Under the pieces are notes generated by a model. That model saw nothing but the letters and a program-made list of their open reading frames with translations, was not told the origin of the DNA and ran no database searches. Positions 1 to 49,612 of a stretch of DNA of 49,612 bases are shown here, in pieces. The position numbers and the translations under genes were made by a program. Source of the DNA: Desulfurococcales archaeon (lineage in GTDB: Archaea; Thermoproteota; Thermoprotei_A; Sulfolobales; Acidilobaceae); assembly GCA_015520195.1 (NCBI GenBank), contig WAQN01000050.1:1-49612 (forward strand), in the 5' to 3' direction. How positions within the stretch are numbered: the first letter of the stretch is position 1; each line of letters begins with the position of its first letter.

Positions 1-59
1 ATATTAGAGGGATAGGGATGAGCTCGATGAGCTAGGTGAGGGGGACTATGGGATGAACC

Positions 60-191
60 CCTCTTCGCCGAAGGGAGCCCCTGGGCTCCCGTAGGCGGGG
101 GGGAGGGGGATGGAGAAGCCGTGATGAACCCAGCCGTGCCCGATACAGTATGACACAATCCGTTAAATGAAGACACGGTTCGGGTGAACGG
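60..191 (+). mobile_element. Copy 1 of a short structured element, candidate IS200/IS605-TnpB right-end / omegaRNA-like sequence without a transposase; left boundary unknown
   Basis: 121-191 aligns without gaps to 5757-5827 (60/71 identical by hand count). Upstream hairpin region is also similar (gggagcccctgggctcccgtaggcgg vs gggagccctgctcccgcaggcgg). Terminal hairpin ccgtgcc...cacgg followed by ttcgggYgaaYgg. Family assignment is inference. Confidence 0.6.
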
Positions 192-1056
192 TCAAAAGGT
201 CTAAGACCGCCTGGAATCCTTCTCCAGTAGAACCTAGGGGGGTGATTTCGGATTTATCACCATACTTAAATATGACTCTTCCATTTCTATAATCCCAGAA
301 ATAAGGGATAATCCTCCTTAACTCCTCTATAACCTTAACTTGGAGGTCAACCTCTAGCTCGTCTATCGCCGATCGCGAAAGCCTATAACCCACAAGCCTG
401 GCATGGACAGGGAAGTAAGATCTTCTATAAGCTTTATCGTATTCCTTTAACAAGCGTGCGTCAATGTATGTAACTAGTCTTAGATGAGAGATCTCTCCAT
501 TAACCTGGGATATTATAGATAAAACCATTCCCTTTTTTAACGATTCTACCTCTTCTTCAACGGCCCTCACTATTTCTTCTCCACTCTCTTCCTCTCTAAG
601 AGCTCTAGATCCATAAAAATATGATATAAATCTCCTCCGTTTAGCTTCTACTCTCTCCACAGCTATTTCGTCTATAAAACTTAAAATCATACTCCTAATA
701 TTATCTGGAAGCTCATTGAAGCCCTCATGTGTAGCCATGGTCATTTTAATATTCTTAACATCGCTTCTATACGATAACTCTACCTCTATCTCACACATAT
801 TACTGCCACGCTTTACTAGGTGTTCATAACCGTCCCTTAGACTTGCTACATGCTTCATCAAATCCCTCTTGTCCACTATATCCTTGAAACCTTGAGATGA
901 GGATAGTACAAGTGCTGTGGCCTCTACTATTGATGATTTGCCAGTATTGTTTCGTCCAACAAATATAGTTATGGGGTGTAATTCGAGGCTAACCTCCCCT
1001 ATGCCCCTGTAATTATTTATTGTAACTCTCCTAACTGCTGGTATAGGTATGGTCAA
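163..1056 (-). pseudogene. AAA/OLD-RecF-like ATPase, 3'-truncated by element copy 1
   Basis: N-terminal VTINNYRGIGEVSLELHPITIFVGRNNTGKSSIVEA (Walker A); ORF stops soon after GSTGEGFQAVLDLL, the last residues TVHPNRVFI being encoded by the element's right end; no Walker B present. Confidence 0.75.
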
Positions 1057-1189
1057 CCGGAATACTACCTCCAGGGGATTAATAACTGTTCTCGGTACCC
1101 TAATATAGGCATTACAATAACTAACTTAATTTATAACATTTTAATGATAAATTATGATGGAACTAATAGGTCTGAGGAGAGAATTGGAG

Positions 1190-1285
1190 GTTAACCCTGA
1201 GTTATACTGTTGTTGGGGTTAACTTTTGGTTAACTATACTGTTTGATGTGTAGTGGTTGAGTTAACCCCGCCTTAACTCAACCAC
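1190..1285. repeat. Cluster of four GTTAAC palindromes plus a 13-bp perfect inverted repeat
   Basis: GTTAAC at 1190, 1218, 1229, 1261; inverted repeat gtggttgagttaa (1253-1265) / ttaactcaaccac (1273-1285) with 7-nt spacer ccccgcc. Confidence 0.8.
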
Positions 1286-1485
1286 GCTTGGGGTCAGGGC
1301 TGGAGTGGGTTGTGCTTGAGAGTCATGGTCGAAATAACTAGTAATAATAATTACAGATGTCCAGGATAGAAACAGGTGTATGCCCTTACTAATTCATTAG
1401 GCTAGGCGCTACTGATATAGGTGGTGTATTACCTCTGCCCTGTATAGTACCCGGGTTATTTATATTTAAAAATATAGCTAAAATA

Positions 1486-1513
1486 ATATAATAATTTATC
1501 TAAATTATTATAT
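1486..1513. repeat. AT-only perfect inverted repeat in an AT-rich intergenic tract
   Basis: atataataattta (1486-1498) tc taaattattatat (1501-1513), followed by a second AT inverted repeat aataaatat-atta-atatttatt. Confidence 0.8.
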
Positions 1514-1904
1514 AAGAATAAATATATTAATATTTATTATATTTTAATTTAACATTTACATTTAATATTGATTTTTGCGGTATTACATTGCCTGTGCAAG
1601 GTGTGGCATACTGCATGCTTTATGTTGCTGATCTATCCATTATGGCCTGGTCTAGTTTATTATGGTATTACTTGTTATATTGAACATGAGTACTGAGTGC
1701 ATCTGTTAGTGTACTGGTTAATCGACTGGTGCATTAATAAATAGTTGCTGTATCTATAATAGTCTGGTATCGTGTATTATTTGATTCATTAGGCTATTAT
1801 TTTGAGGTTTTAATTTTACTGTTTTAGGTTTAATTAGTCATACTATTGGTATGTATATCATTCTATATTCAGGTTGTGAGCTCATTTAATTGGAGTATGC
1901 AGCG

Positions 1905-3644
1905 TTATGATGCTTGGTGTCTTGGTTTTAGCCTTCTCCGGGCTAGTATTGCTATTATTAGTATTATGATGGGTCCGAGCTCGATAGGTGTTATTCTGGC
2001 TGGTATTGGTTGGAGAGCGTTATTCTCGATAGTACTTATGATTATCCTCATGAATATGAATGGGGTTATGGATAGGGCTAAGAATATTATGGAGTATACT
2101 GCTAGAGTAGCACGCCTACCAGCTGTTATTATTAGCGATGCTAGAAGGGGTGCTATGAGTACGGAGAGAGTCATTATCTGGCTAGATGGCACATTTATGG
2201 TTAATGATGGCGTCACCGCGTATCTCTCCATTAAACTAGTTATTCCCAGTGCGAAGCGGCCTGGCCAAATCCAGTAGGAGGCTGTGAATAGTGCTGCTGT
2301 CAGGTATGCCATAGCTATTGCTGTAGAAGACTTCATCATGGAGAACCCTGTCCTCACCCCTAGTAATGCCGCTATTAAAGTGGCTGCAATGAATACTGCT
2401 AGCCTTAGGATGAAAGGCTCAGGTTTTGGTAGGCTAGTTACAAGCGGGTTCTCTTGAACCTCTACCACAACCTCGCCTGCTAATAATGGGGTGAGGGGTA
2501 TACTTGGAATATATGCTAACCCGTCGGCAGCAGGTCTCCACTCTCTACTCCCTGCCAGGAATGATTGTAGATTCACCTCTCCTCCACGATCTGGCATGAG
2601 CCGTTTTACTCCATCTATCCCCTCATCCCTGAAAGTTTCCAGGATTCTAAGTATTGAAGGTATCCATCCAGGGGCTGGCTTGTAATGATTATTGTTGCCG
2701 TCGAATGCAACGTAAACTCCAGCGCCTCCCTCCTCCAATGCCTTGAGTGTTAGGACTAAACCTTCTATCGGGAAGTACTCATCATGGCCGGAGAAGGCTA
2801 TATAGAATAATTTGTCTCTGAGCCCACCCTTCTCTCCAGAGTATTTTATATATGCAAGAGGGTCTGAAGCTGCAAGCTTCTCCACAACGTCACTAGTAAC
2901 CCCGGTAGATGCTGGGCCCACTAGGTTGGCTAGCCCTCCTGACTGTATCATACAGCTTAGGCATCCAGAAGCCACAATGGGTACTGCTAGGGTGACATCT
3001 GGATGAATGGAGGCCACTACATAACTGGTTAAACCACCCATTGAGACTCCTGAAATAGCTATTTTCCCAGGCTCTGCTCCTAGCGCCTTGGCTACCTCGA
3101 CAGCCCTAACTCCGCTGACGTAAACGTAGTATAGGAAGAAGTCGCCTGGCTCTATACTTAGAGCCTTATCCTTCCATGACTTCCCTCCTGGTATGCATGA
3201 GAGGCCGTGTCCAGCTGCATCTATTGATAGAACCTTAAAGCCCCTAACGGCTAGCTCATAGGATAGCTTATAGCCGTCTAATTCCTCCTCGAAGAATTTA
3301 TGGGTTCCACCTAACCCATGGACGAGTATTATCCAGGCATTGCCCTGGACCCCTGAATCATAGATGAAGCCGTGTATCATGCAATCCTTCATTTTAGGGA
3401 GGAGGGGGAAAGATATATGCACCACCCTAATCGTCTTACCCTTATAAAATACATCCTCAGATCCCATCTCCACTATAGAGAGGCCTGAGCTCCAGTTGAA
3501 GCCCCAAAGTTTCTTATATACCTCTTCATCGAGCGCTGGCGTTTCAATGTATGAGTCCCATGAAGCATCTAGTATTGTTAATAAACTAGATACTCCAATA
3601 ATAATAAAAATCAAGAATAAACAGTAAGAAACTCTGCTATTCAT
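1905..3644 (-). CDS. Alpha/beta hydrolase-fold membrane protein (N-terminal anchor, several C-terminal TM helices)
   Basis: Long ORF; LVHGLGGTHKFFEEELDGYKLSYELAVRGFKVLSIDAAGHGLS, nucleophile elbow GVSMGG, hydrophobic C-terminus. Confidence 0.85.
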   Translation of the reverse strand: MNSRVSYCLFLIFIIIGVSSLLTILDASWDSYIETPALDEEVYKKLWGFNWSSGLSIVEMGSEDVFYKGKTIRVVHISFPLLPKMKDCMIHGFIYDSGVQGNAWIILVHGLGGTHKFFEEELDGYKLSYELAVRGFKVLSIDAAGHGLSCIPGGKSWKDKALSIEPGDFFLYYVYVSGVRAVEVAKALGAEPGKIAISGVSMGGLTSYVVASIHPDVTLAVPIVASGCLSCMIQSGGLANLVGPASTGVTSDVVEKLAASDPLAYIKYSGEKGGLRDKLFYIAFSGHDEYFPIEGLVLTLKALEEGGAGVYVAFDGNNNHYKPAPGWIPSILRILETFRDEGIDGVKRLMPDRGGEVNLQSFLAGSREWRPAADGLAYIPSIPLTPLLAGEVVVEVQENPLVTSLPKPEPFILRLAVFIAATLIAALLGVRTGFSMMKSSTAIAMAYLTAALFTASYWIWPGRFALGITSLMERYAVTPSLTINVPSSQIMTLSVLIAPLLASLIITAGRRATLAVYSIIFLALSITPFIFMRIIISTIENNALQPIPARITPIELGPIIILIIAILARRRLKPRHQAS

Positions 3645-4031
3645 AGTATAGATACACCAGAACTCATTGGGTTGGGCTAGCCTTAATTAAAATGTTAGCT
3701 CTAGCTTAAAAGACTATGACTGTCATTTTAGTTTAATTTGCATCAATACAATAATATTATACTACTCTGAGGTTATCCTTCAGCCCAATAAACTTTGCTG
3801 TCATCTAGCTTCCATATTTATTATCGCTACTGGCGCCTTCAAAGCTAGAGCTTCCTAAAATAACTATTGGGTGTGTATCCCCCTATGTTGTGTATACACA
3901 GATGCATTTGGCGTTGCAATCTCCCTCTACCTGAATTCAGCAATTTTTATCCTTAGCCAGAAGTCTCCACTAATGCAGTTCCGCATCTGATGTTTAAGTC
4001 TAAGTGCCTAAGAATGCTATAAGAGTAACTA

Positions 4032-5075
4032 TTAATTCTCTCCACCCTTTACTCGGCCAGTTAGCTGATCTATAGCTCTCTTAACAGCTTCCCTGTGTAG
4101 TGGTGTTTGCCAAGCGTAGTGTCTTCCTATGCCTAGCTCTAGGTCCTTCTCTGGTGGTGGGGTGTCTATCCATGCATCTAGATCCCTCCCCTTAACCCTT
4201 AAAACTAAGTTCTTCTCGACTAGCTTTAATACGAGATCCTCAGCTTCCTCGTACCTTTCGAGTAGGACATCGGGATCCTCGACTGCCTCCTCAAGCACTC
4301 GCCTCTCAGCACTCGATAAGCTGAGTATGAGTTCGGGCAGCCCTCTATCCTCAACTAAGCTGTTTACAACTTTCTCTACTCTCCATCCTGATTTGAAGAG
4401 TTTCTCAAGGTACCTAGGGTTCCCGCCCACCCATCTCATGACGTCTTCAAATGATGGCTTAGAGCCTGGGAGAATGTTGTAGAGCTCCTTGAAACCCTCC
4501 CTCTGCATATTCCATAGCACAAATATATCAGCCCAGTTGTGTCTTCCAACCCTCTCCCTTGTAACACCCTCGCTGCTAGTCACTAGCACAACAATCTTCT
4601 CGTAGCCTGCCGGCGGGTGCTCGATCAGGTTCAGCAGGGTCTTAACATAGGCTTCAGCCTTGTCCAGCCCCACGGCCTGGAAGATATCGTCCATTAGAAC
4701 TGCAAGCCTAGGCCTGGGGAACCTCTTCAAAACACGGTATGCCACGCTAACAGCGGCATCAACAATCCTCGAATAGGGCTCTGGGAGCAGACTGAAAACC
4801 TCCCTAACAACATCCCCCATTGAGGGGGTGAACCCTAGAACCTCCTCTAACCTCTCAGCGAGTGGATTGACATAGAGAACGTAATACCCGAGATCCCCTT
4901 CAAGGATCTCAGAAGCCTGCCTCAGTAAGGCTGATTTCCCGCATCCCTCAGGGCCGTAGATCACATAGACGGGAAATGTGCCCTTCTCACCAAGCTCCCT
5001 AACCTGCTCTAATGCACGCTCCCTATCAACAAAATCAACTTCGAGGCCAGCGAAACCGAGTTTCACCCTCCCCAA
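4032..5075 (-). CDS. Archaeal AAA-family ATPase (PF01637-like)
   Basis: VYVIYGPEGCGKSALLRQA (Walker A), PRLAVLMDDIFQ (Walker B), C-terminal PD-type region. Confidence 0.8.
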   Translation of the reverse strand: MGRVKLGFAGLEVDFVDRERALEQVRELGEKGTFPVYVIYGPEGCGKSALLRQASEILEGDLGYYVLYVNPLAERLEEVLGFTPSMGDVVREVFSLLPEPYSRIVDAAVSVAYRVLKRFPRPRLAVLMDDIFQAVGLDKAEAYVKTLLNLIEHPPAGYEKIVVLVTSSEGVTRERVGRHNWADIFVLWNMQREGFKELYNILPGSKPSFEDVMRWVGGNPRYLEKLFKSGWRVEKVVNSLVEDRGLPELILSLSSAERRVLEEAVEDPDVLLERYEEAEDLVLKLVEKNLVLRVKGRDLDAWIDTPPPEKDLELGIGRHYAWQTPLHREAVKRAIDQLTGRVKGGEN

Positions 5076-5394
5076 CGCCTAGCCACCCGCCGTGCAGAGA
5101 GTGAGTAAGAGATTCTAGGCTCCCAGCATTCAAAGCTCTACCCTATAACGTAACGCTTCCCTCACCATGTGAAACAATCCCAGCGCAACCCCTACCTACC
5201 ATTCTCTGCAACCCTGCCAACTGGTTAGCTGAGCCCCGCCTAGATGGAGTGCGAGTTCTCAAGCCTCACCCGCATTCACTCCAGCACCCTTTACTGCCAC
5301 GTAGAGATTCGCATGCTACGTTGTCCTTCCGCGTACATCCCCAGCTTGATCTGCTAGGCGTATGCCGAGTTTATAGATTTATTCTTAATCATTG

Positions 5395-6033
5395 GCTTGG
5401 ATAGTTTGTCCTCTTCTCTTTTCCAAGTATTCTATGAGGGCTACTATCACGACTGCTATGGCGATCACTACATCCGTGAGCAAGTATTACCCATACACCC
5501 TCCTTAACTTCATTCCAGGGAAAGGGGGGAGAGTAATGTGTGTAACCCTAACGGTCTTGCCCTTATAAAGGGGCAGAAACCTTAGTATTATGACTTTTTG
5601 TATCGAATTGTATCTTTCTATGCTTCTGAAGCTATTTGCAGCTCATATTGGGGAATCCCTAATAAAACTTATAACCCTCGGGGTTATTAGATTTAACTGG
5701 TGACCTCGGGGTTCCCGAGGGGAGCCCTGCTCCCGCAGGCGGCCCCGAAGGAGACCGTGATGAACCCAGCCGTGCCCGATGTAGTTTGTCACAGTTCGAT
5801 ACATGAAGGCACGGTTCGGGCGAATGGTTCCTTGGATCCCGCCTCCTCTATATGGAGGCCTGAGCTCTGGTCGAAACTCCAAAGCCTCCTATATACACTC
5901 CTTCATCTAGCATTGGCGTCTCAACATATGAGTCGTGTGAGGCGTCTAACAGGGTTAGCAGGCTTGACACTCCAACTAGCAGCACTACCAAGAATAACCT
6001 GTGGAAAACCCTACTATAATGTAATGGAGACAC
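5395..6033 (-). pseudogene. Decayed, internally deleted paralogue of the 1905-3644 hydrolase, interrupted by element copy 2
   Basis: FLVVLLVGVSSLLTLLDASHDSYVETPMLDEGVY matches FLIFIIIGVSSLLTILDASWDSYIETPALDEEVY; further on YKGKTVRVTHITLPPFPGMKLRRVYG matches YKGKTIRVVHISFPLLPKMKDCMIHG; then an in-frame stop and a short TM-like remnant VVIAIAVVIVALIEYLEKRR. Confidence 0.85.
5570..5827 (+). mobile_element. Copy 2 of the structured element (about 258 bp insertion), omegaRNA-like / IS605-derived candidate
   Basis: Alignment to the intact paralogue (3400-3480) breaks after cccttataaa (5569) and resumes at about ttccttggatccc (5828). Contains hairpins ataaccc-tcg-gggttat (5671-5687), cctcggg-gtt-cccgagg (5704-5720), gggagc-cct-gctccc (5720-5734) and ccgtgcc...ggcacgg (5770-5776/5808-5814). 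Confidence 0.7.
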
Positions 6034-6102
6034 CAGAACCCATTGGGCTAAAGTGATTGATTAAAAGTGTTAACCCTTTGAGAGTAAGGATTCACCGGAG
6101 AG

Positions 6103-6471
6103 TTAGGGTTTAATGTAGGCGTATCCCTTATATTGCAGTCTTATTAACTCTGTTATTCCTACATCTATGAAATTACATGTATCATCTATATCTTCTTCTT
6201 TGAGACCTTGGTTTTTAAGTGAGTTTCTGCATATGTAAAATTTGACCCTTCTTTCTCGAAGCCTTCGCAGCCTTCTGGAGGTGGATTCACTTAATGATGA
6301 TTTAACGAAGTGGTTTACGGCGCTTCCATTTGCAATGACTATTATATCCGCATTATTGTGTCCTACATCATTGAGTAGATTATATATATTAGATAGCATT
6401 CTGTTAAATGCTTCAATGTTATATGAGCTAATATGGAATACTACACGAAATTTTTCTACCATAAGCTTCAC
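6103..6471 (-). CDS. DsrE/DsrF-like small protein
   Basis: VVFHISSYNIEAFNRMLSNIYNLLND...ADIIVIANGSAV...FYICRNSLKNQGLKEEDI pattern typical of DsrE-like sulfur-relay proteins; overlaps the ATPase 3' end. Confidence 0.65.
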   Translation of the reverse strand: MKLMVEKFRVVFHISSYNIEAFNRMLSNIYNLLNDVGHNNADIIVIANGSAVNHFVKSSLSESTSRRLRRLRERRVKFYICRNSLKNQGLKEEDIDDTCNFIDVGITELIRLQYKGYAYIKP

Positions 6472-7180
6472 CTACTAGTTCTTCCTCAATAAGCTTCCAT
6501 AGTTCTTTCCTTATATTTTGGAGCTTATAGTTAAATGGATCCCTAGGATAGGGGAGGTCTATATGTATAATCCTCTTAACCCTGCCAGGCCTCTTAGTCA
6601 GCACTATTATCTTCTTAGAAAGCATTAATGCTTCATCAATACTGTGGGTAACTAATAATATTGTTTTTCTCGTCTTAGACCAAATCCTTAACAACTCCAT
6701 TTGAAGCAAAGTCCTAGTCATAGCGTCTACAGCGGCGAAAGGCTCATCCATTATTATGATCTTTGGCTCAACAGCTAGAGCCCTAGCTATGCCGACCCTT
6801 TGCTTCATGCCTCCTGAAAGCTCCTTCGGATATTTATCCTCGAAGCCCTCCAACCCTACAAGTTTAATATACTCTAGCGCCTTCCTCCTCCTAGCATCCT
6901 TAGGAACACCCTTTATTTCTAGCCCTAGCTCTACATTGCCTAAAACAGTTCTCCATGGGAGTAATAGGTATTCTTGAAATACCATAACCCTCTCAGGACT
7001 GGGACCTTTAACAATCTCGCCTTCAACAATCACTCTCCCCGAGTCGGGCTTAATGAGGCCTGCTATTACTTTGCAGAGGGTTGTCTTGCCGCAGCCTGAG
7101 GGTCCTAGCACCGAGACTAGTTCTCCCTTGTCTATGGTGAAGGATACATCCCTTAAGGCCTCTATTTTCTCCCCTCTCAC
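6428..7180 (-). CDS. ABC transporter ATP-binding protein, nitrate/sulfonate/taurine type (true start may lie upstream)
   Basis: GPSGCGKTTLCKVIAGL, LSGGMKQRVGIARALAVEPKIIIMDEPFAAVD. Confidence 0.9.
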   Translation of the reverse strand: MRGEKIEALRDVSFTIDKGELVSVLGPSGCGKTTLCKVIAGLIKPDSGRVIVEGEIVKGPSPERVMVFQEYLLLPWRTVLGNVELGLEIKGVPKDARRRKALEYIKLVGLEGFEDKYPKELSGGMKQRVGIARALAVEPKIIIMDEPFAAVDAMTRTLLQMELLRIWSKTRKTILLVTHSIDEALMLSKKIIVLTKRPGRVKRIIHIDLPYPRDPFNYKLQNIRKELWKLIEEELVGEAYGRKISCSIPY

Positions 7181-7232
7181 TGTGGTATAGGTGACACTTA
7201 CCCTGTCTACTATAATGTAGGACAGGCCCTTG

Positions 7233-8024
7233 TCACCTCCAGGCTAGCAGGATTTCCTCCACAATTTTATAGACTTTATCTATCAAGTAATACATTATCC
7301 CTATAACGATCATATAGACTACGACTACATTCATGGCCAGATTCATGCCAGCTTCTATGAGTCTCTGTCCTAGTCCAGGTATGCCAAATAGTTCGGCTGC
7401 AATAACAGTCAACCATCCCTGTCCAAGGCTTATCCTTATACCCGAGAGGATATACGGTAGAGATGATGGCAGTACAACTTTTTTCAATAGCCTTAACCTG
7501 TTTGTCTCACCGAAGCACATGACAGCCTCTATCAGGTTTCTATCAGTGGATTTAACCCCTGAATAAGTGTTGAGAAGGCATATCCAAAACGCTTGGAGGC
7601 CTATTAGAAACGCTGCGGCGGCGTGAGAAATACCCATCCATAATATAGCGAATGGTATCCAGGCCAAGGGAGGTATAGGCCTGAAAATTCTTATCAGGGG
7701 TTCTGCTAGGGCCTCCGCTAGTTTGTACCATCCAACTATGAGGCCCATTGTGACGCCTAAACTAGAACCCCATAAAAGGCCCAATGAATAATGTTTTAGG
7801 CTATTAATTAGACTTTGTAGTATATTCCCTGACACAGCTTCTACTATGGCAGCTCTAGCTACGTCAACTGGCGATGGCAGCATAACTCTAGGGAAAATAT
7901 TGAGGTACGATACCATGCTCCACAATAATAGGAAGCCTGATAACGATACTAGTGGGGCTAGTTTATCAAGTGCTCCGCGAGTAGAGCCGCTGGAGGTGTT
8001 ATTTATCCTTAATCTTCCAATCAA
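7233..8024 (-). CDS. ABC transporter permease, SsuC/TauC-like
   Basis: Six-TM protein; EPLIRIFRPIPPLAWIPFAILWMG and LPSSLPYILSGIRISLGQGWLTVIAAELFG. Confidence 0.9.
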   Translation of the reverse strand: MIGRLRINNTSSGSTRGALDKLAPLVSLSGFLLLWSMVSYLNIFPRVMLPSPVDVARAAIVEAVSGNILQSLINSLKHYSLGLLWGSSLGVTMGLIVGWYKLAEALAEPLIRIFRPIPPLAWIPFAILWMGISHAAAAFLIGLQAFWICLLNTYSGVKSTDRNLIEAVMCFGETNRLRLLKKVVLPSSLPYILSGIRISLGQGWLTVIAAELFGIPGLGQRLIEAGMNLAMNVVVVYMIVIGIMYYLIDKVYKIVEEILLAWR

Positions 8025-9106
8025 CCCTTTTCTCCCCGGCCAGCTAGTTTATCATAAAATGATGTCTCGAATATATCGCTGGGTTTTAACGTAACTTTAA
8101 CTCCCATATAGGATACTCTAAACTTCTGGTATTCTAATGTGCCATTTACTATAAGATGGGGGTTTGATATGAAGTTAGATAAAGGCGAATTCAACGCTTT
8201 ACGAGCTATTTCTACCGGAAGTACTTCAGTACCTATAGCGTCTGATAGTATCTTAGCAGCCTTTTCCTTGTCGTCATTTAACATTGATGTAGCCTTTATG
8301 TGGAGCTCAACTAGTTTCTCTACTATGTCAGGCCTCTTCTTTATGAGATCTAGGCTTACAGCTAATACAGCTCCTGGATGTCCTGGGAGGACTTCTCTTC
8401 CTTCCACTATTATAGTGTATCCCTTCTCTAATGCTATTGTAACCACGGGCTCCATTATCATTGCAGCATCTACTTCATTATTAAGGAGAGCTGCCCTTAC
8501 GGCTCCTATGCCCATAGGGAGCACCTCTGCTGGTGGATTATTGGGGTCGTATCCAAGTTTCTCGAAGAACATGCTCAATAGTGCATGGGGGGTAGTGCCT
8601 TTGGGTAGTGTAGCTATTCTAACGGGTCTTCCCTTATCTTCCCTCCATTTCTCCAGGAAAGTGCTTCCATACTCTTCATAGTACCTAGCTAACTCCTTAC
8701 TACCAACTAAAGCTAGGGGATTCATTATATTAGCAGCTACCACCCTCAAAGGAAGTCCCTTCTCTAAGGCTACTAAAACAGGGTCTATCCCCACATATAA
8801 TACGTCTAACTCTCCAGCGGCAAATGCTTGTATCATGGCCACTCCCTGCTCAAACTTGACTATTTTAATCTCCTCTACACCCAGCTTCTTCAACTCATTC
8901 AACCATTCAAGCTGGTAGGCTACTAGGAACTGCGCATCCGGATATATAGGTAGATACCCTATCCTCAGAATCTCTAGTGTTGGAGGAGAAGGAGATTTAA
9001 ATGACTGCCAATAATATCCTCCTGCCACCATTAAAAACGCTAATATAAGTATTATAACAACTATACTTCTTCTAGTCATTTTGTTTTCGCCAAAACCTAG
9101 CGACAA
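8021..9106 (-). CDS. ABC transporter substrate-binding protein, SsuA/TauA/NitT-like
   Basis: Signal/anchor then LRIGYLPIYPDAQFLVAYQL...AFAAGELDVLYVGIDPVLVALEKG; overlaps permease by 4 nt. Confidence 0.88.
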   Translation of the reverse strand: MSLGFGENKMTRRSIVVIILILAFLMVAGGYYWQSFKSPSPPTLEILRIGYLPIYPDAQFLVAYQLEWLNELKKLGVEEIKIVKFEQGVAMIQAFAAGELDVLYVGIDPVLVALEKGLPLRVVAANIMNPLALVGSKELARYYEEYGSTFLEKWREDKGRPVRIATLPKGTTPHALLSMFFEKLGYDPNNPPAEVLPMGIGAVRAALLNNEVDAAMIMEPVVTIALEKGYTIIVEGREVLPGHPGAVLAVSLDLIKKRPDIVEKLVELHIKATSMLNDDKEKAAKILSDAIGTEVLPVEIARKALNSPLSNFISNPHLIVNGTLEYQKFRVSYMGVKVTLKPSDIFETSFYDKLAGRGEKG

Positions 9107-9591
9107 TAGGCAAAACCTATACTTTTTGACAAGTATTTAATGACATCTAAATTACTACAGATGATCATATTTTAAATAATAAATCATATTAAGATGAGAA
9201 CCCATGTTTACACTCCTAATACACTTTATTTTTCGGTAATACACGTCCTCATAGCTTTCTCTTACTAGGCAATAGGATTTAATACCATATAGTATCTTAG
9301 TTCTATTGTTCTATTGAGTGTTTCTAAAACTAAAACTCGCCTTCCTAGATCCCAACCCATGCTGCCACTACTTAGATTAAACCTGTATAAGCAGATATAC
9401 CAGCAAATACCTAAATAATAGTGTCGAGTAAGACTTCCTGTCAATTAGCCATTAGGAAACATAACGTTTCACGGTCTTTAAGCGATTTTAATGTATATAT
9501 GTTCGAGGCATTCAAAGGGCTATAGTGTTTTAGAGAAAAGCCAAACATGTAAGAGAGTTTAAAAACCCGTTAGGTGCATAGTAGAGTTTAG

Positions 9592-10971
9592 GTGCATATA
9601 GTGGTTAAGGAGTTAAAGTATGATGTAGTTATAGTCGGCCAAGGCCCTGCGGGTTCATCACTATCCTACCTCTTAAGGAAATCAGGGTTAAGAGTTGCTG
9701 GGATAGACTGGGTCGACTGGGATCATCTATGGGGTAAGCCATGTGGTGACGCTATAGGAGCACACCACTTCGAGGAAACCGGCTTACCTGAGCCTGGAGA
9801 TGCTGTGATGCAGGATGTAGAGGGGATAGACATCTATAGCCCCAGTGAGGAGATAAGGCTAAGAGTTAAGGGCAAGGGTTACATGATAAGTAGGAATAGG
9901 TATGGCAGGAGGCTTGTAAAGGAAGCGATGGATTCTGGTGTAGACGTGTTTCTGAAGACCCGTGTAGGTACCGTGGTTATGGAGAATGGAAAGCTAGTTG
10001 GAGTAAGAGCTAGAGGCCCTGATGGAGAGACCTTCATATTCAAGGCGAATATAATAGTCGATGCTACAGGTAGCGGGGGAAGTATTAGGAGAAAGCTTCC
10101 CCAGGAGTGGCCTGTAAATGAGCCATTGAAGAAGACCGATGCATCCGTAGCATATAGGAGGATAGTGGAGCTAGACTATGACATAGAGGAACCAGAGTAT
10201 ATAAGGATATACCTAAACCAGAAGATAGCGCCAGGAGGCTACTGGTGGCTTTTCCCGAAGGGGAGGAGGACAGCCAATATAGGCTTGGGCATACAGGGTG
10301 GCCGTGGATTCCCGCATCCAGCACAGGTGTATAGGGATGTGCTTATGAAGAGGCCTGATGTTGGCAGGGAGGTTAAGGTATACGCTGACTCCGGAGCATT
10401 AGTGCCTACTAGGAGGCCAGCTAATACGTTAGCCTGGGATAACTTCATAGGTATAGGGGATAATGGATACACCGTCAACCCGATCCACGGTGGAGGCATG
10501 GGATACGCCATGACAGCTGCAAAATACGCGGCTAAGACGATAATTGAGGCGTTCGAGAAGGGTGACTTCTCCCGCTACACCCTATGGGCAGTCAACACCA
10601 AGTATATGAGGACTCTGGGCACTAAGCAGGCCGGACTGGATATATTCAGGCTGTTCCTGCAACAGCTGACCGATGAAGAGATAGAGTGGGGATTAAAGAT
10701 AGGCCTGATGAGGGCTGAGGACGCATACGACACCAGCGTCTCTGGCGAGCTAAAGGCTAACTTCAGCGTGCTAGATAAGGCGGCTATGATAGTGAAGATG
10801 CTTGGCAGGCCTAGCATGCTGTTGAGACTTAAGACGGTTGCCGACTACATGAAGAAGGTAAAGCAGCTCTACATGGAGTATCCCGACTCGCCAGACGACC
10901 TTGCCAGGTGGGTTGACAGAGTAGAGCAGGTATATAGAGAATATAAGGAGAAACTTGGTATAACCTGGTAG
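9592..10971 (+). CDS. FAD-dependent geranylgeranyl reductase family protein (archaeal lipid saturation)
   Basis: DVVIVGQGPAGSSLSYLLRKSGLRVAGID dinucleotide fold; KPCGDAIG; GGYWWLFPKG; GDNGYTVNPIHGGGMGYAMTAA. Confidence 0.9.
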   Translation: MHIVVKELKYDVVIVGQGPAGSSLSYLLRKSGLRVAGIDWVDWDHLWGKPCGDAIGAHHFEETGLPEPGDAVMQDVEGIDIYSPSEEIRLRVKGKGYMISRNRYGRRLVKEAMDSGVDVFLKTRVGTVVMENGKLVGVRARGPDGETFIFKANIIVDATGSGGSIRRKLPQEWPVNEPLKKTDASVAYRRIVELDYDIEEPEYIRIYLNQKIAPGGYWWLFPKGRRTANIGLGIQGGRGFPHPAQVYRDVLMKRPDVGREVKVYADSGALVPTRRPANTLAWDNFIGIGDNGYTVNPIHGGGMGYAMTAAKYAAKTIIEAFEKGDFSRYTLWAVNTKYMRTLGTKQAGLDIFRLFLQQLTDEEIEWGLKIGLMRAEDAYDTSVSGELKANFSVLDKAAMIVKMLGRPSMLLRLKTVADYMKKVKQLYMEYPDSPDDLARWVDRVEQVYREYKEKLGITW

Positions 10972-10983
10972 TATCGGCGATCC

Positions 10984-11241
10984 CTACTTAGCTTCTTTAA
11001 TTACCTCTCCCTTATCAACATCTATTACCTTCTTGCACTTAACCTTGCCTAAGACCTCTTCTAGTTTATCCTCAGTCGTCTTATACGTATACAGGTACCT
11101 CTTAGTTCTAGCCTTAACCTTCACTATGCCTCCATCCTTTCCACGGCCTTTAACCCTCTTAACCCTGCACTCCACAGCCCTAGCTGTAACCTCTATGAAG
11201 TCATCCAGATTCTTTAACTCCACAGGCATCCAGATGCTCAC
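10984..11241 (-). CDS. rpl38e: Ribosomal protein eL38 (L38e)
   Basis: MPVELKNLDDFIEVTARAVECRVKRVK...VKVKARTKRYLYTYKTTEDKLEEV resembles eukaryotic L38 (IxDFLxxARxxDAKSVKIKK...FKVRCSRYLYTLVI). Confidence 0.8.
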   Translation of the reverse strand: MSIWMPVELKNLDDFIEVTARAVECRVKRVKGRGKDGGIVKVKARTKRYLYTYKTTEDKLEEVLGKVKCKKVIDVDKGEVIKEAK

Positions 11242-11275
11242 CCAAGGGAAATGATAGAGGCCGTATAAGGGCTAC

Positions 11276-12550
11276 TTATTCTTTTAGAGTCCTAGCTAGA
11301 TGCCTTAGTATCAACGGTGCATCTTCAACCTTGAATCCCTCGACACTACCCACAGCTATTATCCTGAGAGCTCTTTCCACTCTCCCCTCCCTGAGGGCCC
11401 TAACGGCAGATTTAACGAGTCTCCTATTGATGCCAGCAGACTCTAGGACTATAGATAGCTTATCCGGGTCCACGGCTTTTATAGAGTCTGCTAGCTCGCC
11501 TAGCGACTCTGTAGTCTCGTTTATTATGGATTCACCCAGAGATGCCCTTAACCTATCCATTAGATCCTTAACGCCTGACGTTAGTATAACGACAAGTGAT
11601 TTGGCGTCAGTGTTATGTGTGGCTCTAATATAGTCATTATAGTAGAGTGATTTGACCTCGTAGAACTCTGGATGCTCCCTATCACCGCGGTCGGGGAACC
11701 AAAGGAATACTGAGGGGTAGTCTACCTGCTTTCCAGCCCACTCCTCTAGATCTTCCCCTTTCAATGATAGCTGGTGTAGGGGTTCTATGCCTAGTTTGGA
11801 TGCTAATCTGCTTAGGTCGTCTAGCCCTAATAGTACTCCATTAGGCTCTCTAGCCGCGATTAAGATTAGTTTAGCCGCCTCATCATCCCAAGGCCTAGGG
11901 GGTCTTCTAAGAGCTGTAGCTGGCTTCTCTGACTTTATCATTAGAGTCAATGTCCAGCCTTCTAGATCTGTAATTGAATCGTATAGGCCACTCTTCTCTG
12001 AGAGATAATCAGCTACTTTGACTATGGGGTTAATGATTACCCCGTAATCCTGGACTTTAAGGGTTTTCCCTTCATAGGCCATGTTATGTAGGACATAGCG
12101 TGTGGAATATAATGGTCTGTCGAGTATTGGATCCCAGTATAGGTTTACCTGCCACCCATCTATCCTCGGAGTAATTATAGGGTCACCCTCAGGTACACTA
12201 ACTCCCCTAACATCTGTATCGAAGGCTCTATGAAGGGGATATGATACCAGGCTTAACCTGTCATCCTCAAACGCTATGATCGTGCCTCCCGCATCCAGAG
12301 CAGCGGGGAAGTACCTCTTAAATGCCCATCTGGACCACGTGTAGATACATACCCTAACGTTTGATACACCACTACACCTCTCCTCTATAACCCTACCCAG
12401 TACATCAGTATACCTTGATAATAGTGCATCTACTTTCCTAGTTGGAGTGCCTAAGAGTTTACTAGCCTCCCATACTTCCTCTTCTCTGAGCTCCTCTCCT
12501 CTAGAAAGCCTCTGATAAACCTCTATAACCCTGTAAATGTAGTTCACCAC
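11276..12550 (-). CDS. RNA-ligase-like (T4 Rnl1-type nucleotidyltransferase fold) protein, apparently catalytically degenerate
   Basis: Motif I-like TPRIDGWQVNLYWD, Ia-like YSTRY, III-like GWTLTLMIKSEKP...KLILIAAREPNG, V-like FYEVKSLYYNDYIRATHN. Confidence 0.5.
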   Translation of the reverse strand: MVNYIYRVIEVYQRLSRGEELREEEVWEASKLLGTPTRKVDALLSRYTDVLGRVIEERCSGVSNVRVCIYTWSRWAFKRYFPAALDAGGTIIAFEDDRLSLVSYPLHRAFDTDVRGVSVPEGDPIITPRIDGWQVNLYWDPILDRPLYSTRYVLHNMAYEGKTLKVQDYGVIINPIVKVADYLSEKSGLYDSITDLEGWTLTLMIKSEKPATALRRPPRPWDDEAAKLILIAAREPNGVLLGLDDLSRLASKLGIEPLHQLSLKGEDLEEWAGKQVDYPSVFLWFPDRGDREHPEFYEVKSLYYNDYIRATHNTDAKSLVVILTSGVKDLMDRLRASLGESIINETTESLGELADSIKAVDPDKLSIVLESAGINRRLVKSAVRALREGRVERALRIIAVGSVEGFKVEDAPLILRHLARTLKE

Positions 12551-12581
12551 GGGGCATGCACCCTAAACTACTGTTATCCCT

Positions 12582-13598
12582 TCAACCCGAGGACTGGCTC
12601 CTATACCCATGTTTTATAGTGGCTGATAGGGGTATAGTTTTAACCATAGCCTCTCTAGCCTTTTCAAGAGTGTCGGGCGGCTTCTCATTCATTAGTATAG
12701 CTATCTTTATGCATGTGCTTGTCCTACACTTTATAGCGTCTACATCCATGATACTCTCTAGCTGGACACCGCTTATCCCCATCTTCCCTGCTAACTCCCA
12801 TGGTATAACCTTGTTAACCACTATACCTACTGGTTCTGTGCCTAACTCTCTTAACACGTTTATGGTCTTCTTTACCTCATATACTGGCAGTGGCTCTGGG
12901 GTAGCTACTAATATGTAACTGGTCCTACCTTGATCTGTTATCATACCAGCTAGCTTGACGTAATTCTCCTTCATCTCATATAGCTTATCTAGAACTTCGT
13001 CCCTCATCTCGGCCCTACCCCTTATAACCCTCTGTATAGCATACCTTAGCCCCACAATCCTCTCCCTCAACTCAATTAGATTATCTAGCCAGAACATGTA
13101 CATTCTAGGGAGGTTCAGTATCCTCAAAGTGACTCCTGTGGGTGGAGTGTCTATCACTATATAATCGTACCTATCGTCATCATATAATTTAGAGAGGAAC
13201 CTGAGATACACCTCTTCCTCAAAACCTGGAGAGTTCCTAACCACATCAGTAACCTTCTCCACATTCAACACCTTCAACCCAGGCATTATCTGGCGGAGGA
13301 GCAAGCTGTACTCTCCAGTGAACTTCCTAGCCTCAGTCTCTAGATCGAACTGGATTGCATATAGCTCTCCATCCACTCTCTCAACTACATGAGCCCTCCT
13401 CAAAGAGAGGTATTTGAGTAGGTGCATTGCCTGATCCAAGCTAACAAGCAGCACCTTCCCCTTCTTAGAGAGTATATCAGCAATCATTATACTAACCGTA
13501 GTCTTGCCAACTCCACCCTTACCTATGACAGTAACTATATGGGGCTTATCCTTAGCTACGTTAATTATAGCGTGGGCCAAGTCCTCCAATGTCACCAC
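12582..13598 (-). CDS. ArsA/Get3-family ATPase
   Basis: VIGKGGVGKTTVSIMIADILSKKGKVLLVSLDQAMHL; DYIVIDTPPTGVTLRILNLPRMYMFWLDNL. Confidence 0.88.
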   Translation of the reverse strand: MVTLEDLAHAIINVAKDKPHIVTVIGKGGVGKTTVSIMIADILSKKGKVLLVSLDQAMHLLKYLSLRRAHVVERVDGELYAIQFDLETEARKFTGEYSLLLRQIMPGLKVLNVEKVTDVVRNSPGFEEEVYLRFLSKLYDDDRYDYIVIDTPPTGVTLRILNLPRMYMFWLDNLIELRERIVGLRYAIQRVIRGRAEMRDEVLDKLYEMKENYVKLAGMITDQGRTSYILVATPEPLPVYEVKKTINVLRELGTEPVGIVVNKVIPWELAGKMGISGVQLESIMDVDAIKCRTSTCIKIAILMNEKPPDTLEKAREAMVKTIPLSATIKHGYRSQSSG

Positions 13599-13912
13599 TC
13601 GCCACCCATACTACTAAAGAAGTCCCCTATGGTATCCTTCCCCCTAGCATGCCTCGACTCCAGAAACCTAACTTCCTCCATCAGGTATGGAGCTAATTCC
13701 ATTGATAAGCCTAGAGGCATTAGTGGCATGCCTACTAGTCCGCCGAAGATTATGGTTAGGAAAGCATTCTCAAGCTCAAGGTATTCTAATTGCAGTACTT
13801 CTACACTTTGCTCCTTAATAGACTGCCTCATACCCTCCATTAACTTAGCTAGCTCACTTACCACATTCTTTAATGGGTCTAATATCCATTTGATCCCCAT
13901 ACTACCTACCAT
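13592..13912 (-). CDS. Small hypothetical protein overlapping the ArsA/Get3-like gene
   Basis: Intact ORF with overlap to downstream ATPase start; helical then hydrophobic segment FLTIIFGGLVGMPLMPLGLSMELAPYL. Confidence 0.7.
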   Translation of the reverse strand: MVGSMGIKWILDPLKNVVSELAKLMEGMRQSIKEQSVEVLQLEYLELENAFLTIIFGGLVGMPLMPLGLSMELAPYLMEEVRFLESRHARGKDTIGDFFSSMGGEW

Positions 13913-13993
13913 AATATAATTATCGGGGAAGGGGGGTTATTAGGAATTACAAAATAAGTGATGAAATAAAATAGAGAAATAAAAGGAAGAGTC

Positions 13994-15796
13994 CTACTGG
14001 GTTGTGCTTGTACCTGGTGTTTGCTTGCCCCTGACTAGGGCTTGCATGAATAGTATCAGAAGTGCTATGCTTAGTACTAGGCTAAATGCTATTATAGCTC
14101 CTGCCCCATACCTTTGTACGGTGGCAAGGTTCCCGTATGGAGCTACTTTAATCAGCCACCATGATAGTCCAGCTGTAACTGTCACCCATAGGAATACTGC
14201 TGGCACCATAACCAGCGCACTATAGGCTCCCCGTGTTCTTATAACGCTATATACCCACAAGGCAGTAGTTAGTAGTGCTAGCGCAGCTAGCATCTGGTTG
14301 ACTCCAGCGAATGCTGGCCATACAACGTTATAGGCTGCCACTGTGGATGTCTTCCCGCCTGGTAGTGTTATCTCGATCGTCGGGTAGGCTAATGACGTGC
14401 CTATCAATACTACTATAGCACTTGCAACCCATCTGTTAGTTACGAAGGAGTGCAGAGACCTGTTTATCGGGGCTAGCCAGTCGAAGATCTCTTGCCAGGC
14501 GAATCTAGCTAGACGGGTGCCTGTATCTAGCGTTGTCATGACGAACATTGCAAGTGCGACTGATGCTAGTAGCGCGAAGAACTTATATGTAGATGCGAAG
14601 TCTAGGCCTAGGCTTTCCATGGTCTTACCTAGCATGTAGCCATAGCCAGCAGTGAATCTCGGCACAGCCTTCAACTCTAGTATGCTCTCCTTGAACACCT
14701 CCATATTTACAAGTTCAGGAGCACTCCACGCTAGTGATATTGGTATTATGACTGCGAAGGTTGATAGTGCACCCTCAGTCAGCATCCCACCAAAGCCCAC
14801 GAAAAGGGCATCTAACTCGCTTGCAAGCTGTTTGCTCGACGTACCAGATGCCACTAGTGAGTGGAAGCCGCTTAGCGACCCACAGGCTATTATGAGTGGT
14901 ATAGCTGGCCAGAATGGCGTCGGCTGCCCAGCTATTATATTCGGGGAGAATGAGGTATATGAAGGGGCTGTGAAGACCTTGTTAGCCATGAATAAGCCGC
15001 CGAATACTGCTACTATGACGAATGTAAATAGTAGGTAGAAGTTCAGGTAATCTCTGGGTTGTAGTAGATACCATACTGGTAGGCTGGCGGCTAGTATTGA
15101 GTAGACGCCTAGTACTAGAACCCAGATGTGATATGCATCCCAGCCCGAGGCTAGGTGTATGGGTATCTTGTATGCGTAGTAGAAGGCGCCTATGACTAGG
15201 ATTGCCGTTACTAGCGTTGATATCCTTATATCTATCCCGGTCCTATACATCAATATACCCATAAGCAATGCTAGAGGCATGTATAATATAGACATGGTAG
15301 CCGCGCTCGGGTTAACCCTGAAGAGTGACGCCGCCACACTGGCGAATGCAGCATATACTAGTATAAGAGCCATAAACGTGTATAGCAGGAACACGTACCT
15401 AGCCTTCCTGCCCATGACATTCTCACTGACGCTCATTACAGAGAGTCCACCATACCTAACACTAGCCATTAGTGCCAAGTAGTCGTGGACCGTTCCTAGG
15501 AATATGTTGCCGAATATAACCCATAGTAGTGGGAGAGCCCAGCCGTAAGCCATAGCTATCGCAGGGCCTACTATAGGGCCAGCCCCTGCTATGCTTGCGA
15601 AGTGATGGCCAAAGAGGACATACTTATTAGTAGGTACATAGTCCACCCCGTCGTACCTTTCTATGGCAGGCGTCGGCCTCTCAGCGCTAGCCCGGACGAC
15701 TTTTTCGTGTAGTATCCTCCTACCATAGTATATATAAGCTATGGTGTATAGGGCTAGTACAACTGCCAGTACCTCTATCACGTATACATTAGCCAT
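13994..15796 (-). CDS. cstA: Carbon starvation protein CstA (peptide/pyruvate transporter family)
   Basis: DYVPTNKYVLFGHHFASIAGAGPIVGPAIAMAYGWALPLLWVIFGNIFLGTVHDYLALMASVRYGGLS. Confidence 0.95.
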   Translation of the reverse strand: MANVYVIEVLAVVLALYTIAYIYYGRRILHEKVVRASAERPTPAIERYDGVDYVPTNKYVLFGHHFASIAGAGPIVGPAIAMAYGWALPLLWVIFGNIFLGTVHDYLALMASVRYGGLSVMSVSENVMGRKARYVFLLYTFMALILVYAAFASVAASLFRVNPSAATMSILYMPLALLMGILMYRTGIDIRISTLVTAILVIGAFYYAYKIPIHLASGWDAYHIWVLVLGVYSILAASLPVWYLLQPRDYLNFYLLFTFVIVAVFGGLFMANKVFTAPSYTSFSPNIIAGQPTPFWPAIPLIIACGSLSGFHSLVASGTSSKQLASELDALFVGFGGMLTEGALSTFAVIIPISLAWSAPELVNMEVFKESILELKAVPRFTAGYGYMLGKTMESLGLDFASTYKFFALLASVALAMFVMTTLDTGTRLARFAWQEIFDWLAPINRSLHSFVTNRWVASAIVVLIGTSLAYPTIEITLPGGKTSTVAAYNVVWPAFAGVNQMLAALALLTTALWVYSVIRTRGAYSALVMVPAVFLWVTVTAGLSWWLIKVAPYGNLATVQRYGAGAIIAFSLVLSIALLILFMQALVRGKQTPGTSTTQ

Positions 15797-15799
15797 CCC

Positions 15800-16027
15800 T
15801 TAACCACCCCTACCAGCAGCCCTCCTCACCTTAGCAGGGGCCTCTCCAAACCATAGGGCTGGGCCAGCTAGCACCATGAACCAGCCTAGTATCAGGAGTG
15901 CTGCATCTCTATTCACGGCTTCCTCACTTCCTATAGCACCAGCTGAGGCCCCCTTGGCTAGGACATAGAGCATGAAGATTAGACCGAGGATTGTCACCAC
16001 AGCCCCCACAGCGGATCTTGCTTCCAC
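15800..16027 (-). CDS. Small two-TM protein immediately upstream of cstA
   Basis: 75-aa ORF, hydrophobic segments, 3 nt from the cstA start. Confidence 0.65.
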   Translation of the reverse strand: MEARSAVGAVVTILGLIFMLYVLAKGASAGAIGSEEAVNRDAALLILGWFMVLAGPALWFGEAPAKVRRAAGRGG

Positions 16028-16159
16028 AGCAGAGACACCTCTAAATAGGTCTAGAGTCTATAAGAGGTTTCTGGTTAATTAAATCTATTAGGCGGGGAAT
16101 ATTTAAGATTTAACATGTAAAATAACACGTAAAGAGTTTAAGGTATAGTTTAAGGTTGT

Positions 16160-16876
16160 ATGCGGGGAGTAGCGAGGGTGGTCTTACCATCTCTCCCAGA
16201 GGGGGTTTTAAGGGATGTACTCATAGTGTTATTTCTAGCTAGCCTTCCAAGCATAGCATGGTACTTCATAATGAGGAGGGCAATGATCAGGAGGCAGGTA
16301 GCTATAATTAGAGGGCTTGAAGACCTATTCAAACCCAAGGATAAGCGGTACTGGCTCATAGGATACCTGGTAGGCTTCCAGGCTAAGTATTGGATCAGGA
16401 GGGGGCCCCTCGATAAGGTTTTAATAACCTATACAACGCCACCCTACCATGCATTCTTCTACCTCCCAGTGGTGGCATTGGCTAGACGGAGAGAAAAACT
16501 AGAGGTGGTTATGGAGCTCAATAAGCCTTTCAGGCTTAGCGGGCCAGTGCACATCTATACTGATAAGATTTATAGTGTGAAGGCTGCTGTCGAGAGAGAT
16601 ATGCCAAGGAGGCAGGAGCCTGGCAGGGTAGTTAGAGAGCTTGTAGTTGATGGGAGGAGGTTGAAGGCATATTACCATGAGAACTCAGATCTTGAGTTAG
16701 CATTGGACATTACAAGGAGTATCTCTAAGACTGGTGAAGCCTTAAGGGTATCTATAGACCCTGGTAAAAGAAGGTTCATGGCAGTAATTTATCCCAGGGA
16801 CGTTAACGGGATAATAGAAGCTGCAAGCATCATGTCGAGGTATATTGATAAGGTGATCCGTGGTGATACGGGATAA
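16160..16876 (+). CDS. Hypothetical membrane-anchored protein
   Basis: Intact ORF; N-terminal TM; overlaps next gene by 17 nt. Confidence 0.75.
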   Translation: MRGVARVVLPSLPEGVLRDVLIVLFLASLPSIAWYFIMRRAMIRRQVAIIRGLEDLFKPKDKRYWLIGYLVGFQAKYWIRRGPLDKVLITYTTPPYHAFFYLPVVALARRREKLEVVMELNKPFRLSGPVHIYTDKIYSVKAAVERDMPRRQEPGRVVRELVVDGRRLKAYYHENSDLELALDITRSISKTGEALRVSIDPGKRRFMAVIYPRDVNGIIEAASIMSRYIDKVIRGDTG

Positions 16877-17597
16877 GCCCCTACTCCTCGCAGAGAGGCT
16901 TGCAACATCTGCTATTAGGATTATGGGTATACATGACTATAGGTTTGAGGTCAGGGATTTCAGAGAGCCGAGTTATAACCCTCTAGCCTGGACAATAGAA
17001 CAGGTACTAGAGGCTAGGAAGGAGTATCAGGGAGATTCAGTCAGAAGGATCGGAAACGTCATAGCCTGGCTAACCTCTATACTCCCAGATGTTGAGGTCT
17101 CAAAGTCTATCCCAATGAATATAGAGGTCCAAGTTCATGAGGCAGCTAAGAAGGCAGCAAAGGGGCTTACGGCCTTGGCGGGAGCTGTTAGGGACTACCT
17201 TACAGCTCCCACACTTAAGAGGTTGATCTACGCCACTGCGGTTATAGCGTTGGAGGCTAGTAGGGGTTGTAGTATAGAGCCTAGGCTTAGGAGTAGGAGG
17301 GACAGGCTTGAGTCTATAATGCTGAAGCTGGGGTTAATCATAGGCCTCTTATTCTCGATATTCTTCATTATAAGCATAGTATACGCGGCTAACCTAGTCC
17401 TAGCCCTCCTAATGATAGCTGCCATGGGATTCCTCTGGATAGCTGTGAGAAGGATAGGGGTAGAATACGCTTTATTGAACATAGAAATATCCTGGAGGGA
17501 GTGTAGGATGACTAGAAGAGAGGTAGCATCTATAATAGAAAGCCCCCCAGCACCAGAGTTAACTGCATTAAAGGAGCTCATATCAAAGAGCTCCTAA
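16860..17597 (+). CDS. Hypothetical membrane protein
   Basis: Intact ORF with paired TM helices near residues 155-200. Confidence 0.75.
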   Translation: MVIRDKPLLLAERLATSAIRIMGIHDYRFEVRDFREPSYNPLAWTIEQVLEARKEYQGDSVRRIGNVIAWLTSILPDVEVSKSIPMNIEVQVHEAAKKAAKGLTALAGAVRDYLTAPTLKRLIYATAVIALEASRGCSIEPRLRSRRDRLESIMLKLGLIIGLLFSIFFIISIVYAANLVLALLMIAAMGFLWIAVRRIGVEYALLNIEISWRECRMTRREVASIIESPPAPELTALKELISKSS

Positions 17598-17998
17598 TAG
17601 TCGATCTTAGCCCCGGTAGCCCAGTCTATGAATACCACCTCCTCCACACCTAGACCTCTGAGCTTAGATGCTGCATCATTTAATATGCGATTCCACACCT
17701 GCCAGTTGATGAACTTACAGAAGTAGCATGAGGGATCGCTACCAGTGAAGTCAATGACTATGTAGAGCGTCTTTTTGTCGAAACTAAGCCTCATCCTCTT
17801 CACAGCCCCAGAGCTCATCAAGTCAAAGTCATACCCAGGCACAATGACTTGAGATAGTACCTCCTCAGCCTTCTCAAGAACCTTGTAGTGCTCCTCATAT
17901 CCAGCAACTCTTATACCCATGGAATAACCTGGGCCAGAGGGCTTCTTATCCATAAGATCTCCATATATCATTTTCTTTATTTTATTAAAAATAGGCAT
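17594..17998 (-). CDS. Hypothetical protein, possible MIP18/DUF59-like fold
   Basis: IVPGYDFDLMSSGAVKRMRLSFDKKTLYIVIDFTGSDPSCYFCKFINWQVWNRILNDAASKLRGLGVEEVVF resembles the DUF59 pattern only weakly. Confidence 0.5.
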   Translation of the reverse strand: MPIFNKIKKMIYGDLMDKKPSGPGYSMGIRVAGYEEHYKVLEKAEEVLSQVIVPGYDFDLMSSGAVKRMRLSFDKKTLYIVIDFTGSDPSCYFCKFINWQVWNRILNDAASKLRGLGVEEVVFIDWATGAKIDY

Positions 17999-18143
17999 TG
18001 CTATACTACACCAGTTAATTGTTAGTGGTGTAACTAGAAGTTTTAATACCTTTACTATATATCCGTAGATATTAAATACTATTAATAATAAAATAATAAA
18101 AATGACTTTATAATGTGGAAACCGAGAGGTTAACTAAAAACAG

Positions 18144-20117
18144 CTATTCCTTCATTAGCTTCTTAAACTCCTCTATAGCGCTTCTAACTTCATCAACGGC
18201 TGATGGATCCTCCAGTGTAGTCACATCTCCCACTGGTTTACCGTGTAGTAGGGCTATCATTATTCTCCTCATTATCTTACCGCTCCTAGTCTTGGGTAGC
18301 TTGGAGACGAATAGGATCCTGCTCGGCACTGCTATTGGGCCTATCAGCTTTCTAACCTCCTCCTTTATCTCCTCCTCTAGCCTCTCGCTAGGCTCATATC
18401 CTGTCTTCAAGACTACGAAAGCCACTGGAACCTCACCCTTTATCGGGTCTGGCGCTCCGACTACTGCCGCCTCACTCACTGCTGGGTGGGATACTATAGC
18501 GTCCTCAAGTTCTATAGTGCCTAGCCTATGACCTGCCACGTTGAGTACCTCATCAGCGCGGCCTAGGAGCCAGAAGTAGCCGTCTTCATCTCTAACCGCA
18601 TAGTCTGCTGGATAGTAGATCCAGACTCCATCGCCAGGCCTGCTGAACATAGCCCAATAAGTCTTAATATACCTGTCCGGGTCTCCCCATATACCCATGA
18701 GCATGCCTGGCCATGGCTCCTTTATGACTAGTAATCCCTTCTCTCCTGGCTCAGCCTTCCTTCCGTCGGGGGTTAGGATGTCAGCCACTATACCTGGAAG
18801 TGGGTATGTTGCGCTGCCAGGCTTTAGGGGTACGAGTGATAAGCCTGGGGCAGGGGAGATCATTGCAGCGCCAGTTTCAGTCTGCCACCACGTATCTACT
18901 ATGGGAGCCCTGCCTCCCCCTATCTTCTTATAGTACCATCTCCATACCTCTGGGTTTATGGGTTCACCCACTGTGCCTAGTATTCTGATGGAAGATAGGT
19001 CATGCTTCTCTATCCACTTATCGCCATAGCGTAGTAATAGCCTAAGTAGTGTGGGGCTGGTGTAGAATACTGTAACGCTATACCTCTCAATCATACTCCA
19101 TATACGGTCTGGCTGAGGATAGTCTGGGGCTCCCTCATACATGACCTGAGTCTCTCCATGCATCAACGGACCATACACAATGTATGTATGCCCAGTTATC
19201 CAGCCTATGTCGGCAGCGCACCAGAATACGTCATCTGACCTCGGATCCCAGTTCCACTTGAATACGTTATAGACGTAAGTCATGTAACCGCCTACACTAT
19301 GCATTATACCCTTAGGCCTCCCAGTGGTACCACTGGTATAGAGTATAAAGAGCACGTCATCAGACTTTCTTGGCACAGGTTTAACGTAAGCCTTCACGGG
19401 AGCCTCATTTACCAGATCATGATACCAGTAGTCTCTCCCCTCTACCATGTTTACATCTACTCCAGCCCTCCTAACAACGACTACTTTCTCCACTCTCACA
19501 CCTCTATCCTCAGCTAGCTTGACAGCCTCATCCGCCGCCTTCTTGAGCTCAATCACCCTACCCCTCCTATAGAAGCCATCAGCAGTTATCAAGACCCTAG
19601 CCCTTGCATCAACTATCCTATCAGCCAGCGCTGACGAGCTGAAGCCTGAGAACACAACGCTGTGTATCCCTCCAAGCCTCGTTACAGCTAGCATAGACAC
19701 GGGAAGCTCAGGGATCATTGGGAGATAGATGGTTACTGCATCACCCTCCTTGACCCCCACGAGTTCCCTAAGGGCCCAAGCAAACCTATTCACTTCAACG
19801 TACAAGTCATAATATGATATAACCCTCCTATCCCCAGGCTCTCCCTCCCAGTAATAAGCTACTTTATTAGCAGTACTAGTCCCAATCCACTTGTCAAGGG
19901 CGTTCAAGTTAATATTGGTGTAGCCACCCTTAAACCACCTATAAAATGGCGGGTTAGAGCGGTCGAGCACCTGATCCCATGTCTTAATCCATATCAGCTC
20001 CCTAGCCCTCTCATCCCAGAACCTCTCAATATCCTCAATACTCTTCCTATAATATTCTAAATACCTATCCTTGTCAGGAACATAAACCTCTGAGAATGGA
20101 AGCGCCTCCTCTGACAT
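18144..20117 (-). CDS. acsA: Acetyl-CoA synthetase (AMP-forming)
   Basis: LFILYTSGTTGRPKGIMHSVGGY; VDTWWQTETGAAMISP; LPKTRSGKIMRR. Confidence 0.96.
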   Translation of the reverse strand: MSEEALPFSEVYVPDKDRYLEYYRKSIEDIERFWDERARELIWIKTWDQVLDRSNPPFYRWFKGGYTNINLNALDKWIGTSTANKVAYYWEGEPGDRRVISYYDLYVEVNRFAWALRELVGVKEGDAVTIYLPMIPELPVSMLAVTRLGGIHSVVFSGFSSSALADRIVDARARVLITADGFYRRGRVIELKKAADEAVKLAEDRGVRVEKVVVVRRAGVDVNMVEGRDYWYHDLVNEAPVKAYVKPVPRKSDDVLFILYTSGTTGRPKGIMHSVGGYMTYVYNVFKWNWDPRSDDVFWCAADIGWITGHTYIVYGPLMHGETQVMYEGAPDYPQPDRIWSMIERYSVTVFYTSPTLLRLLLRYGDKWIEKHDLSSIRILGTVGEPINPEVWRWYYKKIGGGRAPIVDTWWQTETGAAMISPAPGLSLVPLKPGSATYPLPGIVADILTPDGRKAEPGEKGLLVIKEPWPGMLMGIWGDPDRYIKTYWAMFSRPGDGVWIYYPADYAVRDEDGYFWLLGRADEVLNVAGHRLGTIELEDAIVSHPAVSEAAVVGAPDPIKGEVPVAFVVLKTGYEPSERLEEEIKEEVRKLIGPIAVPSRILFVSKLPKTRSGKIMRRIMIALLHGKPVGDVTTLEDPSAVDEVRSAIEEFKKLMKE

Positions 20118-20597
20118 AACGGATCACCCCCCATTAGAGGGACGCAAACCGTTAATCGAGATATAACTAGGAGATATTAAAATCTTAATTTAAACCTTAA
20201 AACAATCTCACCACGATACCAGATTTTATCATTTATAGACGCAGATGATAGCATGTTACTTTTGATGTTATAACAGAGCTTAATCTGATTTTTAGGTACT
20301 CTAGGTTGCCGCCTATAGAGTTTTAAAAGCTTGTAGAGTAGAATGCTGTGGTATCACTTTTACTCTAAACCTATAGCTATTGAGGAGAAATGCCTGAAGT
20401 AAAGACTTAATAATTATGGGTTACTAATACTATGTAGGCTTTAGAGTATTTAAAGAACTTGGCATTGAAGTTGTATATGTGTCTCTAGTAGATCGAGTTT
20501 AGGAAAAGCAAGATCCATAATTATATACATGAATATATTAACTTTATAAACTTAATTAAAGAATAAATAGAGGAGTTGGCTTATATGGTGGCCAACA

Positions 20598-20954
20598 ATG
20601 AATATACGTTTAAGAACAATACTTATACCAGTTGAAGATCTAGAGAGGGAGTTGTTATTCTGGGAAAGACTGGGCTTAAGGTTATTGTCTAGAGAAGACG
20701 GCTACGTTAGGTTTGAGGCGTCACCTGGAGTTGTATTAGCTCTATGGGAAACGAAGGATCAGAATAAAAGGGAAGTGGAGCTTAAGTTCCTAGTAGACAA
20801 TATAGAGGAAGCTTACAAGGAGCTCTCTAAGAGGGGAGTGGAGTTCTTAGGCTCTATAAGGACCGAAGAGGATGGCTTTAAATGGGCTATATTTAAGGAT
20901 CCCGAAGGACGCATATATACTTTGATGGAGTTTCCTGGAACAAGTAAACCGTAG
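20598..20954 (+). CDS. VOC/glyoxalase-family protein
   Basis: LRTILIPVEDLERELLFWERLGLRLLSREDGYVRFEASPGVVLALWE...FKDPEGRIYTLMEFPG. Confidence 0.85.
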   Translation: MNIRLRTILIPVEDLERELLFWERLGLRLLSREDGYVRFEASPGVVLALWETKDQNKREVELKFLVDNIEEAYKELSKRGVEFLGSIRTEEDGFKWAIFKDPEGRIYTLMEFPGTSKP

Positions 20955-21468
20955 CCATATACGATCGAGACCACTAAAGATCGATATATCCTTTTTTAGA
21001 TGCTAATTACTGGCTAAACTATCCTAGAATCGTGGCTATCCACTATTTTGCTAGAGAACTCTTCCTCACACTGTCCTTAGCTTCTCAATGCATTTTCTTC
21101 ATAACCTTGTTTCTTCGCTCTTTGTATATTATTTCCCTTATACCCTTATAAGAGCTCACTGTAGCTCCTTGGATTATAGTGGCATGGTTGTCCTTTTGAA
21201 GGGTTGAACGTTGATACCTTAAACATGGTTATCCTCATTTAGTAGGCTTAAGCTAGCTGAGTGGATACTCCTTTAGTGGGTTGCTCATAGTGTTATACTA
21301 TACATTTGAGGAATGGGAGGGAATGTGTATAGACATATCATTTTAATTAGTATTTTAGGCTTACCTCTTGAACTGCCCTGATAATAAAGGAAGCTATACT
21401 ATAGTATTACCTTGCAATCCTATTCTAATCATGGTAGTGTGACTATTCTATTCCTTGGGGGTATCGAG

Positions 21469-21795
21469 ATGAAAGGTAACAAGGGGCTATGGTTCTTAGC
21501 AGAGGAGGATGCTGAGCGGCTAAGGAGGATGGCTAGGAGGAGTAGGAATCCGCATGTGGCCGCTGTACTGTTACTAGCCTCTCAGACGCTTCATGACTTC
21601 TCATTGGATGCTATAAGGGGTTCTGTATCCAACGACGTGTTGATTAGGCTTGAGAGTCTTGAGAGGCTGTTTAAGTTATATGGCCTGCCAGCAGGGCTGA
21701 TCTCAAAGTATAGGAGAGCAGCTTTGAAGTTGAGTTTGCCGTCTTTGCTAGAGGGTGTTCCTAGCATGGGTGAGCCCTTGGGGATGCCTATATGA
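21469..21795 (+). CDS. Hypothetical protein (ORF start extends to 21412; ATG at 21469 preferred)
   Basis: Intact ORF MKGNKGLWFLAEEDAERLRRMARRSRNPHVAAVL; coding-like codon use. Confidence 0.6.
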   Translation: MKGNKGLWFLAEEDAERLRRMARRSRNPHVAAVLLLASQTLHDFSLDAIRGSVSNDVLIRLESLERLFKLYGLPAGLISKYRRAALKLSLPSLLEGVPSMGEPLGMPI

Positions 21796-22305
21796 GCATT
21801 CCTCCAGGGTGAATACTACACTCTCGTACCCGTCTATCTTGGTGCCTCTGTTTACCTTAATTATGGCTATATTGCTTTTCAAGGTTACTTCACCTGGACT
21901 CTCTATTGCCTCTATTCTTATACATGGCTGTGCAATCCAGTATACTGTGTAGGGATATTCCGCTTGGGTGGGTTCATAGAAGTTCTCATATATGTTCCTA
22001 CCTATACGTGGCCTGTAGGGAATTGTAGTGTAGAATGTTACGCTGACTCTTCCCTTGTTTTCCCGTATCTCTATTGAGGCGTTTTCAACTCTAGGCCTGA
22101 CGTCTAGACCGTTTATTATGACTCTCTCTTCATCCATTAATTCCTGCATATTCCTCCTTAAAGTATCCTCTTCCTTGGCTAGCAGGTCTGGCTTGCTTGA
22201 GAGGCTTGCATATTCTCCTTCTTCATCTATGTAGTCGAATACTATGATATAATGTATCAATCCGTGTGTCACTATGAAGAATCCCTGGCCGTATACTGGA
22301 ATCAA
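21748..22305 (-). CDS. Hypothetical protein
   Basis: Intact ORF, 6 nt from upstream gene 22312-22602 on the same strand. Confidence 0.7.
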   Translation of the reverse strand: MIPVYGQGFFIVTHGLIHYIIVFDYIDEEGEYASLSSKPDLLAKEEDTLRRNMQELMDEERVIINGLDVRPRVENASIEIRENKGRVSVTFYTTIPYRPRIGRNIYENFYEPTQAEYPYTVYWIAQPCIRIEAIESPGEVTLKSNIAIIKVNRGTKIDGYESVVFTLEECSYRHPQGLTHARNTL

Positions 22306-22311
22306 GTCACC

Positions 22312-22602
22312 TTACCCTCGCTCCTTCAGTTTAACTCTGAATACGCCGATCTTGACGTGCTCCTCGTCCGTATCAATTACTTTTTTGAGTTCTGCCTCTA
22401 TACCATATTCAGCCATTACGTATGCTAGATCCTCTATCCAATCTACTATACCGCAAGACTCACAGAATGTGCCCTCAAATGCTACTACCACCTCTTCACC
22501 GCTAGTCCTTATTAGATGCGCTGTAGCCTCGGGAGATCTGTATCTATTGTAGAGCTCTATAGACTCTCTTATCAGAGCCAGTACTCTAGCCTGCATACTC
22601 AT
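22312..22602 (-). CDS. Hypothetical protein with a CESC motif
   Basis: VVAFEGTFCESCGIVDWIEDLAYVMAEYGIEAELKKV. Confidence 0.7.
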   Translation of the reverse strand: MSMQARVLALIRESIELYNRYRSPEATAHLIRTSGEEVVVAFEGTFCESCGIVDWIEDLAYVMAEYGIEAELKKVIDTDEEHVKIGVFRVKLKERG

Positions 22603-22655
22603 TTAAACCCCCATTAGGTAGCTTCTAACCATGGAAGGTTATAATTCCAGTTTAG

Positions 22656-23000
22656 GTGTATTCGATGGGGAACATCATACTCGCCGTGATAATAGGGTTC
22701 CTAGCTATGGTGACGGTAGGCGTGGCCCTACCAGTAATAGGCCCTATACTGGCAGGATTACTAGCTGGAATAATAGCGGGTGAGAGCCCGCTTAGAGGCA
22801 TGACGGCAGGATTCACTGCGGGGATTATAGGCGCAGTTATCTTTAAGATACTCCTAGCGGTGATAGGATTCATAATAGCTGGGCCTATAGGAGCGATAGC
22901 TGGATTCATAATAGGTATGGCCCTGATAATACTATCACTTTACCTGGCAATACTAGGAGCTATAGGAGGAGCAATCGGAGGACTACTATCAAGAAGATAG
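22656..23000 (+). CDS. Glycine-rich hydrophobic membrane protein (DUF5518-like)
   Basis: ILAVIIGFLAMVTVGVALPVIGPILAGLLAGIIAGESPLRGMTAGFTAGIIGAVI. Confidence 0.75.
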   Translation: MYSMGNIILAVIIGFLAMVTVGVALPVIGPILAGLLAGIIAGESPLRGMTAGFTAGIIGAVIFKILLAVIGFIIAGPIGAIAGFIIGMALIILSLYLAILGAIGGAIGGLLSRR

Positions 23001-23332
23001 GCCAGCCACCCCTATAACCCGCCTTCTGTACTACAACGGCATTAGACTAAGCGGACACCCCCAGGGGCATCGCGCGGCGCCTCATAGCCCCCGGGGCCTT
23101 GCTCCGCTAGGGCCAGCCGTTTCAACGCATCCCCCACCCTCTACGGCGGATTACTGCCCAGCTGTTACCAGCTGGGCCTTGCCGCCTCATACTCACTGGG
23201 TGGGGGCCGTCTCGTTTCTGTGCTGTTGCCACGGGTTTCACCCGTGCCCCTTGCGGGGCCTAGCTGCCGCGGGGAGGGCGGAGTTTCCTTAGGCCCTTTG
23301 GCGGGCCCATGGGCCGTTAGGGGTGGCTGGCC
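23000..23332 (-). ncRNA. rnpB: RNase P RNA
   Basis: GC-rich island; perfect 15-bp terminal helix ggccagccaccccta/taggggtggctggcc; minus strand carries ggaaactccgcc (CR-I-like), acagaaacgagac, and the diagnostic acagaaggcgggttatagg near the 3' end. Confidence 0.96.
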
Positions 23333-23341
23333 TATCCGTTA

Positions 23342-24433
23342 TTATTTCTTGGTTGTGTTGAGCTTTATCTTGGTTCCGGTTTTGCTGTCGAAGAAGTGTA
23401 TGTGTTTTTCTTCTATGTATATCTTTGTTCTAGTTCCTATATTAACGTGTTCTGGAAGGCTTGTTGTCTTTGCTACGAGTATTGTGTCTCCTACTTTTAC
23501 GTGTACTATGTAGTCTGCTCCTAGGTTCTCTATGAAGTCTATTATTCCCTCCATCTCCACGTGGGGTCCTGAGGGTTTATCTCCTATCTGTATCTTCTCC
23601 GGTCTGACTCCGATGACTATGTTGCCGCCTGTTAACGTGCTTGGCTGATTCGATAATTTAATCTCATATCCTGGTATCTCTATCACGCCATCTACTACTC
23701 TAGCTTTTATCAGGTTCATCTGCGGGGAGCCTATGAATCCTGCTACGAATGTATTAGCTGGATCATCATAGACTTCTTGGGGGGAGCCGACCTGCATTAT
23801 CTGGCCCTCGCTCATAACCGCTATCCTATCAGCTATGACCATAGCCTCCGTCTGGTCGTGTGTCACGTATACCATGGTCACTCCAACCTTCCTCTGTAGC
23901 TTCTTTATCTCGCTCCTCATCTTAACCCTCAATAGTGCATCTAGGTTACTCAAAGGCTCATCCATTAGTAGGACCTCTGGTTCAACGACTATAGCCCTTG
24001 CAACAGCTACCCTCTGCCTCTGCCCTCCACTGAGCTGGTGGGGATACCTGTCCAACAATTCCTCTATCTGTAAGAGCTCGGCTGCCCATTTAACTCTCCT
24101 CCTAATCTCCTCGTCCCTAACCTTCTTTATCTTCAATGGAAATGCTATGTTATCGTAGACCTTCATGTGAGGCCAGACAGCATATGACTGGAATACCATT
24201 GATATATTCCTGTCCTTTGGAGGCAGATTAGTGACTTCTCTATCGTCAAAGAAAACTCGGCCCTCGGTAGGCTTCTCAAGCCCAGCTATTATCCTAAGGG
24301 TAGTAGTCTTACCACAACCACTAGGGCCGAGGAGAACCATTATCTCTCCATCCCTTATCTCAAGATTTATCCCTTTAAGGGCAGTCGTCCTCCCAAACCT
24401 CTTCACTATACCCTCAAGCCTCACCCCAGCCAT
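23342..24433 (-). CDS. ABC transporter ATP-binding protein, MalK/UgpC-like
   Basis: LLGPSGCGKTTTLRIIAGL; LSGGQRQRVAVARAIVVEPEVLLMDEPLSNLDALLR; C-terminal TOBE-like region. Confidence 0.94.
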   Translation of the reverse strand: MAGVRLEGIVKRFGRTTALKGINLEIRDGEIMVLLGPSGCGKTTTLRIIAGLEKPTEGRVFFDDREVTNLPPKDRNISMVFQSYAVWPHMKVYDNIAFPLKIKKVRDEEIRRRVKWAAELLQIEELLDRYPHQLSGGQRQRVAVARAIVVEPEVLLMDEPLSNLDALLRVKMRSEIKKLQRKVGVTMVYVTHDQTEAMVIADRIAVMSEGQIMQVGSPQEVYDDPANTFVAGFIGSPQMNLIKARVVDGVIEIPGYEIKLSNQPSTLTGGNIVIGVRPEKIQIGDKPSGPHVEMEGIIDFIENLGADYIVHVKVGDTILVAKTTSLPEHVNIGTRTKIYIEEKHIHFFDSKTGTKIKLNTTKK

Positions 24434-24442
24434 GCCCTTGGA

Positions 24443-25267
24443 TCACCTCACAGTTATACCCCACATGGTCACTAGGTATCTCCTAGCAACAAATACAAAC
24501 ACTAGGGCTGGAGCCACTATTATGAAGTTAGCGGCGAACTTGAAAAAGTCAGGTGCAGCCAACGCCGATGTAAGTATGAAGGCTGGTAGGGTTCTATTCG
24601 TTAGTGTGAGGACTGCTGCTATGAATACCTCATTCCATGAGAGTAGGAATGTGAACATGGCAGCAGCTGCCAGTCCGGGTAGTGCTAGGGGTATTGTTAT
24701 TCTCAGGAACACACCTATTGGTGATAGGCCGAATACCATGCCAGCCTCCTCCAGGTCTCTAGGGACCCCTGCGAAGACGCTTGATGTTATGAGGACTACG
24801 AATGGCAGAGCCATTGCTGTGTGTGCAAGTGCTACGCCGACTAGCGTGTCACTTAGACCTATCCTTATATATAAGGCCACTAGTGGAACCGCTATTATCA
24901 TTACCGGGAACATCCTCATGCCTATTAGGGCAAGCTTCAACGCATCCCTTCCAGGGAAGACGTATTTAGCGAATGCATAGCCTGCTGGTAGTCCTAGGAG
25001 GAAGCTTAATGCGACGGTGAGTAATGCTACTATAACGCTATTCTTTACAGCATACAAGGCCCCAGCCTCGAAGAGTAGGAACCTGATCTGCTCTAGGCTA
25101 TAACTCAATGGTATGGGGGTTCTCTCGTATAATGCCGTCCTCTCGGAGAAAGCGTAGAGGATTGATATGACTAGTGGGACTCCTATCCATGATACTATGA
25201 GTACTGCTGCCCAGGCCTTAACTACACCCTTAAGCCTCTCTCCCAAGGTATAGGTATGAATGGTCAT
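24443..25267 (-). CDS. ABC sugar transporter permease, MalG-like
   Basis: Multi-TM, LEEAGMVFGLSPIGVFLRITIPLALPGLAAAAMFTFLLSWNEVFIA (EAA loop). Confidence 0.92.
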   Translation of the reverse strand: MTIHTYTLGERLKGVVKAWAAVLIVSWIGVPLVISILYAFSERTALYERTPIPLSYSLEQIRFLLFEAGALYAVKNSVIVALLTVALSFLLGLPAGYAFAKYVFPGRDALKLALIGMRMFPVMIIAVPLVALYIRIGLSDTLVGVALAHTAMALPFVVLITSSVFAGVPRDLEEAGMVFGLSPIGVFLRITIPLALPGLAAAAMFTFLLSWNEVFIAAVLTLTNRTLPAFILTSALAAPDFFKFAANFIIVAPALVFVFVARRYLVTMWGITVR

Positions 25268-26139
25268 AATGTCACCTCCAGGTGCCTGGCTCTAAGAGTC
25301 CTTATGTATATAAAGCCGAAGGACAGGGATATCGCTGCAATTATCAATGCGTATAACGCTGCCACTCCCTCATGTCTGAGCTCTGTTAACTCATAGTATG
25401 CCTCTCCAGCTAGGACTGGTATATTCCTTCCCGCTAGTATCCAGACGACACCGAATATCTGAAATGCGAAGAGCGTCCTGATTATGAGGGCTGATTGTAG
25501 GCTGGGTTTCAGCATGGGTAGTATTATCTTTGTAAGCTTCTGCATCCAGCTGGCCCCGAAGACCTCGGCAGCCTCTATTAGGTCTCTACTTAGAAGCTGT
25601 AGGCCTGCAAATAGTATAACGAATACTATAGCCATCGACCTCCATACCTCTGTGACTACTATAGCCAGTAGCATCCTTACCTTGAATTCGCTCCCGAAAA
25701 CCTGTATAGGCTGGTCTATCAAGCCAAGCGATATTAGCAGGTTATTCATGAACCCGTTACTAGTTAAGATCGAATACCATATGAGCCCTGCTGCTACGTC
25801 ACTAATAGTTAACGGGATAATAACCATGTATAATATTAAGTCGCGTCCCTTAAATGAGTTGTAGAGGAATAATGCGATAAGTAGTGCAAGGGCCGTTTCA
25901 ATGGGTATTACTATTGCCGTTATAGTTAAGGTGTACCTAAACGCCTCAGTGAACTTAGAGAGGGGGCTACCCACTAGATATCTTATATTTGCTAAGCTTA
26001 GCGCTCCCTCCTCGAAGAACGACAAGTATATGGCCTCGCTTAGGGGATATGCTATAAAGAACCCCATATAAATGAATGCAGGGGCTATCAAGAGGAACGC
26101 CTTATGTTTAGGTGTAAGCCTCAAGTTGATAGGCACCAC
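25264..26139 (-). CDS. ABC sugar transporter permease, MalF-like
   Basis: Multi-TM, LIEAAEVFGASWMQKLTKIILPMLKPSLQSALIIRTLFAFQIFG. Confidence 0.92.
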   Translation of the reverse strand: MVPINLRLTPKHKAFLLIAPAFIYMGFFIAYPLSEAIYLSFFEEGALSLANIRYLVGSPLSKFTEAFRYTLTITAIVIPIETALALLIALFLYNSFKGRDLILYMVIIPLTISDVAAGLIWYSILTSNGFMNNLLISLGLIDQPIQVFGSEFKVRMLLAIVVTEVWRSMAIVFVILFAGLQLLSRDLIEAAEVFGASWMQKLTKIILPMLKPSLQSALIIRTLFAFQIFGVVWILAGRNIPVLAGEAYYELTELRHEGVAALYALIIAAISLSFGFIYIRTLRARHLEVTL

Positions 26140-26252
26140 CCGATATTATGGTAAAAAGTCCCTACTTAGACTTGAATCCGAGATGAACTTAAAAAACATA
26201 TTTGGTGAAAGTTGAAAGAAGATAGATATAGCGATCCTAAAAGGGCTGTAGC

Positions 26253-27704
26253 CTACTTATCAGGAGGCGGTAGAGGAGCATTCACTTCCTCGAAGATCCT
26301 GTTGAGGTCTGCCGCTAGAACTGGTAGTACCTCCGCTGGATTCTGGCCTTCTAGGACTATTTTCTCGAATGCAGTCCTATATATACTTGAGAACTCTCCT
26401 CCCTTAGCACCTAGACTTGGTATAAGGGCTACCAGGGAGTCCGGGGTGTTTAGCTGTTTGCTTACTCCGTCAACCATTACCTTTAATGGGCCTGTTGCCA
26501 CCTTGCCTGAAGCCTCATTTACGCTGGGGAAGAAGCCGACATTCTGGAGCACCATGACTTGGGTCTCAGGCCTTGTTAAATACTCTATGAGCTTCCATGC
26601 CTCCTCAGGGTGGGGTGCATTCTTAGGTATTGCTAACCCTGCTATTACCAGTATATAGCCTCTACCCTTAGGGCCTGCTGGTGTTGGCACTACCACGAAG
26701 TCCTCGGGTTTTGTAGTGATTGCATCCTTTATCCTAGCCGTGTGATCCCAGGCTATTAATACATCGCCTCTTAACAGTGGATCAGCCATTGCATCGTAAG
26801 TTGTGCTGGCTGGGTTAACGTAGTTCCAGAGCTCTTTTAGGTAGTTCCACATATCTATCGCCGCTTGGCTGTCAAAGTTCTTTACCTGGGCTCCCGTGAA
26901 TGATGGATATAGGTATCCATGGAGGAATCTATGGAAGAGCCCCTTTGGTCCAGCAGGGAATCCCAGGGCTTTCTTGCCTGTCTGCTCGTAGAGGTTCTTA
27001 GCCCAGTCTAGTAGTGCCTGGTAAGTCCATTTGCTGCTTCCACTTATTACGTCATCCATCGTCAATCCTTCGGGTAGGTAATTGAAGGCCTCCTTGTTGA
27101 CGACGAACACGTATGTAGCAGTCATCCATGGGACGTAAGCCTTTATACCGTAGAGGTTACTATAGTCCTCAAGTATCTTCGGGAACGTTCTATCTGGTAG
27201 GGAGCCGAATTTACTTAGATCCATTAGCCATCCGTTGCTGGCAAAGTAGTCTAGGCCACCGTGGAGGTCTCCTATGACATCAATAGTTACCTTGCCAGCC
27301 TTCATCTCAGACTCTAATCTAGTGCTAAGATCCTCATAGCTTATACCTATAAACTCTACTTTAATCCCTGTCTCCTGGGTAAATGGCGGTAATAGCTTGT
27401 TCTTAACGAAGGCCTGCTCTTCAACTGGCACCATCTGTGTCGACGCAAATATCAATGTGACCTCTTTCTTAACAGGTGTAGTCTCTTCAGGGGAAGTAGT
27501 GGGTGTAGTCTTGGGTGTAGTCTTTTCAGGAGTCTGAACAGCAGGCGACGGCGTCTCTTCTGGAGTTGTAGTTTCTTCTCCAGGGCCTCTAGTGGTTATG
27601 GCCACTGCTACTATTGCTAGGATGATTATAATGATTACAACTGCGGCTTGGGTAGTGGTTATAGCTCTATTTAATCTACCCGCCATTCCATTCCACCAAC
27701 TCAT
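26253..27704 (-). CDS. ABC transporter extracellular solute-binding protein (family 1)
   Basis: Signal anchor, Thr/Pro-rich linker TTTPEETPSPAVQTPEKTTPKTTPTTSPEETTP, then family-1 SBP domain. Confidence 0.92.
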   Translation of the reverse strand: MSWWNGMAGRLNRAITTTQAAVVIIIIILAIVAVAITTRGPGEETTTPEETPSPAVQTPEKTTPKTTPTTSPEETTPVKKEVTLIFASTQMVPVEEQAFVKNKLLPPFTQETGIKVEFIGISYEDLSTRLESEMKAGKVTIDVIGDLHGGLDYFASNGWLMDLSKFGSLPDRTFPKILEDYSNLYGIKAYVPWMTATYVFVVNKEAFNYLPEGLTMDDVISGSSKWTYQALLDWAKNLYEQTGKKALGFPAGPKGLFHRFLHGYLYPSFTGAQVKNFDSQAAIDMWNYLKELWNYVNPASTTYDAMADPLLRGDVLIAWDHTARIKDAITTKPEDFVVVPTPAGPKGRGYILVIAGLAIPKNAPHPEEAWKLIEYLTRPETQVMVLQNVGFFPSVNEASGKVATGPLKVMVDGVSKQLNTPDSLVALIPSLGAKGGEFSSIYRTAFEKIVLEGQNPAEVLPVLAADLNRIFEEVNAPLPPPDK

Positions 27705-27971
27705 ATTATAATTTATACTATGATAAAGACACTAATAAATTTCCTATAAAGGGTTCTTCAATACGTAGGGCAGGCATATTAGGCCTCTAGAAATGCATTA
27801 TAAACAACAATAATAGCTCCTCAATAGTTAGGTCGTAGATATCTTCTTAGAATTATTTTAATTTAATCCTAGAGTAACTTGACGTTTAGAGTTATACCCT
27901 GTTATGTCTCTCTAAGGGTTTTTAAAGTTCTCTGCAATACTAATTCTGGCCTGAATCTATCGGGGATTGGA

Positions 27972-28415
27972 ATGGGAGGTGCACTTAAAGCTTCAGCTAT
28001 TATAGCATCGATACTATTATACTCTACTATAGTGATAGGAAGCTTCGTTAAAGCACTCGATGCAGGGCTGGCATGTGGGACAGACTGGCCTACGTGTAAC
28101 GGGTATATTATACCTCCAGACTTATTCAGCGACCGTAGTGTTCTGCTCGAATACATGCATAGACTAGTTGGTGGCCTTGCATCGCTATTCATAATCATAA
28201 CTTTCATCTATTCTATGCTCTACGGAAGACGCCAGGATAAGTTACTAGCTAGTATCACGGTGCTTCTAATAGTAGTTCAGGTCTTGCTTGGCATGGCTGT
28301 AATTAAATCTTACCTTGACGAGCTCATAGTTGCCCTGCACCTGTCATTCGCGACTGCCTCTCTAGTTGCAGCATCTATACTTGCATACTCGCTGGCTACA
28401 TGTAAAAGTAGTTAA
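27972..28415 (+). CDS. ctaA: Half-size heme A synthase (CtaA/Cox15-like, 4 TM)
   Basis: VIGSFVKALDAGLACGTDWPTCNGYIIPPD...LLEYMHRLVGGLASL, HLSFATASLV; about 148 aa. Start taken at ATG 27972. Confidence 0.85.
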   Translation: MGGALKASAIIASILLYSTIVIGSFVKALDAGLACGTDWPTCNGYIIPPDLFSDRSVLLEYMHRLVGGLASLFIIITFIYSMLYGRRQDKLLASITVLLIVVQVLLGMAVIKSYLDELIVALHLSFATASLVAASILAYSLATCKSS

Positions 28416-28453
28416 GAGCTGGATTTAACTCATCTAAACGAGTCTATTATAGT

Positions 28454-29173
28454 TTGAGAAGGGTTGTGGGGTTAAGGTGTTATCTTTTGGATGTAAGAAT
28501 ATTCGTGGCTGCTGTAATGGCCTCAGTTATAACTGCTTCATTCCTGATAAACATCTACTTATTCTATTCGGGTTACTATCCAAGAGCTGAGGGGCCAGCT
28601 GTAGAGAAGCTTAGTTCAACGAGTACTGTATATGAGATAAAAAGGCCTTTGTTCCCCTTGATTGTCAATACAACAGAGGGGGTTGTTAGAGTACCAGTTG
28701 AGGGAAGGATAAATGTATTTGTCCCGCAATACGTGAATTGCCCCGATATATGTCATATAGAGACGCTGATCATGCTCTATGTAATGGAGAAGACCGTAGA
28801 GGCAGGCATAAGCGATAGAATCGTTTGGGTGACGGTAGAGGTAGACCCGTGGAGATCAGAGCCAGGCATAGTTGCTAGGTATATGCGTGACATGGCTGGA
28901 GACCTCTATGGCAAAGTAGACTGGATATGGATCCTAGAGAAGGGTGACAAGCTAGAAAAAATCTGGAAACAGCTAGGGATAGTGGCTCAGAGGGATGATA
29001 AAACGGGCCTCATAGGCCATACAGCAGGATTCTATATAGCGGATGAGAATGGCACATTACTCTATTATATAAAACCTAAGTCAACAGTCCTGGAAAACGC
29101 CTGGGAGAACCCCAAGGACATAGGTGATGGACTATGGGAACTGCTAAAGCATCTAGCTAAATCAGAGGAATAG
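28454..29173 (+). CDS. Sco1/SenC-like copper/thiol-redox cytochrome oxidase assembly protein
   Basis: CPDIC motif, VTVEVDPWRSEPGIVARYM, and downstream GHTAGFYIADENG histidine. Confidence 0.85.
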   Translation: MRRVVGLRCYLLDVRIFVAAVMASVITASFLINIYLFYSGYYPRAEGPAVEKLSSTSTVYEIKRPLFPLIVNTTEGVVRVPVEGRINVFVPQYVNCPDICHIETLIMLYVMEKTVEAGISDRIVWVTVEVDPWRSEPGIVARYMRDMAGDLYGKVDWIWILEKGDKLEKIWKQLGIVAQRDDKTGLIGHTAGFYIADENGTLLYYIKPKSTVLENAWENPKDIGDGLWELLKHLAKSEE

Positions 29174-29187
29174 GCTTAAAATGAACC

Positions 29188-29853
29188 TTAACTCATCCTC
29201 CTAGAGATCGCCCATGCAGCAGCTTCTATATAAGCCCTTATGGGGGGCATGGCTATTGAAGGCTTCACCCTACCCCTTCTTATGGCGTCAATGACTTCGT
29301 CTATACTTGAGGGCCCCCACTCCAGTTCTATAGGCGCTACTCCAACCTCTGATATTACGTGTGAGTCACTCCCGCTCACACCAGGTTTACCTAGCCTATA
29401 TGCGTCGTTCATGGCGGGTATGTTAAGGAGGGGGACTCCCCGGGCATTCCATACTTCGATAGCATCGAAGAGATCCCCGTGTACTCTAACTCTTGAGCCA
29501 ATACTATTCCTACCAAGATGATACGGGTGGGCAGCAATCATAATGCAGTTACCATCGTTAGACCATTCCCTGAGCTCAAATGGATCCTTAGGCGCCTCGC
29601 TACTAGGAGGATGGTCGCATATAACCAGTATATCCCCCCATGTAGTTCTTACCTCATTTCCATAGAATAACATCATATCGAATCCATGGATCTTTAAAGC
29701 TCTAAACCCTAAAACTGCTCCCCTGAATGTATTATGATCAGTTATCGCTAATCCCGATAGTCCTTTTTTAAAAGCTATCCTAACAAGCTCTTCAGGGCTC
29801 ACTGATCCATCGCTTGCTGTAGTATGCGAGTGCAGTTCTATCTTCCAGGTCAA
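29188..29853 (-). CDS. PHP-domain phosphoesterase
   Basis: ELHSHTTASDGSVSPEELVRIAFKKGLSGLAITDHNTF...AHPYHLG...GSDSHV. Confidence 0.9.
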   Translation of the reverse strand: MTWKIELHSHTTASDGSVSPEELVRIAFKKGLSGLAITDHNTFRGAVLGFRALKIHGFDMMLFYGNEVRTTWGDILVICDHPPSSEAPKDPFELREWSNDGNCIMIAAHPYHLGRNSIGSRVRVHGDLFDAIEVWNARGVPLLNIPAMNDAYRLGKPGVSGSDSHVISEVGVAPIELEWGPSSIDEVIDAIRRGRVKPSIAMPPIRAYIEAAAWAISRRMS

Positions 29854-30034
29854 CCATTAACTCCCATATAATACCAATGCATGAACCATCAAATATTAGT
29901 ATTGCTTAAAAACGCTAAAACCCTATTATAATAACAGCGGTTTAATCTTATATTATAAAATATATATTTAATAGATTATAGTATATCCACTATATATCTT
30001 GTATTTTTAGAATAACACTTGGAGGGGTGCTTCC

Positions 30035-30355
30035 TTGTTAGGGTTTCTTAGGAGCGGTAAAAAGAGGAGCGAAAGGAAAGAGGTGTATGCCTATATCTCA
30101 TCTAATATAAATATCGCGGTAGAGGAACAGGAGTCCATGATAAAGTTATGGTCGTCGATGTCTAGGCATTATATAGCTAAATGGTTTATTAATGATCAGG
30201 AATCTCTGTTAAATGCAATTAAAGAGAGACCTCTTCCGGTAGTTGTGTTTGACGAGTCTATGCTAGATAAGAGTTTTAGGGATAAAGTTAAGAAAAACGG
30301 GGTTCCTATAATAAGTGCTAAGCCGAAGGAGGGGCCACCTACTGTTGGATGCTAG
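30035..30355 (+). CDS. Hypothetical protein (TTG start)
   Basis: Intact ORF, coding-like composition. Confidence 0.55.
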   Translation: MLGFLRSGKKRSERKEVYAYISSNINIAVEEQESMIKLWSSMSRHYIAKWFINDQESLLNAIKERPLPVVVFDESMLDKSFRDKVKKNGVPIISAKPKEGPPTVGC

Positions 30356-31073
30356 CTTTCCTCCTTAATTTATCTATTATTCTAAGTGCTTCTCTTGAAT
30401 ATAGTAAGGACTTTATGATATATGCGTCTTTACTTAACCTTTTCTTAGAGTTAAGAAATAAATTTATCTCCTCGGTGAGCGCTGCTAATTGCCTAACCAT
30501 AGCAGTGGTATTAAACGGTTTTTGAGCCTGTAGCTTTTGGCCTCCTTCTTGGAACCCCTCGGGGTAGTACCATACTTTAAACCATGTGAATCCTCTCCTT
30601 AACAACTTCAAGCCCATTCTTGTCACTTGAGGGGGAACGCCTCTCTCGAGTTGGTTTAGAGTCTCTTCATCATTGTAGTATTCTATAAAGATGCTTTCTC
30701 CAGGCCCTATTTTACCCGTTATAGCATCTAATAATGCATCCTCTAGTGGAGAATCGAAGAAGCCTATTACCGACCCGTTCTCAAGTACTATTCTATTATT
30801 TATATTAAAAATCTCTATCCACGGCTTATATATGAGTCCTCTGCCACAGAATATTTTAAGTGCTGCTATGTGAGAAGCCGTACCACCTGACTCAAATAAT
30901 AAGCGAGCGTTTATCTCTTCCCTAAATCGTCCTCTTGCTATATCTACTAAGCGTAGCGTTATTGGCCCTACTTTTAGGCCATTTCCCAATTTTTCTATTA
31001 TATCTATGTATTCCCTGTTCAAACAGTGGGTCTTATAGTCATAGCTAGGTTTATTAGTAGTCGGTCGTGCCAC
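30339..31073 (-). CDS. Archaeal conserved protein, DUF1122-like
   Basis: SPLEDALLDAITGKIGPGESIFIEYYNDEETLNQLERGVPPQVTRMGLKLLRRGFTWFKVWYYPEGFQEGGQKLQAQKP. Confidence 0.8.
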   Translation of the reverse strand: MARPTTNKPSYDYKTHCLNREYIDIIEKLGNGLKVGPITLRLVDIARGRFREEINARLLFESGGTASHIAALKIFCGRGLIYKPWIEIFNINNRIVLENGSVIGFFDSPLEDALLDAITGKIGPGESIFIEYYNDEETLNQLERGVPPQVTRMGLKLLRRGFTWFKVWYYPEGFQEGGQKLQAQKPFNTTAMVRQLAALTEEINLFLNSKKRLSKDAYIIKSLLYSREALRIIDKLRRKASIQQ

Positions 31074-31118
31074 GTTGTTTTCCTCCTCCCCTATGGTTGA
31101 GAGTTACGCATGACTAGA

Positions 31119-31424
31119 TTACTCTATAATTGTTATGTTTTCTTCTGGGAACCCCATTTCTATTAGTATCTTCTTTGCCCTATGCCTGTGATCGCCTTGT
31201 AACTCTATTCTCCCATTCTTAGCTGTGCCTCCAGTTGCCAGTTTGCTCTTCAGTTTAGATGCTAGCTTCTTTAAGTCGAATTCCTTCTCGTTTATTCCCT
31301 CTATTATCGTAACCTCACGTCCAAACCTTCTCTTTTCCAGCCTAATCTTGATCAGCTGTTCCTCGGCTGATAACTGCTCGCATATCTCAGGTGGTAAGCC
31401 GCTACACAGTGAGAGGTCAGACAT
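31119..31424 (-). CDS. Translation initiation factor aIF1 (SUI1 family)
   Basis: [58 protein letters not shown]. Confidence 0.95.
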
Positions 31425-31537
31425 GGTCTAGCGTACCACCCAGGGTTCCATTATTCCCTAATTACTCATGTAGGTCGGATAGGGATATTAAGCCTTATAG
31501 TGTACTTGTAGTAGGGGAATAGTTATAGCTGAGCAAG

Positions 31538-31759
31538 GTGGACGGGTTGGAAGGGTTCGAGAGTGAGTATACGGGTTTGCCGTATGGGATTAAACCTAGG
31601 CAAGTCTATTATGTATGCCTACAGTGCGGTAGGCTTACTAGTAAGGATGAGATGGATCAAATGCCAAATATAACATGCCCTAATTGTGGATATAGGATAT
31701 TCATTAAGATTAGAGCTCCTCCACATATAGGTAATATAAGGAAAGTATATGCCGTATAA
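31538..31759 (+). CDS. rpoP: DNA-directed RNA polymerase subunit P (Rpb12-like)
   Basis: YVCLQCGRLTSKDEMDQMPNITCPNCGYRIFIKIRAP zinc ribbon. Confidence 0.85.
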   Translation: MDGLEGFESEYTGLPYGIKPRQVYYVCLQCGRLTSKDEMDQMPNITCPNCGYRIFIKIRAPPHIGNIRKVYAV

Positions 31760-31892
31760 CAGCGTTGTTTAGACTAATACAGTTTATCTTGAAGAGCTCC
31801 TATACATTTAGGTAGCTAGGAGAACAGCTTGCCTTAGGCGTTAATATTTATAGTTGCCTGACGCTATTATTATATAGAGGCGATCCTCTAGG

Positions 31893-33383
31893 ATGAAGGA
31901 TGATAATGCAATAGTTAAAATTGCCAATAAGTTTAGCTGGATGTTCGGTGAATACAGGGACCTACCAGACTTAGGTTATTATCTAGGAGCTAAGTGGGAG
32001 TGGATAGGACCATTAAAAATGCACTATACCAACCCGTATACAGGGCATGTAAGCTATGTATACTCAATCCCACGCCTAGGCTCTATAATTGATGCAGTTA
32101 AAAGTCACAGGGCTCTATACACAAGTGTACTACCTAAACTAACGGATAGACTAGACTTCCTTAAGAACTTAGCATCAAGTATAGAGAGGTACGAAGAGGA
32201 ACTGGCTATAGCCATTAGCTTATCTACAGGGAAGCCTATAAGAGAGGCGCGGCATGAAGTTTCCTCTTCCATAGAACTACTAGAGAATTCATACATTCTC
32301 TTAGAGGCCTACGGTAGATATTGGAGGCCTATTATGAGCCGCACTCTGATAATAGGTAATCCCTCCAACGGAGCGTCATTGATAATGCCTTCATCTAGAT
32401 CACCCATTCTGACAACAATATTCGGCCTAGTATACTCTATATCACTTGGCAGCAATCTACTTATATTCAAGCCACCTTCAAGAGCCCCTCTCCCAACTAC
32501 TCTAATAGCCGGGGTACTAATAGAAAACGGCTTTAAAAATGTAATAGTCACATCGCCAGTACCCGGGCCAGTCATCGTAGACATATTAGCTAGTAGCATG
32601 CTCATATCCAGTATTTTCGCAGCAGGTGCAACCTCAACAATGGAAGATGTGGATAGGAAGGCATCCGGGCTCTATAGGCTTCTTTGGAGCTCTGATTTAT
32701 CCGCATCCATAATATGTGATGATGTAGACGTGGAAAAAGCGGCTAGGGCAGTGCTTGAATCAAGACTAGCTGGATGCGGAGACTTGTGCCTGAATACACA
32801 TGTTATATTCACCCCCGAGGAGTTACTTAGCATTATAGAGGAGAAGTTAATCCACTTGGCATCAAACGAGAATCCAGGAGACCCGTTAAGCCATGCCACA
32901 ACTCTAGGTCCTTTAATTGAAGAGGAACGAGAGAGCCTCATGGAATCACTAATCGATGATGCACTAAGCCATGGGGCCAGACTCCTTCATGGTAGGAGGC
33001 TTAAAACGGCGCTTTATCAGCCATACATCCTGGGTAATATCAAGAAGTCATCTAAGATGCTCTGGCAGAGAACAGTAGTCCCCCTATTAGGAGTAGTGCC
33101 AGTAAAATCGTGTAGAGAGGCTATATCTATCGCAGAGAGTATACCGTATGTTAAAGCCCTACTATTATACACGGAAAAGTACCACCGCTTCCTAGAAATA
33201 CTGAGAAACACGAAGATGAATCTAGTATATATAAATACATTCGAGATCAACAGGATAAACCATTATGAAGAGTGCATCAACATATACACAAGCCCACTAA
33301 TAGATTCAAGCGGAGTTAATAGAGTACTCAAGAACATAATAATCGGGGATGAAGAGGAACGCGAACCAGAAGCATATAGGTGA
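31893..33383 (+). CDS. Divergent aldehyde dehydrogenase superfamily protein
   Basis: ALDH layout with SLGSNLLIFKPPSRAPL, SASIICDDVDVEKAARAVLESRLAGCGDLCLN; several canonical residues replaced. Confidence 0.8.
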   Translation: MKDDNAIVKIANKFSWMFGEYRDLPDLGYYLGAKWEWIGPLKMHYTNPYTGHVSYVYSIPRLGSIIDAVKSHRALYTSVLPKLTDRLDFLKNLASSIERYEEELAIAISLSTGKPIREARHEVSSSIELLENSYILLEAYGRYWRPIMSRTLIIGNPSNGASLIMPSSRSPILTTIFGLVYSISLGSNLLIFKPPSRAPLPTTLIAGVLIENGFKNVIVTSPVPGPVIVDILASSMLISSIFAAGATSTMEDVDRKASGLYRLLWSSDLSASIICDDVDVEKAARAVLESRLAGCGDLCLNTHVIFTPEELLSIIEEKLIHLASNENPGDPLSHATTLGPLIEEERESLMESLIDDALSHGARLLHGRRLKTALYQPYILGNIKKSSKMLWQRTVVPLLGVVPVKSCREAISIAESIPYVKALLLYTEKYHRFLEILRNTKMNLVYINTFEINRINHYEECINIYTSPLIDSSGVNRVLKNIIIGDEEEREPEAYR

Positions 33384-33645
33384 GGCGGCCTCAAGGGGGA
33401 CAGGCTTCATTCATAGACATCAGGCGATGGCGTAATCCTCATCGGCCACTATATGCATTATTTAGCTAAACACCTAAATATTAATTTCTAGATTGTAGTC
33501 GAGTATCCCTCGTAATTATATTGACTCTCTTAGGTGTATCTATACTGTGCCAGGTTGAGCAGGCCACTCTTCACTCTTAAAGACCCCCCGGTTACACTAG
33601 GTACTATCCAGGGAGGAACCTACTGTGGGTTGAGGTGTTTATGCT

Positions 33646-34431
33646 GTGATATCTACGCTGGAATCTGAGATTACAGGGGTTCAGGCTAGGATAAAATACC
33701 CTGATGCAAAGACATTCAAGACTATAGTTGATTCTTTATCTAAGATTCTCGACGAAGCTAAATTTGAGTTGACTAGTGAAGGATTAAAGGTTGTGGGTAT
33801 GGATCCAGCTAAGGTGGCTCTCATCGAGGTCAATATACCGTATGACTCGTTTTTGGAGTATGAGATCCTAAGTGATGAGGGGAGAGTTGAGATGGGATTG
33901 AACATGGATGCATTGAATGACATGTTGAAGAGGGGTAAGAAGGGGGATCCGATATCCTTTATGGTTTCAGCAGATAAGGTTTTACTAGTTATAGAGAGTA
34001 CCGCAATAAAGAGATATCTAGTACACAATCTTGAGGTTGTCCTGGAGGTTCCGGAGGAGGTTAAATTAGAGCATGACGTTGAGGCAGTAGTCATAGGTGA
34101 CGTGCTAAAGAAAGCCTTGAAGGATGCCGAGGTTGTCGGTGACCTTATAGAGTTTGAGGCCGATGAGGATAAGCTAGTTTTAAGGGCTCGTGGTGAGGGC
34201 AGGTCTAGGGTTGAAACTAGGCTCACTAGAGATACAGCAGCACTGATAGACTTGAACGTTAGAAACCCGGCTACAAGCGCGTATGACATAGGTTATATAA
34301 AGAACGTTATAAACTTAACTGGGGTGGCCGAGGCAGTCGAAATCAAGTTTTCATCGTCAAAGCCCCTGGAATTGGTATTTAAGAGCCCGGATGGGAGTAG
34401 GGTTAGGTATCTCCTTGCCCCTTCAGCATGA
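33646..34431 (+). CDS. pcn: PCNA sliding clamp
   Basis: YPDAKTFKTIVDSLSKILDEAKFELTSEGLKVVGMDPAKVALIEVNIPYDSF; C-terminal VRYLLAPSA. Confidence 0.95.
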   Translation: MISTLESEITGVQARIKYPDAKTFKTIVDSLSKILDEAKFELTSEGLKVVGMDPAKVALIEVNIPYDSFLEYEILSDEGRVEMGLNMDALNDMLKRGKKGDPISFMVSADKVLLVIESTAIKRYLVHNLEVVLEVPEEVKLEHDVEAVVIGDVLKKALKDAEVVGDLIEFEADEDKLVLRARGEGRSRVETRLTRDTAALIDLNVRNPATSAYDIGYIKNVINLTGVAEAVEIKFSSSKPLELVFKSPDGSRVRYLLAPSA

Positions 34432-36043
34432 CAGACTTCAATCTATTAATAACCCATTCTTTGGGTAATAGAGCTAGTAGGGGGGCTGCCCTGGGGCCTT
34501 CAGGTCTGCCCAGGATGGCTAGGTAGAAGTCGCGGTAAAACCTTCTTCTCTCTGACGCGGTCATGTTTGAACCGAATCTAATCATAGCCTCTTTTAGCGA
34601 ATCCTCATCCCACTGGTCTAGACGTTCCAACTCCGCTGCCAGCCTAACAAGTCTCCCTGGATCCTCTATTAACCTATAGGCGTTAATGGGTGGCTGCTCG
34701 GGCAGCTTTACCTTAACTCCAGGTGGGCCATACCTCTCAGCCCATCTACCAGCCTTCTCTACGAGCTCTATTGCCCATTTTATTGAGTATTTATCTGCAT
34801 CATTTAGATGACCTGTTTTTTTAAGCCTCTTAATGGCCTCATCCGGGAGCATTTCAGGTGGAATTATCTGTGCTAGTATTGCTGCATGAAGATATGGTAT
34901 CTGTGATGGAGGGTTGCTTGGAGGCTCGCCTATATGGCTTAGCTCATAGGATCTAGCCATAACTTTTTCTTCGCTGGTGGCGGGCTCTTCTAACCCGTAG
35001 TAGATCCTCTCTGCCTTATAGTACAAGTCGTAGTATCGTGGGATCTCTCTCATATCTATAACTATGCTTTTCTGAGGCGGATTATTGAGGTATATGAACC
35101 TCAGTATTTGTGGATGAGCAACTTCAAGCCATTCTTTGGGGGTGATACCTATAAATCCGCTACTCGTCATGTCGGATGTTCTCTTGTCGATTCTTAGAGA
35201 TACCCACTCGTACCATACTCCTTCAGGGGGTTTTATCTTAAAGACGTTAATGGCTAGGTCAACGCAGCTATCCCTGCTCCCCCCGGGTGTAGCGTGGTCT
35301 TTTCCGTATGGCTCGAAGTCAACGTTAAGAACGCTCCATACCCCTACCCACTCTATACGCCAGTTAAGCTTTGAGTTCTCGATGGTTTGGATCCCGGTGT
35401 ACCCGCAATTAGTGCATCTATACCTAATTCTCTCCCCTCCTTCAAGCAGTTCTACTGCCTCAGTAGTATCTATTCTGCCGCAATTTCCACATACAGGTTC
35501 TACCGGTATCCACTCGGGTGGGTATGGTTTCCTACCCCTATACTTGTTTATCACCCTCCTAACGTCATCTCTAAGCTCTATAACAGTCTTAGTAAACTCC
35601 TTCAATTTACTCTTGTATAGGTCTGTCGTCGTGACTACCTCTATCTCGCCATCACTGAAATCCTTCAGGTATGGGCCAAAATCCTCCCAGAAGTGGTCTA
35701 CCCAGCTATTATGGCACCCATAGGGATCTGGCACCTTTATCAAGGGCCACCCAATATACCTCCTAGCCTTATCTGGATCCTTGAACGCATTTAGTTGCTC
35801 CCTCTTACCTTTCCAGGGGTCCTGAGTGTATAGTGTTAGGAGCTGTTTAACCCTAAATCCCCGCTTCCTAAGCTCGCGTCTGACTACTTCCCCTAATATG
35901 ACCTCGCCTCTCAGCCTGCCTATGTGCTGTATCCCCGATACACTTAGACCACCGTTGATCACTATGAACTCTTTTCCCCTAGACTTCAGCTTCTCCTCTA
36001 GCTCGACGACCAATTTGTCTAGCCAGTGTATCGTGGCCGTCAA
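34403..36043 (-). CDS. lysS: Class I lysyl-tRNA synthetase
   Basis: INGGLSVSGIQHIGRLRGEVI; DPDKARRYIGWPLIKVPDPYGCHNSWVDHF; zinc ribbon CGNCG...CTNCG; PYGKDHATPGGSRDSC. Confidence 0.93.
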   Translation of the reverse strand: MTATIHWLDKLVVELEEKLKSRGKEFIVINGGLSVSGIQHIGRLRGEVILGEVVRRELRKRGFRVKQLLTLYTQDPWKGKREQLNAFKDPDKARRYIGWPLIKVPDPYGCHNSWVDHFWEDFGPYLKDFSDGEIEVVTTTDLYKSKLKEFTKTVIELRDDVRRVINKYRGRKPYPPEWIPVEPVCGNCGRIDTTEAVELLEGGERIRYRCTNCGYTGIQTIENSKLNWRIEWVGVWSVLNVDFEPYGKDHATPGGSRDSCVDLAINVFKIKPPEGVWYEWVSLRIDKRTSDMTSSGFIGITPKEWLEVAHPQILRFIYLNNPPQKSIVIDMREIPRYYDLYYKAERIYYGLEEPATSEEKVMARSYELSHIGEPPSNPPSQIPYLHAAILAQIIPPEMLPDEAIKRLKKTGHLNDADKYSIKWAIELVEKAGRWAERYGPPGVKVKLPEQPPINAYRLIEDPGRLVRLAAELERLDQWDEDSLKEAMIRFGSNMTASERRRFYRDFYLAILGRPEGPRAAPLLALLPKEWVINRLKSVMLKGQGDT

Positions 36044-36100
36044 CGTACAGGCACCTTGTTATCCGAGTAGTTTAAATTAAGCTTTATATAGAGATTATCG

Positions 36101-36997
36101 TTGGTGTTGGCTAAAGATAATGGGTCTCTACTGGTTGATGCCATTATGCTAGACAAGGTAGTGGCGTGTCTTAAGCTCTCACGGCCTCTAAACTCTATGA
36201 TGATAGGGTTAGCAGTCATTGTGGGGGCTGTTATAGCGTCATCTGATCAAATTTCTAATTATGATAGGCTATTGGCTGGTTTTCTCGCGGGCTCTTTCAC
36301 TTCAGCCGCGATAATGGCTCATAACGACATAGTCGATGTCGATATTGATAGAGTTAATGCTCCCTGGAGGCCTATACCATCTGGTAAGATAAGCGTGAGT
36401 GGGGCTAAGTGGTGTCTCTTATTATACAGTATCGGTGGTATAGCTTCTAGCTTATACACGGGGCTACTTACTTTATTAATGGTTGTATTCGCCTTGCTAT
36501 TCTCAATAGCATACAATTCATATGGTAAGAAGCTCGGTGTTCTGGGTAATATCCAGGTTTCATTAATGGTCATGTACCCTATATTATATGGTGGTGTAGT
36601 TGTTGGGAGTGTTGAGGCTTCTACCATCATAATATCGCTTATGATATTCTTCTCTGTGCTTGGAAGAGAGATAGCTAAGGATATAGCAGATGTTGAGGGT
36701 GATAAGCTGGCTGGCGTTAAAACTATAGCTGTATCTAAGGGACCAGTGTTTGCGTCTAGGATAGCTGCATTAATGTATCTAATAGCTGTATCTATTAGTA
36801 TAGCGCCTCTAGTTCTAGGTATAGTGGAAAACAAGCTATTATACGCCGTTGTAATTGGAGCTATAGACGTTGGATTCGTATATGAATCGCTAATCCTAGC
36901 TAAACAAGCCGATAGAGACTTAGTGTTAAAACATAAGAATAGGGTCCTGCTCTTAATGCTAGCTGGCCTTATAGCATTGTATCTAAGCCTGGCGTGA
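36101..36997 (+). CDS. UbiA-family prenyltransferase (digeranylgeranylglyceryl phosphate synthase-like)
   Basis: SRPLNSMMIGLAVIVGAVIA; AHNDIVDVDIDRVNAPWRPIPSG; GREIAKDIADVEGDKLAGVKTIAV. Confidence 0.93.
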   Translation: MVLAKDNGSLLVDAIMLDKVVACLKLSRPLNSMMIGLAVIVGAVIASSDQISNYDRLLAGFLAGSFTSAAIMAHNDIVDVDIDRVNAPWRPIPSGKISVSGAKWCLLLYSIGGIASSLYTGLLTLLMVVFALLFSIAYNSYGKKLGVLGNIQVSLMVMYPILYGGVVVGSVEASTIIISLMIFFSVLGREIAKDIADVEGDKLAGVKTIAVSKGPVFASRIAALMYLIAVSISIAPLVLGIVENKLLYAVVIGAIDVGFVYESLILAKQADRDLVLKHKNRVLLLMLAGLIALYLSLA

Positions 36998-37734
36998 TGG
37001 TGGCTACAAAGATGGAGATACTAGCTGAACTTGAGCCTTCAAAGGACCCTGACGAGCTCATAGAGAGGGCTAGGATACTTGCAGGGATATATGATTGGAT
37101 AGATATACCCGATTCCCCTCTAGGCATCCCCTCCATAAACTCCCTCCTAGCGTCATGCTCTTTGAGCATTAACGTGACTAACAGGATAATATCACATATT
37201 AGATTAATAGATTTAAATAGAATAGCGTTTAACTCTATAATAAAAACTTTAGCTTTAGTACCTCTAAAAAGAATAGTATTCCTAAGAGGGGATCCTCCGA
37301 GAAAAAACGCGTCTATAATAAATGACGTAGACCCTGAATACGCATTATCATACGCCAAAACTAGGATCCGTGACAAGGAGTTCGGCCTATTGCTCAGCAT
37401 GAGGAAGAGCTGGAATGAAATCTCCGAGAGACTCTCCCTACAACCCGATTTCACATTAATATTAAATATCAGAAGCACAAACAGCAACATGTTAAATATG
37501 CTTAGAAATGAGGCAAAGACGAGAAGGATCAAAACATACGCATATATAGTTATTGAAACCAGTAGAAACAGCCATCTGCTTAGGGGCTCTGTAAATAGAC
37601 TATCCTTATTCAATGAAAAAGAAGCGCAGGATTACATACAGAAGTTATCGGCATTCCTAGACGGATTCCTAATATCAGTCCCAGGAGACTTCAATTACCT
37701 AGTAGAGCTAGGGCGTAAGCTATCGAGGAGGTAG
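36994..37734 (+). CDS. Methylenetetrahydrofolate reductase-like (MetF-family TIM barrel) protein
   Basis: YDWIDIPDSPLGIPSINSLLASCSL...HIRLIDLNRIAFNSIIKTLALVPLKRIVFLRGDPP. Confidence 0.7.
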   Translation: MMVATKMEILAELEPSKDPDELIERARILAGIYDWIDIPDSPLGIPSINSLLASCSLSINVTNRIISHIRLIDLNRIAFNSIIKTLALVPLKRIVFLRGDPPRKNASIINDVDPEYALSYAKTRIRDKEFGLLLSMRKSWNEISERLSLQPDFTLILNIRSTNSNMLNMLRNEAKTRRIKTYAYIVIETSRNSHLLRGSVNRLSLFNEKEAQDYIQKLSAFLDGFLISVPGDFNYLVELGRKLSRR

Positions 37735-37736
37735 TA

Positions 37737-38474
37737 TTGCTGGGTAGGGAAAAGGAGGAGATTAGGAGAGCTATATGGGATAGGCTTCTAGAAGCAGGTG
37801 TGGCTAGGCCGCCGCTCCCTCCACATGGTAGAATACCTAATTTCGAGTCGGCGGAGAAAGCAGCTTTAAATATAAGAAGGCTTAAGGTGTGGGAGGAGGC
37901 TGAGGTAGTTAAGATAAACCCGGATTCGCCGCAGAGGCCTGTTAGGTATGGTGCATTACTTGAGGGTAAGAAGCTGTTAATGCCGACACCTAGGATTAAG
38001 AGGGGTTTTATCCTGTTAGACCCAAGTTTGATACCTAAGAGTGCCTTTAGGTTTGCATCTACCATAAGAGGGGCATTCATTTATGGTAGGATACTTGATA
38101 GCATCAGTTCCCTAAGCCAGATAGGCCAGGTTGACCTTGTCGTTGAGGGGAGCGTCGTGGTTAATAGGTGGGGAGAGAGGCTTGGGAAGGGGGAGGGATA
38201 TGCCGAGCTTGAATTCGGTATACTAGTTGATCTAGGGATAATGAGTAGGGAAGTGACTATAATTACTAGTGTTCACGAGCTACAACTAGTAAACTACAGG
38301 CTCCCTCAGGATCCATACGACGTTCCAGTAGACATAATTTCTACCTCAGTGAGGGTTGTCAGGGTGAATGAGAGGCCTCCCAGACCGAAAGGCATACTAT
38401 GGGATCTACTGCCTGAAAAGAAGATTAAGGAGATACCCCTACTAGGGGAATTAGCCAGGGGTAGATCGACGTGA
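37737..38474 (+). CDS. 5-formyltetrahydrofolate cyclo-ligase-like protein
   Basis: ALLEGKKLLMPTPRIKRGFILLDP; VVNRWGERLGKGEGYAELEFGILVDLG. Confidence 0.8.
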   Translation: MLGREKEEIRRAIWDRLLEAGVARPPLPPHGRIPNFESAEKAALNIRRLKVWEEAEVVKINPDSPQRPVRYGALLEGKKLLMPTPRIKRGFILLDPSLIPKSAFRFASTIRGAFIYGRILDSISSLSQIGQVDLVVEGSVVVNRWGERLGKGEGYAELEFGILVDLGIMSREVTIITSVHELQLVNYRLPQDPYDVPVDIISTSVRVVRVNERPPRPKGILWDLLPEKKIKEIPLLGELARGRST

Positions 38475-39031
38475 TCTGCTTCAATATACCACATGATAGG
38501 ATCCTAGTAGTCATAGAAGGTGATATAACAGAGTTGAAGGTTGACGCCATAGTTAATCCGGCAAACAGCCTCATGCTAATGGGGGGAGGAGTTGCAGGAG
38601 CTATTAAGAGGAAGGGTGGAGAAGTGATTGAGAGAGAAGCAGTAAGAAGTGCCCCAGTCCCCATCGGAGAGGCTATAACAACCACTGCTGGCAGGCTCCC
38701 AGCTAAATACGTCATACATGCTCCGACTATGGAGAAGCCAGCAATGAAGATAGACATCGCGAATGTTAAGAAGGCCACCCTAGCTTCTCTAAATGAAGCC
38801 TCTAGGATAAAGGCCGAGTCGATAGCACTACCAGCACTGGGAGCAGGGGTTGGCGGGTTAGGGGTCTATGAGTCTTTCAAAGAGATGGCTAAGATCATAG
38901 TTAGCTATGAAAAAAGGTATCCCAGCAAGATAGTGTTAGTCGCCTGGGGTAGCAGGGCATATGAAGAGGCAGTTAAGGCTGTCAGAGATGTACTTGGTGA
39001 AGAGGGTAGAGAATGCCGGGTAGAGGTATAG
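38471..39031 (+). CDS. Macro domain protein (ADP-ribose binding/hydrolase)
   Basis: GDITELKVDAIVNPANSLMLMGGGVAGAIKRKGG; ALPALGAGVGGLGVYESFKEM. Confidence 0.95.
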   Translation: MICFNIPHDRILVVIEGDITELKVDAIVNPANSLMLMGGGVAGAIKRKGGEVIEREAVRSAPVPIGEAITTTAGRLPAKYVIHAPTMEKPAMKIDIANVKKATLASLNEASRIKAESIALPALGAGVGGLGVYESFKEMAKIIVSYEKRYPSKIVLVAWGSRAYEEAVKAVRDVLGEEGRECRVEV

Positions 39032-39606
39032 ATGTATCTGTGGCTATAACTGGTTCTAGTGGCATAAGGATAGCCCTACACCTACTCGGGATAATCGATA
39101 AACTGGACAATATTAGAGTTAAAGGTATAATAGTTACTGATGGAGCTATTAAAGTAGCAATGTACGAAGAAGACATGAACGAAAACGAATTCATAGAGAC
39201 GCTTGAATCACATTCCAGAGTTTACCGCGACAACGACTTTACATCTCCACTAGCATCATCGAGTAACCAGCCAGACGCCATGATTATAGTGCCAGCTAGC
39301 ATGAAGACGGTAGGTTTGATAGCTAATGGAATACCATCCACCCTAACGGCCAGAGCAGCACTAGCTATACTTAGACTTGGCAGGAGACTCGTCGTTGCCC
39401 CGCGGGAAACGCCTCTTGGACTTATAGAGCTCAGGAACCTGCTGAGACTTGCTGAAAGCGGCGCTATTATAGTCCCAATGTGCATAGGATTATATAATAA
39501 GCCAAGTAGCCTTAAGGACATATTAGACTTCCTAGCTGGGAAAATACTAGATGCGCTTCAAATAGATAATAGGGTATATAAGAGATGGAGAGAAGACCTC
39601 TACTAG
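39013..39606 (+). CDS. ubiX: UbiX-family flavin prenyltransferase
   Basis: VAITGSSGIRIALHLL; DFTSPLASSSNQPDAMIIVPASMKTVGLIANGI; RRLVVAPRETPLGLIELRNLLRLAESGAIIVP. Confidence 0.93.
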   Translation: MPGRGIDVSVAITGSSGIRIALHLLGIIDKLDNIRVKGIIVTDGAIKVAMYEEDMNENEFIETLESHSRVYRDNDFTSPLASSSNQPDAMIIVPASMKTVGLIANGIPSTLTARAALAILRLGRRLVVAPRETPLGLIELRNLLRLAESGAIIVPMCIGLYNKPSSLKDILDFLAGKILDALQIDNRVYKRWREDLY

Positions 39607-39744
39607 CCATAATACTGTGTTATGTCGATCAAGAATAATGCAACACTTCATTAATAAATCATATAAATGTATACTCTATATTTTTACGTATCCATATATA
39701 AATTCCCCGATAGAATAATATATATTATACATGGAGAAATAAAT

Positions 39745-41196
39745 ATGCCAGGTAGGCTTAGAATAACCGTTAAGCAGGTTAATCTTAATGCCGGAGTCAT
39801 AATACTACTAGGTGTAGTTATAGGTGGAACAATCTACTTCTATACAACACTCGCTGGACCAACAGAAGCTGCATTGAAGTTCTATTCTGAACCACACATA
39901 TTAACTCGGGCAGACGATTTTAATGAGCTCCTGAAAGAAGAGGAAAAACCTGTAGCCGTTATGTTTAGTAGTAAGACCTGCCCTGTATGCAGAGTCATGG
40001 AGCCCTACTGGAAGGTATTGTGTGAAAGGGATGATTTGCCTGTATCATTTAACATTTTGATGCTTAATAGAGATACCATGCAGTTATTCCTAGACTACAA
40101 TGTTATGGAGACACCCACGTTCATAGTATTCATTAATGGCAAGCCAGTAGCCAGACATGTTGGGGGATTCAACGGGGATAATATAACGAGTATAATGCTT
40201 AACTGGGCTCTGGCCTCATCTGGGAGAGCACCATCATTTCTAGACGAGGAGCTCGACATGTTTAAGAAGCACTGCTCAGAGTGTCATGGGGCACCTGAAA
40301 GTATCGATTTAGACAGCATAAAGAAGTGGATAACGCTGAGGGAGGACAGTGATCCTTTAGCAGCAAAGCTATCCGTTAGTATTGAGTATGGCGTGCCATT
40401 ATCTGAGTATTACGGAGGCTCCCAGAATCTGGCTAGGGTTATATACGAGATGAAGGGAGACCTGAGTGGAGAGCAGGCATATAAACTGGCGCTATTCCTC
40501 GACTCTATTGCATTAATTGAGAATGAGGGTTCTAATAAGACGGGCTCTAAGCTGGATATAAGCTCAACTAACCCAGTTTTAGCAGCGTTTATAGCGGTAC
40601 CATTCTTGACAGGGCTTCTCTCTGCCCTATCTCCCTGCGTTTTCCCATTATTAATGGTCTATGCAACAACTACTCTAGCTAAAGGTAGAATGCTTAGTAG
40701 GATTGATTCTATCAAGGCTCTTGTAGCATCAGCGTCCGGGGTGGCTATTATAGGCGCGTTATTCCTTATTATAGGTGAGTCTATAGGAGAACTAGCTAAT
40801 ATCCTCGTGCCTATAGCTGGATTGGCTGTACTGGCTTCAGGTGTGCTCGGCTATATGGATATACCCTCATTCATTAACCTTGGAGTGGCTACTAAGAGGA
40901 GTTTGCTAGGCTTTAGTTTCCTCTATGGGCTTCTAGCTGTTCAGTGTAGTTTCCCTTTAGTTGCTGGTTCACTATTACTGATAGCTTCTAGTAAGCTAGA
41001 GACTGGCGTCTTCGGCTTGGCGGCTTTTGCAGTAGGAGTCTCCATTCCAGTATCTATAGTAGTACTTAGCAGTCAAACGCCTAAGTTTAAGAGCATTCTA
41101 GGCAAGATGGACAATGATTCGTTTAGAAGGTATAGTTATTTAGCCCTCGCCTTCATGGGATTTCTGTTAGTCATTTATTCATTGAACTTAATCTGA
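39745..41196 (+). CDS. Thioredoxin - cytochrome c (CXXCH) - CcdA fusion protein
   Basis: TM anchor; Trx CPVC (39979-39990) with cis-Pro VMETPTFIVF; CSECH (40273-40287) and downstream YEMKGDLSGEQAYKLALFLDSIA; CcdA part with LLSALSPCVFPLL and LLAVQCSFPLVAGSLLL. Confidence 0.88.
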   Translation: MPGRLRITVKQVNLNAGVIILLGVVIGGTIYFYTTLAGPTEAALKFYSEPHILTRADDFNELLKEEEKPVAVMFSSKTCPVCRVMEPYWKVLCERDDLPVSFNILMLNRDTMQLFLDYNVMETPTFIVFINGKPVARHVGGFNGDNITSIMLNWALASSGRAPSFLDEELDMFKKHCSECHGAPESIDLDSIKKWITLREDSDPLAAKLSVSIEYGVPLSEYYGGSQNLARVIYEMKGDLSGEQAYKLALFLDSIALIENEGSNKTGSKLDISSTNPVLAAFIAVPFLTGLLSALSPCVFPLLMVYATTTLAKGRMLSRIDSIKALVASASGVAIIGALFLIIGESIGELANILVPIAGLAVLASGVLGYMDIPSFINLGVATKRSLLGFSFLYGLLAVQCSFPLVAGSLLLIASSKLETGVFGLAAFAVGVSIPVSIVVLSSQTPKFKSILGKMDNDSFRRYSYLALAFMGFLLVIYSLNLI

Positions 41197-41199
41197 GAG

Positions 41200-44100
41200 G
41201 TGGAGCCTATGGGGTTGGGCATGCACTACGCCACTATACTACCCCTAGTAGCTCTAGGAGGCTTAGTGCTTAGCCTAATAGCTGCTTCCCTTAAGAAATA
41301 CAAACTACATAAACTGCTATTCAAATACTCCACACTCGTACTAGTGATAGGATGGCTAATCTACATGATACCCTTCATAATCCTAGATTATAGACTAGCT
41401 GAGGTAGCGGAGAATTCTAGCGACGGATTGAACCTAATATTCAGGATGGCCACATCATGGAGCGGTGGAGGGTCTAGCCTATACTTCTTCTCTACCATAA
41501 CCGCACTTGGAGCATTATATCTTTCAAGGAGAGGAGGCGGCTTATTCCTATCTATAGCCTTAGGCATAATACTAACTATAAGCTTATCATCAGCCACGCT
41601 AAACGGGGCCTTTGACATCGCAGAGGAGGGTGGTGGAATCGGCTTAAACCCCCTACTTAAAAGCTACTGGATAGTGCCTCACCCGCTTACAACATTCAGC
41701 GGCTATAGTCTCATACTTGTGAGCTCATTAGCACTGCTCTCAAGCTATAGGAGAGATGCCATAGCCCTCCTAATCCTTGGATGGAGTTTGCTAAGCCTGG
41801 GTATAACCTTTGGCGCATATTGGAGCTATGAGACGTTTGGATGGGGAGGTTATTGGGCTTGGGATCCCGTTGAGGTGGCTGAGTTAGCAGTGTGGTTAGG
41901 GGCTGTATCAGCTCTTCATACATTGGGACCTTTAGCCCCATTAAGGAAGCCTATACTAGCTATGCTAGCTAGTAGTGTGCCTCTTGCACTATATGTGACT
42001 AGGAGCGGGTTAAGCCCCCTACACAGCTTTGCCTCGGCCAATATCGGCTCTGTGATCTTATTATCCCTCGGCATAGGCTTTCTCGGGCTTTCAATATACT
42101 ACCTAAGCTTCGATGAGGAATCCAAGAGCGCTGGATCTGCCGTGAAGAAAGCCCTGACTAATAGGGATATGCCAGGCATCTCTATAATTATAGGTGGAGG
42201 CGCACTCATAGTTATGTTCATATACGTCTACTCATCACTCCTAGCCCCCTCAATACTCACTGCCATAGGAAAACAGGCTACCATCCCGAATATGGCTGAG
42301 GGGGTTAGATTCTATCATCCAGTGCTCTATCCATTAATCCTATTAGCTATAGTGGCTCTCCCCGGATTCTTCCTCGCAAGAGAAGTCGGGTCTAAGGGTT
42401 ACGCGTCGATTTTAATTATAACTGGGATCATGTCGTTAACCGCGGTTACTGGTGTTGATAGGGGTGTTCTAGAGTTAGCCCCCTTATCTCCTAACTCTAC
42501 TAATATCTTAATGGCATTGGGCTTAGTTGTATCGACTATGATGGCTGGGATGATACTAGTCTCCCTCCTATACCCGTTGCTAGCTGGTATGCTTAGCGGG
42601 AGAGTGACTAGGATAAAACCTAGAGACATCGTAGCGAAGGCCATACATCTAGGTATGCTATTAACGTTAATAGGGATCCTATTTAGTGGAACATACGCCT
42701 TTAACGATTCATACTTCAAAACATTTAAGTTGAAACTGGGTGAAGAAACTGACATCGGAGACGCCAAAGTTGTTTTGGAGGGCTTCGAATTCGAGAGATC
42801 TCCTGGCTCTATAGATCTCTATACCCATATATCGGGAAAACGTACTACATCATTCCTAGCATGGCAGGCTGTTAACTTCCTTAAAGCTGATATTGTACCA
42901 GCTATAAGGGAAGTCAGGCTGGCAGCCTCCGAGGCCAGAGTCAACTCCACCATTAAAGCCATTAAGGAGCTACTGGTGAATAATTATTTCATTTACGGCG
43001 AGCAGGACCTAATAGTAAATGGGACAGGCGACATAATAATGACTGATATAATAACAAATACCAACTTAACATTAGCCGTGAATACCATAATAAAGATGAT
43101 ATTCAAGAAGCCATTAAACATTACTATAGATGCCTCACCCATAGTCTCAGAGTCAGGAAAACTTAGCGGTGCATGGATTGGAGTAGGCGTTGGGAGTAAT
43201 GGCGTCATTCTCCTGGCAAATATGAGTGGCCCCGATATAATGGCTGGAAGCCATACATATTATAATATCATATTCAGTAACCCGGTAGCTGTGAAGTTAA
43301 ACGATGAAGTCACCGTTTATATTAGAGAGGCTGCTCTTTACCCTGGGCTGCTTGAGGGTAACGGGTCTAAGGGATTTGGACGCATAATTGATGGAGGAGT
43401 TGAGCTATTCAATCCTTACATGATAGTTGTGGGAGGCTACATAACGTATAATGGAATTGAGATACCTTTATCCACAGTGATTGACAGGGGACTCTACCTC
43501 TACGTAGCCATGTCACGTGGTCAGGCCGAAGTGTTAGAGGATGCTATGAGCTCCACTCTATCAAAAGTCCTGACCGATGATAAGGTGCTATTGTTGCTAT
43601 CAAGCAGTGAACCAGGTAAACTGCCATTCCCGAGAAGCACTCTTGAGGGGGTCAAATTAAAGCTCCACCTCAAGATAATAGACGATGATAGGGAGGACTA
43701 TGTTACACCAGTCATAAGGTTTGAGGCGAATGGAGAGGCACTAGGCATACATGGACTAGTCACAGACACCGTAATCGTTGAAAGAGGGTTAAGCGATTTA
43801 TACATCAGTGTACAACCCCCAAAAAGGGAAGGATACTTCAACGTGTACCACGAGCTCTTGATATACTATTTAAGGGAGGCCAGTCAACAGCTAGAACCCG
43901 AAGAATATTTGAGCTTAATTGCATTGATGTCAGCGGGATACAATATAGGCGGAGTTAGATCTATGGATCATAGCCAAGCAGGATTTCAGGTAGAGCAATC
44001 ACTGATAGACTTATACTTGCTTGCTGAGAGGTTTGACCCGTTAAATTCTACTATTCTATCTGAGGGTATAGATGTAATGGTAAAGGTGGTTCCAGGAGTT

Positions 44101-44211
44101 GACTTGATATGGATTGGCGTTGCAATTATGGTTGCCTCAGGTATCCTCTCCTCTATACTATATGCTAGAGCTACTGAAAGACGGCATCCTCTTCATAACA
44201 ATGTATATTAA
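41200..44211 (+). CDS. CcmF/CcsA-type cytochrome c assembly (heme handling) protein with enlarged C-terminal extracytoplasmic region
   Basis: WGGYWAWDPVEVAELAVW heme-handling motif, many TM segments, AKAIHLGMLLTLIGILFSGTYA; 1003 aa; starts 3 nt after the fusion gene. Confidence 0.88.
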   Translation: MEPMGLGMHYATILPLVALGGLVLSLIAASLKKYKLHKLLFKYSTLVLVIGWLIYMIPFIILDYRLAEVAENSSDGLNLIFRMATSWSGGGSSLYFFSTITALGALYLSRRGGGLFLSIALGIILTISLSSATLNGAFDIAEEGGGIGLNPLLKSYWIVPHPLTTFSGYSLILVSSLALLSSYRRDAIALLILGWSLLSLGITFGAYWSYETFGWGGYWAWDPVEVAELAVWLGAVSALHTLGPLAPLRKPILAMLASSVPLALYVTRSGLSPLHSFASANIGSVILLSLGIGFLGLSIYYLSFDEESKSAGSAVKKALTNRDMPGISIIIGGGALIVMFIYVYSSLLAPSILTAIGKQATIPNMAEGVRFYHPVLYPLILLAIVALPGFFLAREVGSKGYASILIITGIMSLTAVTGVDRGVLELAPLSPNSTNILMALGLVVSTMMAGMILVSLLYPLLAGMLSGRVTRIKPRDIVAKAIHLGMLLTLIGILFSGTYAFNDSYFKTFKLKLGEETDIGDAKVVLEGFEFERSPGSIDLYTHISGKRTTSFLAWQAVNFLKADIVPAIREVRLAASEARVNSTIKAIKELLVNNYFIYGEQDLIVNGTGDIIMTDIITNTNLTLAVNTIIKMIFKKPLNITIDASPIVSESGKLSGAWIGVGVGSNGVILLANMSGPDIMAGSHTYYNIIFSNPVAVKLNDEVTVYIREAALYPGLLEGNGSKGFGRIIDGGVELFNPYMIVVGGYITYNGIEIPLSTVIDRGLYLYVAMSRGQAEVLEDAMSSTLSKVLTDDKVLLLLSSSEPGKLPFPRSTLEGVKLKLHLKIIDDDREDYVTPVIRFEANGEALGIHGLVTDTVIVERGLSDLYISVQPPKREGYFNVYHELLIYYLREASQQLEPEEYLSLIALMSAGYNIGGVRSMDHSQAGFQVEQSLIDLYLLAERFDPLNSTILSEGIDVMVKVVPGVDLIWIGVAIMVASGILSSILYARATERRHPLHNNVY

Positions 44212-44473
44212 CATGAGTAATCCTATTATGAACCTAATATAAAAAGAAAATGTATAAATAGTAATAATGAATTTAATGACTAAAATTACAATTTCAACGC
44301 TGGGGATACATACCAACATTCCAAAAAGACCAAACTGGTGTGGCCACTGCTGGGGGAATATTTGAAAACGCATTAAGCCTTCCCAGAGCTATAGTGACAC
44401 TTTCAAACCTAACATAATCAGTTAAATTCAAATACATACTATAGAGTAAACAGGTATTCCTTCTAGATGAAAT

Positions 44474-45697
44474 TTACATCATAATTGCATGAATGTACAT
44501 GAGTATTATCCCGCTTACTAGCATAACACTAGCTAAACTAAACAACAAGACTCTACCAGCCCTGGCTTTATAGTAATCCACTGTAAGAGCGTAACATAAG
44601 TGGACTGGTGATGCCATAACACCCATAAAGCCCCCTGTATATGCTGCAAGTAACATAGCATTGTTAATTGATCCACCCATTACTATGTAGGCTTTAAGGA
44701 GGGGCATTGCAGTAGCTGCAAAGAAGTTCTCTCCCCCAGCGGCTAGCCCTAATATAAATGGGACCAGGAATACTATTGACAGTGTAGGTAGGCCTAGGAG
44801 CTCAGCCGTATTATAGAGCTCGTATGGCGCATCTGTATTCAGTAGCATTTCTTTAAGAAGTAGCGCTTCAAATAATATGGCGTGGATCCTTGGTTTTAAA
44901 GCTAGTTTTAAAGCGCCTAATAGCTGCCTGCTATCAGGCCTTAATATAACTATTACGGCTAAGAGGGTTACTATTAACGCATTTAATAGCGTTAAACTCC
45001 CAGATACAACTAAAGCTGCTAGCAGTAGAAAAGGCCATAGAGACCTCAATAAATAAAGTATTCTGCCGTCGCTGGTACATGTATACTTATAGAATGCCGT
45101 GTAACCTACAGCTATCCCCGCAAACACAGTCACTATAGTTGCTGGCCAAGTCACTGATACTATCTCAATAGGCGTTACAGAGAATACAGCTGCTGTTATA
45201 ACAACGCTTTGAAATAACGGCCATGAAGGGATCCATATATGCCTGAACCAGTAGTTCAGGTACGAGGCCCACTCCGCGCTCATGCCCGACTCTTCTAAAT
45301 ACCTCTTCTTCATAGCTATTGCTGATACAATAGCCCCTCCAGGCATTGGTAGGAGCCCAATTATAGCTGGCACAGCTGCATAACTGAACCTGCACCCTAT
45401 AGAGGATGCACCTGCTACCATTTGATCCAAGTATCCAAGCTCTCTTAACAATCCAGCTATCATTAGGCTGAGGAATATGTAGACAAACACGCTTAGGTTA
45501 CTCCACTCTAATAAGTTAAGGAGGCTCCTAGACACAACACTAGGTCCTGAGTATATAAGTGTGTATAGACCATAGACGCCTATCATAACCCCTATGGCGG
45601 CAACAGGACCCCTACCTCTAGCCACCGCCAAAGCCAGCCCTAGGTATCCTATGCCAAACGCTATTAACCCGGCAGGATACATCTCCCCTAAGACCAA
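44474..45697 (-). CDS. DUF401-like polytopic membrane protein
   Basis: VPAIIGLLPMPGGAIVSAIAMKK...NYWFRHIWIPSWPLFQSVV...GGENFFAATAMPLL...SPVHLCYALTVDYYKA. Confidence 0.8.
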   Translation of the reverse strand: MVLGEMYPAGLIAFGIGYLGLALAVARGRGPVAAIGVMIGVYGLYTLIYSGPSVVSRSLLNLLEWSNLSVFVYIFLSLMIAGLLRELGYLDQMVAGASSIGCRFSYAAVPAIIGLLPMPGGAIVSAIAMKKRYLEESGMSAEWASYLNYWFRHIWIPSWPLFQSVVITAAVFSVTPIEIVSVTWPATIVTVFAGIAVGYTAFYKYTCTSDGRILYLLRSLWPFLLLAALVVSGSLTLLNALIVTLLAVIVILRPDSRQLLGALKLALKPRIHAILFEALLLKEMLLNTDAPYELYNTAELLGLPTLSIVFLVPFILGLAAGGENFFAATAMPLLKAYIVMGGSINNAMLLAAYTGGFMGVMASPVHLCYALTVDYYKARAGRVLLFSLASVMLVSGIILMYIHAIMM

Positions 45698-45888
45698 CTA
45701 TCAGTGGTGAATGCTTCATGGATTAATAAAAGCAACCGTTTCCTATTTCTAGGAGACCTATAATTGCCTGGTATATGCTATACATCTATCCTACACTTTA
45801 CCACTATGCAGACCATCCTGGACACTACTCTACCTGGAGATTATGGTACAGTAAATATCCTGTTATTATAAAGCTGGATGGTATCCTC

Positions 45889-46377
45889 CTATTTTCTCCT
45901 CCTAGATAGTGATATTAGGAAATACTCTGGCCTAGTAGAGTGTCCATGTTTTGGTGAAATGTACTCTTTCACTCCTCTCAACTTCAGCTTATACCTACAT
46001 TTACTAGAACTAGCCATGGACTCTTCATAAACTCTCTCAAGGCTAATCTCAAATATACCCTGTTTAAGGCTATAAGTACCCTCAGCTATCAGCTTATCAC
46101 CCTCCTCTTCATCAACCTCTATCTCCTCTATAGGTATAATCCCATAACTCCTAGCAAGCGTATTCTGGCATTCAAACACTTTCTTATTCCAAACAAACAA
46201 GGATATAGCCTCCTTATCATTTAGAACGAGTTTCAAGTGGTATCCCTTCTCTCCAGCATGATGAACAACCCTAAGATAACCTCCCGCATTAATCCTTTCT
46301 AAATCAACTAACTGTTTTTCTAAAGGCTGATCTGTTTCCCCACCTAGCCTGGGCTTATATGAGATTACAGGGTACAT
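45889..46377 (-). CDS. Hypothetical protein
   Basis: Intact ORF with coding-like composition. Confidence 0.6.
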   Translation of the reverse strand: MYPVISYKPRLGGETDQPLEKQLVDLERINAGGYLRVVHHAGEKGYHLKLVLNDKEAISLFVWNKKVFECQNTLARSYGIIPIEEIEVDEEEGDKLIAEGTYSLKQGIFEISLERVYEESMASSSKCRYKLKLRGVKEYISPKHGHSTRPEYFLISLSRRRK

Positions 46378-46685
46378 CTAAGATTCCCTCCATTCAATGC
46401 ATTCATACTCAGTAGCAAGCGTAATTTAAGCCTATTAATTGTCCCTGTATTATTGGTTTGTTTATTGTTTGTCTAGAGAATATTATCTGTGTAGCGGTCT
46501 TTATAAAACTTTGGTGCTACTTTTAGAATTTTAAATGTTAAATTTCATTCTTACCGCTTTCTGTTGCAAGTAAAGGTGAATGAAGCTAAAACGTTATTAC
46601 TCACTATATGTATACCATTTAATTAATACTCACATATTTAATGATTAGCCTCCTAACCTTTCACTCTAGAATTCGATGGTTATAG

Positions 46686-49566
<2,881 letters not shown>

Positions 49567-49612
49567 CAACGCTACAGACCATTATCATAATTCAGAACAA
49601 ATTATTATAAAC

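Follow-up and report, generated by a model that had tools for sequence, protein, structure and literature searches.

What interrupts a copy of a hydrolase gene at positions 5570-5827 of this archaeal contig, and how did it come to lie there? The window analyzed here is the whole of contig C50 (49,612 nucleotides) from the genome of a heat-loving archaeon (1.32 Mb, 64% complete). We consider it probable that the interrupting DNA is an IS607-type MITE, essentially a solitary omegaRNA gene, that IS607 TnpA moves and that a divergent TnpB-like nuclease may serve in trans. The features of the locus are listed in Table 1.

Table 1. Positions of the features in the window, with the evidence for each
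Feature	Position	Strand	Evidence
Second RNA/right-end copy; RNA complete, left part lost at the contig edge	50..191	+	Genome search; covariance model
Remnant of the hydrolase paralogue, forming one flank of the insertion	5500..5569	-	Alignment to the intact paralogue
GGGG target at the left junction; IS607-type core in its last two bases (GG, 5572-5573)	5570..5573	+	CCCC empty sites in G021; in-frame reconstruction
Conserved left end, GGGGCAGAAAC...	5570..5634	+	Profile matches in about 50 loci; first bases common to host IS607 left ends
Minus strand of the left end: what remains of the parental TnpB-like ORF (its last ~55 bp)	5570..5634		Alignment to the 1314-bp G012 element
Internal-deletion junction, approximate	5626..5643	.	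Alignment to L044
Remains of the start codon (ATGAGCT..) of the parental ORF	5644..5646	-	Alignment to L044
TATA-like palindrome CTTATAA, some 26 bases upstream of the RNA	5668..5674	+	Sequence; comparison of upstream regions
Structured omegaRNA-like RNA of 131 nt, Sso133-related; its 3' end is the right terminus of the element	5697..5827	+	Covariance model; covariation; strand test; Rfam RF02814 (subthreshold)
Terminal pairing of CCGT (5755-5758) with the RNA 3' end ATGG (5824-5827)	5755..5827	+	Consensus fold; covariation
3' hairpin CCGTGCC (5770-5776) / GGCACGG (5808-5814)	5770..5814	+	Consensus fold; covariation; shuffle test
N-terminal remnant of the hydrolase paralogue, opposite side of the insertion	5828..6033	-	Alignment to the intact paralogue

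The insert and its target site

Both flanks of the insert were aligned to the intact paralogue, a minus-strand gene for an alpha/beta hydrolase within 1905-3644. As the earlier note had described, the alignment stopped after cccttataaa and picked up again at ttccttggatccc, and reconstruction against the paralogue confirmed that the insertion at 5570-5827 is real. When four bases, GGGG, were put back at the joint, the alignment with the paralogue became gap-free and in frame, which leaves a net insert of 254 bp with GGGG as its target. The hydrolase copy carrying the insert is an N-terminal remnant, so the gene was either already decaying at the time of insertion or decayed afterwards. The insert encodes no protein and contains no TnpA ORF, which agrees with its original description as non-autonomous, and no target duplication was seen.

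The target was also investigated in the complete genome G012 (1,669,696 bp, same family as the host) and its sister genome G021. A single concatenated query made of the joined flanks of G012 copies was searched against G021, and orthologous empty sites were found for two related copies (95% and 91% identity). Both empty sites read CCCC, which is GGGG on the other strand, and the G012 copies at these sites read CCGT...CCCC. In the orientation of Table 1, the target is GGGG, and the element begins after GG(GG) and terminates in ..GAAYGG with no duplication; the duplication-free insertion proposed earlier is thus borne out by the empty sites in G021 and by the in-frame paralogue joint. Reading of the joined sequences showed that the coding flanks of two G012 copies (L135 and L137) were also in frame once four bases had been restored, and that a flank of L039 was two bases out of frame under a single-GG model; the flanks of most copies were not open in this frame test. 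An IS605-type target, AYGG (CCRT on the other strand), had fitted the frame in the window and in other cases, but it was rejected because the empty sites of the sister genome read CCCC, which makes AYGG part of the element.

Structure and relatives of the RNA

The fold of the RNA part of the insert was better than that of all 200 shuffled sequences (z -3.57). Alignment of 22 distinct RNA copies gave a consensus with two hairpin domains and a 3' end that pairs with an upstream CCGU. The consensus energy was -38.1 on the strand that the earlier note had read as RNA and -22.7 on the opposite strand, and 16 of the 17 loci outside the model training also folded better on the former; these data and the 3' end at 5827 support the RNA strand and right end named there. 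Compensatory changes were found in 11 of 29 pairs in the first alignment (MAFFT). A wider alignment gave 25 of 29 pairs (shuffled mean 17) and 163 changed cells (48 in shuffles), and sliding the partners gave far lower values and destroyed the signal, but these figures are favoured because the wider alignment was itself fitted to the structure. The covariance model scored the window RNA at 140 bits, with the window copy included in the training set.

The 5' extent of the RNA appears to vary among copies. A GATGAGC..GAGG stretch some 40 nt upstream of the modelled RNA is conserved in many relatives (L003, 1440-1483, and distant loci); it is probably a 5' extension of the RNA that is absent from the window copy.

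The RNA model also matched the canonical omegaRNA region of IS607 TnpB elements of the host, on the TnpB strand (E 0.0017-0.015). These matches end at, or a few bases from, a terminal ACGG; they are individually weak, and three independent loci agree in register. The Rfam model Sso133 (RF02814), which is named for a Sulfolobus sRNA, scored 24.5-29.6 bits in the host genome, under the gathering cut-off of 44. Of the 22 genomes searched, 10 had matches above the cut-off, all ten of family f11, and the matches in Sulfolobales were strong. Judged by these model comparisons, the window RNA is homologous to Rfam Sso133 and to the guide RNAs of host IS607 TnpB elements.

The parent element and its TnpB-like protein

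A G012 element of 1314 bp (L044) was aligned with the window element, and the two matched over the first ~195 and the last ~60 bp. The ORF body of L044, ~1.1 kb, is missing from the window element, in which about 200 bp remain on one side of the deletion and some 60 bp on the other. On this alignment, the window element is a MITE that arose by deletion from a 1.3-kb IS607-ended element. The L044 ORF (371 aa) runs from the right end to the left end, antisense to the RNA. The sole protein of full-length relatives is a TnpB/Cas12f-like protein of ~350 aa, and these elements have no transposase. The earlier note had proposed looking for a full-length element with tnpB. TnpB-like relatives were indeed found, but their gene lies on the opposite strand and points away from the RNA; this opposite-strand parent gene, and the identity of the RNA as the known Rfam family Sso133, are the two points that the note had missed. 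Its description of the element as TnpB-derived and omegaRNA-like is upheld by the deletion relation to L044, by the covarying RNA, and by the model match to IS607 TnpB RNAs.

No intact parent or copy of the parent ORF was found in the host genome (64% complete). The TnpB-like gene on host contig C38 (L061) belongs to a distant subfamily; it was considered as the direct parent and rejected, since its upstream RNA matches only weakly and its ends differ on inspection, which makes it a distant cousin. Both L061-type element ends (L061, 2060-2185) lie on the left of a canonical TnpB fragment on host contig C90 (L008, 1-260), which suggests that a MITE of the L061 subfamily inserted in or beside that tnpB. 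A small MazE/AbrB-like ORF (L061, 987-1149; PF04014, E 3e-10) precedes and slightly overlaps the C38 TnpB-like gene, and a 51-aa ORF that overlaps the start of another TnpB-like gene (contig C72 of G068; L038, 453-605) has a ribbon-helix-helix look by eye and no Pfam match. Small DNA-binding partners of this kind may be a recurring accessory of the TnpB-like gene.

Relatives of the TnpB-like protein were found in 60 of the 216 genomes of the order, and also in MAGs labelled Baldrarchaeota, Methanosarcinales, and Thermoproteota. The RuvC triad (D209, E273, and D346) was invariant in 15 TnpB-like sequences. None of the 15 has the CxxC motif of the zinc finger (CxxC...CxxC) in the RuvC region, but the motif is present in the canonical TnpBs L100, L105, and L111. 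An AlphaFold2 model (pLDDT 81.8, pTM 0.61) was compared with the PDB by Foldseek, and the closest structures were Cas12f (best E 7.4e-11, TM 0.52; second match TM 0.61). An HMM search of PDB sequences with the TnpB-like alignment gave no matches, so that the relationship was detected by fold comparison only. The TiaS locus (L009), which gave a weak match to PF07282, was rejected as a TnpB.

Divergent arrangement of the RNA and the TnpB-like gene

In the current understanding, a TnpB guide RNA forms the 3' tail of the message for its nuclease and is excised by TnpB itself. The canonical TnpB RNA lies downstream of tnpB, on the strand of the gene, and processing of the tnpB mRNA can release it (PMC11061315, PMC10278001). 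We paired RNA matches with TnpB-like ORFs at distances of up to 1 kb. At 31 of the 32 covariance-model loci, the RNA was not at the 3' end of the gene on the same strand; it lay upstream, on the other strand, and was oriented away from the ORF, and since the loci are related this count describes a conserved layout rather than independent trials. The one exception is a second model match beside an element that also has a normal one. Rfam Sso133 matches had the same divergent layout in 14 of 14 cases, with the Rfam strand assumed to be the experimental one. The ORF starts 200-600 bp behind the RNA in full-length elements. An RNA in this position needs a transcript of its own, since it cannot derive from the TnpB-like mRNA. 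The CTTATAA before the RNA is predicted as a promoter that could drive the RNA and the ORF divergently. An identical layout was found in MAGs labelled Baldrarchaeota and Thermoproteota (L089, 1241-1385; L091, 2179-2290), which suggests that it may extend beyond this order.

The main rival explanation is that the RNA regulates genes of the element or the host, as an antisense or trans-acting small RNA, and is not a guide for the TnpB-like protein. There is precedent in S. solfataricus, in which RNA-257 paralogues, derived from the transposase gene of the IS607 element ISC1904, act in trans to repress a host mRNA and many antisense RNAs lie opposite transposase genes (PMC3674436). However, the RNA studied here does not overlap the TnpB-like ORF and is transcribed away from it, and its linkage to the TnpB-like gene persists in many genera. 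Its fold, its 3' terminus, and its position relative to the element ends are also those of canonical TnpB guide RNAs. We regard a purely regulatory role as unlikely.

Copies in the host and related genomes

The DNA search found matches to the insert at six other places in its own genome and relatives in 24 of 149 related genomes, which provides the alternative insertion sites on which the original reading had been made to depend. The covariance model found nine RNA copies in the own genome and relatives in 65 of the 216 genomes of the order. Apart from the insert, the own genome has one full copy on C76, a right half at window 50-191, and incomplete copies on C35, C59, C132, and C74. The contig starts inside the right-half copy (window 1-191), so the assembly probably broke in the repeat. 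With matches elsewhere in its own genome, in relatives, and across the order, the insert is not a chance sequence. A MITE on C132 (L006, 360-700) has the same left end, GGGGCAG, but a right end resembling canonical IS607 TnpB omegaRNA, and represents a second class of solitary RNA in the host genome.

G012 has 14 RNA copies (L040-L044 and L134-L139), among them about ten MITEs and two elements with an ORF. The nine G012 copies with both ends have identical ends and unrelated flanks. The copies at several sites in the host and the G012 MITEs whose orthologous sites in G021 are empty indicate that the element family is mobile. These data bear on a second rival, that the RNA is a domesticated solitary host RNA which is no longer mobile and whose insertion was old and passive. 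Such a history would suit the remnant state of the hydrolase copy and the lack of a parent ORF copy in the own genome, but about nine copies are present there at different sites, and two of the about ten G012 MITE copies have empty orthologous sites in the sister genome. We consider domestication quite unlikely.

Element ends and family placement

The element has GG at both termini and a G-rich target that is not duplicated. The IS607 family uses GG targets with a (G)GG preference, has GG termini, and makes no duplication (PMC6188088). IS607 elements in G021 (L190), the own genome (L194), and G031 (L195) carry GGGGCAGWAAC, or a sequence very close to it, at their start and an IS607 TnpA after it, and the right ends of L190 and L195 read ..AATGAAGCGGTAGGG..RAACGG. 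The window element thus has ends in common with autonomous elements that encode IS607 TnpA (L190, L194, and L195 on the left; L190 and L195 on the right), with a left-end similarity to host IS607 elements that is short. It has no TnpA serine recombinase of its own and is therefore only a derivative of the IS607 family; the own genome has one IS607 TnpA gene, outside the insert. An IS607 TnpA-TnpB pair adjoins a full-length TnpB-like element on contig C72 of G068 (L038, 1943-3821) and is a possible trans-mobiliser.

The earlier note had proposed an IS200/IS605 origin for the element, and a PATE-like derivative of such a Y1 (HUH) element, with the hairpins as single-stranded DNA ends bound by TnpA, would also leave no target duplication. 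GGGG adjoins the left end at most sites, and the terminal ACGG can base-pair with a CCGT that precedes the end hairpin, in the manner of an IS605 guide/cleavage pair. However, no Y1 TnpA was found in the own genome (64% complete), the complete genome G012, or G021; inspection revealed no CCCC guide close to the left end that could pair with the target tetranucleotide; and the strand-asymmetric fold stability suits an RNA better than DNA hairpins. Because the left end is common to IS607 elements of the host that encode a serine recombinase, the GG termini and G-rich target follow published IS607 behaviour, and Y1 TnpA is missing, we assigned the ends to IS607, and an IS605 origin is very unlikely. 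That a duplicated host gene or untranslated region mimics an insert is hardly credible, as nothing except the location inside a paralogue speaks for it and the same two ends recur at unrelated sites.

Proposed mechanism and its implications

What was observed is the insertion with its target and ends, the deletion, the conservation of the RNA and its strand preference, the divergent linkage, and the nuclease triad. Most likely, an IS607-type MITE serving as a solitary omegaRNA gene would work as follows. An IS607 TnpA supplied in trans would move the element by serine recombination at GG. The RNA would be transcribed from its own promoter and continue past the right end, so that its 3' extension would take the adjoining host DNA, ttccttggatccc..., as a putative guide, and the GGGG flank would act as a TAM-like motif. 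By the prevailing view, canonical TnpB cleaves the vacated site and so favours retention of the element. A TnpB-like nuclease encoded by other copies could likewise bind the RNA, cut the vacated site, and favour retention. One point against a MITE moved by TnpA is that the complete genome G012 has 14 RNA copies and neither IS607 TnpA nor Y1 TnpA, so that the mobiliser there may have been lost. The out-of-frame flank of L039, the lack of an intact parent in the host genome, and the weakness of the single omegaRNA matches also count against the overall explanation.

We hold more tentatively, as slightly more doubtful than probable, the broader proposal of a distinct OMEGA layout, in which an independent guide-RNA gene is divergent from a TnpB-like nuclease without a zinc finger and with an intact RuvC triad, and in which the MITEs are guide-only parasites that lack the nuclease and are retained by it in trans. 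If true, this would show how a guide RNA and its nuclease became separate genes, a step needed toward CRISPR effectors, in a lineage that is widespread in archaea and has a very small nuclease without the zinc-finger motif. It would also account for Rfam Sso133, which would be the guide RNA of a transposon, and the protein-less MITEs would be predicted to be mobile guides. These predictions can be tested in cultured Sulfolobales.

Comparison with known systems

The RNA family, the protein family, and the IS607 ends are each already known. In the literature searched, which lay outside the key subscription papers, no report links the RNA family, the TnpB-like family, and the IS607 ends or describes the divergent layout.

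The element has in common with the IS607 family the GG termini, the GG-containing target, the absence of duplication, the left end GGGGCAGWAAC, and an omegaRNA-like RNA that ends at the right terminus. In contrast to that family, the insert encodes no protein, and its full-length relatives have no TnpA and a TnpB-like gene on the opposite strand. IS607 TnpBs with RAGATH-18-derived RNAs are described among OMEGA systems (PMC11061315). As in TnpB omegaRNA/reRNA, a conserved structured RNA has its 3' end at the right end of the transposon, with the adjacent flank available as a guide, but the canonical RNA is downstream on the strand of tnpB and the present one is upstream on the other strand.

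The RNA-257 paralogues of S. solfataricus are solitary RNAs from an IS607 (ISC1904) transposase gene that are transcribed and active in trans (PMC3674436). They are likened here by description, not by sequence, as solitary RNAs left over from an IS607 element, but they come from the sense 3' end of a canonical tnpB. The Sulfolobus MITEs SMN1 (320 bp) and SM3A, described with terminal inverted repeats (PMC3718332), are likewise comparable by description, as short non-autonomous elements of hyperthermophilic archaea that need a transposase in trans, whereas the window element has no terminal inverted repeats.

Most of the TnpB-like parent proteins match the NCBIfam families TIGR01765 or TIGR01766, but they have no Pfam match and no zinc-finger motif, and the divergent RNA is outside the family definitions. 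Although the host copies score below the gathering threshold of Rfam Sso133 (RF02814) and the 3' half of the RNA lies outside the Rfam model, the two RNAs are homologous by model comparison, and the strong Sulfolobales matches of Sso133 likewise lie upstream of genes for these TnpB-like proteins, in divergent orientation.
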